DNA of 64,000 bases, from NCBI GenBank assembly GCA_945898275.1, contig CAMDHZ010000002.1, forward strand, positions 69,007 to 133,006. The letters are read 5' to 3'. Position 1 is the first letter of the stretch. Every line of letters starts with the position of its first letter. This document shows, one piece after another, positions 1 through 64,000 of the stretch. A program made the translations under genes and the position numbers. Under the pieces are notes generated by a model. It ran no database searches. It was not told the origin of the DNA and was given only the letters and a program-made list of their open reading frames with translations. Origin of the DNA: Chitinophaga pinensis. GTDB taxonomy: Bacteria > Bacteroidota > Bacteroidia > UKL13-3.

Positions 1-1
1 A

Positions 2-1006
2 ATAAAAGGCATAATTAGCATCCCCAAACTAAACTTATTTGAACCCATGAACGATGAAAACGAGAAGGTTCTCCAACATCCTCATTTGGTTCAATACTTT
101 AACAGATTTGCCACTTACAATGGATCAAACCCTTACCAAGCACCAGCCTTGCTAAATATGATTCCACACTTGGAACATGGCATTGGCACATTTTTCCCTA
201 AAAATGGCATGCATCAAATAACAGAAACACTTTATGAAACTGCCTTAGAATTAGGTGTGACTTTTCATTTTAATCATAAGGTTGATTTGGTTCAAACCGA
301 AAAAACCAACGTGAGCGGTGTTTGGGCAAATGAGAAATTTTACCCATCAAAACTCGTGGTAAGCAACATGGATATACATCCAACCTATCGAAAATTGCTT
401 AAAAACCATGTAGCCCCTGAGCATTTATTGAAGCAAGAAAAAAGCTCCTCTGCGCTTATTTTTTATTGGGGAATTGATAAGGAGTTTCAACAACTTGATT
501 TGCATAACATTTTCTTTGCATCAGACTATAAGGCTGAATTTAAGGCAATTTTTGAGGAGCGCCGCTTGTATGAAGACCCAACTGTTTATATTAACATAAG
601 TTGTAAATATAAAAGGGACGACGCGCCAAAAGGTTGTGAGAACTGGTTTGTTATGATTAATACACCCAATAATAATGGGCAAGATTGGGAAAAATGGAAG
701 GCAATTGCCAAAAACCAAATACTTGAAAAGTTAAGTAGAATTTTAGGGGATGATATTGGGAAATATATTGTTACAGAAGATACACTCGACCCAATTTCTA
801 TCGAAACCAAGACCTCAAGTTTAGGCGGCTCTTTGTATGGAAATGCCAGTAATAACAGGTACGCAGCCTTTCTGCGACATGCTAATTTTCACAGTAAAAT
901 AAAAGGTCTATATTTTTGTGGAGGGAGTGTTCATCCTGGTGGCGGTATACCTCTTTGTTTGCAATCTGCCAAAATTGTTTCGGAGTTGATACCAAGCATA
1001 GTTTAA
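2..1006 (+). CDS. Phytoene desaturase-family (CrtI-type) oxidoreductase, 5' end outside window
   Basis: This is the C-terminal two thirds of a carotenoid desaturase-like FAD enzyme. The open frame continues upstream of the first in-window ATG (position 47) to the left edge without a stop, and the family is usually near 490 residues, so the true start lies outside. The diagnostic C-terminal motif GLYFCGGSVHPGGGIPL matches the CrtI/CrtD signature that closes the FAD site. Family members desaturate or isomerise carotenoid precursors at the membrane. Whether this one is a phytoene desaturase (CrtI) or a later-acting enzyme (CrtD-like) cannot be decided here. Its stop overlaps the end of the convergent downstream gene by 4 bases. 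Confidence 0.85.
   Translation: MKGIISIPKLNLFEPMNDENEKVLQHPHLVQYFNRFATYNGSNPYQAPALLNMIPHLEHGIGTFFPKNGMHQITETLYETALELGVTFHFNHKVDLVQTEKTNVSGVWANEKFYPSKLVVSNMDIHPTYRKLLKNHVAPEHLLKQEKSSSALIFYWGIDKEFQQLDLHNIFFASDYKAEFKAIFEERRLYEDPTVYINISCKYKRDDAPKGCENWFVMINTPNNNGQDWEKWKAIAKNQILEKLSRILGDDIGKYIVTEDTLDPISIETKTSSLGGSLYGNASNNRYAAFLRHANFHSKIKGLYFCGGSVHPGGGIPLCLQSAKIVSELIPSIV
289..298 (+). repeat. Dispersed 10-mer, GGTTCAAACC form (copy 1)
   Basis: Exact copy, followed by GAA. In the CrtI-like gene it encodes VQT. Confidence 0.8.
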
Positions 1007-2130
1007 GGTTTGAACCTAAAGACCTTGTCAATGGCAAAAACTAAATAAACAGATCCACTGTAGTCTATTCGTTTAGAGTTTAAATCTATAAAAGGTTCAA
1101 ACCTAAATGAGGCTTGAACACTAGAATTAAAAACAGGAAAGTTATTAATAAGCCTAAGAAAAACCAGCTGCCTATTATTTTGGTAATTAGAGGAGTCTAC
1201 AGTAGAAATACTTTGATAAATACCAGTACCTCTAGGTGAAACATAATTATTGCCATTCCAATAATTCAAGGCAAAATAATTTCCTTTAAAAGCTGCACCT
1301 AATTGGGCCAAAACACCACTTCCATTTTTGTAAGGAAACAATCCACTAAATGTTGCATCGTTAAAAAGCAAACCACTTATTTCGGCATAATAAAGCCAAG
1401 CATTCTTGTTTCCATGCTCTAAGCGCAATCCAATTGCTTCATTTATTAAGACTTGGAAAGGGGTAATAGTATCGGTATCAATTTGACCAGCCTCATGGTA
1501 AATGAGGGTTTGGTTATAGGCTGTAAACTTGGTTGAAGTTCCTTTACTAAACCTGTAATGTATGCCCCCACTTAACTTTTCTTTAAATGGATCACCCGGT
1601 TCAATAAACTTTTCCCAATTCAACCAGCCATCAAACCAATGAGTTTGATTATTATATTTTGCCTGCAAACCATATTCAATTGGAGTAATTATGGCTCGGT
1701 TAATATCATAAATTGGCTCTAAAAGTTGGTGGCTCATTCCACCTTCTAGGCTTCCAAACAAGGCACTAAATGTTCCAGAACCTAATTGCCTTTGAACCTT
1801 TAATGATAAGGTTGGTAAAACTTGCGTAAAGGGTTGTTTTCCTCCAAAATCTTGTCTGAACCAAAGACCTCCCAGTATTTTAACATTCTGGCCTTGTTGA
1901 AAACCAAACTGAGGGTGAAGATGGTTTCCAAAGAGTGTACGACCTTCCTCTGTTTTATTAAAATACTCAGTATTTCTAAAATAATTGGTGTTATGCAATT
2001 CAAATGTAATGTTGTTTGAGTCAGGGGCATTTAATTTATATTCTCTATAAAGTGCCTCATTAGGCAATTGGCTCCAAAGTTTAAAAGGTATTAGCCCTAG
2101 CAACAAGCTATAAAAATAGATTTTTCTCAT
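1003..2130 (-). CDS. Exported beta-barrel-like protein of unknown function
   Basis: A 375-residue protein with an N-terminal signal peptide (hydrophobic core at residues 7-18, likely cleaved after LWS, leaving Gln first). The rest is rich in alternating aromatic and polar residues, and the C-terminal strand ends in an aromatic-rich segment (VYLVFAIDKVFRFKP), typical of outer-membrane barrels of Bacteroidota. I do not recognise the family. A PorP/SprF-like or porin-like protein is possible but unproven. The ATG is followed directly by a good signal sequence, so the start is secure. It converges on the desaturase gene with a 4-base overlap and has two copies of the GGTTTGAACC word in its 3' end. 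Confidence 0.7.
   Translation of the reverse strand: MRKIYFYSLLLGLIPFKLWSQLPNEALYREYKLNAPDSNNITFELHNTNYFRNTEYFNKTEEGRTLFGNHLHPQFGFQQGQNVKILGGLWFRQDFGGKQPFTQVLPTLSLKVQRQLGSGTFSALFGSLEGGMSHQLLEPIYDINRAIITPIEYGLQAKYNNQTHWFDGWLNWEKFIEPGDPFKEKLSGGIHYRFSKGTSTKFTAYNQTLIYHEAGQIDTDTITPFQVLINEAIGLRLEHGNKNAWLYYAEISGLLFNDATFSGLFPYKNGSGVLAQLGAAFKGNYFALNYWNGNNYVSPRGTGIYQSISTVDSSNYQNNRQLVFLRLINNFPVFNSSVQASFRFEPFIDLNSKRIDYSGSVYLVFAIDKVFRFKP
1007..1016 (-). repeat. Dispersed 10-mer, GGTTTGAACC on plus (copy 2)
   Basis: Exact copy at the junction of two convergent genes; in the minus gene it encodes RFKP. Confidence 0.8.
1094..1103 (+). repeat. Dispersed 10-mer, GGTTCAAACC form (copy 3)
   Basis: Exact copy; in the minus barrel-like gene it encodes RFEP. 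Confidence 0.8.
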
Positions 2131-2385
2131 TTAGATTTCGAAGATAAGGGCAAACATTTAAGATTAAAAGTATCAGATAGATAAGCAGATTCCCATTTTT
2201 TTCAAACGCCTCTTCAACCAAGGGGCATTCATTCCTTTAAAATTTAATAAAAGAATCTATTTCTTCTTTTTTACATCAACTAAAAGTTGTGTTTTAATTT
2301 TATTGACAATAATGGATAAAATTTTAAATCGGCTCAAACCAATAAAACTTTAAAAACAAGCTTGTTTTGCGCATATTTGCAAATT

Positions 2386-2766
2386 ATGAGTGTTAGACAG
2401 GAAAAGTTTGCAGGTTTAATTCAGCAACATTTGGCTGAAATAATCCAACGAAATCCGGAGTGGGTAGGAAAGCATTTTGTGACCATTAGTAAAGTTGAAA
2501 TGTCACCAGACCTTGGGTATGCTAAGATATTTGTAAGCTTATTTGTGAAAGGAAAAAGTGCAGAAGTAATGAATATTTTGCAACTGTCTAGCAGAGAAAT
2601 TAGAAAAGCCTTAGCGGCAAAAATTAGAAATCAAGCCAGAATAGTGCCCGAACTTAATTTTATTGAAGATGATAGTTTAGACTATGTATTTAAAATGGAA
2701 GAAGTGCTTAAGAAGGTAAATGAGGAAGACGAGCGAAAAAGAAAAGAAAATCAAAACGATAATTAA
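2386..2766 (+). CDS. rbfA: 30S ribosome-binding factor RbfA
   Basis: RbfA assists late 16S rRNA 5'-end maturation and 30S assembly, notably in the cold. The 126-residue product starting MSVRQEKFAGLIQQHLAEII has the family's N-terminal helix, then the KH-like core (ISKVEMSPDLGYAKIFVSLF) and the helix before PELNFIEDDSLDYVFKMEEVL. I chose the ATG at 2386 over the upstream in-frame start at 2362 because the conserved sequence begins there. A weak -7-like element (CATATTTG, 2371-2378) sits 7 bases upstream. It is the first gene of a likely operon with the methyltransferase (2-base gap) and the LolC/E-like permease. Confidence 0.92.
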   Translation: MSVRQEKFAGLIQQHLAEIIQRNPEWVGKHFVTISKVEMSPDLGYAKIFVSLFVKGKSAEVMNILQLSSREIRKALAAKIRNQARIVPELNFIEDDSLDYVFKMEEVLKKVNEEDERKRKENQNDN

Positions 2767-2768
2767 AC

Positions 2769-3575
2769 ATGAACTACGATCCAATAAAAAAAGATTTGGG
2801 AGTTGTTTTTAACAGTAGCCCATTTTTAAGAAAAATATTTTATCAACTTTTAGACCTTCTGCTTCTAAGAACTTGGCATGTGCACAGAGAATTAAAAGCT
2901 TGGATGAAAAATAAAACCTCAGCAAAAATTTTAGATGCCGGTTCAGGTTTTGGACAGTATAGCTTTTATATGGCTAAAAAAAACCAACAGTTTTCAATTG
3001 ATGCAGTAGATGTGAAAGAAGAGCAGATTGCTGATTGTAATAACTTTTTTGGAAAAGTTGGATTAAGCAATGCAAAGTTTGCCTTTGGAGACCTTACCAA
3101 ACACATTGCAGACAACAAATACGACCTCGTAATGTGTGTAGACGTAATGGAGCACATATTGGAAGATGTTACAGTTTTCAAAAATTTCAATAGCGCAATG
3201 AAATCTGGTGCTATGCTTTTAATTTCTACTCCAAGTGATCAGGGTGGTAGTGATGTTCATGAAGATACAGGCGAAAGCTTCATAGGTGAGCATGTGAGAG
3301 ATGGCTATCCTGTTGCAGAAATGGCAGATAAATTAAAGCAAGCTGGATTTAACAAAATGGAAATCCTATACAGCTATGGAAATCCTGGCAAAATTGCTTG
3401 GAAGCTAAGTATGAAACTGCCTATGTTAATGCTTAATACCAGTAAAGTATTCTTCCTTATTTTACCAGTTTGGTACCTTGTTACTTATCCCTTCTCCTAT
3501 TTATTAAATTGGATAGACACTAATAATAAGCATACAACTGGCACTGGGTTGATTGTGAAAGCTTGGAAAGACTAA
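2769..3575 (+). CDS. Class I SAM-dependent methyltransferase
   Basis: A 268-residue protein with a Rossmann-type methyltransferase fold. Motif I is ILDAGSGFGQYSFYMAKK (about residues 54-71), motif II lies around AVDVKEEQI, and the following acidic segment is LVMCVDVMEHI. A C-terminal hydrophobic stretch near residues 217-245 (PMLMLNTSKVFFLILPVWYL) suggests membrane association, as in lipid or quinone methyltransferases. The substrate cannot be told from sequence. It starts 2 bases after the rbfA stop and is followed 12 bases later by the permease gene, so the three are probably co-transcribed. Confidence 0.85.
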   Translation: MNYDPIKKDLGVVFNSSPFLRKIFYQLLDLLLLRTWHVHRELKAWMKNKTSAKILDAGSGFGQYSFYMAKKNQQFSIDAVDVKEEQIADCNNFFGKVGLSNAKFAFGDLTKHIADNKYDLVMCVDVMEHILEDVTVFKNFNSAMKSGAMLLISTPSDQGGSDVHEDTGESFIGEHVRDGYPVAEMADKLKQAGFNKMEILYSYGNPGKIAWKLSMKLPMLMLNTSKVFFLILPVWYLVTYPFSYLLNWIDTNNKHTTGTGLIVKAWKD

Positions 3576-3587
3576 TAAAAACAAGCT

Positions 3588-4820
3588 TTGCGCTTATCAC
3601 TTTATATTGCAGTTAGGTACTTTTTTTCGAAGAGAAAGAAAGGTGGCTTCAATGCTATTTCAATAATTTCTTTTATTTCAATTTTGGGTTATACAGTTGG
3701 TGCTGCTTCCTTAATCATTGTGCTCTCTGTTTTCAATGGGTTTGAGGCGCTGTTCATAAAAATGTATAGCAATTTTGATGCTGACTTGAGGATCACGCCG
3801 ACTTATGGTAAAGTAATTCAAATGGATTCCTTTCCAAGAAATAAACTTATTGATATATCTTCTATAAAAGGTAGCTCTTGGATTTATGAAGAAAATGCGC
3901 TTCTTAGGTACAATGGAAAGCAAACTATTGGAACCATTCGCGCTGTTGATGAGCAGTATCATTCCATAAATCCCTTAGATAGCAATTTGTTAAAGGGCAT
4001 TATGATTTTAAAGGAAGGAGATACTTCTTATGCTTGGGTTGGGCAAGGATTAGCGCACCAACTAGGTATCGACCCCGACGACCAATTTAATTATCTTGGC
4101 ATTTACCTTCCTAAAAAAGGAAAAGTAGATATGCTAAATCCAGATGGCGCATTTGCCCATGGAATTATTTTTCCATTGGCCATTTTTGGAATTCAAGAAG
4201 AGGTTGACAGCAAATTTGTTATTGTTCCATTAAAATTTACACAGGCATTATTAGAAGACAGCTTACATGCAAGTGCACTAGAAATAAGGCTCCACGAGGG
4301 ATTTAAAGCCACCAAAGAAAAAAACAAAATTCAGGCAATTTTGGGTCAAACCTATCAAATTACAACAAGGTACGAGCTAAGAGAAAGTTTCTTTAAGGTA
4401 ATGCAAAGTGAGAAATCCATTAGTTATGTAATTTTAGTTTTTATACTACTTATAGCAGCCTTCAATACTATAGGTTCTCTTTACATGATGGTTATTGAAA
4501 AGAAACAAGATTTGTTTGTCTATGGAAGCATGGGATTAAAGCCGATGCAGGCAGCATTTGTTTTTGGTTTTCAAAGTGTACTTATTGCAATAAGCGGTGG
4601 AAGTATAGGAATACTAATAGGGTCAATTGTTTCATGGGGCCAAGAAAAATATCAATGGCTAACGCTAGAAAATGGAGGCAGCAGTGGTTTTAGTGGGTAT
4701 CCAATTTTACTTAAATGGGAGGATTTGGTAATTGTTTTGGCAACCTTAATTACCATGGGTGTTGTAACCTCTGTTTTACCATCCATGAAAGCACATCAAT
4801 TTATTTCTCAGCATAAATAA
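3588..4820 (+). CDS. FtsX-like ABC transporter permease, LolC/LolE type
   Basis: Inner-membrane permease of the lipoprotein-release (Lol) type. The 410-residue protein opens with LSLYIAVRYFFSKRKKGG followed by TM1 (ISIISFISILGYTVGAASLIIVLSVFNGFE). A large periplasmic domain follows, then three C-terminal TM segments (about residues 275-300, 318-350, 375-398) in the FtsX/MacB fold. The start is a TTG at 3588: an in-frame stop lies at 3576-3578 and no ATG precedes the conserved sequence. The matching ATPase is not in the window. Its last 20 bases overlap the convergent M28 gene. Confidence 0.85.
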   Translation: MRLSLYIAVRYFFSKRKKGGFNAISIISFISILGYTVGAASLIIVLSVFNGFEALFIKMYSNFDADLRITPTYGKVIQMDSFPRNKLIDISSIKGSSWIYEENALLRYNGKQTIGTIRAVDEQYHSINPLDSNLLKGIMILKEGDTSYAWVGQGLAHQLGIDPDDQFNYLGIYLPKKGKVDMLNPDGAFAHGIIFPLAIFGIQEEVDSKFVIVPLKFTQALLEDSLHASALEIRLHEGFKATKEKNKIQAILGQTYQITTRYELRESFFKVMQSEKSISYVILVFILLIAAFNTIGSLYMMVIEKKQDLFVYGSMGLKPMQAAFVFGFQSVLIAISGGSIGILIGSIVSWGQEKYQWLTLENGGSSGFSGYPILLKWEDLVIVLATLITMGVVTSVLPSMKAHQFISQHK

Positions 4821-5808
4821 CCTCAGATAAAGTTTGGCCTACAGCCTCTAATGTTGATTTATTTATCACATTAATATTATCATTAACTGTATGCCAATGT
4901 GCAGGAAATTTGCTAGAGGTACCTTCACTGTGATGAATAATATCTATCATTGGGATACCTGCAATTTTATTTACAAAAAAATGGTCATCGGTTATATAAC
5001 CACCTTGCATATAGTAGAAGTAATTTGTAAACCCAAGTTGAGTTGCCTTGTCCCATACTTTTCTAAGAATTGGTTCAGCATACTCTAAACTATAGCCTTC
5101 AAAAACAAATTTTGCATTATGAGCACCTACCATGTCCAATAAAATTCCATATTTTGCTGTATATCCAGGAACATGCTTCACTCTGCTCCAAAATTGCGAA
5201 CCCAAGCAATAAGATTCACTGCCATGCTCAGACTTACCCAAATCTTCAGCATCAAAACAAACAAAATCAATTCCAATTGTAGGTTTTTGTTGCTTCATAA
5301 TTCTTGCGAGCTCTAACATAACGGCAACACCGCTTGCGCCATCATCTGCAGCAAGGATGGCTTGATTATGATTAGCAGGATTTGGATCATTATCTGCATA
5401 AGGCCTACTGTCCCAATGCGCTGCAATTACAACCCTTTCTGAAGCATTGGGATTAATACTGGCAATTATATTTCTCATTTGAATGGCTTTTCCATCCCAA
5501 TTTTTAGCGCTTGCCTTTTGTTCCATTACCCTATCAGTAAATTTTTTGAACTCAGCAACTAAATAGTCTCCACACTTTGTATGGGCTGAGCTGTTGCAAA
5601 CCCTAGGACCAAAAGCAAGTTGTATCTCAATGTATTTATACGCAGTATCTGAACTAAATACTGGTCCAAGTAGCTTTGGTTTAACTGTATTAGGCTGGTT
5701 TTCGGTTTGAACCGAACCCTCGTCTGCGGTTTTATTAGTGCTAGTTGTATTGTCGCAACTCATAAAAGGTGCAATCATCAAAAGGACTAAAATTAATTTT
5801 TTATTCAT
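4801..5808 (-). CDS. M28-family lipoprotein, probable type II glutaminyl-peptide cyclotransferase
   Basis: A 335-residue lipoprotein (signal with lipobox APFMSC, Cys at residue 18) carrying a zinc peptidase M28 fold. Putative metal ligands are in HWDSRPYADND, DDGASG, DAEDLG and the C-terminal HWHTVNDN segment. The FGPRVCNSSAHTKCGDYL opening and HWHTVNDN closing block resemble glutaminyl cyclases (QC), which convert N-terminal Gln of exported proteins to pyroglutamate. That fits the many Gln+1 signal peptides in this window. An aminopeptidase function remains possible. It overlaps the upstream GNAT gene by 8 bases, so it is probably last in the hbd-GNAT-QC operon. Confidence 0.72.
   Translation of the reverse strand: MNKKLILVLLMIAPFMSCDNTTSTNKTADEGSVQTENQPNTVKPKLLGPVFSSDTAYKYIEIQLAFGPRVCNSSAHTKCGDYLVAEFKKFTDRVMEQKASAKNWDGKAIQMRNIIASINPNASERVVIAAHWDSRPYADNDPNPANHNQAILAADDGASGVAVMLELARIMKQQKPTIGIDFVCFDAEDLGKSEHGSESYCLGSQFWSRVKHVPGYTAKYGILLDMVGAHNAKFVFEGYSLEYAEPILRKVWDKATQLGFTNYFYYMQGGYITDDHFFVNKIAGIPMIDIIHHSEGTSSKFPAHWHTVNDNINVINKSTLEAVGQTLSEVIYAEK
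5704..5713 (-). repeat. Dispersed 10-mer, TTCGGTTTGAACC (copy 4)
   Basis: Exact copy with the TTC extension and GAACC after it. In the M28 gene it encodes VQT. Confidence 0.8.
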
Positions 5809-6322
5809 TGTTTTTCATTAATACTTTTTCCATTAGGGTTACATCCAAGAACTTACCAAATTTGAATCCCACTTCATGCATTACCCCAATAATAGAGAAT
5901 CCATTCTTAAGGTGAAGGTCGATACTTACCTGATTACCTTCAGTAATTCTTGAGAGCAAATAGTGCAAGTTAACCTCTTCGGCTGTTTTAAGGAGAGATT
6001 TAAACAATAAGCTACCAATTCCTCTTGCCCTAAAATTCTTATGAATGTAAATAGAAACTTCAGCTGTTTTATTATATGCTGCGCGTTCACTCCAAGCATT
6101 TAAGGAAGCCCATCCAACAACATCATCTGAAACAATAGCTACTATAACAGGATTGTTTTCAGCACGCAATTGAAACCACTTTGAGCGGTCCTCCAATGAT
6201 TTTATTTCAGTATCGAAAGTGGCGACACCATTTAACACTGCTTCATTATAGATTTCTGTAATTGCTGGGACATCACTAAGGATCGCAAGTCTTATTTGAA
6301 TTTCAGTTTGACTAATATTCAT
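5801..6322 (-). CDS. GNAT N-acetyltransferase, PAT/MnaT-like
   Basis: A 173-residue Gcn5-related acetyltransferase of the phosphinothricin/methionine-sulfoximine acetyltransferase group. It starts IQIRLAILSDVPAITEIYNEAVLNG, has the central ERAAYNKTAEVSIYIH segment, the acetyl-CoA loop FRARGIGSLLF, and ends with LHLKNGFSIIGVMHEVGFKFGKFLDV. I chose the ATG at 6322 rather than 6361 because conserved sequence begins there, leaving an 11-base overlap with the upstream dehydrogenase gene. This suggests translational coupling. The native substrate is probably a small amino compound and is not predictable. Confidence 0.85.
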   Translation of the reverse strand: MNISQTEIQIRLAILSDVPAITEIYNEAVLNGVATFDTEIKSLEDRSKWFQLRAENNPVIVAIVSDDVVGWASLNAWSERAAYNKTAEVSIYIHKNFRARGIGSLLFKSLLKTAEEVNLHYLLSRITEGNQVSIDLHLKNGFSIIGVMHEVGFKFGKFLDVTLMEKVLMKNNE

Positions 6323-7160
6323 AAAACCCTTTTCCAGTTTTTTTTCCATGAAATCCAGCATCTACTTTTTGTTGTTGAATTCTGCTAGGTCTAAATTTTC
6401 CATCTTCGTGAAAAAGCTTGTAAATACTTGACGTGACAGAAAAATTAGTATCCACTCCAATTAAATCCATCAACCGAAATGGCCCCATTTTAAACCCCGA
6501 ACTTTCCATTAAGGTATCAATGTCCTCGAATGAGGCAACATTTTCCTCAAGTGCTTTAAGTCCTTCAACATAATAATGCCTAGCCACTCTATTGACAATA
6601 AATCCAGGTGCATCCTTTGCCATTACGCAGGTTTTTCCCATAGACTCAATTAGTGCTTTACAACCATTTGCTATTAAAGGGTCTGTGTGTGCTCCACTAA
6701 TTATCTCAACCAATTTCATGATGGTGGCAGGATTAAAGAAATGTATTCCCAAAAATCTTTCAGGATTTGGAATAGCGACAGCAATTTGAGTGATAGGAAT
6801 AGAACTTGTATTAGAGGCAAGGATTGTATCATCAGGATTGAGGGCTGCCACCGTTTTAAAAAACTGATGTTTCAAGTCTAACCTTTCTAAAATTGCTTCT
6901 ATAATTAAATCAGCCTTAACTTCTTCAATATTTGAAGAAAAGACAATCCTGCTTTTTATGGCTGTAACCTGATCTGCATTTAACTTTCCTTTATCAAAAA
7001 GGTATTGCAATGATGAGAAAATTGCGTCTTTTGCCTTATCCAGTATTGCAAGTTGTATGTCGAACAATATAACCTGATAGCCAGAAGTTGCGCAAACTTG
7101 TGCAATTCCTGAACCCATAGTACCTGCACCGGCTATGGCTATGATTTGGATTTTTTTCAT
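6312..7160 (-). CDS. 3-hydroxyacyl-CoA (3-hydroxybutyryl-CoA) dehydrogenase
   Basis: NAD-dependent oxidation of 3-hydroxyacyl-CoA in fatty-acid or butyrate metabolism. The 282-residue product has the standard length, the N-terminal Rossmann motif IAGAGTMGSGIAQ, the catalytic region with LGIHFFNPA (active His) and VEIISG, followed by KDAPGFIVNRV and the C-terminal dimer domain (RLMDLIGVDTN...GKKTGKGFYEY). The ATG at 7160 (MKKIQIIAIAGAG) is preferred to the in-frame start at 7214, which would run into the intergenic promoter region. A -7-like TAATTTTG lies at 7172-7179 on this strand. It is the first gene of a three-gene operon with GNAT and the M28 protein. Confidence 0.9.
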   Translation of the reverse strand: MKKIQIIAIAGAGTMGSGIAQVCATSGYQVILFDIQLAILDKAKDAIFSSLQYLFDKGKLNADQVTAIKSRIVFSSNIEEVKADLIIEAILERLDLKHQFFKTVAALNPDDTILASNTSSIPITQIAVAIPNPERFLGIHFFNPATIMKLVEIISGAHTDPLIANGCKALIESMGKTCVMAKDAPGFIVNRVARHYYVEGLKALEENVASFEDIDTLMESSGFKMGPFRLMDLIGVDTNFSVTSSIYKLFHEDGKFRPSRIQQQKVDAGFHGKKTGKGFYEY

Positions 7161-7171
7161 AATTAACCTGT

Positions 7172-7230
7172 CAAAATTACTTAAAACAAAAAAGGCATTG
7201 CTATTGCTATACAAAATAAATATAATTTTG
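7172..7230. promoter_or_regulatory. Divergent promoter pair between hydroxyacyl-CoA dehydrogenase and the Fe-S carrier gene
   Basis: The intergenic gap holds TAATTTTG on the plus strand at 7223-7230, 17 bases before the Fe-S carrier ATG, with TTG at 7198-7200 or 7204-7206 as possible -33 element. It also holds CAAAATTA (TAATTTTG on the minus strand) at 7172-7179, 11 bases before the dehydrogenase start. Both match the Bacteroidota -7 consensus TAnnTTTG. I infer them from position and consensus. Confidence 0.55.
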
Positions 7231-7247
7231 TACTAATTCTCATTATT

Positions 7248-7574
7248 ATGATTACAGTAAGCGAAAAAGCAAAAAATAGGATTTCACAACTTATGTTGGA
7301 GCAATCATTTGACCATAATTATTTCTTAAGAGTAGGAGTTGAAAGTGGCGGATGTTCCGGATTATCTTATAAACTAGATTTTGATAACACTGTAAAAGCA
7401 GGTGATGAAACATTTGAATTTGAAGGTGTAAAAGTAGTAACAGACAAACGCAGTGTGCTTTACCTTTTTGGAACTGAATTAGATTTTACAGATGGTTTAA
7501 ACGGAAAGGGATTTGCTTTCAACAACCCAAATGCCTCACGTACTTGCAGTTGTGGTGAAAGTTTCGCAGTTTGA
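7248..7574 (+). CDS. A-type iron-sulfur cluster carrier (IscA/SufA/ErpA family)
   Basis: A 108-residue carrier that receives and delivers Fe-S clusters. The three conserved cysteines are present: one in GGCSGLSYKLDFD (about residue 37) and two in the C-terminal TCSCGESFAV. Length and layout match the HesB/IscA family. No suf or isc operon genes are adjacent, so this is a stand-alone carrier. It has its own -7-like TAATTTTG 17 bases upstream and faces away from the dehydrogenase operon. Confidence 0.92.
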   Translation: MITVSEKAKNRISQLMLEQSFDHNYFLRVGVESGGCSGLSYKLDFDNTVKAGDETFEFEGVKVVTDKRSVLYLFGTELDFTDGLNGKGFAFNNPNASRTCSCGESFAV

Positions 7575-7593
7575 GGATAATTTTTAATTGAAT

Positions 7594-7624
7594 TTTTGAA
7601 ATTAGTATTCTATGTCTATATTTG
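7594..7624 (+). promoter_or_regulatory. Promoter of rpsT
   Basis: TTTTG at 7594-7598 and TATATTTG at 7617-7624 are separated by 18 bases, matching the Bacteroidota -33 TTTG and -7 TAnnTTTG arrangement. Transcription should start near 7630, giving a leader of about 45 bases before the rpsT ATG. Confidence 0.7.
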
Positions 7625-7641
7625 CCCTCCCTTTTAGAGGG
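7625..7641 (+). promoter_or_regulatory. Small leader hairpin upstream of rpsT
   Basis: CCCTC (7625-7629) and GAGGG (7637-7641) can pair around a 7-base loop at the very 5' end of the predicted rpsT leader. It could stabilise the mRNA or take part in autoregulation, but no regulatory role is shown by sequence alone. Confidence 0.35.
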
Positions 7642-7674
7642 TAAAAGACGTAATAAAAAGAAAAGTATTAAGGC

Positions 7675-7977
7675 ATGGCTAATCATAAATCAGCAAAAAC
7701 AAGAATTAGAAATAGCGCTACAAAGCGCTTACGTAATCGCTATCAAGCTAAAACTACCCGTACTCTTGCGAAAAGATTACGTACTAGCACTGTTAAAAGT
7801 GAGGCAGAAACTTTACTGAAGGAAGTTAGTGCAATGCTAGACAAATTAGCAAAGCGTAACATCATACACAAAAACAAAGCTGCCAATCAAAAATCTAAGT
7901 TGGCTAAAGTTGTAAATAAAATTGGAACTGAAGTTGTAGTTGAGAAAAAAACTACTCGCAAAAAGAAAACAGCTTAA
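7675..7977 (+). CDS. rpsT: 30S ribosomal protein S20
   Basis: A 100-residue basic protein binding 16S rRNA early in 30S assembly. It starts MANHKSAKTRIRNSATKRLRNRYQ and has the conserved IIHKNKAANQKSKLAK segment of S20. The C-terminus is a lysine/arginine-rich tail (KKTTRKKKTA). It is transcribed alone from a strong-looking promoter and followed by a rho-independent terminator. The overlapping ORF at 7622 in another frame is a shadow. Confidence 0.96.
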   Translation: MANHKSAKTRIRNSATKRLRNRYQAKTTRTLAKRLRTSTVKSEAETLLKEVSAMLDKLAKRNIIHKNKAANQKSKLAKVVNKIGTEVVVEKKTTRKKKTA

Positions 7978-7997
7978 TTTAAAATTATTTTATTTAG

Positions 7998-8026
7998 AAA
8001 AAGGCCTCTTTGGAGGTCTTTTTTTT
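7998..8026 (+). terminator. Rho-independent terminator after rpsT
   Basis: An AAGGCCTC / GAGGTCTT stem (one G-T pair) with a short TTTG loop is followed by eight T residues, 20 bases after the rpsT stop. It is correctly oriented for rpsT. Confidence 0.8.
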
Positions 8027-8059
8027 ATCCTATAATCCTGATTTATTAGCCGTTGGCTC

Positions 8060-8090
8060 TTGGACAGGGTGACAAGTATATGTAATTTTG
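8060..8090 (+). promoter_or_regulatory. Promoter of radC, unusually close to the start codon
   Basis: TTGG at 8060-8063 and TAATTTTG at 8083-8090 have a 19-base spacer. The -7 box ends only 4 bases before the radC ATG (8095), so transcription would begin at or just beside the ATG and the mRNA may be leaderless. Confidence 0.55.
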
Positions 8091-8094
8091 GGGA

Positions 8095-8793
8095 ATGGAA
8101 AATACTCCAATAAATATACCAATTAGGTACCTAGCAGAAGACGAAAAGCCAAGAGAAAAACTTATGCAATTTGGCCCTAATCATCTCTCAAATGCTGAGT
8201 TATTGGCCATCTTGATTAACAGCGGAAACAAACATTCTTCTGCCATCATGCTAGCAAGACAAATTTTGGGGGCAGCACAAAATGAGTTGAAGCTGCTTCA
8301 AAGAATGAATTGGAAAGAACTTAGTAAGTTAAAAGGCATTGGGTCGGCAAAAGCCATAACCTTAACTGCTGCCTTTGAATTGGGCAAGCGCCAAAGAGAA
8401 GAAGAAGCAAAAAAAATCACTAAAATAAAATCAAGCAGAGAAGTCTTCCAACAATTTGAACATCTTTTAGAAGATAAAGATAAGGAAGAGTTTTGGATGT
8501 TACTTTTAAACCGTGGAAACGGAATAATTTCCAAGAAAAAAATAAGTGAAGGTGGAATATCAGGGACTGTTGTTGACCCGAAAATCATTTTTGGGATTGC
8601 ACTTTCAGAATTAGCCTCATCAATAATTTTGTGCCATAATCATCCTTCAGGAAATTTAACACCTAGTCAACAGGACATTGAAATAACAAGAAAACTTAAA
8701 GAGGGAGGTAAGTTATTGGACATTTTGGTGCAAGACCATATCATAACCGGTAATAAAACATATTTTAGTTTTGCTGATGAAGGATTAATGTAA
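8095..8793 (+). CDS. radC: JAB/MPN-domain protein RadC
   Basis: A 232-residue RadC family protein. The N-terminal UPF0758 domain has DEKPREKLMQFGPNHLSNAELLAILINSG, followed by a helix-hairpin-helix segment (LSKLKGIGSAKAITLTAAFELGKR). The C-terminal MPN/JAMM metalloprotease-like domain has the metal motif CHNHPSGNLTPSQQD (about residues 180-194). Despite the name, a repair role is doubtful in well-studied bacteria. Members may be metal-dependent hydrolases. The conserved sequence begins about ten residues after the ATG, so the start is well supported. Confidence 0.93.
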   Translation: MENTPINIPIRYLAEDEKPREKLMQFGPNHLSNAELLAILINSGNKHSSAIMLARQILGAAQNELKLLQRMNWKELSKLKGIGSAKAITLTAAFELGKRQREEEAKKITKIKSSREVFQQFEHLLEDKDKEEFWMLLLNRGNGIISKKKISEGGISGTVVDPKIIFGIALSELASSIILCHNHPSGNLTPSQQDIEITRKLKEGGKLLDILVQDHIITGNKTYFSFADEGLM

Positions 8794-8813
8794 AATACTA
8801 TTTTTGAGGAGAA

Positions 8814-9332
8814 ATGCCAATTACATTTATTAATAAGTTCAGGACTTGGATAAGACAATATCCGACAGCAAGGAAATTTATCAAATTTGGAATTGTAGGC
8901 GCAACTAGTGCAAGTGTTAGTTTAGGAGTATTTTGGTTATTAGTAAACCAATTTCCTTCCCTCAATCTATTATCTAAAGCAATTGGTTACATAATGGGGT
9001 TCTTTGTAGGGTTTACCCTAAACAAATTCTGGACCTACATTGACCAAACGGATGAGGATGAAAAATATCTCTTAAAATACATTCTAGTTTATGCAGTAAC
9101 GTTCGTAATTTACTTAGCAATAAATTTTATTTTTGATCATTTCCTGCATCCTAATAAGTGGATTGCAAATCTTACAATTGGCATGTTAGAAAACAATATA
9201 AGCACATGGATGCTAGAAAACGGCCCATTAGTTTCAAATGTCATAGCCATTTTCATAAACATCTTTCTAAATTTTTTTGGCACAAACAAATTGGTTTTTA
9301 AAGTTCCAGAACCAGACCATTTGTTTGATTAA
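8814..9332 (+). CDS. GtrA-family membrane protein
   Basis: A 172-residue integral membrane protein with about four hydrophobic segments: residues 20-42 (FIKFGIVGATSASVSLGVFWLLV), 54-72, 92-112 and 140-160. The FVGFTLNKFWTY motif is typical of GtrA. Relatives help move lipid-linked sugars across the inner membrane for polysaccharide or cell-wall glycosylation. It has an unusual GAGGAG-like sequence 3 bases before the ATG and a -7-like TATTTTTG at 8799-8806. It converges on carB with a 32-base gap that holds a GGTTCAAACC copy and no obvious hairpin. Confidence 0.85.
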   Translation: MPITFINKFRTWIRQYPTARKFIKFGIVGATSASVSLGVFWLLVNQFPSLNLLSKAIGYIMGFFVGFTLNKFWTYIDQTDEDEKYLLKYILVYAVTFVIYLAINFIFDHFLHPNKWIANLTIGMLENNISTWMLENGPLVSNVIAIFINIFLNFFGTNKLVFKVPEPDHLFD

Positions 9333-9347
9333 AAATAAATAGAATTT

Positions 9348-9357
9348 GGTTCAAACC
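9348..9357 (+). repeat. Dispersed 10-mer, GGTTCAAACCGAA (copy 5)
   Basis: Exact copy with GAA extension, non-coding, in the 32-base gap between the convergent gtrA-like and carB genes. Confidence 0.8.
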
Positions 9358-9364
9358 GAAACCA

Positions 9365-12184
9365 TTACCTGCTTAAATACATACTTTTCTCTTTGTATAA
9401 CAACCTAAAATGAGGGTCTTGTAAGTCTTTTATAAATCTAATTGCCTCGCCAGTTGACTTCATTTCAGGCCCCAATTCTTTGTTAACATTAGGAAATTTA
9501 TCAAAACTAAAAACAGGCTCTTTAATTGCATAACCTGTTAACTTGCGCTCAAAAGTAAAGTCTTTTAGCTTGTGTGTGCCTAACATAACCTTCGTAGCAA
9601 TATTTATATAGGGAATTTGGTAAGCTTTAGCAATGAAGGGAACAGTTCTACTAGCGCGTGGATTAGCTTCAATCACATAGACCTTTTCATTTTTTATAGC
9701 AAATTGGATGTTTAATAATCCACGGATATTCATGTTCTTAGCTAATTCTATAGCATATTGTTCCATTTTGTTTTGAATCGATTCGCTTAAACTAAAAGGA
9801 GGAAGTACCGCAGAACTATCTCCCGAGTGAATTCCTGCCGGCTCAATGTGTTCCATCATGCCTACGATATGAACATCTTCTCCATCACAGATTAAATCTA
9901 TTTCTGCTTCTTCTGCACGGTCTAAAAAGTGGTCTATTAAACAGCGATTTCCAGGTAAATCTCCCAATAAATCAATAACTGCTTGTTCTAGGTCTTCATC
10001 ATTAATTACTATTTTCATTCCTTGACCTCCTAAAACATAACTAGGTCTAACTAAAACTGGATACCCCACTTTATTTGCTACAACTATGGCCTCTTCGGCA
10101 TCTTCTGCAACCCCATAATCTGGATATGGTATATCAAGTTCTTTTAACAAATCAGAAAAACTGCCTCTATCCTCTGATAAATCCATGTCTGGAAAACTGG
10201 TACCAATGATCTTGATATTTAGTTCATGTAATTTTCGCGCAAGCTTTAAGGCTGTTTGACCACCCAATTGAACAATTACACCTTCTGGCTTTTCTAGGTC
10301 AATGATTTCTCGCAATGTTTCCCAAAAAACAGGTTCAAAATAAAGTTTATCAGCCATATCAAAATCTGTACTTACAGTTTCTGGATTACAATTAATCATA
10401 ATGGCTTCAAATCCAACCTCTTTAGCAGCTAGTAAACCGTGCACGCAGCTGTAATCAAATTCTATTCCTTGGCCAATTCTGTTTGGTCCCGAACCAAGTA
10501 CAATAATTTTTTTTCTATCAGAAACGACACTTTCATTTTCTCCATCAAAGGTTGAATAAAAATAATTGGTAGGTGAAGGAAATTCTCCTGCACATGTGTC
10601 TACCATTTTATAAATTCTATTGATGCCAAATTTTTTACGCAAATTCCAAACTTCATCTTCACTTGTATCGCCGCCTAATAAATAAGCAATCTGAATGTCG
10701 CTATACCCTTTCTGCTTTAATTCTATTAGGATTTCCTTTGGTAAATTATTTAAATTAAATCGCTTAGTATCATTTTCTAAACGAACCATGTCATTAATTT
10801 GGGTTAGAAACCATCGGTCAATTCTAGTAATTTTTTCTAACGAAGAAATAGGCATTCCAAGACTTAAGGCATCTTTAACTGCAAAAATTCTATCCCAGCT
10901 TGGGTTTTTTAATTTCTCTACGATGTCCTCTAATTTCCTCTGTTGAAACCCATCTGCTCCTAAACCATTTCTTTTTATCTCCAAACTTTGTGTTGCCTTT
11001 TGAAGCGCTTCAATAAACGTTCTGCCAATGCCCATTACTTCTCCAACTGATTTCATTTGTAGTCCAAGTGTTTTGTTTGAACCTTTGAACTTATCAAAGT
11101 TCCATCTTGGAATTTTTACGATTACATAATCAATTGCTGGTTCAAAAAAAGCTGAAGTGGTTTTTGTAACTGGGTTCTTGAGTTCATCTAAATGATATCC
11201 TATCGCTAGTTTGGCAGCAATCTTGGCAATTGGATATCCTGTAGCCTTAGAAGCAAGGGCAGATGACCTTGAAACTCTAGGGTTTATTTCTACAGAAATT
11301 ATACTTTCATCTTCTGGATTTACAGCAAATTGGACGTTACATCCACCTGCAAAATTTCCAATGGAACGCATCATGTGTATGGCCATTGTTCTCATTTCTT
11401 GAAAAACAGTATCGCTCAAGGTCATTGCTGGAGCTACTGTAATAGAATCACCAGTATGAATGCCCATAGGGTCAAAGTTTTCTATGGTACAAATAATCGC
11501 TACGCTATCATTTTTATCCCTTAATAATTCTAACTCATATTCTTTCCAACCAAAAACTGCCTTTTCTACTAGAACTTCGTGTGTTGGCGAAGCAGACAAA
11601 CCTCTTTGGAGTGCTGCATCTAATTCTTCTTTCACCCAAACAAATCCTCCACCTGTACCTCCTAGTGTATAAGAAGGCCTAATCACTAAAGGAAATCCTA
11701 TTTTTTGGGCAATTTCTTTTCCTTCTAAAAATGAATTGGCCACTTTTGAATCAGCAACTGGTACTCCTATATCAATCATTTTCTGACGAAACTTCTCTCT
11801 ATTTTCTGTAGTATCAATTGCTGCAATGTCAACACCAATCATTCTCACATTATATTTTTTCCAAAGTCCCATTTCATCACACTCAATTGCCAAGTTAAGT
11901 GCTGTTTGGCCACCCATTGTTGGCAATACTGCATCAATTTGGTGATCGTTAAGTATTTTCTCAATTGACTCAGGATTCAAGGGCAACAAATAAACATGAT
12001 CAGCAGTAACTGGATCTGTCATGATTGTCGCTGGATTGCTATTAATCAAAATTACTTTGATGCCTTCTTCTTTTAAAGACCTCGCTGCTTGTGAGCCACT
12101 ATAATCAAACTCGCAAGCCTGACCAATAACTATTGGACCACTTCCAATGATGAGAACTGAATGAATACTTGAGTCTTTTGGCAT
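9365..12184 (-). CDS. carB: Carbamoyl-phosphate synthase large subunit, short form
   Basis: Makes carbamoyl phosphate from glutamine-derived ammonia, bicarbonate and 2 ATP for pyrimidine and arginine synthesis. The 939-residue protein has two tandem ATP-grasp halves. The first begins SVLIIGSGPIVIGQACEFDYSG and has INPRVSRSSALASKATGYPIAKIAAK. The second begins KKIIVLGSGPNRIGQGIEFDYS and has EANPRASRTVPFIAKA. It ends shortly after the second half (RLLYKEKSMYLSR), so the C-terminal allosteric MGS-like domain found in the ~1070-residue enterobacterial enzyme is absent. carA is not adjacent. A -7-like TACTTTTG lies at 12218-12225 on this strand. Confidence 0.96.
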   Translation of the reverse strand: MPKDSSIHSVLIIGSGPIVIGQACEFDYSGSQAARSLKEEGIKVILINSNPATIMTDPVTADHVYLLPLNPESIEKILNDHQIDAVLPTMGGQTALNLAIECDEMGLWKKYNVRMIGVDIAAIDTTENREKFRQKMIDIGVPVADSKVANSFLEGKEIAQKIGFPLVIRPSYTLGGTGGGFVWVKEELDAALQRGLSASPTHEVLVEKAVFGWKEYELELLRDKNDSVAIICTIENFDPMGIHTGDSITVAPAMTLSDTVFQEMRTMAIHMMRSIGNFAGGCNVQFAVNPEDESIISVEINPRVSRSSALASKATGYPIAKIAAKLAIGYHLDELKNPVTKTTSAFFEPAIDYVIVKIPRWNFDKFKGSNKTLGLQMKSVGEVMGIGRTFIEALQKATQSLEIKRNGLGADGFQQRKLEDIVEKLKNPSWDRIFAVKDALSLGMPISSLEKITRIDRWFLTQINDMVRLENDTKRFNLNNLPKEILIELKQKGYSDIQIAYLLGGDTSEDEVWNLRKKFGINRIYKMVDTCAGEFPSPTNYFYSTFDGENESVVSDRKKIIVLGSGPNRIGQGIEFDYSCVHGLLAAKEVGFEAIMINCNPETVSTDFDMADKLYFEPVFWETLREIIDLEKPEGVIVQLGGQTALKLARKLHELNIKIIGTSFPDMDLSEDRGSFSDLLKELDIPYPDYGVAEDAEEAIVVANKVGYPVLVRPSYVLGGQGMKIVINDEDLEQAVIDLLGDLPGNRCLIDHFLDRAEEAEIDLICDGEDVHIVGMMEHIEPAGIHSGDSSAVLPPFSLSESIQNKMEQYAIELAKNMNIRGLLNIQFAIKNEKVYVIEANPRASRTVPFIAKAYQIPYINIATKVMLGTHKLKDFTFERKLTGYAIKEPVFSFDKFPNVNKELGPEMKSTGEAIRFIKDLQDPHFRLLYKEKSMYLSR

Positions 12185-12384
12185 AATATAAATGATTATT
12201 TATAGGTATAAATTATGCAAAAGTAAGCCACTAATCGAATTAACGAAAGGAATATGTGCAATGTGGAAAGATTCCTATATTTTAATGCTATTTAAAGAGT
12301 AAAAACACGCTTAAGTCCTAAGAATTGGACATTTGAATAATTTCTGTGTATAGCCTAAACAATGTATCTAATTTGCAATCGTTT

Positions 12385-12957
12385 ATGAACCGAATAATAC
12401 AAACATTTTCTGCTATCAGTTTATTATTATTTGCATTTATAATAGCCTGGGTGGTGAGTGAAAAAAATCTAGCACCAAATGATAGCTTGCAAGGTATTTA
12501 TGATAATAACATGAAACCCTGCATGAATTATTGGACGACAGACCCAAGCTATACAGATACTGTTAGTATGCACATGCAGGCCATGAAGCTGTATGATAAG
12601 GGGGATTATGCACTAGCTTTAGAGGCTTTTCAGAGATTTGAACCTAATGAAAATGAACAGAGTTTATACAATTTGTATACAGGTATTTGTTTGCTACAAA
12701 CAAATTTTAATCTGTTAGCAATTTCTAGGTTTCAAGAGGCTGTTGCAGTAGGCAATAAATTTGAGATTATTCAATTAAGCAAATGGTACTTAGCAATGGC
12801 CTATTTAAAAAGTGGACGTCAAAATGAGGCAATTGCAACACTCAATAAATTAGTGGAAGTAAATGCTTCCCAAAAATACCAAGCCCAGAACATTATAAAA
12901 GAAATAGATGTTGCAAGTAATCCAATGAATCACTTATTGGTATTTGTAACTAAATAA
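12385..12957 (+). CDS. Membrane-anchored TPR protein
   Basis: A 190-residue protein with one N-terminal hydrophobic segment (IIQTFSAISLLLFAFIIAWVV), then a soluble region with tetratricopeptide-like repeats: MKLYDKGDYALALEAFQRFE, IYTGICLLQTNFNLLAISRFQEAV and WYLAMAYLKSGRQNEAIATLNKLVEV. I chose the ATG at 12385, just before the hydrophobic segment, over the GTG at 12346. It is probably a scaffold facing the periplasm, partner unknown. Its stop runs into a bidirectional terminator shared with the convergent TonB receptor gene. Confidence 0.75.
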   Translation: MNRIIQTFSAISLLLFAFIIAWVVSEKNLAPNDSLQGIYDNNMKPCMNYWTTDPSYTDTVSMHMQAMKLYDKGDYALALEAFQRFEPNENEQSLYNLYTGICLLQTNFNLLAISRFQEAVAVGNKFEIIQLSKWYLAMAYLKSGRQNEAIATLNKLVEVNASQKYQAQNIIKEIDVASNPMNHLLVFVTK

Positions 12958-12986
12958 ATTAGGAGGATAACTAAACCTCCTAATTT
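12956..12986. terminator. Bidirectional hairpin between the TPR gene and the TonB receptor gene
   Basis: A perfect 11-base inverted repeat (AAATTAGGAGG at 12956-12966, CCTCCTAATTT at 12976-12986) has a 9-base loop. It overlaps the stop of the TPR gene and lies 17 bases past the convergent gene's stop. The flanking T/A bases suit both directions. Confidence 0.75.
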
Positions 12987-13002
12987 ATTCCATTTTCTGG
13001 TT

Positions 13003-15213
13003 CTAAAATGATGAAGATAGCGTTAAGAAAAAGTTTGTACCCGCTGCTGGCATAAACAAAGGAAAATTTCCACGATTGCCAATTGCATCTATAGTATTTG
13101 AGCCTCCCAAACTTCCAAATGGTGCATACTTAGCATTAAGCAAGTTGTTGGCATGTAGCCTGATTTGCCATGTTGCCTTTTCGATAAATTTTAAATTGAA
13201 TTGGTAGGTAAACCTCAAATCCAAAGTATAAAAAGCTGGAATACTAAGTAATTCATTACCTGTATTATCTAAGTATTGTTTACTTACGTATCGTCCATTT
13301 ATAGCAGTATTTATCGTTTCATCTAAGCTAATAAATTGAATACCTAATAAATGTATTTGGTTTGGACTTAATGCAAGTGGTGTGCCTTTAAAAGTCTTTT
13401 GAATAGATGTTCCAATTGGGTCTGCATTAGAAAATGTTTGTGTAAATTCCTTTGCACCATTCATGCTAAAAGATGCATTAGCAAACAATGAAAACATTTT
13501 ATCAAAAGGAATCAAAACCTCAGACTCTAAGCCTCTGCGCCAACTTCTTCCAATATTTCCAGTTATTGGGTAGCCAAAGTTATTGAGTGCCCCTGTGCCA
13601 ACAATCTGGTTTTGAAATTCCATGAAAAATGCGTTAGCCAAAACCTTAAATCCATTTGTTATAAAGCGATAGCCCATTTCTGTATTCCATAATTGTTCTG
13701 GCTTAATCGATGTTTGTTGCACCTCACCAATTGCAAAATCATCTTGCAAAAAATCAAAGCGTGTAGGTTCTCTAAAACCTAAACCAGTAAATATATAAAG
13801 CGTTTGACCATGTCTTAAAGTTTGGTTCAAGCCAATTCTTGGATTTAAAAACACCCATTGCATATCATTTACTTTTCCAAAACTTGGGCGAATGGCCATT
13901 TCTTTATCTTCGTAACTAAAGGTAGTCACTCTAATCTGCATATCTACAAACAAACTCAGCCTATCGGTGGCACTTAAATTTCCTTTTAAAAAAGCACTTA
14001 AATCTTTTTTTACTCCAGTATTTCTATACACTTCGTGGTTAGGGAAAATGCCATTTGGCAATAATGCAGCAGCGTCTACTTCCATAAAGTGGTCGGCTGT
14101 AAAATAGTTTGCATGCAAACCGCTATTTAGTTCAAAGCGCTTAAATTTAAGTGTGTGCGTAACAAATGCGCCATAAAACTTCTGGTCTAAACGATAAGAA
14201 GTCATCATATCTCCGGCAAAAATGTTAGTATCACCGCCATTAATTACAGGCGGCATATTGAACCAATCAAAAGAGTAGCCCCAACTTGCAGGAAATTGAA
14301 ATTGAAATTTAGGTGCAGCACTTCTTACAAAATACACGCTTGCATTTAGAGTTTGGTTCAAACCGATTCTTCTAAAATATTGAATTTGATTGAAAAATTG
14401 TCTAAAAGCATCAGATTCTCCATTCACAAAAGGGTTACTTTTGGCATTATCCTCAAAAGTTTGCTTGTCAATCCCTAGATAAGATAATTGGTTGCTGGTA
14501 GCGCCACCAAATAAGTTGAACCTAATGGAGCCTTTGGATAATAATCGTGTTACAGAAACTTGATACGAGTTAACTTGTGCTGCTGCATTATTTCTGAATC
14601 CGTTGGTTTGAACCCTACCAATTCTAAGTTGAGAAAGCCACTTTTTGTTAATTAAACCGCTATGAATATTTGCTGTTATTCGGCTTGAACCAAAGGATCC
14701 AAAACCTACCTGAATTTCGGCGGAGTGTTTCTGCTTTAAGGCAGCCAAAGTAATTTGAACCGAGCCTCCAAAGGCAGATGTCCCATTAGTGGAAGTCCCA
14801 AGTCCACGTTGCACTTGAACCTCCTCTACCCCGCTTAATAAATCTGCAAAATTGGTGAAAAAGACTCCTTGGTTTTCTGGGTCATTTACTGGAATTCCAT
14901 TAATGGTTGTATTGATTCTAGTTTGATCCATGCCTCGCATTCTAAAGAAACTATAGCCAATTCCAGTTCCATTATCGCTATATGAATTTATAGATGGAAG
15001 TTGTTGTAGCACCGTAGGAATGTCTGCACCAAAATAGAGTTGCTTTAGTTTTTTACTTTCAAGACTGCTAAAAGTTAAAGGACGATTGAGAGAAGGATTG
15101 ATTTCTTTGATAACCAATTCTTGTAAACCAATTTGTTTACTTAAACTATCTTGTTGCCCAACAACAAAAATAGGAAGCAGCATTGCTGCAGATATATATA
15201 ATATTTTTTTCAT
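13003..15213 (-). CDS. TonB-dependent outer-membrane receptor, likely for thiamine compounds
   Basis: A 736-residue outer-membrane receptor that would import a ligand using TonB energy. The signal peptide (KKILYISAAMLLPIFVVG) leaves Gln first. A plug domain follows (about residues 50-150, with FRMRGMDQTRINTTINGIPVNDPENQGV and GLGTSTNGTSAFGGSVQI), then a 22-strand-type barrel ending in ...FFLTLSSSF. The frame stays open to 15357, but the ATG at 15213 is the correct start: the upstream part is a TPP riboswitch. That riboswitch is the basis for the thiamine assignment. The gene has two exact GGTTTGAACC copies. Confidence 0.9.
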   Translation of the reverse strand: MKKILYISAAMLLPIFVVGQQDSLSKQIGLQELVIKEINPSLNRPLTFSSLESKKLKQLYFGADIPTVLQQLPSINSYSDNGTGIGYSFFRMRGMDQTRINTTINGIPVNDPENQGVFFTNFADLLSGVEEVQVQRGLGTSTNGTSAFGGSVQITLAALKQKHSAEIQVGFGSFGSSRITANIHSGLINKKWLSQLRIGRVQTNGFRNNAAAQVNSYQVSVTRLLSKGSIRFNLFGGATSNQLSYLGIDKQTFEDNAKSNPFVNGESDAFRQFFNQIQYFRRIGLNQTLNASVYFVRSAAPKFQFQFPASWGYSFDWFNMPPVINGGDTNIFAGDMMTSYRLDQKFYGAFVTHTLKFKRFELNSGLHANYFTADHFMEVDAAALLPNGIFPNHEVYRNTGVKKDLSAFLKGNLSATDRLSLFVDMQIRVTTFSYEDKEMAIRPSFGKVNDMQWVFLNPRIGLNQTLRHGQTLYIFTGLGFREPTRFDFLQDDFAIGEVQQTSIKPEQLWNTEMGYRFITNGFKVLANAFFMEFQNQIVGTGALNNFGYPITGNIGRSWRRGLESEVLIPFDKMFSLFANASFSMNGAKEFTQTFSNADPIGTSIQKTFKGTPLALSPNQIHLLGIQFISLDETINTAINGRYVSKQYLDNTGNELLSIPAFYTLDLRFTYQFNLKFIEKATWQIRLHANNLLNAKYAPFGSLGGSNTIDAIGNRGNFPLFMPAAGTNFFLTLSSSF
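14355..14364 (+). repeat. Dispersed 10-mer, GGTTCAAACC form (copy 6)
   Basis: Exact copy; in the thiamine receptor gene it encodes GLN on the minus strand. Confidence 0.8.
14605..14614 (-). repeat. Dispersed 10-mer, GGTTTGAACC on plus (copy 7)
   Basis: Exact copy; in the thiamine receptor gene it encodes VQT. The same gene uses both orientations. Confidence 0.8.
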
Positions 15214-15214
15214 A

Positions 15215-15296
15215 CTTTTCCCTTTCGCAGGCATTATCCTGATCAGGTTCGGAGGGTTTGTTCTCAGCCCACACCAAAGCATGGGCACCCCTAAAG
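15215..15296 (-). promoter_or_regulatory. TPP (thiamine pyrophosphate) riboswitch, THI element
   Basis: Read on the minus strand the segment has the conserved THI-box blocks in order: GGGGTGCCC, GGGCTGAGA, ACCCTCCGAACCTGATCAG, GATAATGCCTGCGAAGGGAA. The outer P1 stem can form from CTTT (15293-15296) and AAAG (15215-15218). Only one base separates the aptamer from the receptor's ATG (15211-15213), and no separate terminator hairpin lies between them. TPP binding would therefore most simply block ribosome access to the start codon. Expression should fall when thiamine is plentiful. Confidence 0.93.
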
Positions 15297-15423
15297 ACAG
15301 TTGCAAAGCAATATTAAAGATCAACCAAAACCAAATTTTAACGTCGAATTTTACCAATTAAACTATTTTGTAATTTTCTTGTCTTATCTATATGCATCTT
15401 TGAGCGCTAAAAAATTACTTGCT

Positions 15424-18297
15424 TTGAAATTTAAACATTCCATCCTCTTTATTTTGCTAAACATAACTTGTTTTTGGGCAAATTCTCAGTCAACTACCAG
15501 CCTAATAAAAGGTATAGTAGTTGATAAAAACACCCTTCAACCTATTCTAGGGGTAAGCATATCATTAATGCAGGGAACAAAAGTAATTGGCGGAACAACT
15601 TCTAATGAAATGGGTAGATTTAAGATTGAAAACATTAAACCAGACACTTATACGGTTCAATTTAGTTTCATTGGATATGTTACCAAAAAACAAAACCTAA
15701 TCTTAACAGATGTGGAGAAAGTACTAGGAAGAGTTTTTTTAGAAGCTGATGCACAAAAACTAAAAGAGGTTACTGTTCAAAGCAACCAAATTAGAGTGGA
15801 GCAAAAAGGAGATACAACTAGTATCAATGCAGATGCCTATAAAGTAAATAGAGATGCTACCGCAGAAGACCTTGTTAAGAAAATGCCTGGCATTACTGTT
15901 GAAAATGGGCAAGTAAAAGCACAAGGAGAAGACTTAAAAAAAGTTTTAGTTGATGGCAAAGAGTTTTTTGGAGATGATGCGCAAATGGCCTTACGAAACT
16001 TACCTGCAGAAATTGTTGATAGGGTGCAAATATTCGACCGCATGAGCGACCAATCACAATTTACTGGATTTAGAGATGGAAACACAGATAAAACCATGAA
16101 CATCACCACCAAAAACGGCAAAAATCAAGGTGCGTTCGGAAAGTTGTATGCTGGATATGGAACTGATAATCGATTTCAGGCAGGTGTTAGTTTAAACCAA
16201 TTCAAAGGCAATAGACGCATCACCCTTCTAGGGATTTCTAACAATATCAATCAACAAAACTTTTCGATGCAAGACCTTTTTGGAGGAAACGCAGGAAGAA
16301 TGAGCATGATGATGGCTAATAGAGGAAATAGCCGAGGCGGCCCTCCAATGGGTGGAGCTGGAGATTTTTTAGTTGGTCAACAACCTGGCATTGCAACTAC
16401 CAATTCTATTGGTTTAAACTATACAGACAAATGGGGAACAAAAACTTCCGTTCAAGGAAGTTATTTCTTTAATGCAAGTAATACGATAACCCAAAAGGTT
16501 ATCAATAGAAACTTTTTGGTAAACCCAGAAATAAAGCAACTGTACGAGGATTCTACTGGAAGCGAAAACCGTAATTATAATCATCGCTTCAACCTCAGAC
16601 TTGAACATAGTTTTGACAGCATGAATTCTTTGGTTTTTACGCCAAAAATTAACTTCCAAAATGCAAGTATCTTTAGCGATCAATATGCTAAAAATATTAT
16701 ACAAGACACTTTGCAACTAAATGAAACTCAAACCACCAACAATACAGAAAACAGAGGATATACTTTAAGTGGTAATTTATTGTATAGACATAAATTTCAA
16801 AAAGCTGGACGAACAATTAGCTTAAATTTAGGATCAGACATAAGTAGAAGAAATAGTGAGGTTTTCCAAAAATCACAAAATGTATTTTTAGATAGCAATA
16901 GTGCTTTGCAAACAAGTGGGTTCAGACAATTTGCCGAATCTGTAACCAATGGAAACACATATAATGCAAACCTAACCTATTCTGAAATGGTTGCCAAAAA
17001 CCTACAGTTACAAGTAAGTTATAATCCTTCTTTAAATCAAAACTTCACTGATAGATTAACCAACAAATTTGATAGCGCAACTAATGAATACTTATTATTG
17101 GACAGTGCGCTAAGCAACACCTTTGACAATACTGTAACAACACATAAAGGAAATGTAAGCTTGAACCTAAACAAAGAAAAATACTCTTTAACGGTAGGTG
17201 TAACCCAGCAATTTTTAGCACTTGAAAGTACGCAGAGCTTCCCGATAACAGATAACTTTAGAAAAGACTTTAGCAATCTCTTACCTAATGCGACTTTTCA
17301 ATATAAAATAAGTCAGGCTAAAAGTATGCGAGTTATTTACAGAACAAATACAAATACACCTTCTGTAACACAATTACAAAATGTGGTAGATAACAGCAAT
17401 CCTTTGTTACTAAGTTCTGGAAATCCAAATTTGAGACAAGAATATTCACATAACTTAATTTTAAGATATGGTTCAAACAATTGGCAAAGCGCACAATCCT
17501 TTTTTGCGTTTGCTATGGCTCAATTTACCAATGATTATATAGCAAATGCTAATTATACTGCAACTGAAAGCGGTTTGTTGATAGATGGTATTTTAGTCCC
17601 ACGTGGCGCGCAATATACTAAGCCAACAAACCTTAGTGGTTACTTTAACACTCGCAGTTTCATCACTTACGGTATTCCTGTAAAAAAGCTAAAAAGCAAT
17701 GTGAATTTGAATCTTGGGTTAAACTACTCAATGGTACCTGGCTTAGTAAATGATCGTAAAAATTCTGCAAACACATTCAACATCAATTCTGGCTTTGTTG
17801 TAGGAAGTAATATTAGCGAAAAGATTGATTTTACAATAGGCCATAGCGCCAATATAAATTTAGTAGAAAACACCTTAATCGTAGCTCAAAACAACAACTT
17901 CTTTATAAATACTTCAACTGTTAAGGCTAACTTAATGCCCAATAGCAGTTGGGTATTTTCTACAGATATTGCCTATACAAATTTCAAAGGAATTGGAAGT
18001 TCTTTTAACCAAGATTATTTTCTTTGGAATGCAGGCCTAGGCTACCGCTTCTTCAAAAAAATGGCTGAGGTAAGGATAAGTGTTTTCGACTTGTTGAACC
18101 AAAACGCTAGCATCAATAGAACGATAACAGAAACCTATGTGGAAGACAATAGAAGCAATGTATTACAAAGGTATTTTATGTTGACATTAACCTACAATAT
18201 CAGACGTTTTAATTATAATGCTGCAAGTCAAAACAACCTTGCACCAGCAGGGCCTGGTGGCAGTGGTACTCCTTCTCCAGTTAATCAGCCTAAATAA
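15424..18297 (+). CDS. Large outer-membrane beta-barrel protein with carboxypeptidase-regulatory-like domain
   Basis: A 957-residue TonB-receptor-like barrel protein common in Bacteroidota. With a TTG start at 15424 it has a clean signal peptide (KFKHSILFILLNITCFWANS, then Gln). No in-frame ATG lies nearby, and the open frame reaching 15301 would enter the divergent riboswitch region. Residues about 25-110 form a CarboxypepD_reg-like beta-sandwich (IKGIVVDKNTLQPILGVSISL). A plug-like part follows (DATAEDLVKKMPGITVENG, VDGKEFFGDD), then a long barrel and a Gly/Pro-rich tail (GPGGSGTPSPVNQPK). The ligand is unknown. It is divergent from the thiamine receptor, which does not prove a shared function. 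Confidence 0.85.
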   Translation: MKFKHSILFILLNITCFWANSQSTTSLIKGIVVDKNTLQPILGVSISLMQGTKVIGGTTSNEMGRFKIENIKPDTYTVQFSFIGYVTKKQNLILTDVEKVLGRVFLEADAQKLKEVTVQSNQIRVEQKGDTTSINADAYKVNRDATAEDLVKKMPGITVENGQVKAQGEDLKKVLVDGKEFFGDDAQMALRNLPAEIVDRVQIFDRMSDQSQFTGFRDGNTDKTMNITTKNGKNQGAFGKLYAGYGTDNRFQAGVSLNQFKGNRRITLLGISNNINQQNFSMQDLFGGNAGRMSMMMANRGNSRGGPPMGGAGDFLVGQQPGIATTNSIGLNYTDKWGTKTSVQGSYFFNASNTITQKVINRNFLVNPEIKQLYEDSTGSENRNYNHRFNLRLEHSFDSMNSLVFTPKINFQNASIFSDQYAKNIIQDTLQLNETQTTNNTENRGYTLSGNLLYRHKFQKAGRTISLNLGSDISRRNSEVFQKSQNVFLDSNSALQTSGFRQFAESVTNGNTYNANLTYSEMVAKNLQLQVSYNPSLNQNFTDRLTNKFDSATNEYLLLDSALSNTFDNTVTTHKGNVSLNLNKEKYSLTVGVTQQFLALESTQSFPITDNFRKDFSNLLPNATFQYKISQAKSMRVIYRTNTNTPSVTQLQNVVDNSNPLLLSSGNPNLRQEYSHNLILRYGSNNWQSAQSFFAFAMAQFTNDYIANANYTATESGLLIDGILVPRGAQYTKPTNLSGYFNTRSFITYGIPVKKLKSNVNLNLGLNYSMVPGLVNDRKNSANTFNINSGFVVGSNISEKIDFTIGHSANINLVENTLIVAQNNNFFINTSTVKANLMPNSSWVFSTDIAYTNFKGIGSSFNQDYFLWNAGLGYRFFKKMAEVRISVFDLLNQNASINRTITETYVEDNRSNVLQRYFMLTLTYNIRRFNYNAASQNNLAPAGPGGSGTPSPVNQPK

Positions 18298-18299
18298 AA

Positions 18300-19388
18300 T
18301 TACTTAAGTTTTATAGTGCAACTGATCATTTTATGGTCGCTAAAATTAAGTTTATTTGTTTTGTAGTTGAAGCTATTCCACGTTTTATCGTGTAATATAT
18401 AGTCTATTCTGAAGGAAGGCATTTTACCAATATAGGTTCTACTCATTCCATATCCAGATTCCATAAAAGCATCTTTCAAATTGCGACGAATTGTCCGATA
18501 AGAATAACTCATTGGAGAATCATTAAAATCTCCACAAACAATAAGTTTATGCGGACTACGCTCCATTTGCTCCCTTAAATGCTCAGCTTGTTTTGCCCTT
18601 TCTTTAAAAGCGTATTTCAACTTTGCCACAATTCTTCTGAAATCAGCTGTTTCTAATAAATCCTCTCCACTCGCCATTTGCTCAACCGCCCAATAATCCT
18701 TTCTATCAAATACAATAGACTTTAAATGAGTATTAATTACTCTAATCGTATCTTTCCCTACTACAATGTCTGCAAAGAGAGAAAGATTGCTAGATTGGGT
18801 TACTCTTTCCAAAAAACCTTTTTTTACTATAGGGTATTTACTAAAAATACAAACGCCATAACCAGTTGGGTAGGTTTGACTTAAAATATCTGCATTGTAA
18901 TTTGCATAGCTTTTATATTCATTAGAAAAACGCTTAAACATGGGCTTTTGCTGATAGCCACCCAAATTAGTAAACTCTTGCAAGCAAATAACATCAGGTT
19001 TTAAGGTGTCTAACATTGAAAAGAAATAATTGCTATCCTTTCCCATAAAATCATAAGCACCCATATAATGTGTATTGAAATCAACAACATTCAAAAATAT
19101 CCCAGCTTCATTTGCACTTACTTTTGGATTTATTTGCAAATAGGCCGGAACATGAGGAATTGCAGGCAATAAAAGTGATACAGAGAAAATTGCTAATTTA
19201 TACTTTTTTCCAACTAGCCAACCCACACAAAACAAAAAATCTAGTAGTACCAAAAAAGGAAAACTCAACCCAAGAAAAGCAAGAAACCAAAAATCGCGTG
19301 GAGAAAAAATTGGTGCTAAATAGGCTCCTATCATGCCAAAACCAACTAAGGCATTTAGTGCAATCAATATTTTAAGAATCCACTTCAA
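18300..19388 (-). CDS. Endonuclease/exonuclease/phosphatase (EEP) family membrane protein
   Basis: A 362-residue protein with two or three N-terminal TM segments (about residues 7-28, 33-55, 62-83) followed by a periplasm- or cytoplasm-facing EEP domain. Catalytic-type motifs are present: VDFNTHY, LKPDVICLQEF (metal-binding Glu), VCGDFND (Asp/Asn), FRIDYILH and NFSDHKMI (catalytic His). The family includes DNases, lipid phosphatases and sphingomyelinases. The substrate here is not predictable. It starts 1 base after the rhomboid gene's stop and shares its operon. It converges on the barrel-protein gene with a 2-base gap. Confidence 0.88.
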   Translation of the reverse strand: MKWILKILIALNALVGFGMIGAYLAPIFSPRDFWFLAFLGLSFPFLVLLDFLFCVGWLVGKKYKLAIFSVSLLLPAIPHVPAYLQINPKVSANEAGIFLNVVDFNTHYMGAYDFMGKDSNYFFSMLDTLKPDVICLQEFTNLGGYQQKPMFKRFSNEYKSYANYNADILSQTYPTGYGVCIFSKYPIVKKGFLERVTQSSNLSLFADIVVGKDTIRVINTHLKSIVFDRKDYWAVEQMASGEDLLETADFRRIVAKLKYAFKERAKQAEHLREQMERSPHKLIVCGDFNDSPMSYSYRTIRRNLKDAFMESGYGMSRTYIGKMPSFRIDYILHDKTWNSFNYKTNKLNFSDHKMISCTIKLK

Positions 19389-19389
19389 A

Positions 19390-20262
19390 TTACTTTCCCG
19401 CTTTAAATAAGATATCCTTCTCTTTCTTTGTTAAACTTTCATACCCACCTTTAATTATCTTATCAAGAATAGCATCTACTTCTCCTTGTGTTGGTTTTCC
19501 ATAGTCAGAAGTTGTAACTCTTGTGTTAGACTTATGATGCACCTTTAATTTGGGTTTAGTCTTAAAACCATTAGAAAAAAACTCAAATGTTTTATCCAAC
19601 ATATTTGGGACCTCAGATTTACTGTAAATGAGTTTTATGAAGAAATAACCAAATGCAGCACCTCCTAAATGAGCAATATGTCCTCCAGGATTACCCTGTG
19701 GGATACTAATCAAATCAATTAATACAGTAATTATGGCAATATATTTTAGCTTTATAGAGCCCAAAAACATTAAGCTAATACCATAATTTGGCAACAAAGT
19801 AGCCGTAGCAACTACAATAGACAATACACCAGCAGAAGCCCCTAAGGCCATTTCAAACATTACCCTATTAGAGAATGCAGGAAATACATTGTATGCTACC
19901 ATATAGATTAAGCCACCAAAAATTCCTCCTAAAAAATAGGCTTGATAGGTTTTTGAATTGCCTAAGTATTGTTGAAATAACTCACCCAACCAATACAACC
20001 ACAACATGTTAAAAATCAAATGAAATAAACCTGAATGTAAGAACATGTAAGTTATGATACTCCAAGGTTGGAATAGCAATCTAGAAAATGAAGCAGGCAA
20101 CGAAAACCAATTAATCAAGCTAATTCCAAAATCTAGTTGAAACAAAAATGAAATCAATTGAAAAATTGAAATCATTAAGAATACTAAAACATTTACTAGA
20201 ATAATTCTAATAATAGCATTCCCATAATTAAACCGATATTTAATCTCTTCTAAAATACTCAT
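19390..20262 (-). CDS. Rhomboid-family intramembrane serine protease
   Basis: A 290-residue rhomboid with six or so hydrophobic segments. The WR-like loop region is replaced by SIITYMFLHSGLFHLIFNMLWLYWLGE. The nucleophile region is GASAGVLSIV and the partner His is in HIAHLGGAAFGY, so the Ser-His dyad appears intact. A cytoplasmic basic tail follows (about residues 225-290). Rhomboids cut TM segments of membrane proteins; no substrate is evident. It is followed at once by the EEP gene. A second rhomboid lies at 45063-45887 behind mutL. Confidence 0.88.
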   Translation of the reverse strand: MSILEEIKYRFNYGNAIIRIILVNVLVFLMISIFQLISFLFQLDFGISLINWFSLPASFSRLLFQPWSIITYMFLHSGLFHLIFNMLWLYWLGELFQQYLGNSKTYQAYFLGGIFGGLIYMVAYNVFPAFSNRVMFEMALGASAGVLSIVVATATLLPNYGISLMFLGSIKLKYIAIITVLIDLISIPQGNPGGHIAHLGGAAFGYFFIKLIYSKSEVPNMLDKTFEFFSNGFKTKPKLKVHHKSNTRVTTSDYGKPTQGEVDAILDKIIKGGYESLTKKEKDILFKAGK

Positions 20263-20368
20263 CTATCCTCCAAACTTAACCAAGTTAGTCAAAGTTAAAA
20301 AACCATTCACATAATTTCTTACAAACAAAAAATAGAATAATTTATAAATTGCCACAAATCACCACAAA

Positions 20369-23353
20369 ATGAAGTACTTGTTTAGGATAACACTTTTGAG
20401 CCTTGGAATATTGTTTATAAGTAAATGTTTTGCTCAAAATGGGTTTCCACAAAATGGACCAAGTGATAAACGGGTTCAACTCATCGCATTTGTTAACGCA
20501 AATATTCAAACTACCCCAAATACATTGCTCAAAGACGTTACGCTTATCATCAAAGAGGGTAAAATTGATGCGATTCAAAGCAGTAGTTTACCAATTCCAA
20601 AGGAAGCAAAAATCATAAACCTCAATGGTCGTTATATTTATCCTTCATTTATAGATTTGTTTAGCAGTTATGGTTTGAACCAAGAAAAAGAATCGAAACA
20701 TAAAAAACAGCAACAATATGAAAATAACAAACCCGGCGCTTATACTTGGAATGATGCCATTCATTTGGATAGAAAATCTGTTGAAATTTTTGAATTTGAT
20801 GAGAAAAAAAGTGAACAATACCTTTCCTCTGGTTTTGGTTCAACCCTAAGCATTTTACAGGATGGAATTTTTAGAGGTAGCGGAACTTTGGTATTAACAG
20901 GCAAAGGCCCAGAACATCAACTAATTATTAGCAAAGAAACTGCAACAGGCCTAAGCTTTAACAAAGGAAACAGCAAGCAAGATTATCCGGGTTCTGCCAT
21001 GGGCGTGGTTGCGCTTATCAGACAAACTTATTATGATGCTGATTATTACGGCAAAAATAAGGAAGAAGTAAATTTAAGCTTTGAGCAATTTCAAAAACAT
21101 AAAAGTTTGCCAGCCATTTTTGAAACGGAAAACAAGTACGCGGCGCTTAGAGCAGCAAAAATTGGAAAAGAATTTGGCATAAATTATCTACTCAAATCTA
21201 CCGGCGATGATTACCAAAGAATTCAGGAAATAAAGGCCACTGGAAATTCCCTAATTATTCCTATAAACTTCCCAAAACCCTTTGAGGTGCAAGATCCCTT
21301 TGATGCCGAAAGAATCAATCTTGCCGACTTAAAACATTGGGAAATGGCTCCCAAAAACCCAGCCATTGTAAACTCACAAACCATCCCTTTTGCCATAACT
21401 TCAAGCGGTTGTGCAAATGCAGAGGAATTTTTAAACAACCTCAGAAAAGCTGTATCTTATGGCCTTAGTAAAGAAGCAGCTCTTAACGCATTAACCCTTG
21501 CACCCGCCAAAATGCTAAATGTTGCAACAAAAATAGGCAGCCTACAAAAAGGAATGATGGCCAATTTTTTTATCAGTAGCAATGATTTGTTTGAACCCAA
21601 TTCCGAAATTCTGGACCATTATACCAATGGAAACCATAATGCCTTAAAACCATGGAACAATCAAACCCTTGCGGGTGTATATGAGTTAAACTTGCCAGAA
21701 TTAGGATTAATAAAACTTGTAATCAAAAACGATAAAACACTAGAAACTTTTGTGTGGGCAAAAGACTCTTTAAAAATTAATTTAAGCCAAAAGTCTGGCT
21801 ATTACAGTTCTAGCATTCCTACATCAAAAGAGAGTGAACTGCTTATAAGACTCGAATTTTGGATTAGTAAAACCAATGCCAGTCAACAAGCGACTGAAAT
21901 TAAAGGATTGGCTTGGGATAAAACTGGCAATACCCATAACTTTAGCGGTAAACTAATAGAAAACACAATTGCAAAGCAAGAAAACAAGAACATAGATTCC
22001 TCCCAGCAAATTGGCCAAATTATTTACCCATTTTCAGAGTTCGGTTTGAACCAAACGCCTATGCAAGAATCTGTTATCTTCAAAAATGCTACAATTTGGA
22101 CAAATGAAAAAGATGGGATTTTAAAAGAAACGGATGTGGCCATTAGCAAAGGAAAAATTATAGCGATAGGAAAAAATTTAACGCTTGCAAATGCCAAAAT
22201 TGTAGATTGCAAGGGCAAGCACCTAAGCAACGGTATCATTGATGAGCATTCGCACATTGGCATTTACAGAGGTGTAAATGAATGTACTCAAAACAACACT
22301 GCAGAAGTAAGAATTGGAGATGTAATTAATGCAGATGATATTAATATTTATAGGCAGCTATCAGGCGGTGTAATTGCGTGCCAACAATTGCACGGCTCAT
22401 GTAATCCAATTGGTGGCCAAAGCAGTATCATTAAGCTTCGTTGGGGGAAAGCTCCCGAAGAAATGAAATTTAAAGAGGCAGATGGCTTTATTAAATTTGC
22501 GTTAGGCGAAAACGTAAAACAAAGCAATTGGGGAAATGAAACTTCGCGATACCCCCAAACAAGAATGGGTGTTGAGCAAGTTTATTTTGATGCTTTCAAT
22601 AGAGCAAAAGAATATGAAAAGAAGTTAAAGGAAAACCCTAGTCTTACGCGAAAAGATTTAGAATTAGAGACCCTCGTTGAAATACTTAACAAGAAAAGAT
22701 TTATCAGTTGTCACAGTTATGTGCAAAGTGAAATAAATATGTTAATGAAAGTAGGTGACAGTCTAGGATTTAAAGTAAACACCTTTACCCATATTTTGGA
22801 AGGATACAAAGTTGCCGACAAAATGCTTGCACATGGCGCCAATGCTAGCACCTTTGCCGATTGGTGGGCTTATAAATATGAAGTAATTGACGCTATCCCA
22901 CAAAATGCTGCAATACTAAACCAAATGGGAATTGTTACTGCAGTTAATAGTGATGATGCAGAAATGGGAAGAAGGTTAAACCAAGAAGCAGCAAAAATGA
23001 TTAAGTATGGCAATTTAAGCGAAGAGGCTGCTTGGAAAATGGTAACACTAAATCCTGCAAAAATGCTGCATATTGAAAAATATACTGGAAGTATCAAAGT
23101 AGGAAAAGATGCTGATTTGGTAGTTTGGTCTGATAACCCATTAAGCATTTATGCAAAAACAGAAATGACTTTTATAGATGGAATTTGTTATTTCAGCTTG
23201 GAGAAAGATAAGGAACTAAGAATTTCAATTAAAAAGGAAAGGGAAAGAATCATTCAAAAAATGATTTTGGCCAAACAAAAAGGAGAAAAAACAACCAAAC
23301 ATGTTAGCGCTCCAGATATGGACTACCATTGCGATACTGTTGAGGAATACTAA
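20369..23353 (+). CDS. Exported tandem amidohydrolase-family protein, first unit degenerate
   Basis: A 994-residue exported protein (signal peptide MKYLFRITLLSLGILFISKCFA, then Gln) with two amidohydrolase-like units. In the first (about residues 30-430) the usual metal motif HxH after YP(G/S)xID is replaced by IDLFSSYG, so it is probably inactive. In the second (about residues 570-985) the motif is intact (IIDEHSHIG). Further ligand candidates are in FISCHSY, NTFTHILEG and AVNSDDAEMG, and it ends with the usual GSIKVGKDADLVVWSDNP. The substrate is unknown (imidazolonepropionase/dipeptidase-like superfamily). It is co-transcribed with the next amidohydrolase gene and has two GGTTTGAACC copies. 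Confidence 0.85.
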   Translation: MKYLFRITLLSLGILFISKCFAQNGFPQNGPSDKRVQLIAFVNANIQTTPNTLLKDVTLIIKEGKIDAIQSSSLPIPKEAKIINLNGRYIYPSFIDLFSSYGLNQEKESKHKKQQQYENNKPGAYTWNDAIHLDRKSVEIFEFDEKKSEQYLSSGFGSTLSILQDGIFRGSGTLVLTGKGPEHQLIISKETATGLSFNKGNSKQDYPGSAMGVVALIRQTYYDADYYGKNKEEVNLSFEQFQKHKSLPAIFETENKYAALRAAKIGKEFGINYLLKSTGDDYQRIQEIKATGNSLIIPINFPKPFEVQDPFDAERINLADLKHWEMAPKNPAIVNSQTIPFAITSSGCANAEEFLNNLRKAVSYGLSKEAALNALTLAPAKMLNVATKIGSLQKGMMANFFISSNDLFEPNSEILDHYTNGNHNALKPWNNQTLAGVYELNLPELGLIKLVIKNDKTLETFVWAKDSLKINLSQKSGYYSSSIPTSKESELLIRLEFWISKTNASQQATEIKGLAWDKTGNTHNFSGKLIENTIAKQENKNIDSSQQIGQIIYPFSEFGLNQTPMQESVIFKNATIWTNEKDGILKETDVAISKGKIIAIGKNLTLANAKIVDCKGKHLSNGIIDEHSHIGIYRGVNECTQNNTAEVRIGDVINADDINIYRQLSGGVIACQQLHGSCNPIGGQSSIIKLRWGKAPEEMKFKEADGFIKFALGENVKQSNWGNETSRYPQTRMGVEQVYFDAFNRAKEYEKKLKENPSLTRKDLELETLVEILNKKRFISCHSYVQSEINMLMKVGDSLGFKVNTFTHILEGYKVADKMLAHGANASTFADWWAYKYEVIDAIPQNAAILNQMGIVTAVNSDDAEMGRRLNQEAAKMIKYGNLSEEAAWKMVTLNPAKMLHIEKYTGSIKVGKDADLVVWSDNPLSIYAKTEMTFIDGICYFSLEKDKELRISIKKERERIIQKMILAKQKGEKTTKHVSAPDMDYHCDTVEEY
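20672..20681 (-). repeat. Dispersed 10-mer, GGTTTGAACC on plus (copy 8)
   Basis: Exact copy; encodes GLN in the tandem amidohydrolase gene. Confidence 0.8.
22043..22052 (-). repeat. Dispersed 10-mer, TTCGGTTTGAACC (copy 9)
   Basis: Exact copy with TTC extension; encodes FGLN in the tandem amidohydrolase gene. Confidence 0.8.
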
Positions 23354-23363
23354 ATCAAAAAAA

Positions 23364-24620
23364 ATGAAAAAATTACAATTTATACTACTTCTTGTTACAT
23401 TAAAATTTTGTGCTTTGGGTCAAACCAATACCACCATTATACAAAACGGCACCTACCATTTGGGAAATGGGCAAGTAATAGAAAATGGGGTTTTGGTGAT
23501 GGAAAACGGTAAAATAACCTTCGTTGGTTCAGAACTAAAAGTACTTTACAAAAACGCTAAAGTAATTGAGGCCAAAGGAAAACACGTTTATCCTGGACTA
23601 ATTGCCATGAATAACTATATGGGACTCAACGAAATTGATGCCGTAAGAGCAACCAGAGATTATTCGGAAACAGGACTATTCAACCCAAATGTTCGTTCTG
23701 TTATTGCCTATAACACAGACTCTAAAATATTGCCAACAGCTAGTTTTAATGGGATATTATACACACAGGCAGTTCCTGTTGGGGGCATTATATCTGGCAG
23801 CAGCAGCCTCATGAAAATGCAGGCTTGGAATTGGGAAGATGCAGCAGTTGCTATAGATGAAGGTATTCATATTAATTGGCCTAGCATGCACCTTTCTCCT
23901 TATTCTGGTGAGGATGCAGAAAAACAATTGAAACGAACAGAGGAAAGTATTGCCAAAATTGAAACCTTCTTTTCAGATGCGCAGCAATACCAATTGGCGC
24001 CAAATCCAGATTTTAACGCAAGGATGCATGCCATGAAAAATGTGCTCAATGGCAAGCAGACATTATACATTCATACTGATGAAGCCAAAGGAATTGTTCA
24101 TGCCATTAACTTTTTCAAAACTAAATTTCCTAATGTAAAATTAGCCCTGGTTGGTGCTTCCGAATCCTATATGATAATCGATTTCTTAAAAGAATTCAAT
24201 ATTCCAATTATTCTTAACAGCATTCATGCTTTGCCTCAAAAAAAGGCAGATGATGTTGATCAACCTTATAAAACACCAGCACAATTGGTAGCTGCTGGGA
24301 TAAAGGTGGTACTTTCCAAGGAAGGAAGTTGGGAGGCTAGAAATTTACCATTTTTAGCTGGCACAGCAGTAGCTTATGGCTTAACTAAGGAACAAGCATT
24401 ACAGTGTATTTCCTTAAATGCTGCCCAAGTATTGGGAGTTGACAACAAAATTGGAAGTTTAGAAGTTGGTAAGGATGCCTCTTTGGTAATTTGTGAAGGT
24501 GACATTTTAGATATGAGGACTAATGTACTTTATGCAGCTTTTATTTGTGGTGAACCAGTTAATTTAGAAAACGAGCAAGTAATACTTGCCCGCAAATACA
24601 AAGAAAAATATGGATTCTAA
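23364..24620 (+). CDS. Exported amidohydrolase-like protein lacking the HxH motif
   Basis: A 418-residue exported protein (signal KKLQFILLLVTLKFCALG, then Gln). The ATG at 23364 follows the upstream gene by 10 bases and gives a clean signal peptide; the start at 23301 would overlap that gene. The amidohydrolase fold is visible at both ends: VIEAKGKHVYPGLIAMNNYMG near the N-terminus and LSLNAAQVLG-type and GSLEVGKDASLVICEGD segments at the end. The metal-binding HxH is replaced by MNNYM. It is probably a non-catalytic or differently acting partner of the preceding tandem protein. Confidence 0.82.
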   Translation: MKKLQFILLLVTLKFCALGQTNTTIIQNGTYHLGNGQVIENGVLVMENGKITFVGSELKVLYKNAKVIEAKGKHVYPGLIAMNNYMGLNEIDAVRATRDYSETGLFNPNVRSVIAYNTDSKILPTASFNGILYTQAVPVGGIISGSSSLMKMQAWNWEDAAVAIDEGIHINWPSMHLSPYSGEDAEKQLKRTEESIAKIETFFSDAQQYQLAPNPDFNARMHAMKNVLNGKQTLYIHTDEAKGIVHAINFFKTKFPNVKLALVGASESYMIIDFLKEFNIPIILNSIHALPQKKADDVDQPYKTPAQLVAAGIKVVLSKEGSWEARNLPFLAGTAVAYGLTKEQALQCISLNAAQVLGVDNKIGSLEVGKDASLVICEGDILDMRTNVLYAAFICGEPVNLENEQVILARKYKEKYGF

Positions 24621-24628
24621 CCTTGTAG

Positions 24629-25909
24629 CTATTTATTGAATCGTTCCCAAGCGGCCTTGGTTAAAAACTCTCTATCATCTGGATGAGCAATACTAGTAAG
24701 CAACTCTGAACGCTGCTCCATGTTTTTGCCATAAAGGTTAACGGCTCCGTATTCTGTAACCACCCAATGAATATGGCCTCTGGTTGTAACAACGCCAGCA
24801 CCTGTTTTTAAAGTTGGCGTTATGCGCGAAATGCCTTTTCCGGTGCGGGATGGTAATGCAATTATCGGTTTACCACCTTCCGACAATGAAGCACCTCTGA
24901 TAAAATCCATTTGGCCGCCAATACCAGAATATTGAAACATACCAATAGAATCTGCACAAACTTGCCCCGTTAAATCAATTTCAATGGCACTATTGATTGC
25001 TGTAACTTTAGGGTTTTGTTTTACTACATGAGGGTCGTTTACGTAGCTAATATCCATACATTTTACAATAGGATTATCATCCACAAAGTCATACAAACGC
25101 TTGGTTCCAACCAAAAAGCCACTTACACAATAGCCATTTACTTTTCTCTTTTTGCTATTATTAATAACTCCCTTTTCTATTAGGTCAATTGCTCCATCTG
25201 AGAACATCTCTGTATGTAATCCTAGGTTTCTGTGTGAACCAAGGTTTCTGAGCACATTGTCTGGAATATTACCAATACCAAGCTGTAAAGTGGCCTCATC
25301 TTCAACTAATTCCGCTACATTTTTTCCAATTTGCTCACAAACTTCGTCTCTGGATTCAGAATAACTTACCACTGGTAGTGGCTCGTTAACATAAACAGCA
25401 TAATCAATTTGGGAAATATGAATAAACGCATCGCCATGTGTACGAGGCATGTTTGGATTGATTTGAGCAATTAATACCTTAGCTGTTTGTGATGCTGCGC
25501 GTGCAACATCAACAGAAGTTCCTAAACTTACATATCCATGTTTATCTGGCACAGAGACATGAAGTAAGGCAACATCCAAGGGCAATATCTGCTTTCTAAA
25601 AAATCCAGGAATCTCGCTCAAAAATACTGGAACATAATCTCCTCTATTAGAATTAACTGCCTTTCTTACAGAATCTGAAACAAACAATGAATTGATAAAA
25701 AAGTGTTCAGCCAATGATTCATCATTTAAGTCGAACCCAATGGTACTAACACTTACCAGTTCAACTTTTCTTAGCTCCTGTTTTCTATTTAATAACGCAT
25801 CCAGCAAAACTGTTGGCGTTGCAGCACTTCCATGAATAAAAACTCTTTGTCCAGATAATACATGTTTAACCGCCTCTTCGGCACTAACAAATTTTGTATG
25901 TTTTTGCAT
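24629..25909 (-). CDS. Acetyl-CoA hydrolase/transferase family (4-hydroxybutyrate CoA-transferase-like)
   Basis: A 426-residue CoA transferase. The N-terminal half starts KFVSAEEAVKHVLSGQRVFIHGSAATP. The C-terminal half has the glutamate-bearing motif VVTEYGAVNLYGK and ends AHPDDREFLTKAAWERF, as in the acetyl-CoA hydrolase/4-hydroxybutyrate CoA-transferase family. It probably moves CoA between acetyl-CoA and a short carboxylate in the cytoplasm. I chose the ATG at 25909 over 25933 because the upstream extension would cover the promoter. The gene converges on the amidohydrolase operon with an 8-base gap. Confidence 0.88.
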   Translation of the reverse strand: MQKHTKFVSAEEAVKHVLSGQRVFIHGSAATPTVLLDALLNRKQELRKVELVSVSTIGFDLNDESLAEHFFINSLFVSDSVRKAVNSNRGDYVPVFLSEIPGFFRKQILPLDVALLHVSVPDKHGYVSLGTSVDVARAASQTAKVLIAQINPNMPRTHGDAFIHISQIDYAVYVNEPLPVVSYSESRDEVCEQIGKNVAELVEDEATLQLGIGNIPDNVLRNLGSHRNLGLHTEMFSDGAIDLIEKGVINNSKKRKVNGYCVSGFLVGTKRLYDFVDDNPIVKCMDISYVNDPHVVKQNPKVTAINSAIEIDLTGQVCADSIGMFQYSGIGGQMDFIRGASLSEGGKPIIALPSRTGKGISRITPTLKTGAGVVTTRGHIHWVVTEYGAVNLYGKNMEQRSELLTSIAHPDDREFLTKAAWERFNK

Positions 25910-25913
25910 GCTA

Positions 25914-25941
25914 CAAAGATAACTTGACTCCATAAGACCAA
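25914..25941 (-). promoter_or_regulatory. Promoter of the CoA-transferase gene
   Basis: On the minus strand, TTGG begins at 25941 (TTG at 25939-25941) and TATCTTTG occupies 25914-25921, with a 17-base spacer. The -7 box ends 4 bases before the ATG, again suggesting a leaderless or nearly leaderless mRNA. Confidence 0.55.
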
Positions 25942-26025
25942 TGTTAACTTATGTTAGTTTTGATAAAAATCATAAACCAGATTAAACCTTAACAGATAAT
26001 TGCTATCTTACTTTTGAAATACTGC

Positions 26026-26586
26026 ATGGAAGTTACACAAACAGACAAGCATTTACTGGAAAAGTTTAAAATCACTGCCACCAAAAAAGAGGCTTTTCAG
26101 CTCTTATTGGAAAAGTATAACCGCAAAGTTTATTGGCAGGTTAGGCGAATTGTTATTGACCACGATGATGCCAATGATGTAGTTCAGAACACCTTTATTA
26201 AAGTTTGGGAAAAACTTGAGAGCTTCCGAGAAGACAGTCAGTTTTATACTTGGCTCTTTAGAATTGCAACCAACGAAGCGCTGGCTTTTCTGCAAAAAAA
26301 GAGAAGTGCTAGGAATATTAGCATGGAAGAAATGCAAGAGGAATTATCTAATCAAATTGAGGCAGGCAGCTATTTTGATGGAAACAAAACCGAAAGAATT
26401 TTACAACAGGCAATATTAACCTTACCCGAAAAACAACGATTGGTGTTTAACATGAAATATTATGATAACTTAAAATACGAAGAAATTGAATCAATACTTG
26501 GTACAAGCGTGGGCGCCCTTAAAGCTTCCTACCACCACGCAGTTAAAAAGATTGAACAATTTGTTAGGCAGTCTTTAAACCAATAG
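26026..26586 (+). CDS. ECF-type RNA polymerase sigma factor
   Basis: A 186-residue sigma-70 family protein without region 1 or 3, as in ECF factors. Region 2 includes LLLEKYNRKVYWQVRRIVIDHDDANDVVQNTFIKVWEKL and FYTWLFRIATNEAL. Region 4 includes LPEKQRLVFNMKYYDNLKYEEIESILGTSVGALKASYHHAVKKI. The ATG at 26026 is preferred over the TTG at 26014, because a -7 box TACTTTTG (26009-26016) overlaps the latter. It heads a three-gene operon with a single-span membrane protein (28 bases later) and a Spy-like exported protein. This layout suggests envelope-stress signalling. Confidence 0.92.
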   Translation: MEVTQTDKHLLEKFKITATKKEAFQLLLEKYNRKVYWQVRRIVIDHDDANDVVQNTFIKVWEKLESFREDSQFYTWLFRIATNEALAFLQKKRSARNISMEEMQEELSNQIEAGSYFDGNKTERILQQAILTLPEKQRLVFNMKYYDNLKYEEIESILGTSVGALKASYHHAVKKIEQFVRQSLNQ

Positions 26587-26614
26587 GCAAAAGTTGCCTC
26601 TAATAAATAACAAA

Positions 26615-27031
26615 ATGGATAACGAAATTAAAAATATAGAAGATTTCCTAAATACAATGCCAAAAACTGGGGGTTTTAAAGTGCCTGAAGACTATTTTGA
26701 AAAGCTAAATATCAAGGTAATAGAAAATGTAAACAGTAAAAAAACCAATGGTTTAAAGCTTCTTTGGGTAAATTCAATCAACCTCACCGCAATTGCAGCT
26801 TCTCTCTTCATAATTTCGGGTTTATTTTTGTTTGAACCAAATAGTATTAAAAACCAAGAACCAAATGCTGAAGAAATTATCAGTCATTTGCAGCAAGAAG
26901 AAATTACTGTGGATCTACTTTGTGATGCTGGTTGGTGCTTAGAATTGGATCAAACCGAACCTAAAAACAGTGACATAGAAGAAGAGATTTTACTGAATAC
27001 CGAAACAGAATTATTAATCAACGAGTTATAA
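26615..27031 (+). CDS. Single-span membrane protein, candidate anti-sigma factor
   Basis: A 138-residue protein not matching a family I recognise. It has an N-terminal soluble part with MPKTGGFKVPEDYFEKLNIKV, a form often seen in Bacteroidota genes next to ECF factors. One TM segment (INLTAIAASLFIISGLFLF, about residues 56-74) is followed by an acidic C-terminal part (EEIISHLQQEEITVDLLCD... DIEEEILLNTETELLINEL). Position between the sigma factor and a periplasmic sensor-like protein makes an anti-sigma role likely, but there is no zinc motif (HxxxCxxC). The ATG at 26615 is preferred over the TTG at 26594. Confidence 0.65.
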   Translation: MDNEIKNIEDFLNTMPKTGGFKVPEDYFEKLNIKVIENVNSKKTNGLKLLWVNSINLTAIAASLFIISGLFLFEPNSIKNQEPNAEEIISHLQQEEITVDLLCDAGWCLELDQTEPKNSDIEEEILLNTETELLINEL

Positions 27032-27041
27032 AATTAAGATC

Positions 27042-27485
27042 ATGAAAAAATATATTATAATAATAACTTGCCTTTTAACTACAATATTTGCAAGTTATGC
27101 CCAAGGGCCAGAGAATCGAAAAGAGAAAATTGAAGCGCTTAAAGTGGCTTATATCACAAAAAAACTTAACCTTAGCCCAGAAGAAGCGCAAAAGTTTTGG
27201 CCTGTTTATAATAAATACCAAGCAGAAATTGAAAAGTTACGTAAAGATTTTAAAGGTGAAATGTCAGAAGAGTTGCTTAATTTAGAACAACTCACAACTG
27301 CAGAAGCAGATAAAGCTTTAAATGACATGATTGCCTTCAAAACCAATGAAGTAGATATTACTAAAAAGTATACTACAGAATTTAAGAAAGTGCTGAGCTC
27401 GCAGAAGGTTGTTAAGTTTTTTGTGGCCGAACAAAGCTTTAAAAGAGAATTGTTGAAGATGTTGAGAGAAAAACAAAGGCAGTAA
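27042..27485 (+). CDS. Exported Spy/CpxP-like helical protein
   Basis: A 147-residue exported protein with signal peptide (KKYIIIITCLLTTIFASYA, then Gln). The mature part is predicted all-helical and highly charged: KKLNLSPEEAQKFWPVYNKYQAEIEKLRKDFKGEM, EADKALNDMIAFKTNEVDITKKYTTEFKKVLSSQKVVKFFVAEQSF. The LSPEEAQ...FWPVYNKY layout and late helix around LSSQKVVKF resemble the LTxxQ/Spy-CnrX type of periplasmic chaperone or sensor. It follows the membrane protein by 10 bases in the sigma-factor operon. I infer a stress-sensing or chaperone role. Confidence 0.75.
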   Translation: MKKYIIIITCLLTTIFASYAQGPENRKEKIEALKVAYITKKLNLSPEEAQKFWPVYNKYQAEIEKLRKDFKGEMSEELLNLEQLTTAEADKALNDMIAFKTNEVDITKKYTTEFKKVLSSQKVVKFFVAEQSFKRELLKMLREKQRQ

Positions 27486-27488
27486 GCC

Positions 27489-27947
27489 TTAAGCTCTTTT
27501 TCGTCTTTTATATGCTTCACTTAAAAAGGTTACCTCATTGGGTAGCCTTTTTATTTCTTGGTGAAAAATAATATCATAAGCACCATTGTCAATCAATTCA
27601 AAGTTTGTTTCTTCGTTATAATCTGGGGCTAACACAATTACTGGCAAACCTAATGCATGTTCTTTAGTAAGATTCAAAACATCTAAAGCAGAAAATTCTT
27701 CCATTGTTCTGCCAGTTAAAATCAAATCAGGCTTATTGTAAACCAACTCAAAATGCAAATCATGGGTGTTATCTACTCTTCTCAAAAAATGCAGGACTTT
27801 GGTATTTTCCAAGATTTTTTCAACCATTCTAATCACTGAGCCATTGGTTTCAACCAATACAATCTTTATTTCCCAAAATGGATTCAAAATGCCGTTTTGA
27901 AGTTTATGGCTACTACCAGTATCGTTGGTTGAATTGCTAACAATCAT
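27489..27947 (-). CDS. Receiver-like protein with all phosphorylation residues lost
   Basis: A 152-residue protein. After a short N-terminal extension it has the alternating strand-helix pattern of a response-regulator receiver: IKIVLVET, PDLILTGRTMEEFSALDVL, LPVIVLAPD, GAYDIIFHQE. The acidic pair after strand 1 reads ET/N, the phospho-acceptor Asp at the end of strand 3 is Gly (LILTG), the Thr/Ser after strand 4 is Ala/Pro, and the Lys after strand 5 is His (FHQ). It has no output domain. It is therefore probably a pseudo-receiver acting through binding. It converges on the sigma-factor operon with a 3-base gap. Confidence 0.68.
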   Translation of the reverse strand: MIVSNSTNDTGSSHKLQNGILNPFWEIKIVLVETNGSVIRMVEKILENTKVLHFLRRVDNTHDLHFELVYNKPDLILTGRTMEEFSALDVLNLTKEHALGLPVIVLAPDYNEETNFELIDNGAYDIIFHQEIKRLPNEVTFLSEAYKRRKRA

Positions 27948-28059
27948 ATCTTTAACTATATTATACTTTGCTTAATCAAGAATCAATGCATGTATTAGCC
28001 CAAACCAAATGCCAAAAAGTAAACAAGCATCTTTTCATTAAATATCCGATTTTCGCTTC

Positions 28060-30834
28060 ATGAGAAAACTCCTTCTACTTCTGTTGTGTAACAGTTTCAT
28101 TTTTCAAATAGTATTGGGTCAAACCGATACTGATTTTAAAAATGGTTATTTCCAAAAGGGTGATAGCCTTGCATTTTTATTAGATGAAAAAGTATATGGC
28201 ATAACAGCTGATTACTTTTTAGTTACTGGGGCTTTCAGGAATTGGAGTCAAGACCTTAAAGATGCAAATTGGCAGCTAAAATCAGTAGGAAACGGTAAAT
28301 GGATTTTATGGTTAAACAATAAAAATTTTGAAAAAGTGAAACCTTCACAACCTTTTAAATTTAGAACTTCTGAAGGAAAATGGCTTGATCCACCAAAAAT
28401 TGCAGAAAACATTGAAGGCGGCAACCTTGTGTTTCTAAAAGGTTTTGAACCGCTTTCCCTTGCAGCAACCATTTTAAATGATAGCACCATTGAAGCGAAT
28501 ATTACAGGAATTACTGAAGACGAGGCAGATGGCCCCTTTCTAAATAACCTAAGCCTGGTTAACGCAAAAAATTCACCTGTTTTAATAGATAAGGTTTACT
28601 ATAGTTTTACACCCTCTCCCAAACAAAAAAACTTAAATGGAGAGGTAATTGGCAAGGCCAATCTCATCTTAAAAATCACCAAAAACTTTGATAAGAGACG
28701 CGTTTATTATTTAAGTCATAACGGTTTGAACCTAAAAGAATTAGTGAGTTTTGACGGTTGGTTCAAAACGCTAAAAAGTAATAAAGAATTTGGTGCCAAT
28801 GTTAATGCACTTAAAACTGAAACCAGCTTTAGGGTATTTGCCCCAAGAGCAACAGCAGTTAAACTATACCTTTATCAATCAGCCACACAAACCAAAGCAG
28901 ATACAGTTTATGAATTGATTGCAGACAACCAAGGTGTTTGGGAAACAACAATTGCAAAAGACCTTGCTGGCTTTTGGTATGATTATACCGTTCATGGTTT
29001 TTCAGACCCTGGTAATTTCTTTTTTGAAACGCACCCAGTTCATGTAAGCGACCCATACGCTCGTGTTAGTGATGATAGTTTTGGCAAATGCAGAGTTGCT
29101 TACAAGACTTCTGCTGCTATGCCTTTGCCCAAAGGCCGACCAGTAATGGAATCGGTGATGGCGTATGAGGTGCATGTGCAAGACTTCACAGATTTGCTGC
29201 CTGTTTCGAATGATTTAAAGGGCACAATTGCTGCAATGGGTATTCCAAAACTCAAGAACAAAAAAGGTAAATCCATTGGTTTTGATTATTTAGTAAAACT
29301 TGGAATAAACACAGTACATCTAATGCCTGTGCAAGAAATGTTGCATTGGCCAAAAGACGAATGGGAGGCCGCTTTTAAAAATGACGCCTATATGATTGAG
29401 CAAGGAATTGCAACAGAAAATTACGATTGGGGCTATAGAACCTCCCATAGTTTTGCCATTGAAACACGGTACAGAAAAAAGGGAACAGAAGCTGGTCAGG
29501 AAAGAGAGCAATTTAGAGATTTGGTGGAAGCATTTCATAAAAAAGGAATTGCCGTTATTGTAGATTTTGTATTTAACCATACCGCAGAAAACATGGATGG
29601 TAGAGAGTATCTGTTTCATTTTAACGCATTCGACAAACAATATTATTATCGTACCAAGAACCTTGAACACATTGGAGAATATGGCAATGAAACCAAAAGT
29701 GAAAATAGATACATGGTACAACGTTGGATGATTGACCAATGCAAACATTTTATTGAAGAATTTGGAGTAGATGGTTTTAGAATTGATTTGGCTGGCCAAA
29801 CTGACAAGCAAACCTTAGTTAAATTAAAAGAAGCTTTACCAAAAGATATTATCATTTATGGAGAACCATGGATTGACAGCAATGACCCAACTTACAATAA
29901 AAACCCAGACTGGCATTGGTACAAAGAAGATGCTCCTATTTGCTATTTTAATGATGATACCAGAAACACCTTTAAAGGACCCGTTTTTGAATTAAACAGC
30001 AAAGAAAAAGACAGAGGTTGGGCAGGTGGAAATAGTGCATTGCGCAACGATGTAAAAAGAGCACTTATTTGCTCCTTCCCTACTCAAAAGAACATCAATA
30101 GTGCAATCAACTACTTAGACATTCATGATAATTTTGCCTTAGCAGACCAATTTGCTACCTATAATTTTGATGGCCGTTTTGGGGTAGATGAGGTTAATTA
30201 TAAAATCGCAGCCATTTTACTTTTTACCACTCCAGGACCTTTAGTTATGCACGGCGGTTCAGAAATGATGCGCAGTAAAGGAATGGCGCCTTTGATGGAA
30301 GTTGAAAAGGAAATTCCTAGCGGCAAAATTTACTTTCATGGAAAGCGCGATACCTATAACATGCGCAGCGCTAATCAGTTTGTTTGGGAAAATGTAGGTT
30401 TGGATCAGTACAAGAAAAAAATTACTGAATTTTCTAAAGCAACTCCTTATACTAATGCCAATTATTACAATATGCTAAACTATTGGAGTGCACTTATAGA
30501 ATTAAGAAAAAGACACCTTCTTCCTTTGACAACTTATCAATTCAAGAAGGAAAATTCTGCAACTTTAACAAGCAATAATTTTGAGTTTTTTGAACCAAAA
30601 GATGAGTCGGCACTAGGCTATATGATTGAACAAAAAATACTGGTTTTGTTAAATACTGGAGCAGAACACCAAGAATTCTTGATCAACTTGCCAGCAGGCA
30701 TTTGGAAGCAGGTTGGGAATGAAAACGCTATAGCCTTAGATGCAGGTTTTGGGAAATATTACGAGCAGGTTAACGGGGGCAAAAGAACTTTTAAATTATC
30801 CCCATTGAGCCTGCAAATTTGGATAAGAAATTAA
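28060..30834 (+). CDS. Exported type I pullulanase (GH13)
   Basis: A 924-residue secreted alpha-glucan debranching enzyme (signal RKLLLLLLCNSFIFQIVLG, then Gln). N-terminal beta-sandwich domains (about residues 25-330) include a CBM48-like part (TSFRVFAPRATAVKLYLYQ). The GH13 barrel carries the conserved regions in order: region I VIVDFVFNHTAE, region II GFRIDLAGQTD (nucleophile Asp), region III IIYGEPW (acid/base Glu) and region IV NYLDIHDN. A C-terminal beta domain follows. It cuts alpha-1,6 links of pullulan, starch or glycogen fragments. No sus genes are adjacent. It ends in the hairpin at 30840-30875. Confidence 0.9.
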   Translation: MRKLLLLLLCNSFIFQIVLGQTDTDFKNGYFQKGDSLAFLLDEKVYGITADYFLVTGAFRNWSQDLKDANWQLKSVGNGKWILWLNNKNFEKVKPSQPFKFRTSEGKWLDPPKIAENIEGGNLVFLKGFEPLSLAATILNDSTIEANITGITEDEADGPFLNNLSLVNAKNSPVLIDKVYYSFTPSPKQKNLNGEVIGKANLILKITKNFDKRRVYYLSHNGLNLKELVSFDGWFKTLKSNKEFGANVNALKTETSFRVFAPRATAVKLYLYQSATQTKADTVYELIADNQGVWETTIAKDLAGFWYDYTVHGFSDPGNFFFETHPVHVSDPYARVSDDSFGKCRVAYKTSAAMPLPKGRPVMESVMAYEVHVQDFTDLLPVSNDLKGTIAAMGIPKLKNKKGKSIGFDYLVKLGINTVHLMPVQEMLHWPKDEWEAAFKNDAYMIEQGIATENYDWGYRTSHSFAIETRYRKKGTEAGQEREQFRDLVEAFHKKGIAVIVDFVFNHTAENMDGREYLFHFNAFDKQYYYRTKNLEHIGEYGNETKSENRYMVQRWMIDQCKHFIEEFGVDGFRIDLAGQTDKQTLVKLKEALPKDIIIYGEPWIDSNDPTYNKNPDWHWYKEDAPICYFNDDTRNTFKGPVFELNSKEKDRGWAGGNSALRNDVKRALICSFPTQKNINSAINYLDIHDNFALADQFATYNFDGRFGVDEVNYKIAAILLFTTPGPLVMHGGSEMMRSKGMAPLMEVEKEIPSGKIYFHGKRDTYNMRSANQFVWENVGLDQYKKKITEFSKATPYTNANYYNMLNYWSALIELRKRHLLPLTTYQFKKENSATLTSNNFEFFEPKDESALGYMIEQKILVLLNTGAEHQEFLINLPAGIWKQVGNENAIALDAGFGKYYEQVNGGKRTFKLSPLSLQIWIRN
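28723..28732 (-). repeat. Dispersed 10-mer, GGTTTGAACC on plus (copy 10)
   Basis: Exact copy; encodes GLN in the pullulanase gene. Confidence 0.8.
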
Positions 30835-30843
30835 ATAAAAAAT

Positions 30844-30853
30844 GGTTTGAACC
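30844..30853 (-). repeat. Dispersed 10-mer, left arm of hairpin (copy 11)
   Basis: Exact copy, non-coding, forms the left arm of the pullulanase/glyA terminator. Confidence 0.85.
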
Positions 30854-30861
30854 TATGTTTA

Positions 30862-30871
30862 GGTTCAAACC
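30862..30871 (+). repeat. Dispersed 10-mer, right arm of hairpin (copy 12)
   Basis: Exact inverted copy, non-coding, right arm of the same hairpin. Confidence 0.85.
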
Positions 30872-30892
30872 ATTTAAAAAAGTATTATTTTA

Positions 30893-32164
30893 CTATTTAT
30901 AAAGCGGAAATGCTTGCATCATAGCATTTACCTCTTTTCTAACATTACCTATTAAAGCTTCATTATCGGCATTCATTAGCACTTGGTCTATAAACCCAAC
31001 AATAGTTGCCATGTGTTCTTCTTTTAAGCCACGAGAAGTAATAGCGGGAGTTCCAATTCTAATTCCAGATGTTACAAAAGGTGATTTATCATCAAAAGGA
31101 ACCATATTCTTATTAATGGTAATATCTGCTTTAATTAAAACATTCTCGGCAGCCTTTCCGCTGATTCCTTTGTTTCTTAAATCAATTAACATCAAATGAT
31201 TATCAGTACCGCCACTGATAATTTGGTAACCCAAATTCATAAACGCAGCAGCCATCGCTTGAGCATTGCTTCTCACTTGTTTAATGTAAGTTTGGTATTC
31301 TAGGGAAAGCGCTTCGCCAAATGCCACAGCTTTTGCGGCAATCACATGCTCTAGCGGTCCACCTTGTGTACCAGGAAAAACAGCGGCATCCAAAATGGCA
31401 CTCATCATTTTAATTTCTCCTTTTGGTGTGGTTTGACCCCATGGATTTTCAAAATCTTTTCCCATCATTATAATTCCACCTCTTGGCCCGCGCAAAGTTT
31501 TATGGGTAGTAGAAGTTACGATATGGCAATGCGGCATTGGGTCATTTAATAACTTGCCAGCAATTAAACCTGCTGGGTGAGAAATATCTGCTAATAATAA
31601 TGCTCCTGCTTCATCAGCTATTGTCCTTAATCGAGCATAATCCCAATCTCTGCTGTATGCAGAAGCACCACATATTATCATTTTTGGCTGTTCAACTTTT
31701 GCAATTTCAGCCACCTTATCCCAATTAATTAGACCTGTTTCTCTTTCTACGCCATAAAAAGAAGGTTTATATAGTTTTCCAGAAAAATTTACAGGAGAGC
31801 CGTGGGTTAAATGTCCACCATGCGATAAGTCAAAACCCAAAATCTTATCTCCAGGATTTAGGCAAGCTAGCATAACAGCAGCATTTGCTTGAGCGCCACT
31901 ATGTGGTTGGACATTAGCCCAAACAGCACCAAAAAGTTGTTTTAACCTATCAATGGCAATGTTTTCAACCTTATCAACTACTTCGCATCCACCATAATAA
32001 CGTTTTCCAGGTAATCCTTCAGCATATTTATTTGTTAATACGGAGCCTGCAGCCTCCATTACTTGAAGACTAACGAAGTTCTCTGATGCAATTAGTTCAA
32101 TACCGTGTTCTTGGCGGTTTTGCTCCTCTTGAATGAGGTCGAAAATTACCTTATCTCTGTTCAT
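30893..32164 (-). CDS. glyA: Serine hydroxymethyltransferase
   Basis: PLP enzyme interconverting serine and glycine with tetrahydrofolate; it supplies one-carbon units in the cytoplasm. The 423-residue product has the standard length and motifs: N-terminal [38 protein letters not shown] and the PLP lysine in [15 protein letters not shown] chose the ATG at 32164 ([15 protein letters not shown]) over the in-frame start at 32209 on the basis of the conserved N-terminus. It is divergent from the nucleotidyltransferase gene. Confidence 0.97.
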
Positions 32165-32224
32165 AAATTGAAACGTTTTGTTGAGCTGCAAAATAGTATT
32201 TTGAGTCATACTATGGAAAAAGTT

Positions 32225-32232
32225 TATTTTTG
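32225..32232 (+). promoter_or_regulatory. -7 box of the sugar nucleotidyltransferase gene
   Basis: TATTTTTG matches TAnnTTTG, 42 bases before the ATG at 32275, with TTTTG at 32199-32203 as a loosely spaced -33 candidate (21-base spacer). Confidence 0.4.
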
Positions 32233-32274
32233 TTTACAGATTATCTACTTAACTATTTCAATAGACTTAAAAAA

Positions 32275-33267
32275 ATGAAAGCCATAATTCCTGTTGCTGG
32301 TATTGGAACACGCCTTAGACCACACACACATACGCAACCTAAAGCCCTGATTCCAATTGCTGGAAAACCAATTTTAGCGCACATCACGGAATATTTGATT
32401 GAGGCTAGTATCAACGATTTCGTATTTATCATTGGGTACTTAGGCGATAAAATTGAGCAATATATCCAACAACACTATCCTAATATCAACGCTCAATTTG
32501 TAATTCAAACCTCAGGCAAAGGTGTTGGGCATGCTATTTGGTTAGCAAAAAATTTAGTTTTACCCAAAGAAGAATTACTCATAATTTTTGGAGATACAAT
32601 CATAGATGCAGACCTCAAATCAATTGTAAAAATGGAAGGCAATTGGATTGGTCTAAAAAAAGTGGAAGACCCAAGATTTTTTGGAGTTGCAGAAATAGAT
32701 AAAGTTGGAAATATTTTAAAGGTAGTAGAAAAGCCATCTATTCCCAAAAGCAACTATGCATTGGTGGGCGCATTCAAGATTAAAGATAGCCAACAATTAT
32801 TGGAGGCATTAGATACCAATCTTGCAAAAAAGCTTAAAACCTATGGCGAGTTTACGCTTACCGATGCCATTATGGAGATGATTAATCAGGGATTAAACTT
32901 TAATCATTTTATGGTAGACAATTGGTTTGATTGTGGCAAAAAAGAAGTGCTCTTAGAAACCAACTCGCTGTTACTTAAAAAACTAATTCAAACAGCATCT
33001 TCCCATAACTTCGAGAATACCATTATTATCCCTCCTGTTTTTATTGGAGAAGGATGTAAAATAAGTAACAGCATTATTGGACCAAATGTAAGTATTGGAG
33101 AAAATGCAATCTTAAATTACGCAACAATAAAAGAATCAATAATAGGGCCTTTTGCACAAATAGAATTTGCTATACTACACCGCTCCTTAATTGGAAATGA
33201 TGCATTGCTCAAAGGCATGAGTCAAAGCCTAAATATTGGGGATAGCACAGAAATTAACTTTGGTTAA
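32275..33267 (+). CDS. Sugar-phosphate nucleotidyltransferase with left-handed beta-helix tail
   Basis: A 330-residue enzyme of the RmlA/GlmU-like family that couples a sugar 1-phosphate to a nucleotide. The N-terminal signature MKAIIPVAGIGTRLRPHT, then PKALIPIAGKPI (catalytic Lys), LIIFGDTIID and VDNWFDCGK are clear. The C-terminal part (about residues 240-330) has hexapeptide-type repeats (VFIGEGCKISNSIIGPNVSIGENAILN). UDP-glucose, dTDP-glucose or GDP-mannose chemistry are all possible. I chose the ATG at 32275 because the signature begins there. It converges on the DUF2158-like gene with a 2-base gap. Confidence 0.87.
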   Translation: MKAIIPVAGIGTRLRPHTHTQPKALIPIAGKPILAHITEYLIEASINDFVFIIGYLGDKIEQYIQQHYPNINAQFVIQTSGKGVGHAIWLAKNLVLPKEELLIIFGDTIIDADLKSIVKMEGNWIGLKKVEDPRFFGVAEIDKVGNILKVVEKPSIPKSNYALVGAFKIKDSQQLLEALDTNLAKKLKTYGEFTLTDAIMEMINQGLNFNHFMVDNWFDCGKKEVLLETNSLLLKKLIQTASSHNFENTIIIPPVFIGEGCKISNSIIGPNVSIGENAILNYATIKESIIGPFAQIEFAILHRSLIGNDALLKGMSQSLNIGDSTEINFG

Positions 33268-33269
33268 TT

Positions 33270-33542
33270 CTAACCCTTTTCCTCTTCTTCTTCCTCTAAA
33301 TCTTCGTCCTCAAACTCCTCATCATCATCCCCTTCTTCGTAATCTTCAACTTCAAACCATTCCTGATCATCATCTGGAAAAAGCAAAGCTGCATCAAATA
33401 CATGTGTGCAAACATCATCCAAGTCGTTAAACCAAACACATTCAACTTGCTCGTTTTCTAATAATTTGGAAACGGTTAACAAAGGGCCTCCAGAATTTAG
33501 TCGAACTGTTTCACCTACTTCAAATTCAATTTTGTTTTCCAT
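33270..33542 (-). CDS. DUF2158/YodC-like small protein with long acidic tail
   Basis: A 90-residue protein. The first 45 residues (FEVGETVRLNSGGPLLTVSKLLENEQVECVWFND) match the small DUF2158 (YodC) pattern of a beta-barrel-like domain with SGGPxxTV and CxWF. The C-terminal half is a run of Asp/Glu (EDYEEGDDDEEFEDEDLEEE), far more acidic than in usual members. The function is unknown. The acidic tail could mimic nucleic acid or bind basic partners. Confidence 0.75.
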   Translation of the reverse strand: MENKIEFEVGETVRLNSGGPLLTVSKLLENEQVECVWFNDLDDVCTHVFDAALLFPDDDQEWFEVEDYEEGDDDEEFEDEDLEEEEEEKG

Positions 33543-33685
33543 AGTTGTTTTTATTGATATTCAAATTTCTAATATTTACTTTCCCATATGGTTAACAAAT
33601 AAACAAGAAATAGTTAGGGAAGGTGTAATTTGAAAAAGGGCGTACAAATTGAATTGTTTAACAAATTGTATTTATTTGAAGAATT

Positions 33686-34639
33686 ATGAACAACTTAATT
33701 ACCCAATTATTCCAAATTAAATATCCAATCATCCAAGGTGGAATGGTTTGGTGTAGTGGTTGGAAACTCGCCTCTGCAGTGAGCAATGCAGGAGGACTAG
33801 GTCTTATAGGCTCTGGCAGTATGACTCCAGGACTATTAGAAACACATATTTTAAAATGCAAAGAAGCAACCAACAAACCATTTGGAGTGAATATTCCTTT
33901 ACTATATCCGCATGCTGAGGCTCATATTGAAATTCTGCTCAAACATAAAGTACCAATTGTGTTTACCTCAGCTGGAAATCCAGCACTTTACACAAAAAAA
34001 TTAAAAGAAAATGGATGTAAGGTGGTGCATGTAATAGCAAACTCTAAATTTGCATTAAAAGCTGTTGAAGCAGGAGTAGATGCTTTGGTAGCAGAAGGAT
34101 TCGAGGCTGGTGGTCATAATGGCAAAGAAGAAACTTCAAGTTTTTGCTTGATTCCTCAAATAGCTAGAATTAGTCAATTACCCATTATTGCTGCAGGAGG
34201 CATGTATGATGGAAGAAGTTGGCTGGCTGCCGAGGCCTTAGGCGCAAGTGGTATTCAAATCGGGACAAGGTTTGCTGCATGTATAGAGTCATCGGCACAC
34301 ACAAATTATAAAGAAGCCATAATAAAAGCACTAGAAGGGGAAACACAACTTACCTTAAAACAACTTACACCTGTAAGAATGTTTAAAAATGAGCTGTATT
34401 TTCAGCTGGATGCGATGATAAGTAAAGGCGCATCAAGCGAAGAATTAAGAAGTTTTATGGGTAGAGGACGCTCCAAAAAAGGAGTATTTGAAGGAGATTT
34501 AGCTCAAGGAGAATTAGAAATGGGTGCTGTAAGTTCGTTAATTAATAAAAAAGAATCTGCACAAGAAATAATAAGCGAGTTAGTGAAAACATATATTGAA
34601 GCTAGGAAAAAATTAATTGAGAATAATTTTCTGTCTTAA
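33686..34639 (+). CDS. Nitronate monooxygenase / FabK-like flavoprotein
   Basis: A 317-residue FMN-dependent TIM-barrel enzyme. It starts KYPIIQGGMVWCSGWKLASAVSNAGGLGLIGSG and has AEGFEAGGHNGKEETSSF (the GGH motif), IAAGGMYDGR and ALGASGIQIGTRFAA. These are shared by nitronate monooxygenases and the enoyl-ACP reductase FabK. The two cannot be separated by eye. FabK is usually beside fab genes, which are absent here. Its 3' end overlaps the convergent HTH-protein gene by 27 bases. Confidence 0.85.
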   Translation: MNNLITQLFQIKYPIIQGGMVWCSGWKLASAVSNAGGLGLIGSGSMTPGLLETHILKCKEATNKPFGVNIPLLYPHAEAHIEILLKHKVPIVFTSAGNPALYTKKLKENGCKVVHVIANSKFALKAVEAGVDALVAEGFEAGGHNGKEETSSFCLIPQIARISQLPIIAAGGMYDGRSWLAAEALGASGIQIGTRFAACIESSAHTNYKEAIIKALEGETQLTLKQLTPVRMFKNELYFQLDAMISKGASSEELRSFMGRGRSKKGVFEGDLAQGELEMGAVSSLINKKESAQEIISELVKTYIEARKKLIENNFLS

Positions 34640-35617
34640 GATTTCAACTTTATCTCGCAGAACTCTGAAAAACTGATTTCTTTGTTTTTCTGCAACCCCA
34701 CTAATTAGTGTGCTTTTTCTCAAAAGGTTATTTAGCCAAAGCTCATTTTCATGTACAAAATCGGCACTAGTTGTGCTCATCATATTAAAAGTATTATTGC
34801 TAACATAAGCTATTTTGGTTGAACCAATGTTGGCAAGAATACTATTGTTACCAATCATCACCTCACTCTTATAAAGCTTGAAATTTTCCTTCTCGCTTTC
34901 TCCTAGCTCAATTAACTTGCTGCTTCTTGAAGCCTTTTTCTGCACTAAATTTAACTCTTCTAGGTACAAATCACATAAATGCAAGGCATCTTGCTTTGTG
35001 TTAAAAAATCCACTTTCAAAAAAGTACTCAATCTGCTTAAGATTACTGTTAATCGTATCTTCAGTCCAAATTTCTATAGAGTGTATTTGATTGTAATTCT
35101 GTAGCATTTCGTAAGCAGTACTAATCATTTCATCGTCTATCATGGCCGGATCAAAATTATGATCTGCATAATCAGGAGAGTTTAAAATCGACTTTAACCA
35201 GTAAAACAATTTAAATGCAATTAAATCACGATGAAAAAAATGATGCCATACCGGAACATCGTCTGCTCCAAATAAAATTTGATTATTTATAGACCCACCA
35301 ATTTTTTTTATATCACTAGAAAGAAAATGAAGCCATAACTTAAAATTATCCTTTTTATCATCAAGCTTGAGGTAGTCAAAGGTTACCTTATTGCTCATAT
35401 GTTGAATTTCTGGATCAAAAGACACTTTAAAATGCTTACATATGAGTGAAATCTCCTCAATATTAAATAGGGTTTCACTTCTAATTCTGCGGTAAGCACT
35501 ATCTGCGCTAATTTTGAGTAAATCAGCTAATTCATCTACAAATGAAACATTAGTTGGAACAGCACTTTTTACCCTAACTAAAAATTGTTCTTGAATTAAG
35601 AATGATTTTTTTTCCAT
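34613..35617 (-). CDS. Uncharacterised protein with N-terminal helix-turn-helix
   Basis: A 334-residue protein I cannot place in a named family. Residues 1-65 look like an HTH (SFVDELADLLKISADSAYRRIRSETLFNIEEISLICKHF), close to the XRE/BetR type. The remaining 270 residues are helical, without an obvious ligand-binding signature, and carry a short segment KVTFDYLKLDDKKDNFKLW after the HTH. The product is probably a DNA-binding regulator, target unknown. It overlaps the convergent flavoprotein gene by 27 bases. The PhoD-like gene lies just upstream on the same strand (2-base gap), so the two are probably co-transcribed. Confidence 0.65.
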   Translation of the reverse strand: MEKKSFLIQEQFLVRVKSAVPTNVSFVDELADLLKISADSAYRRIRSETLFNIEEISLICKHFKVSFDPEIQHMSNKVTFDYLKLDDKKDNFKLWLHFLSSDIKKIGGSINNQILFGADDVPVWHHFFHRDLIAFKLFYWLKSILNSPDYADHNFDPAMIDDEMISTAYEMLQNYNQIHSIEIWTEDTINSNLKQIEYFFESGFFNTKQDALHLCDLYLEELNLVQKKASRSSKLIELGESEKENFKLYKSEVMIGNNSILANIGSTKIAYVSNNTFNMMSTTSADFVHENELWLNNLLRKSTLISGVAEKQRNQFFRVLRDKVEILRQKIILN

Positions 35618-35619
35618 AA

Positions 35620-36990
35620 TTAAGGTTTTAATGCTTTAAGCTCTGACTCCTTGATGCTATAACCCCATTTTACAAGTCCTTTTACATCAAAGCAGGTTAT
35701 TAATAGTATTCTTTCTCCTCTTTTTGGACCACTAATAGCAATTGTACAATAATTGTTTTCAGCAGCTAAAGTGCCGGGAATTCTTTGCGGATTATCTTTC
35801 TCCGGTGTAGTTGCAGCATTTGAAGCACCCGCAGTAATAGAGCTTGAGGTTAAATCATATAAAGGATAACCAAGACTTTCTGTAACCTTTTCGTTTTTTA
35901 ATAATTCCGTATGGTGTCTGTCTCCACTCAAAAAAACAACACCAGAGATCTTTTGCTCGGTAATGAATTTTATAATTTCCTCTCGCTCTTTTTTGTAAAA
36001 ATTATAGGATTCTTTATCGGTGTTTTCATTGATAAATTGCCCTCCTATTGCCACAAATTTAAAACTTGCTTTACTATGTTTCAATTTGTTTTTTAACCAA
36101 GAAAGTTGTGTACTCCCAAGTTGTGTCTTAGCAAAGTAGCGTTCATCTAAATCAGATTCATCCCTAAAATATCGGTCATCACATAAAAAAAACTCTGCAT
36201 CACTAAACCTAAAATTGCTGTATATACCTTTTCCATCCTCTCCATAGGTCTTATTTCCCCAATAATCTTTGAATAATGCGTAGGTAAGGTCCTTAAATTC
36301 AAAATTCTTATTTGCATCATTGTCTCCAAAATCATGATCATCCCAAATGGCATAATTATTCCTTTTTGCCAGTAACGGTTGTAATTCGGGTAGGCTTCGG
36401 GTATGTCTATATCTATATTCTATACCACTTTTGCTGCTATAATCTGCTTCTCTTAAATATACATTATCTCCTAACCAAAGCATAAAATCAGCGGGTGTTT
36501 CAGTCATACTTTTCAAAATACTTGTTTGTTGGCCGTAAGGTCTGCCCGGCCTATCGTAGGCAGAATCATTAATGTACAAGCATGAGCCTAACATAAAGGT
36601 GAAGTTTGGTGGAGATGTTCTCCATTCCCACAAAATTTTGGTTACAAACTCTGTAGAATAAGGAAGTGAAACCTTTTTTCCGTCTAATAAGATACTGTAA
36701 TCATAAACTTTGCCCATTTCTAGCCCAGTTATTACAAATTTTGTTATCCTAGGCAAACATAAATCCTTGTTAGCATTGGTTTCGGTTTGAACCAAACGTT
36801 GACCTTTTGTTCCCTTAATTTGGTATTCAATAGCAATTGTTTTTGCACACTTGGTTTGAACCCAAACTAATGCTTCTGTATGTTCTGAGTAGCCATTCAT
36901 AGGACCTGCAACAATTTTGGGCTCAATTGAATTTTGGGCTGCAAGGCCCAAACAAAAAATTGTAAATATGATTGTAAACGTATTTTTCAT
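35620..36990 (-). CDS. Exported PhoD-like phosphatase
   Basis: A 456-residue exported alkaline phosphatase D-type protein with signal (KNTFTIIFTIFCLGLAA, then Gln). A fibronectin-like N-terminal domain (about residues 20-115) is followed by the metallophosphatase domain: FMLGSCLYINDSAYDRPG, MLWLGDNVYLREADY, AIWDDHDFGDND and LSGDRHHTEL hold the metal ligands. It would release phosphate from mono- or diesters in the periplasm. The ATG at 36990 is used; the frame extends to a TTG at 36999 that overlaps the -7 box TACATTTG (36997-37004). Two GGTTTGAACC copies encode VQT in its N-terminal part. Confidence 0.88.
   Translation of the reverse strand: MKNTFTIIFTIFCLGLAAQNSIEPKIVAGPMNGYSEHTEALVWVQTKCAKTIAIEYQIKGTKGQRLVQTETNANKDLCLPRITKFVITGLEMGKVYDYSILLDGKKVSLPYSTEFVTKILWEWRTSPPNFTFMLGSCLYINDSAYDRPGRPYGQQTSILKSMTETPADFMLWLGDNVYLREADYSSKSGIEYRYRHTRSLPELQPLLAKRNNYAIWDDHDFGDNDANKNFEFKDLTYALFKDYWGNKTYGEDGKGIYSNFRFSDAEFFLCDDRYFRDESDLDERYFAKTQLGSTQLSWLKNKLKHSKASFKFVAIGGQFINENTDKESYNFYKKEREEIIKFITEQKISGVVFLSGDRHHTELLKNEKVTESLGYPLYDLTSSSITAGASNAATTPEKDNPQRIPGTLAAENNYCTIAISGPKRGERILLITCFDVKGLVKWGYSIKESELKALKP
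36784..36793 (-). repeat. Dispersed 10-mer, TTCGGTTTGAACC (copy 13)
   Basis: Exact copy with TTC extension; encodes VQT in the PhoD-like gene. Confidence 0.8.
36853..36862 (-). repeat. Dispersed 10-mer, GGTTTGAACC on plus (copy 14)
   Basis: Exact copy 69 bases from copy 13 and in the same orientation; encodes VQT in the PhoD-like gene. Confidence 0.8.
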
Positions 36991-36996
36991 CCTTTT

Positions 36997-37060
36997 CAAA
37001 TGTAAAGAAAAGTTTTGAGTGATGAATTCAATCCATTTGCAAAAAGCTTTGTTACCTTTG
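36997..37060. promoter_or_regulatory. Divergent promoter region between PhoD-like and conserved hypothetical genes
   Basis: CAAATGTA at 36997-37004 reads TACATTTG on the minus strand, 6 bases before the PhoD ATG. TACCTTTG at 37053-37060 on the plus strand is 9 bases before the ATG at 37070. Both fit TAnnTTTG. Clear -33 elements at standard spacing were not found. Confidence 0.5.
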
Positions 37061-37069
37061 TGTTATTAA

Positions 37070-37465
37070 ATGAACACAGAAACAGAAAATAGCCCCTTTG
37101 TGCTAGACGATGCTAGCAAGGCTAAATGGTATAGGGTTGTATTTGACCTGAAAAAGCAATTTGGTAAAAAGCCTGATATGAACGGAATACTATTCTTAAT
37201 TGGCGTAAGGGAACTTGGCCAAATGCGTGAATTTGCCAAACATGAAAAAATGGATTTAATGCATATAGCAACCTGTAAACTGCTGAGCTACGAGGGCTAT
37301 TATGCTTACGAGCACACAGATGCTGATGGTTGGCCCCACTATAGAATGTTAAAAAAGCCTCCCTATACAGATTTACTCTCCCAAGAAAATAGATTGAGGA
37401 AAATGGTGGTTACCTATTTTGAGGAAAATGGATTATTGGATTTGGTTCAAACCGAAACCCCATAA
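37070..37465 (+). CDS. Conserved hypothetical protein
   Basis: A 131-residue soluble protein with no signal or TM segment. Notable segments are WYRVVFDLKKQFGKKPDMNGILFLIGVRELG and KMDLMHIATCKLLSYEGYY, then HTDADGWPHYRMLKKPPY. The composition (helical, conserved-looking aromatic and charged residues) looks like a real gene, and a -7 box lies 9 bases upstream. The function is unknown. It ends in a VQTE codon run made by a GGTTCAAACCGAA copy and overlaps the convergent aminotransferase gene by 19 bases. Confidence 0.75.
   Translation: MNTETENSPFVLDDASKAKWYRVVFDLKKQFGKKPDMNGILFLIGVRELGQMREFAKHEKMDLMHIATCKLLSYEGYYAYEHTDADGWPHYRMLKKPPYTDLLSQENRLRKMVVTYFEENGLLDLVQTETP
37444..37453 (+). repeat. Dispersed 10-mer, GGTTCAAACCGAA (copy 15)
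   Basis: Exact copy with GAA extension, in the overlap of two convergent genes; encodes VQT in the plus-strand gene. Confidence 0.8.
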
Positions 37466-38649
37466 ACCTTTTCGATAGCCATTAACAAAATTTTAGATGC
37501 CAACATAATTTCATCCTCTGTAATGGTTAAAGGTGGCGAAATTCTAATTTTATTGGTGGCAAATAAAAACCAATCGCTAATTAAACCTCCTTCTATGGCA
37601 TATTGAATTACCTTAATGGTATTTTCAAATGAATCTAATTGGACAGCCAACATTAATCCCATTCCATCAATTTTTTGAATAGCCTGATGAGGCAAATTTT
37701 CCCTAAATAGCATTTCCTTTTTAGCAACTTCTTTTATCAAGTCTAGACGCAAGAGTTCTTCAATTCCAGCCAATGCCGCTGCACAAACTACAGGGTGCCC
37801 ACCAAAAGTAGTTATATGACCCAAAATAGGATGGTGAGAAAAGCTTGACATCATGGCCTTTGAGCTAACCACTGCTCCAATTGGCATTCCTGCACCTAAT
37901 GCCTTTCCTAATAAAAGTATATCAGGCAATATGGAATAATGCTCAAAAGCAAACATTTTCCCCGTTTTGCCCATGCCACTTTGAATTTCATCAAAAATTA
38001 ACAAACAGCAATGTTGGTTGCACTTTTCTCTTAATTGACTTAAAAACTCTATATCGGCAGGTATATAACCTCCTTCTCCTCTAATCACTTCTACAATAAC
38101 ACAAGCCGTTTTGTGAGTTATGAGAGCAAGACTATCTAAATTGTTAAACTCAATAAAATCAACACCTGGCAACAATGGCCTGTATGCTTGTTGGTATTCT
38201 TCTTCGCTATTTAAACTTAAAGCCGCATGCGTGCTGCCATGGTATGATTTTTTACAAGCCAATATCTCAAATTTGCCCGTAACTCTTTTGGCAAGTTTCA
38301 AGGCAACATCAGTAGCCTCTGCACCAGAATTTAAAAAATAAACAGCATCCAATGTTGGTGGTAAAAGAGAGGTTAGTTTTTCTGCCAATTTAGTTTGTGG
38401 ACTTTGAACAAACTCTCCATAAACCATCACATGCATATGAGCATCCATTTGGTGCATGACAGCTCTTTTAACTGCTTCATTTCCATGGCCTAAATGACTA
38501 ACACTAATCCCTGAAATTAAATCTAGATACTTTTTTCCCGCAACATCAATCAAATAATTGCCCTGAGCACTGACAATTTCTAATAATAAAGGAAACTCTG
38601 AAGTTTGTGCTTGATGCAACAAAAACAGCTGTCGATTGTTTGGCTTCAT
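37447..38649 (-). CDS. Class III PLP aminotransferase (acetylornithine/ornithine-type)
   Basis: A 400-residue fold-type I aminotransferase. Motifs are FLNSGAEATDVALKLAKRVTG, KKSYHGSTHAALSL, LIFDEIQSGMGKTGKMFAFEH and the PLP lysine in LLGKALGAGMPIGAVVS. Acetylornithine, ornithine, 4-aminobutyrate or related amines are possible substrates; no arg cluster is adjacent. The frame extends to 38793, but the ATG at 38649 is right: upstream residues are not aminotransferase-like and would overlap the isocitrate dehydrogenase gene. Confidence 0.88.
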   Translation of the reverse strand: MKPNNRQLFLLHQAQTSEFPLLLEIVSAQGNYLIDVAGKKYLDLISGISVSHLGHGNEAVKRAVMHQMDAHMHVMVYGEFVQSPQTKLAEKLTSLLPPTLDAVYFLNSGAEATDVALKLAKRVTGKFEILACKKSYHGSTHAALSLNSEEEYQQAYRPLLPGVDFIEFNNLDSLALITHKTACVIVEVIRGEGGYIPADIEFLSQLREKCNQHCCLLIFDEIQSGMGKTGKMFAFEHYSILPDILLLGKALGAGMPIGAVVSSKAMMSSFSHHPILGHITTFGGHPVVCAAALAGIEELLRLDLIKEVAKKEMLFRENLPHQAIQKIDGMGLMLAVQLDSFENTIKVIQYAIEGGLISDWFLFATNKIRISPPLTITEDEIMLASKILLMAIEKVYGVSV

Positions 38650-38660
38650 AATAGTGCAAA

Positions 38661-38683
38661 CAAAGGTAAAAATCTTACTTTTG
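38661..38683. promoter_or_regulatory. Back-to-back divergent -7 boxes (aminotransferase and isocitrate dehydrogenase)
   Basis: CAAAGGTA at 38661-38668 reads TACCTTTG on the minus strand (12 bases from the aminotransferase ATG). TACTTTTG at 38676-38683 on the plus strand is 21 bases from the dehydrogenase ATG. The boxes are 7 bases apart, so polymerase binding at the two would be mutually exclusive. Confidence 0.55.
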
Positions 38684-38703
38684 CCGCCGTAAAAATACAA
38701 GTC

Positions 38704-40164
38704 ATGGATAAAATAAAAATTGCTGTAGCGAAGGGTGATGGGATTGGTCCTGAAGTTATGGATGCAGTTCTCCGAATTTTTGAAGCCGCCCAAGTACCTC
38801 TTGAGTATTCATTTGTTGACATGGGAAAAAGCTTTTACGACAAAGGCTTTAGTACTGGGATGACACCAGAAGCCAAAGAAACTGTTGAGTCCCTAGGTAT
38901 TCTTTTTAAAGGTCCCATGGAAACGCCAAAAGGAAAAGGTGTAAAAAGTATTAATGTTACCGCCAGAAAAACATGGAGTACCTATGCAAATAGAAGACAC
39001 TTCAAATCATTAACTGGTGTAGATACAGTTTTTTCTAAAGCAGCTATTCCAATTGATCTAACCATCGTTAGAGAAAACATTGAAGGAACTTATGGCGGAA
39101 TTGAACACATGCTAACCCAAGATGTTGCATTGTGCAGAAGGTTTATCACTCGTCCAGGAAGTTTGCAGGTTCACAGATTTGCCTTTGAAATGGCAAAAAA
39201 AGAAGGTTTTAAAAAAGTAACTTGTGCCCACAAGGCCAATATCATGAAGCTTACTGATGGTTTATTTCTTGAGACTTTCTATGAAGTAGCAAAAGAATAT
39301 CCAGAAATTGAGTCTAATGATATCATCGTTGATGATTTGGCAATGAAACTAGTTAGCAAACCTCAAACATTTGAAGTAGTGGTTCTTACAAACCTCCAAG
39401 GGGATATTATGAGTGACTTATGTGCAGGTTTGGTAGGTGGATTAGGTTTCGCTCCTTCCGCAAATATTGGTGATAATATTTCCATATTTGAAGCTGTGCA
39501 TGGCACAGCACCAGACATCATGGGAAAAAACATTGCCAATCCAACTGCATTGTTATTAAGTGGCTTTATGATGCTTCGTTACTTAGGCTTAATGAATCAG
39601 GCAAATGCTATTGAAAACGCACTTTTGGTAACCTTAGAAGAAGGTAATCACACAGGTGATTTTGGTGACAAATCTAAACCATCTTTAAATACAACGGAAT
39701 TCTCAGATCTAATAATCCGTAACCTTGGAAGAGTTCCTGCTGCTGGAGAAGCAAGGAAAGCTGCAGCAGCGGTTAGCAGTTATAAAATCCCTAGCCTACC
39801 AGCCACTCAAAAAATGATGTTTACCGAAAGTCGTAAACCAGAGGCTGTCATTGGTGTAGATTTGTTTTTTGAATCGCAAAAAACCGCAGCAGAAATTGCA
39901 CCTATGCTTCAAAAGCATGAAAGAGATGGTGTCAAATTAATCATGATTTCTAACCGTGGAACCCAAGTTTGGCCAACAGGATCTGTTTTTACAGAATGTG
40001 TAGACCAATACAGGGCAAGATTTGAGGTGAAAGAAGGAAGTTCAAACCTAAGCGAAATGATGAAACTAGCTGAATCTGCAGGAGGAGACTTTTTTGTTTC
40101 TTCGGTTGAATTGCTTAGAAGTTTTGATGGAAAACCAGCTTATTCTTTAGCTCAAGGTCAATAA
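38704..40164 (+). CDS. NAD(P)-dependent isocitrate dehydrogenase, long form
   Basis: Oxidative decarboxylation of isocitrate to 2-oxoglutarate in the TCA cycle. The 486-residue protein has KIAVAKGDGIGPEVMDAVLRI, NVTARKTWSTYANRRHFKSL, LTIVRENIEGTYGGIEHM and GSLQVHRFAFEMAKKEG. The NAD(P)-contacting block is EAVHGTAPDIMGKNIANPTA. A C-terminal domain of about 140 residues after LIIRNLGRVP (EAVIGVDLFFESQKTAAEI...) marks the long Thermus-like form. The ATG at 38704 is chosen. The coding end overlaps the convergent membrane-protein gene by 7 bases, and its probable terminator lies inside that gene. Confidence 0.92.
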   Translation: MDKIKIAVAKGDGIGPEVMDAVLRIFEAAQVPLEYSFVDMGKSFYDKGFSTGMTPEAKETVESLGILFKGPMETPKGKGVKSINVTARKTWSTYANRRHFKSLTGVDTVFSKAAIPIDLTIVRENIEGTYGGIEHMLTQDVALCRRFITRPGSLQVHRFAFEMAKKEGFKKVTCAHKANIMKLTDGLFLETFYEVAKEYPEIESNDIIVDDLAMKLVSKPQTFEVVVLTNLQGDIMSDLCAGLVGGLGFAPSANIGDNISIFEAVHGTAPDIMGKNIANPTALLLSGFMMLRYLGLMNQANAIENALLVTLEEGNHTGDFGDKSKPSLNTTEFSDLIIRNLGRVPAAGEARKAAAAVSSYKIPSLPATQKMMFTESRKPEAVIGVDLFFESQKTAAEIAPMLQKHERDGVKLIMISNRGTQVWPTGSVFTECVDQYRARFEVKEGSSNLSEMMKLAESAGGDFFVSSVELLRSFDGKPAYSLAQGQ

Positions 40165-41582
40165 AAAAGAGAATCCAAAGTTATAATTCGAAAGCCCTGC
40201 CCATTAAAGCAGGGCTTTGCTTTTAAAACCCATTCTAAATCAGCCTTCATTACCTTGGCTCTGGTTTGGTTATCAAACCAAATAATTTTGGGGTTTCGGT
40301 TTGAACCAATTCTAGTTAAAAAAGCGTTTCTATCCTCATTCAGAAACGGTGTATATTTGCATTGCTTTTTAGATACCCACCAAACTAAATCAGGATAATT
40401 ACTTAGGTTATTATCCCCCAACATACAACTATTTTCTTGTAAATAGTTGCTAAATGCTAAATGCGACATTGTATTATACTCTAACTTATCATAACCTTTT
40501 CTACCTAGAAAAATAAAAGCGATTAGATGCAAACCAATAGTTGTTAAAAGCAAGGTTCTCTTAAATCCAATACTCAATTTCACTTTTTCTAATAATAAAT
40601 AACCACAAATAGCAATAGGCGTCCATAAAACACTAATGTATCGAGGAAATTGAATTAAGGACAAGCCTGTCTGAGCCAATAGAAGAAATAATAATGAAAC
40701 TCCTGTTCCCAAAATTAAACCAGCAGCTGCCTTAATATTTTTATCTAATTTTGGTTCAAACCAGAAAAATAATATAGCTGAAGCTATTAATAATACTAAA
40801 TAAATTAAAAATGCGACATTTAAATAAAATGCATCATTTGCAAGCGCATTGAACCAATTTATTAGGTTATCACAAACTGCGCCAATAGAAAATTTATTTG
40901 TTAGGTTATGGTCACCTAAAAGCTTTTGGTTAAAATGATAATTGAACCACAACCAAACTGCGCTAATTATAGCGGCTGGAATAATAGATAATACTGCTTT
41001 TCGCCAAAAATTATTGATGATTAAGATTGGAAAAAGAATCCCCGGTAGCAGCATCCAAGCCATATATCTTGTTAAACAAAGCAAAGTAAAAAATAGAGCT
41101 GAATAGATCAGCGTATGTTTTCCAGACTTTAACAAAAAATACATCCAAGCCAGATAAATCGGTAAAAATACTGCCTCTGTTAAAGCAAACGTCCAAATGT
41201 GAAGCCAAGAAAACCCAAAGGTCAAAACAAAAAAACTAGCTAATTTTAGGTTCGAAACGTTAAAAAGAGAAAGTAGTTTGAGGCAGAAGAATAAGGTGGC
41301 ATTAAATGCTAAAAATTGAATCAACCACACATAAATGTTTTCTGGTATTTCGAAAAAATAACAGGGTAAAGCGAGTATTGAAAATAATGGTGGTGCATTT
41401 TGTAAATATTCCCCATCAAATAACATAATGCCATTCCCTTTTAAAAAATTGTAGGCAGCAGAATAATAATTGGCTGTATCTACTTGTACAAGTGGACCAT
41501 TTAATCCCAAAAAGGAAACAAGGATGGTGTTTGCAAACAAAAATAAGGCAAAAATAGATGTGTTCTGCCTTTTTATTTCCAT
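40158..41582 (-). CDS. Polytopic membrane protein, GT-C glycosyltransferase-like
   Basis: A 474-residue inner-membrane protein with about ten TM segments and a C-terminal soluble part (residues about 365-474). The early periplasmic loop LVQVDTANYYSAAYNFLKGNG with an Asp after TM1 resembles the GT-C/ArnT-PMT fold, which takes sugars from polyprenyl phosphates. The assignment is by layout only. The gene follows purQ by 13 bases on the same strand. It contains two copies of GGTTTGAACC, and its 3' end carries a hairpin (40191-40218) that probably terminates the convergent dehydrogenase gene. Confidence 0.6.
   Translation of the reverse strand: MEIKRQNTSIFALFLFANTILVSFLGLNGPLVQVDTANYYSAAYNFLKGNGIMLFDGEYLQNAPPLFSILALPCYFFEIPENIYVWLIQFLAFNATLFFCLKLLSLFNVSNLKLASFFVLTFGFSWLHIWTFALTEAVFLPIYLAWMYFLLKSGKHTLIYSALFFTLLCLTRYMAWMLLPGILFPILIINNFWRKAVLSIIPAAIISAVWLWFNYHFNQKLLGDHNLTNKFSIGAVCDNLINWFNALANDAFYLNVAFLIYLVLLIASAILFFWFEPKLDKNIKAAAGLILGTGVSLLFLLLAQTGLSLIQFPRYISVLWTPIAICGYLLLEKVKLSIGFKRTLLLTTIGLHLIAFIFLGRKGYDKLEYNTMSHLAFSNYLQENSCMLGDNNLSNYPDLVWWVSKKQCKYTPFLNEDRNAFLTRIGSNRNPKIIWFDNQTRAKVMKADLEWVLKAKPCFNGQGFRIITLDSLFY
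40191..40218 (+). terminator. Terminator of the isocitrate dehydrogenase gene, inside the opposite coding region
   Basis: AAAGCCCTGC (40191-40200) and GCAGGGCTTT (40209-40218) form a perfect 10-base GC-rich stem with an 8-base loop, followed by TGCTTTT. It lies 27 bases past the dehydrogenase stop and encodes KPCFNGQGF of the membrane protein on the other strand. Confidence 0.7.
40298..40307 (-). repeat. Dispersed 10-mer, TTCGGTTTGAACC (copy 16)
   Basis: Exact copy with TTC extension; encodes GSNR in the GT-C-like gene. Confidence 0.8.
40753..40762 (+). repeat. Dispersed 10-mer, GGTTCAAACC form (copy 17)
   Basis: Exact copy; encodes WFEP in the GT-C-like gene (minus strand). Confidence 0.8.
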
Positions 41583-41595
41583 CAGGTAATTCTAA

Positions 41596-42291
41596 TTATA
41601 CCAACTCAAATGAAGATAATAGAGATTGAAACAATCCTCTACCATCTGTATTGTAGAGTTCTGAATCAATGGCTCTTTCAGGGTGTGGCATCATGCCAAA
41701 AACATTTCTGTTCTTATTACAAATGCCTGCAATATTAAAAAGAGAACCATTTGGATTCGCTTCATTGGTTTCTCTTCCCTGCTGATTGCAATAACTAAAC
41801 AAAATCTGATCGTTCACTTTTAAAGTTTCTAAGGTTTCTGCATCACAATGGTATCTGCCTTCGCCATGAGCAATTGGTATTTGCAAAACTTGGTCTAAGC
41901 TTAATTCAGTAGTTATAAGTGAATTTGTGGTTCTTGCCTTTATATAAACATTCTTGCAATTAAACTTCTGATGGTCATTGTGCAACAACGCACCTGGAAG
42001 CAATTGGCTTTCACATAAAATCTGAAATCCATTACAAACACCCCAAACTAATCCACCTTTTGAAGCAAATTCGATTACATTTTGCATGATTGGAGAAAAC
42101 CGAGCTATTGCGCCACTTCTAAGGTAATCACCATAGCTAAAACCTCCTGGTAAAAATATTAAGTCACAACTCTGCAAATCATGGTCTTTATGCCAAAGCT
42201 TTACTGTTTCGCAACCAAATTGGTCTCTAAAAGCACTCACTGCATCCTCATCACAGTTCGATCCTGGAAATACAATTACTCCAACCTTCAT
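41596..42291 (-). CDS. purQ: Phosphoribosylformylglycinamidine synthase glutaminase subunit
   Basis: Supplies ammonia from glutamine to PurL in purine synthesis. The 231-residue class I amidotransferase has KVGVIVFPGSNCDEDA, FLPGGFSYGDYLRSGAIA, the nucleophile Cys in WGVCNGFQILCE and the His/Glu pair in MMPHPERAID. A separate PurQ implies a small PurL with PurS elsewhere in the genome, not the fused single-chain enzyme. A -7-like TACTTTTG lies at 42312-42319 on this strand, 20 bases before the ATG. Confidence 0.96.
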   Translation of the reverse strand: MKVGVIVFPGSNCDEDAVSAFRDQFGCETVKLWHKDHDLQSCDLIFLPGGFSYGDYLRSGAIARFSPIMQNVIEFASKGGLVWGVCNGFQILCESQLLPGALLHNDHQKFNCKNVYIKARTTNSLITTELSLDQVLQIPIAHGEGRYHCDAETLETLKVNDQILFSYCNQQGRETNEANPNGSLFNIAGICNKNRNVFGMMPHPERAIDSELYNTDGRGLFQSLLSSFELV

Positions 42292-42311
42292 AATTAACTT
42301 ACTTAAGGTTG

Positions 42312-42319
42312 CAAAAGTA
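42312..42319 (-). promoter_or_regulatory. -7 box of purQ
   Basis: CAAAAGTA on the plus strand reads TACTTTTG on the minus strand, matching TAnnTTTG 20 bases before the purQ ATG. No convincing -33 element was picked out. Confidence 0.45.
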
Positions 42320-42338
42320 GGGTCTAGATTTAATATTA

Positions 42339-42875
42339 TTAATCTATATACAAATAAAATGCAACAGGAAGCATTCCTTGAGGTAAGGTATGTTTTGAAC
42401 CAGGCGCTTGTTGTACAGCCTGAGGGAGTGTTGTTGATAGTCTGACCTCTATAAAGGTGATTTTACTGCCAGCTGGACAAATAGTTACTGCCTGCCGGCA
42501 ATCGTTCGAAAAAAAATGGTTATAATTTTGGTAAGCCTTTCCATGGAAATCAGGAATTTTTGGTTCAACCATTAGGGTAAAGGAAACCAATAAGTTTTTT
42601 TTACTTTTATCATTTTTGTCATAAACAACAAGCTTTGGATTCCCCAAATTAAAAAACTGCTTGTTTATACTGGCAACTTTCATCAAATCTATTTGTTCGA
42701 ATCCATTATCTAAATAATAAATAAACCTTGCTGCAATTTCTACATTTTTAGCGTTGGGTTGATAACCACTTGGATTATGGCTTTCACCTTCTTTGTGGTT
42801 ATGTGTCTGCGCATTTAGGTTGAATGAGACTAAAAAAGCGCAAATCATTACTAATTTAGATATAAGTTTCTTCAT
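42339..42875 (-). CDS. Exported hypothetical protein
   Basis: A 178-residue exported protein (signal KKLISKLVMICAFLVSFNLNA, then Gln). The mature start THNHKEGESHNPSG is His-rich and may bind metal weakly. The middle (FIYYLDNGFEQIDLMKVASINKQFFNLGNPKLVVYDKND) and end (LPVAFYLYID) have no family I know. The ATG at 42875 is used; 42884 is also in frame and would add three residues. It is on the same strand as the AlbA_2 and symporter genes and 52 bases after the former. Confidence 0.65.
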   Translation of the reverse strand: MKKLISKLVMICAFLVSFNLNAQTHNHKEGESHNPSGYQPNAKNVEIAARFIYYLDNGFEQIDLMKVASINKQFFNLGNPKLVVYDKNDKSKKNLLVSFTLMVEPKIPDFHGKAYQNYNHFFSNDCRQAVTICPAGSKITFIEVRLSTTLPQAVQQAPGSKHTLPQGMLPVAFYLYID

Positions 42876-42927
42876 ACAATTCATTTAGCAAATTTCGGAC
42901 CTTTGTTTCTAAAATTATCCTTTATTC

Positions 42928-43557
42928 TTAACTTAGGGTAAAAAACTCTTCTTTCTCAGTTGTATGAGACCTCACAACTCCTGCACTAACAAGACTAACC
43001 AACATTTTTTGTGCACGCCACCTTGAGACATTTAACATTTTGCATATTTCCTTTAATGTTAAGCGACCATTTTTATCCATGGTTTTTAGGACAGCTTGCT
43101 CATTTTCAGAATATTTAATAATGTTGATTTGGTTACCTGAGTTTAATTTTAAAACATCTACTACTATTTTGCTAGCAAGTAAAGATTGATCATTAACTCT
43201 AATGTGAACCCACCATTTACCTTCCTCGTCTTTGGCAAAATATGGTTTATTTTTTCCTTCAGGAATAATTGCTTCTAAGACCGTTTTTCCACCAAAATCC
43301 CATTCTTTAATTTCGAGCGTTACAGCTGGTTTAAGGTAAAATTCGGCAGCCATTTCAAGCATATACTTTTCTTCTTCTGTTCTAACCCCACTAATGGTTT
43401 TATTATCATTTACACCCACTAAAAGTGTTCCACCCTTATGGTTTGCGAAAGCACTAAGCGTTTTTGCAATTTTTGAAGCAGAGGAAATAGTCTTTTTAAA
43501 ATCTAAAACTTCATTTTCTCCTTTTGCAATTCTTAACAATAGTGGGTGCGGGGCCAT
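42928..43557 (-). CDS. AlbA_2 (Schlafen-type) domain protein with winged helix
   Basis: A 209-residue cytoplasmic protein. Residues 1-130 form an AlbA_2/Schlafen ATP-binding-type domain: GENEVLDFKKTISSASKIAKTLSAFANHKGGTLLVGVNDNKTISGV. The C-terminal 70 residues form a winged helix (YSENEQAVLKTMDKNGRLTLKEICKMLNVSRWRAQKMLVSLVSAGVV). Family members are putative regulators or nucleic-acid-binding proteins. The start codon directly follows the symporter's stop (TAAATG), suggesting translation by the same mRNA. Confidence 0.82.
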   Translation of the reverse strand: MAPHPLLLRIAKGENEVLDFKKTISSASKIAKTLSAFANHKGGTLLVGVNDNKTISGVRTEEEKYMLEMAAEFYLKPAVTLEIKEWDFGGKTVLEAIIPEGKNKPYFAKDEEGKWWVHIRVNDQSLLASKIVVDVLKLNSGNQINIIKYSENEQAVLKTMDKNGRLTLKEICKMLNVSRWRAQKMLVSLVSAGVVRSHTTEKEEFFTLS

Positions 43558-45009
43558 TTATAATGAAGGTTTCCTCCTGATAAACCATAAACCAATAAAA
43601 GTTAACAAACCATTTATAACCAACATTTCAATTCCAACCTGGTATTTCCAACCAAAGTATACCTGAATTTGACTTTGATAGAAATAGCATAAAATTGGAG
43701 CCAATAAACAAATTATAGGCCCAAGTTTATCATTAATTTGGTGCTTGGTTAGTATGCCAAAGGCAAACAAACCCAATAATGGTCCATAAGTATAGCCAGC
43801 AATATCCAATAAAATAGTAATGATGGATTTATTATTTAGGTACTTAAAATAGTAAACCATCAATAAGAAAACTATTGCGAAGCCTACGTGAATAAACATT
43901 CTTAGTTTAGATTTATCTGAATCGATCATCTTTTGATTTCTCTGCATTCCTAAAATATCTATACAAAAAGAGGAAGTTAATGCTGTGATTGCGCCATCAG
44001 CACTAGGAAATAATGCAGAAATTAAACCAATAATAAAAATGATAGAAATAAATGGCGGCATGTTAAACATTGCAATACTTGGGAATATATCATCGCCTTT
44101 TAGGTTCAAACCATTTGATTGTGCAAATAAATATAAAACACCGCCCAACATTAGAAACAGAAAATTAACCAAGACCATTACACTGCTAAACAAAACCATG
44201 TTTTTTTGAGCACCACCTAACGTTTTCACACTAATGTTTTTTTGCATCATTTCTTGATCTAAACCTGTCATTGCTATGGTAATAAACGCACCACCAATAA
44301 TTTGTTTTAAAAAATATTTTTTATCCCAAAAATCATAATTGAAAATAGCTGTTTTCCCACTCTCATTCAACTGTTTAAGGGTTGAACCTAAATTGAATCC
44401 TAAATTGTTCATGATATAAAAAACGCAAACTACCAGTGCCAATAACATAAAAAATGTTTGAAGGGTATCAGTCCATACAATTGTTTTTACGCCGCCTTTC
44501 ATGGTATACAAAAGGATCATTACCAAAATAACTATGGCTGTAAAATGGAAGCTAATTCCAAGTGCATCCAAAATAAAAATTTGAAGCACGTTTATTACTA
44601 AGTAAAGTCTTAAGGTTGCACCTAGGGTCCTAGAAATGATGAAAAACAAAGCGCCGGTTTTATAAGATAAGACGCCATACCTCTGAAGAAGATAGTCATA
44701 AATGGAAGTTAGGTTTAAGCGGTAATACAAGGGCAACAAAACATACGCAACCACAAAATAGCCGATGAAATAACCAATAACAACCTGAAAGTAAGCAAAA
44801 TTACTGCTGCCAACTGTTCCAGGTACAGAAATAAAGGTTACTCCGGAGAGCGAAGTGCCAATCATTCCAAAAGCCACTAATGCCCAATGACTGCTTTTAT
44901 TTCCAATAAAAAATGTGTGGTTTGTTGAATTTCTGCTTGTTAAATATGAAACCACAAGCAATACAAAAAAATAAATGATTACAAAACTCAATAACAAAAT
45001 AGAATTCAT
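43558..45009 (-). CDS. Sodium:solute symporter family transporter
   Basis: A 483-residue SSS-family transporter (proline/glucose/iodide-type) with about 13 TM segments. It starts NSILLLSFVIIYFFVLLVVSYLTSR and has NHTFFIGNKSSHWALVAFGMIGTSLSGVTFISVPG, the sodium-site region, and later ISALFPSADGAITALTSSFCIDIL. The substrate is unknown. The ATG at 45009 is preferred over an in-frame TTG at 45033. It is in the same direction as the rhomboid and mutL genes upstream and the AlbA_2 gene downstream. Confidence 0.88.
   Translation of the reverse strand: MNSILLLSFVIIYFFVLLVVSYLTSRNSTNHTFFIGNKSSHWALVAFGMIGTSLSGVTFISVPGTVGSSNFAYFQVVIGYFIGYFVVAYVLLPLYYRLNLTSIYDYLLQRYGVLSYKTGALFFIISRTLGATLRLYLVINVLQIFILDALGISFHFTAIVILVMILLYTMKGGVKTIVWTDTLQTFFMLLALVVCVFYIMNNLGFNLGSTLKQLNESGKTAIFNYDFWDKKYFLKQIIGGAFITIAMTGLDQEMMQKNISVKTLGGAQKNMVLFSSVMVLVNFLFLMLGGVLYLFAQSNGLNLKGDDIFPSIAMFNMPPFISIIFIIGLISALFPSADGAITALTSSFCIDILGMQRNQKMIDSDKSKLRMFIHVGFAIVFLLMVYYFKYLNNKSIITILLDIAGYTYGPLLGLFAFGILTKHQINDKLGPIICLLAPILCYFYQSQIQVYFGWKYQVGIEMLVINGLLTFIGLWFIRRKPSL
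44103..44112 (+). repeat. Dispersed 10-mer, GGTTCAAACC form (copy 18)
   Basis: Exact copy; encodes GLN in the symporter gene (minus strand). Confidence 0.8.
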
Positions 45010-45062
45010 AGCAATAATTTTAAGCGCTTTCAAACGCTTTGAACAATAAAAATCAAACTTTA

Positions 45063-45887
45063 CTAATAGAAATGTTTTCTATCAGTTTTATTCCAAATCT
45101 TCAAAAGAATAAAACCAAAAAGCATGCCTCCTAAATGCGCATAATGGGCAACATTATCAGAGGGGTCACTATTGAAACCTTGAAATAATTCAAATGCACC
45201 AAAAATCATCACAAAATACTTTGCTTTAATAGGAAAGGGAAAAAACAAAAGCATCAACATTGTATTTGGAAATAACATTCCATATCCAAGTAATAAACCA
45301 AAAACGGCACCACTGGCTCCAACAACAGGGATATTCATTTTTCTTACCACCAAAAAATCTGAAATTTCTTTTGCGCCAGCTAAAAATTCAGGATTTGAAG
45401 GGTCTTTCCGCCAAGCTGAAATAAAATCAATAATTCTATCGTCATTGGATAAATAGCTATCTTTCTGAATTAAAGATAAAAATCCGTCATAATCTGCATT
45501 CGCGTAAAATTGAGCAACCAAGTTTTTTGCCTGATGTATTTCGTATGCATTTACTCCTAAATGCAATGCAGCAGCACCTAAGGCTGTAACAAAATAAAAT
45601 ATGAAAAATCTTTTGGGACCCCAATAATTCTCTAACTGGCTTCCAAACATCCATAAACTAAACATATTTGAAAGCAGGTGCATAAAACTCCCATGCATAA
45701 ATACATGAGTAATTAATTGAAATGGTTGAAAAAATACAGATTCTGGATAAAACAGCCCCAATTTTGCATTCAAGTCAATTACTCCTCTATCCGCTAAAAC
45801 TACATTTGCTAAATAGCATAAGCCATTTATGATTAGTAAATTTTTAACTACTGGTGGAAATATTGATGGTCTAATTTGTTGAAACAT
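45063..45887 (-). CDS. Rhomboid-family intramembrane protease behind mutL
   Basis: A 274-residue rhomboid. The first TM region is LLIINGLCYLANVVLA, followed by LITHVFMHGSFMHLLSNMFSLWMFG. The nucleophile motif is GASGAVFGLLLGYG and the His partner is in NVAHYAHLGGMLFGF. An extra loop of about 60 residues (EIHQAKNLVAQFYANADYDG...GAKEISDFL) separates the early TM segments from the active-site helix. It lies 37 bases after mutL and is probably co-transcribed. Confidence 0.88.
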   Translation of the reverse strand: MFQQIRPSIFPPVVKNLLIINGLCYLANVVLADRGVIDLNAKLGLFYPESVFFQPFQLITHVFMHGSFMHLLSNMFSLWMFGSQLENYWGPKRFFIFYFVTALGAAALHLGVNAYEIHQAKNLVAQFYANADYDGFLSLIQKDSYLSNDDRIIDFISAWRKDPSNPEFLAGAKEISDFLVVRKMNIPVVGASGAVFGLLLGYGMLFPNTMLMLLFFPFPIKAKYFVMIFGAFELFQGFNSDPSDNVAHYAHLGGMLFGFILLKIWNKTDRKHFY

Positions 45888-45924
45888 ATTTGCGCAAGTT
45901 AACTTTTTTTGATTTTTGTAACAC

Positions 45925-47736
45925 TTAGAACATCCTAGATATTTGCTCTAAAGTTAATTTACTGACACAAGGTTTACCATCGGGAGCAAATTGGGGCTCA
46001 TTGCACGCAAAAAGTTCATCCACCAAGCGATTCATTTCTTCCGGTTTTAACTTTAAACCCGATTTTATGGCTGCTCTTTTTGCAAGTGTTTTAGCCACTT
46101 GATTGTTTTTAGAAATATCAGGTGTTAAGGTGTTTCTATATGTTTCTATAATTTCAGAAATCAATAAGGATTCGTTTTCTAAGTGCAATTCTGCTGGTAA
46201 TCCGTTTATCACAAAGGTGTTCTTTCCAAAAGTATTTATCGTAAAACCCAAAGCAGAAATTTCGGGTAATATTTCTAACAAAACAGACTCATCACCGGCA
46301 TTCAGGGTAATTATTTTTGGAAATAGTAACTGTTGACTTACAATAGGATTTCTTTCGAGTGCCTCCAAATATTTCTCAAAAAGAATCCTTTCATGCGCAG
46401 CCTGCTGATTTATTATCATCATTCCACTCTTAATCGGTGTAACGATAAACTGATTATTCAATTGAAAGAAAACCCTAGTATCATTAACATCCTCTCCAAC
46501 ATTAAGTAGTGTTTGAGTAGGTTTAACTGGAAGTGTTTGAGGGGTATTAAATAATAATTCCCAGTTTTGACTGTTTCGCTTTCTTTGAGCCTGATATTGG
46601 TCTTTAAACCCTTCTAAACCAATAGAAGATTTATCCAGTTTTGAATTACCTACTGTTTGAAACGGCTGCAAATCTAAGTTGTTAGGTGGGTTTAATTGTA
46701 AATGCATAAACTGATTGTCATCAAATCCTGGCTCCTCTGGTACTTGTATGTGCGAAGCCAATGCCTTTCTTACAACAGCCCTTATTATTTGATAAATATT
46801 CTTCTCATCCTCAAACTTAATTTCGGTCTTAGTTGGATGTATATTTATATCAATTTGTGCAGGATCAATTGAAATATAAATTATGTATAAAGGAAATTGA
46901 TCTTTGGTCAATAATCCCTCATAGGCATTGTTAACAGCATGGTTAAGGTAATTATCTTTAAAAAACCGCTTGTTTACAAAAAAATATTGTTCTCCACGGA
47001 TTCTCTTTGCTATACTGGGTTTCCCAATAAAACCTTCTAATTTAATTATGCTGGTTTGCTCCTCAAAATAAATAAAATCTGATTCTTTTCTATCCTCGAA
47101 AACAGACTTAATTCTATCAAATTTGTTTTGAGATGGTAATTCAAATTGCAAATCATCATTATGAACTAACTTTAGTTGAATTTCTGGATTTGCAAGCGCT
47201 GCCCTTGTAAATTCATCCAATATATGTTTCCATTCCACAGGATTAGATTTAAGAAAATTCCGACGTGCAGGTATATTGTAAAAAAGATTTTTAACAACTA
47301 TTTGAGTTCCTTTATTTAGAGGAATATGTTCATGTTTCTTTATTTGAGAGCCTTCTATAATTAGGTTTGAACCTAGTTCGTCAATTTGATTCTTAGTTTT
47401 CATCTCAACTTGAGCAACAGAAGCAATACTTGCCAGCGCTTCGCCTCTAAATCCCATCGTGTTTATTTTGTATAAATCTTCAGTTTGGGTAATTTTTGAA
47501 GTAGCATGTCTTTCCCAACAAATTCTAGCATCTGTAAAAGACATTCCTGAACCATTGTCAATAACGTGAATTAAAGCCTTTCCAGCATCTTTTACAAACA
47601 GTTCAATATTTGTACTTCCTGCATCTATTGCATTGTCTAACAATTCTTTAACAACTGAAGAAGGTCGTTGTATTACCTCTCCAGCAGCAATTTGACTGGC
47701 AACATGGTCTGGTAGCAAACGAATTGAATCACTCAT
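45925..47736 (-). CDS. mutL: DNA mismatch repair protein MutL
   Basis: A 603-residue matchmaker of mismatch repair. The GHKL ATPase domain has VVKELLDNAIDAGST, IDNGSGM and TMGFRGEALASIASV, then DINIHPTKTEIKFE. A linker (about residues 330-420) leads to the dimerisation domain. The usual endonuclease motif DQHAAHERxxxE reads NQQAAHERILFE (about residue 440), and the late CPHGRP-like motif reads APDGKP (about residue 582), so the nuclease site may be altered. The ATG at 47736 (MSDSIRLLP) is used instead of the one at 47748. It has one GGTTTGAACC copy. Confidence 0.95.
   Translation of the reverse strand: MSDSIRLLPDHVASQIAAGEVIQRPSSVVKELLDNAIDAGSTNIELFVKDAGKALIHVIDNGSGMSFTDARICWERHATSKITQTEDLYKINTMGFRGEALASIASVAQVEMKTKNQIDELGSNLIIEGSQIKKHEHIPLNKGTQIVVKNLFYNIPARRNFLKSNPVEWKHILDEFTRAALANPEIQLKLVHNDDLQFELPSQNKFDRIKSVFEDRKESDFIYFEEQTSIIKLEGFIGKPSIAKRIRGEQYFFVNKRFFKDNYLNHAVNNAYEGLLTKDQFPLYIIYISIDPAQIDINIHPTKTEIKFEDEKNIYQIIRAVVRKALASHIQVPEEPGFDDNQFMHLQLNPPNNLDLQPFQTVGNSKLDKSSIGLEGFKDQYQAQRKRNSQNWELLFNTPQTLPVKPTQTLLNVGEDVNDTRVFFQLNNQFIVTPIKSGMMIINQQAAHERILFEKYLEALERNPIVSQQLLFPKIITLNAGDESVLLEILPEISALGFTINTFGKNTFVINGLPAELHLENESLLISEIIETYRNTLTPDISKNNQVAKTLAKRAAIKSGLKLKPEEMNRLVDELFACNEPQFAPDGKPCVSKLTLEQISRMF
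47364..47373 (-). repeat. Dispersed 10-mer, GGTTTGAACC on plus (copy 19)
   Basis: Exact copy; encodes GSN in mutL. Confidence 0.8.
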
Positions 47737-47858
47737 ACTGCAAAGCAATCCATTTTTTTACACACTATTAATCCTGTGGAGAACTTTCAATTCAATTGGA
47801 TTTTATAAATTATACTAGTAATACTCATATTCTGAACTTAATGAATTTCTTTTGCAGT

Positions 47859-50801
47859 ATGTTTAAAGGAATAGCTGCGCTTTTTTTAATTCTCTCTGTT
47901 AGCGTAACCAATATTTTTGGTCAAAGTCATATAATAAATTGGTCTAAATCTAATTCATGGGTTGATTCAGTCTTTAATACATTATCTAACGATGAAAAAA
48001 TTTCACAGCTCATCACTGTAGCCGTTTGGAGTCAGAGGGATAGTAGTTATTTAAAGGATATTGAAATGCTTGTAAAGGATTATAAAATAGGCGGGTTAAT
48101 GTTTATGAAAGGGACCCCAAATAAGCAGGTAAGACTAACAAATAGGTATCAATCTGCCTCTAAAATTCCTTTATTAATTAGCATAGACGGAGAATGGGGT
48201 TTAAGCATGAGGTTAGATAGCACGCCTGATTTTCCGCGACAAATGGTTTTAGGCGCTGCTAATGACATTGAACTAACTAAATTAATGGGGGCTGAAATTG
48301 CAAAACACTGCAAAAGAATGGGCATTCAATTAAATTTTGCACCTGATATTGATGTAAATAACAACCCTTCAAACCCAGTAATAAATGACAGAAGCTTTGG
48401 TGAAAGTAAAGAAATTGTAGCCAAACACGGCGTGGCCTATGCAAAAGGTTTGCAAGAAAACAGAATACTTGCTTGTGCAAAGCACTTTCCTGGACATGGC
48501 GATACAGAATCAGATTCTCATCATGCCTTACCAATAATAAATGCGAATAGAAAACGACTAGACTCCTTAGAACTTTATCCTTTTCGGATTTTGGTTCAAA
48601 ACAAAGTTGGGGCAGTAATGGTAGGTCATCTTTTTGTACCTGCTATAGATTCAAATGCAAATACAGCAACTTCAATTTCAAAAGTTGCCATCAAATCTTT
48701 GTTAAAAGATGAACTCGGTTTTGATGGATTAGTTGTTTCAGATGGTTTAAATATGAAAGGGGTTGCCAATTATGCCTCAAGTGGTGAAGTTACAGCAAAG
48801 GCTTTGGCGGCAGGAAATGATTTGCTATTATTTGTGGAAGATGTGCCAAATAGTGTTTTTTGGATTAAAGAATACCTTAAAACCGGTCAAATTGAACAAA
48901 AAGACATCGACAATGCTTGCAAGAAAATCCTATTGGTAAAATATTGGAGTGGCTTAACTAGGTTCAAACCAATACCAACCGAAAACTTATCTGAAGACTT
49001 AAATTGTTGTTCAACAGACCTTTTAATAAAAAAGATTATTCAAAAAGGAATTGTTGTTGCAAAAAATCTAGATAATTTAATTCCATTAGAAAACCCTCAA
49101 GACTACAAAATTGCAAGTATTTCGGTAGGTGTAAATAAATTCACTGATTTTATGAAAATGATGAACAATTATATCAAGGCAGATTATTTCTCGATTGATA
49201 AAAATAGTCCTAAACTAGCCTTTGATTCTATGTTCTCGATACTTCAGCGCTATAACCTAGTTATTATTAGTTTGCATGGAACCAGCAGGTTTGTAAGCAA
49301 AAAGTTAGGTTTGACCCAAACTCAAATTGATTTTGTAAATAGACTTATTTTAGATAGAAAGTGTATTTTGGTAAACCATGGCAATCCATACATTCTTCAG
49401 CATTTTCAATCGGCGCGAAATGTGCTTTTAGCTTTTGAAGACTTGCCTGTTTACAATCAGCAATCTGCCCAAATTTTAGCTGGTTCTATTGCAGCTGCAG
49501 GTAAAATGCCAGTTTCAGTTCTTCCAAATTTTCCTTTGGGAGCGGGATTCGAAACAGAAACCCTTAATAAAATATCCTTTGTAATGCCAGAAGAGGTTGG
49601 ATATGACCATACAGCTTTAAACTATATTGATACAATTGTCATAGAAGGGTTAAAAGCTAATGCATTCCCGGGTTGTCAAGTATTGATTGCCTCAGAATCA
49701 AATGTAATTTACAATAAATCCTTTGGGAAACTAAGTTATGATTCTAATGCTTTAAATGTTGAAAACCATCACCTATATGATTTGGCTTCCTTAACAAAAA
49801 TGCTGGCCACAACCTTAGCTATAATGAAACTTTACGAAGAAAACGCTATTGGGCTAAATGACCATTTAGGATTGTATTTACCATTTCTAAAAGGGACTAC
49901 TAAGGAACATATCACAATAAAAGACGTTTTAACGCATCAGGCTGGTTTTATTCCTTTTATTCCTTTTTATAAAAAAGCTTTGGGTCAAACCTTTATGGAC
50001 TCTGCTGTTTTTAATAAGATACCTTCTTCTTTTTATTCAGTACAAATTGCAGACAGCTGCTTTATTCATAAAGAATATGAACAAGAAATTTTCAAACAAA
50101 TAGCCTATTCAGAGCTGAAAAAACCCGGGGAATATGTCTATTCTGACTTAGGCTTCATCCTTCTAAGAAAATTAGTTGAAAACGTAAGCAATCAAAACTT
50201 TGAAAGCTTTGTTAATAAGCACTTTTTTATGCCTTTAAATCTGGGTAATATTAGCTTTAACCCTAGACAAAAAAATATAACAAAAGCACGAATAGCACCA
50301 ACCGAAAATGATTCTGTTTTTAGAAATCAGACTATATTAGGGTATGTCCATGACCCAGCCGCGGCTATGGTAGGAGGTGTTAGTGGCCATGCTGGTTTAT
50401 TTTCTAACGCGAATGACATAGCAGTTATCATGCAAATGCTATTGAATGGAGGATCATATGGTAATATTCGAGTACTAAAAACTTCAACCATTGACTTATT
50501 CACGAAAAGGCAAAATAAAAATTCAAGGAGAGGATTAGGATTTGATAAGCCAGAAACCAATCCTACAAAAGCAACTCCAACAAGTAAAAATTGTTCTCCA
50601 CTTGCTTTTGGACATACAGGTTTTACTGGCACTTATGCTTGGGCTGACCCAAAAAATAAACTAATAATTGTGTTTTTATCAAACAGGGTGCATCCTTATG
50701 CAGACAATAATAAACTAGCTAATTTAAACATAAGAACCCGTATTCATGATCTAGTTTATGTGGTAACAAGGCGCAAACAGGTTTACTCCACCCTCAAATA
50801 A
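47859..50801 (+). CDS. Exported GH3 beta-N-acetylglucosaminidase fused to a class C beta-lactamase-like domain
   Basis: A 980-residue exported fusion. The signal (FKGIAALFLILSVSVTNIFG) leaves Gln first. The GH3 NagZ-like domain (about residues 25-370) has LISIDGEWGLSMRLD and the NagZ catalytic His/Asp loop AKHFPGHGDTESDSHHALP. A middle C-terminal GH3 domain follows (about residues 375-590). The last 380 residues are a serine beta-lactamase/esterase-like domain: LASLTKMLATT (SxxK), YSDLGFILLRKL (YxD/N-like) and HTGFTGT (the KTG position reads HTG). Together they may act on peptidoglycan in the periplasm. In-frame ATG at 47841 and TTG at 47796 are alternative starts. Confidence 0.85.
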   Translation: MFKGIAALFLILSVSVTNIFGQSHIINWSKSNSWVDSVFNTLSNDEKISQLITVAVWSQRDSSYLKDIEMLVKDYKIGGLMFMKGTPNKQVRLTNRYQSASKIPLLISIDGEWGLSMRLDSTPDFPRQMVLGAANDIELTKLMGAEIAKHCKRMGIQLNFAPDIDVNNNPSNPVINDRSFGESKEIVAKHGVAYAKGLQENRILACAKHFPGHGDTESDSHHALPIINANRKRLDSLELYPFRILVQNKVGAVMVGHLFVPAIDSNANTATSISKVAIKSLLKDELGFDGLVVSDGLNMKGVANYASSGEVTAKALAAGNDLLLFVEDVPNSVFWIKEYLKTGQIEQKDIDNACKKILLVKYWSGLTRFKPIPTENLSEDLNCCSTDLLIKKIIQKGIVVAKNLDNLIPLENPQDYKIASISVGVNKFTDFMKMMNNYIKADYFSIDKNSPKLAFDSMFSILQRYNLVIISLHGTSRFVSKKLGLTQTQIDFVNRLILDRKCILVNHGNPYILQHFQSARNVLLAFEDLPVYNQQSAQILAGSIAAAGKMPVSVLPNFPLGAGFETETLNKISFVMPEEVGYDHTALNYIDTIVIEGLKANAFPGCQVLIASESNVIYNKSFGKLSYDSNALNVENHHLYDLASLTKMLATTLAIMKLYEENAIGLNDHLGLYLPFLKGTTKEHITIKDVLTHQAGFIPFIPFYKKALGQTFMDSAVFNKIPSSFYSVQIADSCFIHKEYEQEIFKQIAYSELKKPGEYVYSDLGFILLRKLVENVSNQNFESFVNKHFFMPLNLGNISFNPRQKNITKARIAPTENDSVFRNQTILGYVHDPAAAMVGGVSGHAGLFSNANDIAVIMQMLLNGGSYGNIRVLKTSTIDLFTKRQNKNSRRGLGFDKPETNPTKATPTSKNCSPLAFGHTGFTGTYAWADPKNKLIIVFLSNRVHPYADNNKLANLNIRTRIHDLVYVVTRRKQVYSTLK
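48961..48970 (+). repeat. Dispersed 10-mer, GGTTCAAACC form (copy 20)
   Basis: Exact copy; encodes RFKP in the GH3/beta-lactamase fusion gene. Confidence 0.8.
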
Positions 50802-50842
50802 AACATTATCAGGCACTTTTTTATTTCAAAATAGCAAATAAA

Positions 50843-50875
50843 TTTGGAAAAGTAAGATCAAAGATTATCTTTGAT
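50843..50875 (+). promoter_or_regulatory. Promoter of the RRM protein gene with an overlapping palindrome
   Basis: TTTG at 50843-50846 and TATCTTTG at 50866-50873 have a 19-base spacer. The -7 box lies inside a perfect inverted repeat ATCAAAGA-TTA-TCTTTGAT (50857-50875), which could be an operator. Confidence 0.65.
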
Positions 50876-50893
50876 GCTTCTTATATTTTATCA

Positions 50894-51202
50894 ATGAACA
50901 TCTATATTGGAAATTTAAACTGGAGCACAACTGAGGATGATTTACGTAGCCTCTTTCTCCAATTCGGCGAAGTAAGTTCTGCTAACATAGTTAGCGACAA
51001 ATTCACCGGCCGCAGTAAAGGATTTGGTTTTGTGGAAATGCCTGATACAACATCAGGCCATAATGCCATCAACGCTCTTAATGGTCAAGCCTTTAAAGAC
51101 CGCAACATTACAGTAAACGAAGCTCGTCCTCGCGAAGAGAGACCAGCTCGTAGCAGCAATGGTGGTGGTGGCGAACGCAGATCATTCAATAAGAGATTTT
51201 AA
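50894..51202 (+). CDS. RNA recognition motif (RRM) RNA-binding protein
   Basis: A 102-residue small RNA-binding protein of the type common in Bacteroidota and cyanobacteria, often cold-induced. RNP2 is NIYIGNLNW and RNP1 is RSKGFGFVEM. The RRM ends near residue 80. The tail is Arg/Gly-rich (RPREERPARSSNGGGGERRS). It has a well-formed promoter with an overlapping palindrome and two hairpins at its 3' end, so it is probably a single-gene transcript under its own control. Confidence 0.92.
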   Translation: MNIYIGNLNWSTTEDDLRSLFLQFGEVSSANIVSDKFTGRSKGFGFVEMPDTTSGHNAINALNGQAFKDRNITVNEARPREERPARSSNGGGGERRSFNKRF

Positions 51203-51208
51203 TCTCTT
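51191..51208 (+). other. Small palindrome spanning the RRM gene's stop codon
   Basis: AAGAGATT-TT-AATCTCTT is a perfect 8-base inverted repeat covering the last codons and TAA stop of the RRM gene, just before the main terminator. It may help 3'-end stability. Loop size (2 bases) makes the RNA hairpin less stable than it looks. Confidence 0.4.
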
Positions 51209-51216
51209 ATGACTAT

Positions 51217-51248
51217 AAAAAAACCGCTTCAATTGAAGCGGTTTTTTT
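51217..51248. terminator. Rho-independent bidirectional terminator after the RRM gene
   Basis: A perfect 14-base stem (AAAAAAACCGCTTC at 51217-51230, GAAGCGGTTTTTTT at 51235-51248) with loop AATT lies between the convergent RRM gene (stop 51202) and the LysM gene (stop 51254). A/T tracts on both sides serve both strands. Confidence 0.9.
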
Positions 51249-51253
51249 ATGCC

Positions 51254-52477
51254 CTAATCTTTCGCCCTAATCTTTTTCTTTTGTGCTTGATTCATGGTAT
51301 TTATCTTTTTGTAATATCCAATTTTAGCACCTTCAACCCAAATGTTTAAATTCTGTCCATACTTTAAATTATTACTTTTAAGCTTATTCCATGACTTGAT
51401 TTCTTTTGGTGTTACGTCAAAACAATCAGCTAAATCACCAATATTATCGCCCTTTTTAACCTTATAGATTAGCTTCTTTTTAGTGAATTTTTTCTCTGAA
51501 GCTGCAGAGGTCTCTTTTCCTTTAACACTATCTGCACCAACTTCTTTAAGATTAAGAACCGGGTCTGCTTGCAAATCTGCTACATTAATTAGTCTATAAA
51601 CCGAATCTTTCAAAAATGCTATATTTTTTGATTTTGAGCTTGGCACTTTGACAACATAGCCCTCTGCATTAAAAGGTATAATATCTTTTCTGAAAATAGG
51701 ATTAAGCTCTCGAAGTTCATTAACTGGAGTTCCTGTAACAGCTGAAATTTGGTCAAACGAAAGCCATTTATTAATTAATAGGCTATCTGTTGCAACTTCA
51801 AAATTGGGCTCTGCCGTTGAAATTCCATGTTCTTTGTAATAATTAAGAATATATGCCGTGGCAACAACTTTTGGATATAAATCCTTGCAGAAGGCTGGCA
51901 TATGAGGATAAATATCCCAAAAGTACAAACTATTCCCACTAATTCTTATGCATTTATTTAAGGTAACTGGTGAACAACCATAACTTGCAATCACCAATGG
52001 CCAACTTTTGTAAATGCTATACAAGTCTTTAAAATGCTGTGCGGCAACCAAGCTAGATTTATTTGGGTCTCTACGCTCGTCTATGTAAGTATTTACTTTT
52101 AACTTATACATTTTACTAACTGCATAAGTCATCATCCAAATCCCGCTTGCTCCATTCGTAGTAACTGCTGAAGGGTCTAATGCAGAAGCCGTTGCAGCCA
52201 AATACTTTAAACCTGTAGGCAAACCTTTGGCTTTTAAACTTTTTTCTAGGAGTGGGAAATAATACTTGCTTCTTCCTACTAATTCTTGAACCTTTTCTGG
52301 ATTATTTAAGTATTCTTCAATAAATGGTTTAACAGATGGATGCCATGTCAATTCAATTGTACTATTCATTGAGGCAATTCTAGATTGCAGCAACTCATCC
52401 GAGATGCTATCACCATTTTTAGCACTTCCAAACTTTATAAAAAAAAATAATCCTAATACCAAAAACCATCTTGCCAT
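51254..52477 (-). CDS. Exported LysM protein with degenerate lytic-transglycosylase-like domain
   Basis: A 407-residue exported protein. The signal is ARWFLVLGLFFFIKFGSA, then Lys (an exception to the Gln rule of the window). Residues about 70-210 resemble the MltD-type SLT domain (ALDPSAVTTNGASGIWMMTYAVSKMYKL, then DERRDPNKSSLVAAQHFKDLY). At the position of the catalytic Glu in the family motif ESAFDP the protein has Ala (ASALDP, Ala about residue 97). The following YNSG-like motif is SYGCSP. A LysM-like part (about 230-275) and a clear C-terminal LysM (YKVKKGDNIGDLADCFDVTPKEIKSWNKLK) bind peptidoglycan. It is probably a non-catalytic wall-binding protein. Confidence 0.82.
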   Translation of the reverse strand: MARWFLVLGLFFFIKFGSAKNGDSISDELLQSRIASMNSTIELTWHPSVKPFIEEYLNNPEKVQELVGRSKYYFPLLEKSLKAKGLPTGLKYLAATASALDPSAVTTNGASGIWMMTYAVSKMYKLKVNTYIDERRDPNKSSLVAAQHFKDLYSIYKSWPLVIASYGCSPVTLNKCIRISGNSLYFWDIYPHMPAFCKDLYPKVVATAYILNYYKEHGISTAEPNFEVATDSLLINKWLSFDQISAVTGTPVNELRELNPIFRKDIIPFNAEGYVVKVPSSKSKNIAFLKDSVYRLINVADLQADPVLNLKEVGADSVKGKETSAASEKKFTKKKLIYKVKKGDNIGDLADCFDVTPKEIKSWNKLKSNNLKYGQNLNIWVEGAKIGYYKKINTMNQAQKKKIRAKD

Positions 52478-52569
52478 ATCTGTGCAAAATATGGAATGAT
52501 GTATAATTAAATTAAGAAATTAATTAAGATTTAAACAATGATATCAATCATTGCCATATCCAAAGGACA

Positions 52570-53985
52570 TTATTTAACAAGAAATTCTGCTAAATTTAAC
52601 AATTCTGAATCCTTTCCTATTGGCGCCATTAGCTGTATTCCAATTGGTAAACCTTGCCTATCTTTTCCATATGGAATACTTAAGGCTGGATTTCCAGCTA
52701 TGTTTGCATGAACTGTAAAGATATCTGCCAGATACATTGCCAATGGGTTTTCTGACTTTTCTCCGATTTTGAAAGCAGTGGTGGGCGAAGTGGGCGAAAT
52801 AATAAAATCAAATTTCTGAAAAATCTCTTCAGTTTTGTTTTTAACTAATCTCCTAACCTTTTGAGCTTTACTGTAATAAGCATCATAATAACCCGAAGAA
52901 AGCACGAAAGTACCTAACATTATTCGTCTCTTTACTTCAGGTCCAAAGCCTTCCGACCTCGACTTCTTAATTGTGCTTTCTAAGTCAAATGCATTTTTAC
53001 TTCTAAACCCATAATGCATACCAGCAAATCTAGAGAGGTTTGAAGAAGCTTCTGCAGTAGTAAGCGTGTAATAAATAGGTATTAAAACGGGTAATAGGTC
53101 AAAACTAATTGATTCAACTTGATGACCCATTGCCAATAAATCTGCAATAAAGCTCTCTGTCTGTGTTTTCACATCCGGCTCTATGCCATCAGCTTCCAAT
53201 GTTTCTTTTATGTAGGCAAACTTTTTAGGCCCTTGAGCTAGTTCGGTATTTTCAATAAAGCTTGGAAGGCCATTTTTTGTTGCTGTTGCATCGTTTTCAT
53301 CTGGTCCAGCAATAATTTCCATCACCAATTGTATATCCGAAATTGAATGTGCTATTGGGCCAATTATATCAAAGGACGATGCATATGCAATTAGTCCATA
53401 CCTAGATATATAACCATATGTAGGCTTAAATCCATATAATCCGCAAAAAGAGGCTGGCTGACGTATGCTGCCACCTGTATCACTCCCCAAACTCAGCAAG
53501 CACATTCCAGCTTGAACTGCAACGGCTGCTCCCCCACTTGAGCCGCCAGAAACACGTGTTTCGTCTGCTGCATTTTTAACTGGTCCAAACGCAGAATTTT
53601 CGTTTGAAGCTCCCATTGCAAACTCATCGCAGTTTAAACGACCTATGATGATCGCATCTTCGGCTATCAGCCTCTCAACCACAGTTGCTGAATAAAGGGA
53701 TTCAAACCCTTCTAAAATTTTTGAAGATGCTGAAACTTTGTGGTTTTTGTAAACAATATTATCCTTTAAACCGATAACCATTCCTGCCAGCTTGCCAGCC
53801 TTACCAGAGTTAAACTTTTCTTCTACAATTATTGCATGCTCAAGTGCCTCTTTCTCATAAACTTCTAAAAAAGCATTTAAAGAACTCTTTTGATTAATTA
53901 CGTAAAGATAGTCCTTAACCAATCGAGTCAAGGAAATGGCACCCAATTTTAAATCGGATTGAATTTGAGATAAGCTAGTATACAT
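52570..53985 (-). CDS. gatA: Asp/Glu-tRNA amidotransferase subunit A
   Basis: Glutaminase of GatCAB, which converts mischarged Glu-tRNA(Gln) and Asp-tRNA(Asn). The 471-residue amidase-signature protein has the catalytic Lys in VIGLKDNIVYK, the cis-Ser in GGSSGGAAVAV and the nucleophile Ser in LGSDTGGSIRQPASFCG. gatB and gatC are not adjacent. It lies 12 bases after tatA on the same strand and is followed 92 bases later by the LysM gene. Confidence 0.95.
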   Translation of the reverse strand: MYTSLSQIQSDLKLGAISLTRLVKDYLYVINQKSSLNAFLEVYEKEALEHAIIVEEKFNSGKAGKLAGMVIGLKDNIVYKNHKVSASSKILEGFESLYSATVVERLIAEDAIIIGRLNCDEFAMGASNENSAFGPVKNAADETRVSGGSSGGAAVAVQAGMCLLSLGSDTGGSIRQPASFCGLYGFKPTYGYISRYGLIAYASSFDIIGPIAHSISDIQLVMEIIAGPDENDATATKNGLPSFIENTELAQGPKKFAYIKETLEADGIEPDVKTQTESFIADLLAMGHQVESISFDLLPVLIPIYYTLTTAEASSNLSRFAGMHYGFRSKNAFDLESTIKKSRSEGFGPEVKRRIMLGTFVLSSGYYDAYYSKAQKVRRLVKNKTEEIFQKFDFIISPTSPTTAFKIGEKSENPLAMYLADIFTVHANIAGNPALSIPYGKDRQGLPIGIQLMAPIGKDSELLNLAEFLVK

Positions 53986-53997
53986 TAAGCGTGGAAA

Positions 53998-54186
53998 CTA
54001 TTTTTTTTCTTGTTCTTTAGCTTTCATGCCTTCCTCTATCTGTTCTTTAACGTTCTTTTTGGCATCATTAAATTCTCTTATTCCATTTCCAAGTCCACGC
54101 ATTAATTCTGGAATTTTCTTACCGCCGAATAGTAATAAAACTACTAGTAAAATTACAATCATTTCCGATCCGCCTAGTCCAAACAT
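53998..54186 (-). CDS. tatA: Twin-arginine translocase subunit TatA/E
   Basis: A 62-residue pore-forming subunit of the Tat pathway, which exports folded proteins. The N-terminal [43 protein letters not shown] has the TM helix (residues 8-22), the FGGKKIPEL hinge and the amphipathic helix. The charged tail ends MKAKEQEKK. tatC is not nearby. It lies between the RluB-type gene and gatA. Confidence 0.95.
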
Positions 54187-54248
54187 ATTATTTATTTTTA
54201 AAGTTCAAAATTAACAAATTTTATTTTTCTATCTCAAAAGATTTAGGT

Positions 54249-55826
54249 TTATTTCATATGCACCATTCGCTTTAGCTGCTTGAGTTCCTTTTCGGTTAAC
54301 TCTCTCCATTCACCTCTTTTTAGCTTACCTTTAGCTAAACCTGCATAAAGAATCCTGTCTAATCTATCAACAGTATATCCTAAATGCTCAAAAATTCTAT
54401 GAATAATTCTGTTCTTTCCACTGTGAATTTCTACACCCACTGCGGCTTTATCTTTAGGGTCTGGTTGACCCAATGCATCTGGTTTAATAAATCCATCCTC
54501 AAGTTCAACACCATTAGCTAAAGTCCATAAATCTGTAGGTTTGATAATCTTATTAAGTGTAGCCTTATAAACCTTCTTAACCTCATATTTTGGATGCATT
54601 AATCTTTGAGACATCTCGCCATCATTGGTCAAAAGTAGAACTCCTGTTGTGTTTCTATCCAATCTTCCTACAGGATAAATTCTTTCTTGCAATTTTCCTT
54701 CGAATAGATCCATAACAGTGTTTCTGCCTTCTGGATCATCTGAGGTTGTAATTGCATCTTTCGGTTTATTTAAAATCAAATAAACCTTTGCCTCTACATT
54801 TAGTTTTTCTCCATTAAACCTAACTACATCGCCAGATTTAACCTTTTGGCCTAATTCTGTAACTACTTGGCCGTTAACAGAAACTAAGCCTGCTGCAATG
54901 AGTTCATCGGCCTCTCTTCTGCTGCAAACTCCGGCGTTTGAGATATACCTATTAATCCTAATTTCCTCTCCCTTTTTAAGGGCATTCTCTGTAACCCATT
55001 CTTTTGTATTCCCCTTAAGCTTTCCTTTTCCTAATTCTTGTTGCTCTTCAACTATAAGTTGTTTTCCGCGAGAACCTGGCTTTTTAAATCTAAAATCTTC
55101 TTCTTGATTAGCGCCAATTTTTGGCTTAAACCCTTTTAGCTCATTCTTTTTAGTAAACTTTCCCTTTCCTTTTGGTCCATCGAAATTTGTTGTAGGTCTG
55201 CTTCTATTTACTCTTTCGGGTTTATCCTCAGATTCATACTTTTCTTTGGTTGGCTTTGCTTCAGAAAGGCTCTTTAACTTTTTTCTATCGTTATAAGTAC
55301 TTGCGGCTCCATAGGGCTTTTTAGTTGAATCAATATCCCTTTTTGAGCCCCTACTTTCAGTTGCTCTAGAGCCAACTCTAGAAGAGGACTTTCTTGGTGC
55401 TGCGCCTTTTGAATCAAACCTTGGTTTGTCAGAATTAACACGTGGACCTCTGCGTTCTGATTTAGCTACAGAATCTTCAGCTCTTGAGGCATATCTAGAA
55501 GCTGATTTGCGTGGGGCAACTCCCTTTGAATCGAAATGTGGTTTATCAGAATTAAAACGTTTTCCTCTAGTTTCTGAATCAGTGCCAGAATCTTTTGACT
55601 TTGAACCATATCTACCTGCTGATTTGCGAGGCGCTGGCCCTTTTGAATCGTAACGAGGTTTTGAAGCTTGTTTCCGTGGCGATTTGTTATCTGCTCTTTG
55701 ATTAGAATCTTCTGATTGTGACCTGTATGTTTTTGATTGTGAGGAATTTCTATTACTAGTAGTGCTAGAACTAGTTGTTTTTCCTTTGCGCGCAGGAGAC
55801 TTACCTGCTGTATTTTTTCGTATCAT
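54249..55826 (-). CDS. RluB/RsuA-type pseudouridine synthase with long repetitive basic N-terminal extension
   Basis: A 525-residue rRNA pseudouridine synthase. The last ~245 residues form the enzyme: S4 domain (IRINRYISNAGVCSRREADELIAAGLVSVNGQVV), catalytic Asp in YPVGRLDRNTTGVLLLTNDG, and an end typical of RluB (LGYTVDRLDRILYAGLAKGKLKRGEWRELTEKEL). The first ~280 residues are Lys/Arg/Ser-rich and low in hydrophobic residues, thus disordered. They contain 39-residue repeats with FDSKGxAPRKSxSR at residues 59-97, 98-136 and 137 onward (partial). The extension probably helps RNA binding. The gene is first in the RluB-TatA-GatA run. Confidence 0.93.
   Translation of the reverse strand: MIRKNTAGKSPARKGKTTSSSTTSNRNSSQSKTYRSQSEDSNQRADNKSPRKQASKPRYDSKGPAPRKSAGRYGSKSKDSGTDSETRGKRFNSDKPHFDSKGVAPRKSASRYASRAEDSVAKSERRGPRVNSDKPRFDSKGAAPRKSSSRVGSRATESRGSKRDIDSTKKPYGAASTYNDRKKLKSLSEAKPTKEKYESEDKPERVNRSRPTTNFDGPKGKGKFTKKNELKGFKPKIGANQEEDFRFKKPGSRGKQLIVEEQQELGKGKLKGNTKEWVTENALKKGEEIRINRYISNAGVCSRREADELIAAGLVSVNGQVVTELGQKVKSGDVVRFNGEKLNVEAKVYLILNKPKDAITTSDDPEGRNTVMDLFEGKLQERIYPVGRLDRNTTGVLLLTNDGEMSQRLMHPKYEVKKVYKATLNKIIKPTDLWTLANGVELEDGFIKPDALGQPDPKDKAAVGVEIHSGKNRIIHRIFEHLGYTVDRLDRILYAGLAKGKLKRGEWRELTEKELKQLKRMVHMK
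55335..55652 (-). repeat. In-frame 117-base tandem repeats coding for 39-residue units
   Basis: Within the RluB-type gene, units start at 55652, 55535 and 55418 (minus strand). The first two are 39 codons each and share (Y/F)DSKGxAPRKSAxRY...NSDKP. The third begins FDSKGAAPRKSSSR and is cut short. Divergence between units is moderate, so the repeat is not very recent. Confidence 0.75.
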
Positions 55827-55895
55827 TAGCCTACAAAGGTATTTATAATTAGTGGTTTTTCAACACATTATGCACAATAAGTCTTTATATTTTAC

Positions 55896-55905
55896 GGTTT
55901 GAACC
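55896..55905 (-). repeat. Dispersed 10-mer, GGTTTGAACC on plus (copy 21)
   Basis: Exact copy, non-coding, in the 159-base gap between the divergent RluB-type and DAACS genes. Confidence 0.8.
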
Positions 55906-55985
55906 AAAATGCCATAAAAAATATATTTACATCGGGTAATGGTTAAACAACAATTTTAATACTGGTTTTTTCATAAGTTTGACTC

Positions 55986-57359
55986 ATGAAGGCAAAAAGA
56001 CTCTTAATAGCATCATTCTCCTTATTTGGCGCACTCTCAATTTTGTATTTGTTGAACCAATATGCCATTGCAAAAATTCCAGATTCTATTCTCCAAATTT
56101 TAAAATGGGTTGGATTAAGTGTAGCTACTTGGTTTGCTTGGGAAAGAAAAAATCTTACAGCATGGATTATGGTGGCTATGTTCATTGGTGTTGCTTTAGG
56201 GAATGATTTTCCGGAAATAGGAAAGCCTTTAAAAGTTTTTAGTGATGTTTTCCTTAGGCTCATTAAAACTATTATAGCACCTTTATTATTTGCAACTTTG
56301 GTAGTTGGAATTGCTGGTCATTCTAATATCAAACAGGTTGGAAGAATGGGTCTAAAATCAATAGTTTACTTTGAGTTGGTGACTACTGTCGCACTTGTTA
56401 TAGGTCTGGTGGCTATTAATCTTACCCAAGCCGGAGTTGGAACAGTGCTTGAAGCTGGCAGCACACAAATTGAAAAAGCAAATAAACTGCTTGCTCAAAA
56501 GCAAACTCATGATGTGATTTTAGATGTTTTTCCAGAAAACATTGCAAAAGCCATAGCAGACAATCAAATTCTGCAGATTGTGATTTTCAGCATTCTATTT
56601 GGAATTGGATTAGCCTTGGTTCAAAACGAAGAGAAAAAAAATGTAATGCTTAGATTTACAGAAAGTTTAAGTGAAGTTATGTTTAAATTTACCCATATCG
56701 TAATGTTGTTTGCGCCATTAGCTGTAGGGGGTGCCATGGCATATTCTGTTGCTAGCATGGGACTTGGTGTTTTAGGAAATTTATTAAAGCTGGTTGCCAC
56801 CTTATATGGTGCTTTAATTTCATTTGTCGCATTAGTTCTTGTGCCTATCGCACTATTAACTAAACTGCCATTCAAAAGATTTTTGGAAGCTATTTCTGAG
56901 CCTGTTTCAATCGCATTTGCAACAGCAAGTTCAGAAGCAGCATTGCCTAAAGCCATGGAAAGATTAGAGCAAATGGGAATTCCAAGAAAAATTGTGGCGT
57001 TTGTGCTTCCTACAGGATACAGCTTTAACTTAGATGGTACAACGCTATACCTTTCCTTGGCGTCGGTATTTATTGCACAAGCTTCTGGGCTTGACTTGAC
57101 TGTTGGTCAACAAGTTCAAATGTGTCTAATTCTTATGCTAACTAGCAAAGGGGTTGCTGGCGTTAGGGGCGCAAGTTTTCTGATCCTTGTTTCCACAATT
57201 AGCACATTAAGTATGCCTGATGGTAGCACACTAGACCCTACAAAAGCATTCGCAATTCTGGCTGTTGATGCCTTAATGGACATGGGAAGAACTACTGTAA
57301 ATGTTATTGGAAATTGTCTTGCCACGTGGGTAATTGCGAAATGGGAAGGTGAGGTATAA
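55986..57359 (+). CDS. Dicarboxylate/amino acid:cation symporter (DAACS, GltP/DctA-like)
   Basis: A 457-residue transporter of glutamate, aspartate or C4-dicarboxylates coupled to Na+ or H+. After two N-terminal hydrophobic stretches the family start is VFLRLIKTIIAPLLFATLVVGIAG. The re-entrant loop motif ATASSEAALPKAMERLEQMG and the substrate/ion motif LPTGYSFNLDGTTLYLSLASVFIAQ are intact. The ATG is followed by a basic hydrophobic start, so the start is acceptable. It stands alone, with 96 bases before the M16 pair. The overlapping minus ORF at 55943 is a shadow. Confidence 0.92.
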   Translation: MKAKRLLIASFSLFGALSILYLLNQYAIAKIPDSILQILKWVGLSVATWFAWERKNLTAWIMVAMFIGVALGNDFPEIGKPLKVFSDVFLRLIKTIIAPLLFATLVVGIAGHSNIKQVGRMGLKSIVYFELVTTVALVIGLVAINLTQAGVGTVLEAGSTQIEKANKLLAQKQTHDVILDVFPENIAKAIADNQILQIVIFSILFGIGLALVQNEEKKNVMLRFTESLSEVMFKFTHIVMLFAPLAVGGAMAYSVASMGLGVLGNLLKLVATLYGALISFVALVLVPIALLTKLPFKRFLEAISEPVSIAFATASSEAALPKAMERLEQMGIPRKIVAFVLPTGYSFNLDGTTLYLSLASVFIAQASGLDLTVGQQVQMCLILMLTSKGVAGVRGASFLILVSTISTLSMPDGSTLDPTKAFAILAVDALMDMGRTTVNVIGNCLATWVIAKWEGEV

Positions 57360-57428
57360 GTGAAACTATTCACATTTTTAATAGGATACTTGTTAGTGGT
57401 TTAAATATTCGTGCTTTCCTTAAAGAAG

Positions 57429-57436
57429 TAAATTTG
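57429..57436 (+). promoter_or_regulatory. -7 box in front of the M16 protease operon
   Basis: TAAATTTG matches TAnnTTTG 19 bases before the TTG start at 57456. Its TAA is also the in-frame stop that limits the reading frame. The -33 element is not clear. Confidence 0.45.
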
Positions 57437-57455
57437 GAAGCTAATCCAAAATACT

Positions 57456-58703
57456 TTGATACAATACTCAGAATTTACATTAAGCAATGGCTTACATGTT
57501 ATACATCATGAAGATAATGCAACACAGCTTTGTGCTTTAAATGTTCTATATAAAGTTGGTTCAAGAAACGAAAATCCTTCCCATACAGGATTTGCTCACC
57601 TTTTTGAACACCTTATGTTTGGGGGCTCAATAAATATTGAAGAGTTTGATACAGAACTTCAAAAAGCAGGGGGAGAAAGCAACGCATTCACAAGTAATGA
57701 TATTACAAATTATTATATAACGCTTCCAGCAAACAACATTGAAACAGGGTTTTGGCTAGAAAGCGACAGAATGCTCAGCTTGAACTTCAATCAAAAAAGC
57801 CTTGATGTTCAAAAAGGGGTTGTGATTGAAGAGTTTAAAGAGCGCTACTTAAACCAACCTTATGGAGATCTTTGGCTTAAAATTCTGCCTTTGGTCTATA
57901 AAGTTCATCCTTACAATTGGCCAACAATTGGAAAAAGCATAGAGCATATAGAAAAAACAAATCTAGAGGATGTAAAGAGCTTCTTTGACAATTTTTATGC
58001 CGCATCTAATGCAATTCTTGTTGTTGCTGGAAATATTAGTTTAAGCGAAACCAAGAGGCTTTGCTCAAAGTGGTTTGAACCAATCCCTTCACGAATTTCA
58101 AACATTCCTCCCTATCCACAAGAACCTCCACAAATAGAAAAACGACATTTAAATGTTGAAGCAGATGTTCCTGTTGATTTATTACTAAAGGGATATAGAA
58201 TGGGAGGACGCTTAGACCCAGATTATTTTGCCTGTGACTTACTATCTGATGTTCTTGGTTCCGGTCGTTCATCAAGGCTATTTAACACCCTCGTAAAAGA
58301 GAATTCTATCTTTAGTGAAATTGACACATACATTTCTGGTGATACAGATTCTGGATTATTCTTAATAGAAGGAAAATTGCAAAAGGGAATAAGCTTTCAA
58401 GAAGCTGAAAACGCCCTCGACATGCAGATAAAGGATTTGATAACCAATGGTATAGCTGAAAACGAACTTATAAAGGTTATAAATAAAACAGAAACGAACA
58501 TCCTATTTGGAGATGTTAACATCCTAAACCGAGCAATGAAACTTGCATTTGCTAAATTCTTAGGAGACACAGAGCTCGTAAATACCGAAATTGAATCTTA
58601 CCGAAAAGTTACAACTAGAGAAATGCAAGAAACTGCCAAAGCCATGTTTATAGAAAGCAACTGTTCTACAATTTATTACCAAGCAAAAAATGAATCTAAA
58701 TAG
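57456..58703 (+). CDS. M16-family zinc metalloprotease, catalytic subunit
   Basis: A 415-residue M16 peptidase. The inverted zinc motif is in GFAHLFEHLMFGGS (HxxEH), with a further Glu in the VVIEEFKERYLNQPYGDLW region. The two homologous halves of M16 are present. No signal peptide is seen. It starts at TTG (57456): an in-frame TAA at 57429-57431 excludes any upstream ATG, and the conserved FTLSNGLHVIHHEDN begins at residue 7. It overlaps the next M16 gene by 14 bases, so the two are likely made together as a heterodimer. Confidence 0.88.
   Translation: MIQYSEFTLSNGLHVIHHEDNATQLCALNVLYKVGSRNENPSHTGFAHLFEHLMFGGSINIEEFDTELQKAGGESNAFTSNDITNYYITLPANNIETGFWLESDRMLSLNFNQKSLDVQKGVVIEEFKERYLNQPYGDLWLKILPLVYKVHPYNWPTIGKSIEHIEKTNLEDVKSFFDNFYAASNAILVVAGNISLSETKRLCSKWFEPIPSRISNIPPYPQEPPQIEKRHLNVEADVPVDLLLKGYRMGGRLDPDYFACDLLSDVLGSGRSSRLFNTLVKENSIFSEIDTYISGDTDSGLFLIEGKLQKGISFQEAENALDMQIKDLITNGIAENELIKVINKTETNILFGDVNILNRAMKLAFAKFLGDTELVNTEIESYRKVTTREMQETAKAMFIESNCSTIYYQAKNESK
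58072..58081 (-). repeat. Dispersed 10-mer, GGTTTGAACC on plus (copy 22)
   Basis: Exact copy; encodes WFEP in the catalytic M16 gene. It is the last copy before the window end. Confidence 0.8.
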
Positions 58704-59967
58704 AAAAATATCACCCGGTTTCAACACCATAGAAAAGTTGACCTTTCCTCAATACGATTGTTTGATAAACAGCAACAACCAAAAGATTTATTCTTTATGT
58801 GCTGGAATAGAACCTGTTGTTAGAATTGAATTAGTATTTGATGCGGGCGTAATGAAACAAAAGGTTACAGGTGAATCATCTTATACTGCAAGCATGTTAA
58901 GCGAAGGCACAAAATCAAAATCAGCCTTGGCTTTAGCAGATGCTTTAGATTATTATGGATCATACTTCCAGGTAAAGAGCAATGCAGAAGACCTTATAGC
59001 CACACTATATTGCTTAGAGAAACATGTAGACAATTGTTTGGAATACTTTATGGAAGCTATCATAAGTTCAATATTTCCAGAAAAAGAGCTCGAGATAATC
59101 AAGAAAAATGCTATTCAAAAACTATTAGTATCAAATAAAAAAAACAGCTATCTGTGTAGAAAGAACTTTTACAGAAATGTACTTGGGCCAAACCACCCGT
59201 TATCAGCATTTCCTAGCAAAGAAGACATTCAAAACATTAATAAGGAAATGCTCGTATCGTTTTATGAAGAAAACATTATAGGAGGATTTAAATATGCAAT
59301 TGTTTCAGGTAACTTTTCAGATAACAGTTTAAAAAGTATTTCCTTAGCGATAGAAAAAAGTGGTTTACACAATTCAAATAACGAGCAAGAAAAACAACAA
59401 ATCAATTCTACCATAGGTCAACACTTTATAACAAAAAATGAAAGTGTACAATCAAGTATTAGAATTGGAAACATAAGTATCAGCAGGGAAAGTGAGGACT
59501 TTAGAAAACTTCAATTTTTAAACCTAATTCTTGGGGGTTACTTTGGTTCAAGATTAATGAAAAATATTAGAGAGGACAAAGGACTTACATATGGCATTTA
59601 CTCTGTTCTAGAACCATACAAAGACTTTGGAATATGGTACATAGATTGTGAATTGAATTACAAAAATCGAGAAAAGGGAATAAATGAAATATGGAAAGAA
59701 CTAAGCAGAATAAAAAATGAAGACATTAGTTTTGAAGAAATACAAAGTGCAAAAAACTACTATTTAGGTTCATTTCTAAAATCACTTGATGGTCCATTTT
59801 CTTTGGCAGATAGACTAAAAATTATGGTAGATTATCAATTGCCAGATAGTTATTACCCAGAATTTGTAACTATCCTAAATAAAACAAGCAGCAAAGATTT
59901 GATGGAAATAGCGAACAAATACTTTACAGAAAATAATATGGTAAAAATTATCGTTGGAAAAGAGTGA
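58690..59967 (+). CDS. M16-family protein, non-catalytic subunit
   Basis: A 425-residue M16 homologue. Where the catalytic HxxEH should be, the sequence reads GESSYTASMLSEGTKS, so zinc binding is lost. Other M16 features (LILGGYFGSRLMKNIREDKGLTYGIYSVLEPY) are intact. This pattern is known for paired M16 proteins in which one partner holds zinc and the other forms the cavity. The ATG lies inside the end of the first subunit gene. Its stop overlaps the next gene's start (GTGA). Confidence 0.87.
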   Translation: MNLNRKISPGFNTIEKLTFPQYDCLINSNNQKIYSLCAGIEPVVRIELVFDAGVMKQKVTGESSYTASMLSEGTKSKSALALADALDYYGSYFQVKSNAEDLIATLYCLEKHVDNCLEYFMEAIISSIFPEKELEIIKKNAIQKLLVSNKKNSYLCRKNFYRNVLGPNHPLSAFPSKEDIQNINKEMLVSFYEENIIGGFKYAIVSGNFSDNSLKSISLAIEKSGLHNSNNEQEKQQINSTIGQHFITKNESVQSSIRIGNISISRESEDFRKLQFLNLILGGYFGSRLMKNIREDKGLTYGIYSVLEPYKDFGIWYIDCELNYKNREKGINEIWKELSRIKNEDISFEEIQSAKNYYLGSFLKSLDGPFSLADRLKIMVDYQLPDSYYPEFVTILNKTSSKDLMEIANKYFTENNMVKIIVGKE

Positions 59968-61679
59968 AATACTTAATTACCATATTAATAATACTTTCAA
60001 TAAAAATTAGCACTGCACAAAAAATCATTTTTGTGAGGATATGTAATAGTGGGATAAATAATACTATTTATTGGCAAGAAGGACTAGATACATGCAGACT
60101 ATATGGAACTATCAATTTGTATGCTAAGGAAAACGAAACAGCTCAATATTATAAGCTAGATTCAAATCTTAACACAGCTTCAAAATCATATATACATAAA
60201 AATGCAAATATACCTTCAATTAAAAACTGGGAATATAAAATAGAGTATAAGACAATATGTGGAACAGATACTTTGGCAATGCATACTGATTCATTAATGG
60301 TAGATGATATAAAACCAGATTCAAGCATCCTAGATTCTGTAAGTGTAAATCCCCTTAACAATCAGGTTTATCTTGGCTGGAGTAAAAACAAAACACCAGA
60401 TTTTGCTTTCTACTATTTATATAATTCAGATAGAGTTGACCCTAGACTTGCAGAGAATTATGTTGACACATTTTACATTGATGTATCACCCATAAATCCA
60501 CAAACAAAACCTCTAACTTATGATATAACCTCATCAGATAGCTGCGATAATCGAAGAGACTATGGCAAATATTTTCATCAAACTATATGGTTAAGAACTA
60601 GTATTGACACCTGTCTAAACGAGGTTAAATTAATTTGGAGTAAATATATAGGGTGGGAAGCTCAAAAATACTTCATATTCAGAAAGCTAAATGGGGGTTC
60701 ATTTGTAATGATAGATGAAATTACAGATACAAATCGAGTATATCTAGACAAAAACACTCCAATAAATAGTCAGATAGAATATTTTGTAAGAGCACATGGA
60801 AATCAATTCAGCTCTACGTCAAACTCTAGCTTCATGGTTAAATCTGGAATATCAAGTAATCCTAGCAATACAGAAATTGAGGTTGTAACAGCAAATACAA
60901 ATAAAAGCATTTCGATAATGGCAAGACCAAACCCAACAAATAATTATAGTCAACTAATAGTAGAGAAGAAAAATGAGTTTTTTACATTTGACTCAATAGG
61001 TTCAATTAATTTAACATCAAAGGTGTTTATAGACAATAACTCTCGAGATGATCAAAAAAGCATTTATCGACTAATATCTAAAAATGCATGTAGATACTAT
61101 TCCGATACAACAATAGTTTCTGGAAACATTGTCTTGAGCCTAATTAAAAACAATGACAATATTAGGCTATCATGGACTCGCTATTTCACGTGGAACAACG
61201 CAATAGAAAAACACATAATATACAGAGCATCAGGAAATAACATACCAGAAACAACAAACTTCATGGCAATATCTGAGAATAACAGTGATACCTTTTTTGA
61301 AGAATCACTAACAAATCAAAGTTCTGTAAACTGTTATTTCATAGAAACCATTGAAAGCACACTTGGAACAAAAAGCAGAAGCAATACAATTTGTAGTGTA
61401 GAGACTGGGGATATATTCTACCCCAACGCAATAGTTATAAACGGTACAAACTCATCATTTACTTTTATAGGCAAATCAATAGAACTAAATAATAGTATAT
61501 TAGAAATCTATGACAGATGGGGTAATCAAGTTTATTTATCAAACAACCTAAGTTCACCATGGACAGGAATAGACAACAACAATAATACTGTGCAACAAGG
61601 TGTATACTTCTTTATTGCAAAAATCAAAAGGAATGAAGAAATAATACAGTTAAAAGGAACAATAAATGTCATCAACTAA
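59964..61679 (+). CDS. Secreted protein with T9SS type B C-terminal sorting domain
   Basis: A 571-residue exported protein that starts at GTG (GTGA overlap with the upstream stop). The signal KYLITILIILSIKISTA leaves Gln first. Residues about 110-470 hold fibronectin-III-like segments (VYLGWSKNKTPDFAFYYLYN, RLSWTRYFTWNNAIEKHIIYRAS). The last ~90 residues match the type B (gliding-motility/CHLP) sorting domain: ILEIYDRWGNQVYLS, WTGIDNNNNTVQQGVYFFIAKI. T9SS cargo is carried to or beyond the outer surface. The cargo function is unknown. It is translationally coupled to the M16 pair and to ybeY. Confidence 0.87.
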   Translation: MKYLITILIILSIKISTAQKIIFVRICNSGINNTIYWQEGLDTCRLYGTINLYAKENETAQYYKLDSNLNTASKSYIHKNANIPSIKNWEYKIEYKTICGTDTLAMHTDSLMVDDIKPDSSILDSVSVNPLNNQVYLGWSKNKTPDFAFYYLYNSDRVDPRLAENYVDTFYIDVSPINPQTKPLTYDITSSDSCDNRRDYGKYFHQTIWLRTSIDTCLNEVKLIWSKYIGWEAQKYFIFRKLNGGSFVMIDEITDTNRVYLDKNTPINSQIEYFVRAHGNQFSSTSNSSFMVKSGISSNPSNTEIEVVTANTNKSISIMARPNPTNNYSQLIVEKKNEFFTFDSIGSINLTSKVFIDNNSRDDQKSIYRLISKNACRYYSDTTIVSGNIVLSLIKNNDNIRLSWTRYFTWNNAIEKHIIYRASGNNIPETTNFMAISENNSDTFFEESLTNQSSVNCYFIETIESTLGTKSRSNTICSVETGDIFYPNAIVINGTNSSFTFIGKSIELNNSILEIYDRWGNQVYLSNNLSSPWTGIDNNNNTVQQGVYFFIAKIKRNEEIIQLKGTINVIN

Positions 61680-62115
61680 AATAAGCTTCAATGAAGTTGA
61701 AGTAAAAATTCAAAATAAAAAAACAAATATAAAAAATTGGATTTTAGAAATATCCAAGGAACATAATCATACTATAAAAAGCTTATCTTATACATTTAGT
61801 AATGACGCATTTCTTTTAAAAATAAATCAATCATATCTTAATCATGATACGTTAACAGATATCATTACATTTGACTTAGGAGATGAAACAAATAATAAAA
61901 AAATAGAGGGAGACATTTACATAAGCTTAGAACGCATAAAAGAAAATGCAAAAATTCATAATGCATCCTACAAAGAAGAAGAATTAAGAGTAATCATACA
62001 TGGTCTATTACACCTATGCGGCTTTGAAGATAAAAATGATACAGACAAAAGAAACATGAGGGTACTAGAAGAAAATGCCATAGCAAAATTCAATGCCATG
62101 TTTCACGTGGAATAA
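61666..62115 (+). CDS. ybeY: rRNA maturation RNase YbeY
   Basis: A 149-residue zinc endoribonuclease acting on 16S rRNA 3'-end maturation and ribosome quality control. The metal motif HGLLHLCGFED (HxxxHxxGxxD) lies near residues 110-120, following the LTDIITFDLGDE region. The start ATG overlaps the upstream secreted-protein gene by 14 bases, so it is coupled to it. mnmG follows 20 bases later, a common neighbour order in Bacteroidota as far as I recall. Confidence 0.93.
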   Translation: MSSTKISFNEVEVKIQNKKTNIKNWILEISKEHNHTIKSLSYTFSNDAFLLKINQSYLNHDTLTDIITFDLGDETNNKKIEGDIYISLERIKENAKIHNASYKEEELRVIIHGLLHLCGFEDKNDTDKRNMRVLEENAIAKFNAMFHVE

Positions 62116-62135
62116 TAAAAATAAAATAAAAAAAG

Positions 62136-64000
62136 ATGTTTGAAAGGTACGATGTAATAGTGGTTGGTGCTGGTCACGCTGGATGTGAAGCTGCAGCAGC
62201 AGCGGCCAATTTGGGCTCAAAAGTCTTACTAATAACAATGGACATGACCAAGATTGCTCAAATGAGTTGTAATCCTGCAATGGGAGGCATAGCAAAAGGT
62301 CAAATAGTAAGGGAAATAGATGCCTTAGGCGGATATTCTGGAATAGTAAGTGATAAATCAACGATACAATTTCGAATGCTAAACAGGTCAAAAGGTCCAG
62401 CGATGTGGAGCCCAAGATCTCAAAATGATAGGACACTATTCACAAATTATTGGAGGGAACTATTAGAACAAACTAGAAGTGTTGACTTTTGGCAAGACAT
62501 GGTAAATGAATTAATCATCGAAAATGGAATGGCTACAGGGGTAATAACAGGAATGGGACAAAGAATAAAGGCAAAATCTGTTATTATCACAAATGGAACA
62601 TTTCTTAATGGCATAATTCATATTGGTCAAAAACAATTTGGCGGTGGAAGAATAGGCGAAAAAGCGGCTACAGGAATTACTGAACAACTAAAAAGTTTAG
62701 GATATGAAACAGGGAGAATGAAAACAGGCACTCCACCGCGTGTAGACGGAAGAAGTCTTGATTACTCTAAAATGGAAATTCAAGAAGGAGATGAAAATCC
62801 AGAAAAATTCTCCTATTTAAAAAACACGAGAAACATAACAAGGCAACTTCCCTGCTGGATTACCTATACGAACCAAAATGTACACGAGGTACTTAAGGAA
62901 GGTTTTGATGATTCACCAATGTATGCAGGAAGAATACAAGGACTTGGACCTCGCTATTGTCCATCTATTGAAGATAAAATTAATCGGTTTGCAGAACGCG
63001 AAAGACACCAAATATTTGTTGAGCCTGAAGGATGGAACACAATAGAGATATATGTAAATGGGTTCTCAACTTCACTTCCCGATAATATACAGCTTAAAGC
63101 AATTCGCCTAATTCCAGGATTTGAAAATGCTAAAATTTTCAGACCTGGGTATGCAATAGAATATGACTACTTTCCACCAACACAATTAGAACTAACATTA
63201 GAATCAAAGAACATTAAACATTTATACTTCGCTGGTCAAATAAATGGAACTACTGGCTACGAGGAAGCTGCTTGTCAAGGATTAATTGCCGGTATAAATG
63301 CTCATCAAAAAATAAACGATAAAGAAGAATTTATACTAGGTAGATCAGAAGCATACATTGGAGTGCTAATTGACGATTTGGTAAACAAAGGTACTGATGA
63401 ACCCTATAGAATGTTTACATCGAGAGCTGAATACAGGCTGATGCTAAGACAGGATAATGCAGACATAAGACTAACAGAAAAATCCCACCATATAGGCTTA
63501 GCTAATATAGAACGCTTAAATATGGTAAACGATAAAATAAAGGAGACGGGAGAAATAATCAAATACTTTAAAAACACCTCAATAAATCCTAATGAGATAA
63601 ATACTCTGTTAGAATCTAAAGAAACAAGTGCAATAAAACAAAACTATAAACTATTTCAAATTCTTAGTAGGCCACAAATAGGTATTCAAGATATCATGTT
63701 AGCTTCTGAGGAACTAAAAAGCAATCTAATACATTATAACAATGATAGCTTACTACAAGCCGAAATATTGATGAAGTATGAAGGTTATCTGGAAAAAGAG
63801 CAATTGCTTGTAGAAAAAATGAATAGACTAGAGAATATAAAAATCAAAGATGATTTTGATTTTAGAGATGTTAAATCATTATCACTAGAGGCCAGAGAAA
63901 AACTCATCAAACAAAAACCAAAATCATTGGGACAAGCAGCAAGGATTAGCGGCATTGCACCTTCAGACATATCTATTCTTATGGTACATTTAGGAAGATA
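62136..64000 (+). CDS. mnmG: tRNA uridine-5-carboxymethylaminomethyl modification enzyme MnmG (GidA), reaching the window edge
   Basis: With MnmE it forms cmnm5U34 in tRNA anticodons, using FAD and methylene-tetrahydrofolate. From ATG 62136 there are 621 codons without a stop. The FAD motif VVGAGHAGCEAA, CNPAMGGIAKGQIVREIDALGG, KTGTPPRVDG and FTSRAEYRLMLRQDNAD are present. It ends SGIAPSDISILMVHLGR followed by TA at 63999-64000. That ending fits the family's C-terminus, so the next codon is probably the stop, and the gene is essentially complete. Confidence 0.95.
   Translation, partial: MFERYDVIVVGAGHAGCEAAAAAANLGSKVLLITMDMTKIAQMSCNPAMGGIAKGQIVREIDALGGYSGIVSDKSTIQFRMLNRSKGPAMWSPRSQNDRTLFTNYWRELLEQTRSVDFWQDMVNELIIENGMATGVITGMGQRIKAKSVIITNGTFLNGIIHIGQKQFGGGRIGEKAATGITEQLKSLGYETGRMKTGTPPRVDGRSLDYSKMEIQEGDENPEKFSYLKNTRNITRQLPCWITYTNQNVHEVLKEGFDDSPMYAGRIQGLGPRYCPSIEDKINRFAERERHQIFVEPEGWNTIEIYVNGFSTSLPDNIQLKAIRLIPGFENAKIFRPGYAIEYDYFPPTQLELTLESKNIKHLYFAGQINGTTGYEEAACQGLIAGINAHQKINDKEEFILGRSEAYIGVLIDDLVNKGTDEPYRMFTSRAEYRLMLRQDNADIRLTEKSHHIGLANIERLNMVNDKIKETGEIIKYFKNTSINPNEINTLLESKETSAIKQNYKLFQILSRPQIGIQDIMLASEELKSNLIHYNNDSLLQAEILMKYEGYLEKEQLLVEKMNRLENIKIKDDFDFRDVKSLSLEAREKLIKQKPKSLGQAARISGIAPSDISILMVHLGR

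What the first reader, a model, noticed from the sequence alone, without database searches (positions are those of the whole stretch)
30840..30875. Terminator made of an inverted pair of the dispersed word
Two copies in opposite orientation form a perfect 16-base stem with a 4-base loop between convergent genes pulA-like and glyA. In Neisseria and Pasteurellaceae a well-known share of uptake sequences occurs as such inverted pairs serving as terminators, so this supports the uptake-sequence reading.
Basis: partly seen in the sequence, partly recalled or inferred. Interest (0 to 1): 0.6.

Follow-up and report, generated by a model that had tools for sequence, protein, structure and literature searches.

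The report
Terminator hairpin from paired dispersed words
The hairpin is a real, conserved transcription stop signal behind glyA that happens to be built from two copies of a short word scattered about 785 times through this freshwater Bacteroidota genome; such paired stop signals are rare here, but the word itself, which has three 'dialects' within the genus, resembles the DNA-uptake tags of Neisseria and Haemophilus, in bacteria that lack the pilus machine those use.

Summary
It folds at about -22 kcal/mol and has a U-tract on the minus strand only, so it is best read as the intrinsic terminator of glyA, not of both genes. In a sister genome (94% identical DNA) all 32 stem bases are kept while flanks changed; in a more distant relative the gap has closed and the hairpin is gone. 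Genome-wide there are just 3 such pairs among 785 words (1.4 expected by chance), and 1 of 103 terminator-like hairpins in a 1.25-Mb sample uses the word. Pairs are enriched in one relative (18, 3.3 expected). The uptake-sequence idea gains more from other evidence: the word is genus-restricted, asymmetric, unoriented, conserved at DNA level, and has three dialects (GGTTTGAACC, GGTTCGAACC, CTGAACCAA) sharing GAACC. Against simple membership: type IV pilus ATPase and secretin are not detected in the genome. The terminator is ordinary; the dialected word is the interesting part.

The parts
30840..30855 (+). left arm of stem, contains word copy GGTTTGAACC (30844-30853)
30856..30859 (.). loop TGTT (one base differs in the sister genome)
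30860..30875 (-). right arm of stem, contains the opposed word copy (30862-30871)
30830..30842 (-). U-tract for the glyA transcript (minus strand ATTTTTTATTTAATTT, beginning in the base of the stem)
28060..30834 (+). pullulanase-like GH13 gene, stop codon 5 bases before the stem
30893..32209 (-). glyA, serine hydroxymethyltransferase; the gene most likely terminated by the hairpin

Best explanation
Two layers. (1) The hairpin is a Rho-independent terminator for glyA on the minus strand: glyA RNA folds into the 16-bp stem and is released at the U-rich stretch that follows. For pulA it is at most a 3'-end stem without a U-tract. Anatomy and conservation are shown; the transcript 3' end is inferred. 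(2) Its stem was assembled from two opposed copies of a genus-specific dispersed word, consensus T-rich, then TTY-GGTTTGAACC-AAA. The word most likely works as a self-recognition tag in DNA uptake or transformation, like DUS/USS, with three dialects in the genus; copies accumulate where DNA is free to hold them, above all in gaps behind genes, and now and then two opposed copies there are recruited as a terminator. The uptake role is inferred, not shown, and the machine cannot be the usual type IV pilus.
For: Terminator: perfect stem and fold; the only terminator-like site in 29.0-33.5 kb, on the minus strand; between sister genomes 0 of 32 stem bases changed and 1 of 4 loop bases, against about 5 of 22 flanking gap bases (my count); same class of long perfect stems otherwise found in gaps (28 of 33), with 103 of 1056 gene ends carrying such hairpins and 0 of 780 mid-gene controls. 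Word: 785 copies against 29 control; asymmetric 17-bp consensus with T-rich 5' flank; in coding sequence used in all frames that avoid a stop, both orientations; 73 of 83 copies conserved in G008 against 51% for shuffled 10-mers; density 1.73 per kb in convergent gaps, 0.56 codirectional, 0.28 divergent, 0.21 coding; three dialects sharing GAACC within one genus, the first not enriched in other genera; no co-orientation of neighbours (123 same, 164 opposite); inverted neighbours 41 against 5 tandem, P about 4e-8, driven by G013; ComEC in all 19 genomes.
Against: Only 3 pairs in this genome, not above chance; CTGAACCAA-dialect genomes show no pair excess. No type IV pilus ATPase above cut-off except one fragmentary hit in G003, and no secretin in any of 19 genomes. 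ComEC is widespread in bacteria, so its presence says little. No depletion of the word in G000-specific segments, though only 26 kb was tested. No uptake experiment exists for these metagenome-assembled genomes, to my knowledge.
Confidence: 0.6

Rival explanations
1. An ordinary glyA terminator whose stem matches the word twice through chance co-location of two frequent words in a gap; no functional link between word and termination.
For: Pair count in G000 is within chance; 102 of 103 terminator-like hairpins in the sample do not use the word; words in 3' gaps mostly lie alone or beside an independent terminator.
Against: Pairs are enriched in G013, and 6 of 52 terminator-like hairpins in a (pair-biased) G013 sample use the word; opposed arrangement preferred over tandem; stem extended beyond the words and conserved in both sisters. 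Compatible with layer 1 of the best explanation.
Confidence: 0.35
2. The dispersed word is the binding site of a chromosome-organising or regulatory DNA-binding protein (HIP1-like or nucleoid-protein site), and the hairpin is incidental.
For: The word is nearly palindromic (GGTT-YR-AACC; dialect GGTTCGAACC is a perfect palindrome); conserved at DNA level.
Against: Flanks are asymmetric (C at -1 in 59%, A at +11 in 96%); the third dialect CTGAACCAA is not palindromic; enrichment is behind genes rather than upstream of them.
Confidence: 0.22
3. The word is a Chi- or KOPS-type polar signal for recombination or chromosome segregation.
For: Genome-wide, short, over-represented.
Against: No shared orientation among neighbours (123 same, 164 opposite) and near-equal strands in every large contig.
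Confidence: 0.04
4. The word is the remnant or end of a small transposable or REP-like element.
For: Dispersed, many copies; some pairs form hairpins.
Against: Conservation is confined to about 17 bp with no longer body; most copies lie inside open coding frames.
Confidence: 0.04

Closest known systems
DUS-containing terminators of Neisseria (and USS pairs of Pasteurellaceae)
   Same: Two opposed copies of a dispersed genome-wide word form the stem of a Rho-independent terminator behind a gene (PMC2397512, PMC3630211).
   Different: There the arrangement is in high numbers in every DUS genome; here 3 pairs in this genome (18 in one relative).
DNA uptake sequence dialects of the Neisseriaceae (Frye et al. 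2013, PMC3630211)
   Same: Short over-represented word, invariant core with lineage dialects, in and out of genes, both strands.
   Different: Different phylum and word; no type IV pilus ATPase or secretin found; uptake untested.
Natural transformation of Riemerella anatipestifer (Bacteroidota; PMC8459023)
   Same: Shows that Bacteroidota can transform with ComEC, DprA, ComF, RecA and envelope proteins without homologues in the well-known machinery.
   Different: The term 'uptake sequence' does not occur in that paper; weak DUF5689 hits here do not establish the same machine.

Membership tests
Intrinsic (Rho-independent) terminator | Stable stem-loop just behind a stop codon | tested here: met
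   16-bp stem, -21 to -23 kcal/mol, 17 nt behind the glyA stop
Intrinsic (Rho-independent) terminator | U-tract following the stem, glyA strand | tested here: met
   TTTATTTAA after the stem
Intrinsic (Rho-independent) terminator | U-tract following the stem, pulA strand (bidirectional use) | tested here: not met
   AAAAAAGTA after the stem; no plus-strand site in scan
Intrinsic (Rho-independent) terminator | Mapped transcript 3' end | not testable with these tools
   needs Term-seq or 3' RACE
DNA uptake sequence (DUS/USS) | Short word over-represented genome-wide, both strands, in and out of genes | tested here: met
DNA uptake sequence (DUS/USS) | Lineage dialects around a constant core | tested here: met
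   three dialects in the genus sharing GAACC
DNA uptake sequence (DUS/USS) | Inverted pairs as terminators in high numbers | tested here: not met
   3 pairs in this genome; more nearly met in G013 with 18
DNA uptake sequence (DUS/USS) | Type IV pilus uptake machine with a pilin receptor | tested here: not met
   no convincing PF00437, no PF00263 in 19 genomes
DNA uptake sequence (DUS/USS) | ComEC inner-membrane channel | tested here: met
   19 of 19 genomes, not specific
DNA uptake sequence (DUS/USS) | Measured preference in uptake or transformation | not testable with these tools
   experiment needed
DNA uptake sequence (DUS/USS) | Depletion in foreign or accessory DNA | tested here: inconclusive
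   0.25 per kb shared, 0.30 per kb in only 26 kb of G000-specific segments
Chi / KOPS | Orientation bias along the chromosome | tested here: not met

The most novel reading that the evidence does not exclude
A freshwater Bacteroidota genus has its own dialected DNA-uptake sequence, recognised by an outer-membrane uptake machine that is not a type IV pilus, and occasionally recruits opposed copies as terminators: an origin independent of those in Neisseria and Pasteurellaceae.
Probability: 0.5. Interest if true: 0.85.

Novelty: new variant of a known kind. Interest (0 to 1): 0.55.

Why it matters
The hairpin alone is an ordinary terminator. But the word it is built from would, if it is an uptake sequence, be a DUS/USS-like system outside the two well-known lineages, with within-genus dialects, in bacteria that lack the pilus machine thought to read such words. 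That would make testable whether uptake specificity can evolve without a pilin receptor, and what carries DNA across the outer membrane in Bacteroidota transformation. My literature searches found no report of this word as an uptake sequence, within the limits of the library.

Tried and rejected
A position-weight iteration symmetrised the motif because each site matches both strands, so it was not used for claims. A first binomial test used 43 against 5 pairs by a counting slip; the right count, 41 against 5, was recomputed. Chi/KOPS was rejected. REP or transposon remnant was rejected. Bidirectional terminator was rejected for lack of a plus-strand U-tract. The DUF5689 search for a Riemerella-like uptake protein gave only weak hits, several in very large proteins, and settles nothing. 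A paper search with the exact word returned 31 papers; none of the 20 listed concerns bacterial uptake sequences by title.

Full report
Observation. The sequence at 30840-30875 is AAATGGTTTGAACCTA-TGTT-TAGGTTCAAACCATTT, a perfect 16-bp inverted repeat with a 4-nt loop, exactly as reported. It lies in a 58-bp gap between a pullulanase-like GH13 gene (28060-30834, plus) and glyA (30893-32209, minus). As RNA it folds at -22.7 (plus) and -21.3 kcal/mol (minus), z about -7 and -8. The 10-mer inside each arm, GGTTTGAACC, is the commonest 10-mer of the window (22 copies) and occurs 785 times in the 3.52-Mb genome against 29 for the reversed word.

Terminator. On the minus strand the stem is followed by TTTATTTAA; on the plus strand by AAAAAAGTA. 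A terminator scan of 29.0-33.5 kb finds one site, this one, minus strand only. So it fits an intrinsic terminator of glyA, and not a bidirectional one. In G008, the sister genome (94.3% identical DNA over 331 kb; its contig C1 has the length of JAIYAT010000039.1, the source of L021), the stem is unchanged and the only difference in the hairpin is one loop base, while the short flanks differ at about five of 22 positions (my count). In the next relative, L022, the two genes abut and no hairpin exists. Among the sequences compared the hairpin is therefore confined to the G000/G008 lineage, and held there.

Are such pairs common? Exact opposed pairs of GGTTTGAACC within 30 bp, arranged like the one here: 3 in this genome (1.4 expected from uniform placement, P = 0.16), 18 in G013 (3.3 expected, P about 1e-8), 4 in G008 (1.5 expected), none in the other 16 genomes of the genus. 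The opposite arrangement gives 1, 12 and 1 (plus 2 in G002), and tandem pairs 0, 4 and 0 (plus 1 in G001). Over the genus opposed neighbours outnumber tandem ones 41 to 5 (P about 4e-8); some of these pairs are shared by descent or duplicated, so they are not all independent. Of the three pairs in this genome, one is this terminator, one is in a codirectional gap (C27), and the third (C6) has a G008 counterpart of the same sequence inside a predicted gene. Terminator-like hairpins follow 103 of 1056 predicted genes in the 1.25-Mb sample and 0 of 780 mid-gene controls; only this one contains the word. In a G013 sample chosen around its pairs, 6 of 52 do. Most other words behind genes stand alone, some beside an unrelated terminator. 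Neisseriaceae with DUS have such pairs in high numbers (PMC3630211).

What the word is. Its consensus is asymmetric: T-rich stretch, TTY, GGTTTGAACC, AAA (A at +11 in 96%), over about 17 bp, with nothing longer shared. Of 297 copies in the sample 242 are inside genes, in every frame that avoids an in-frame stop, and density is 0.21 per kb in genes, 0.28 in divergent, 0.56 in codirectional and 1.73 in convergent gaps; G013 shows the same order with higher gap densities, in a sample chosen around pairs. Neighbouring copies have no common orientation. 73 of 83 copies are intact in G008 against 51% for shuffled 10-mers. So it is a DNA-level signal, not a coding motif, not polar, and not an upstream regulatory site.

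Dialects. The word is confined to the genus among the relatives searched. Genomes of the genus poor in it have another: CTGAACCAA (for example 999 copies in G001, 866 in G007, 518 in G004) or GGTTCGAACC (300 in G012, 272 in G010, 186 in the incomplete G016). All three share GAACC, usually followed by AA. Two genomes (G017, G018) are poor in two of the words and were not counted for CTGAACCAA. This constant-core, variable-flank pattern resembles the DUS dialects of the Neisseriaceae, which share a CTG core (PMC3630211).

Machine. ComEC is present in all 19 genomes but is widespread in bacteria. The type II/IV assembly ATPase (PF00437) has no convincing match and the secretin (PF00263) none, so the uptake machine of Neisseria and Haemophilus is not detectable. 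Riemerella anatipestifer, also Bacteroidota, transforms with ComEC, DprA, ComF, RecA and envelope proteins without homologues in the well-known machinery (PMC8459023), so absence of pili does not exclude uptake. A search for one of the Riemerella domains (DUF5689) was inconclusive.

Verdict. The hairpin is a genuine, ordinary, one-directional terminator. Its word works like an uptake sequence on genomic evidence, but membership in the DUS/USS family is not claimed, because the pilus machine was tested and not found, inverted pairs are few, and uptake is untested. Limits: metagenome-assembled genomes; genes called by a simple coding-potential script; 36% of the genome sampled for gene context, though word and pair counts are genome-wide; exact-match words only for pair counts.

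Noticed in passing
L124 (G013:C49) at 3374, 4863 and 8211: Three identical units GGTTCAAACCATATTGCTTTTAATATTGGTTTGAACC in codirectional gaps within 5 kb, apparently duplicated with their surroundings.
   Followed up: no
L055 (G000:C6:132497) and L054 (G008:C6:171922): An opposed word pair 24 bp apart with identical sequence in both sister genomes, inside a predicted gene in G008; the reason for its conservation was not examined.
   Followed up: no
L025 around 12775: A single GGTTTGAACCAA one base behind the pulA-like stop codon in a relative where the following DNA is not glyA; a possible intron or other insertion follows.
   Followed up: no
G000 C1:120293 (gap between convergent genes): A word copy lies between the arms of a separate terminator-like stem (AAGACTTTCTTTTCT...AAGATAAGAAAGTCTT), so words also occur inside hairpins without forming the stem.
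   Followed up: partly
G003:C9 sample (L132-L137): A different over-represented set (GGTCGCGAC, CGACCTGTC, CAGGTCGCG) appears 8 times each in the two-strand count over 120 kb, perhaps an interspersed repeat.
   Followed up: no
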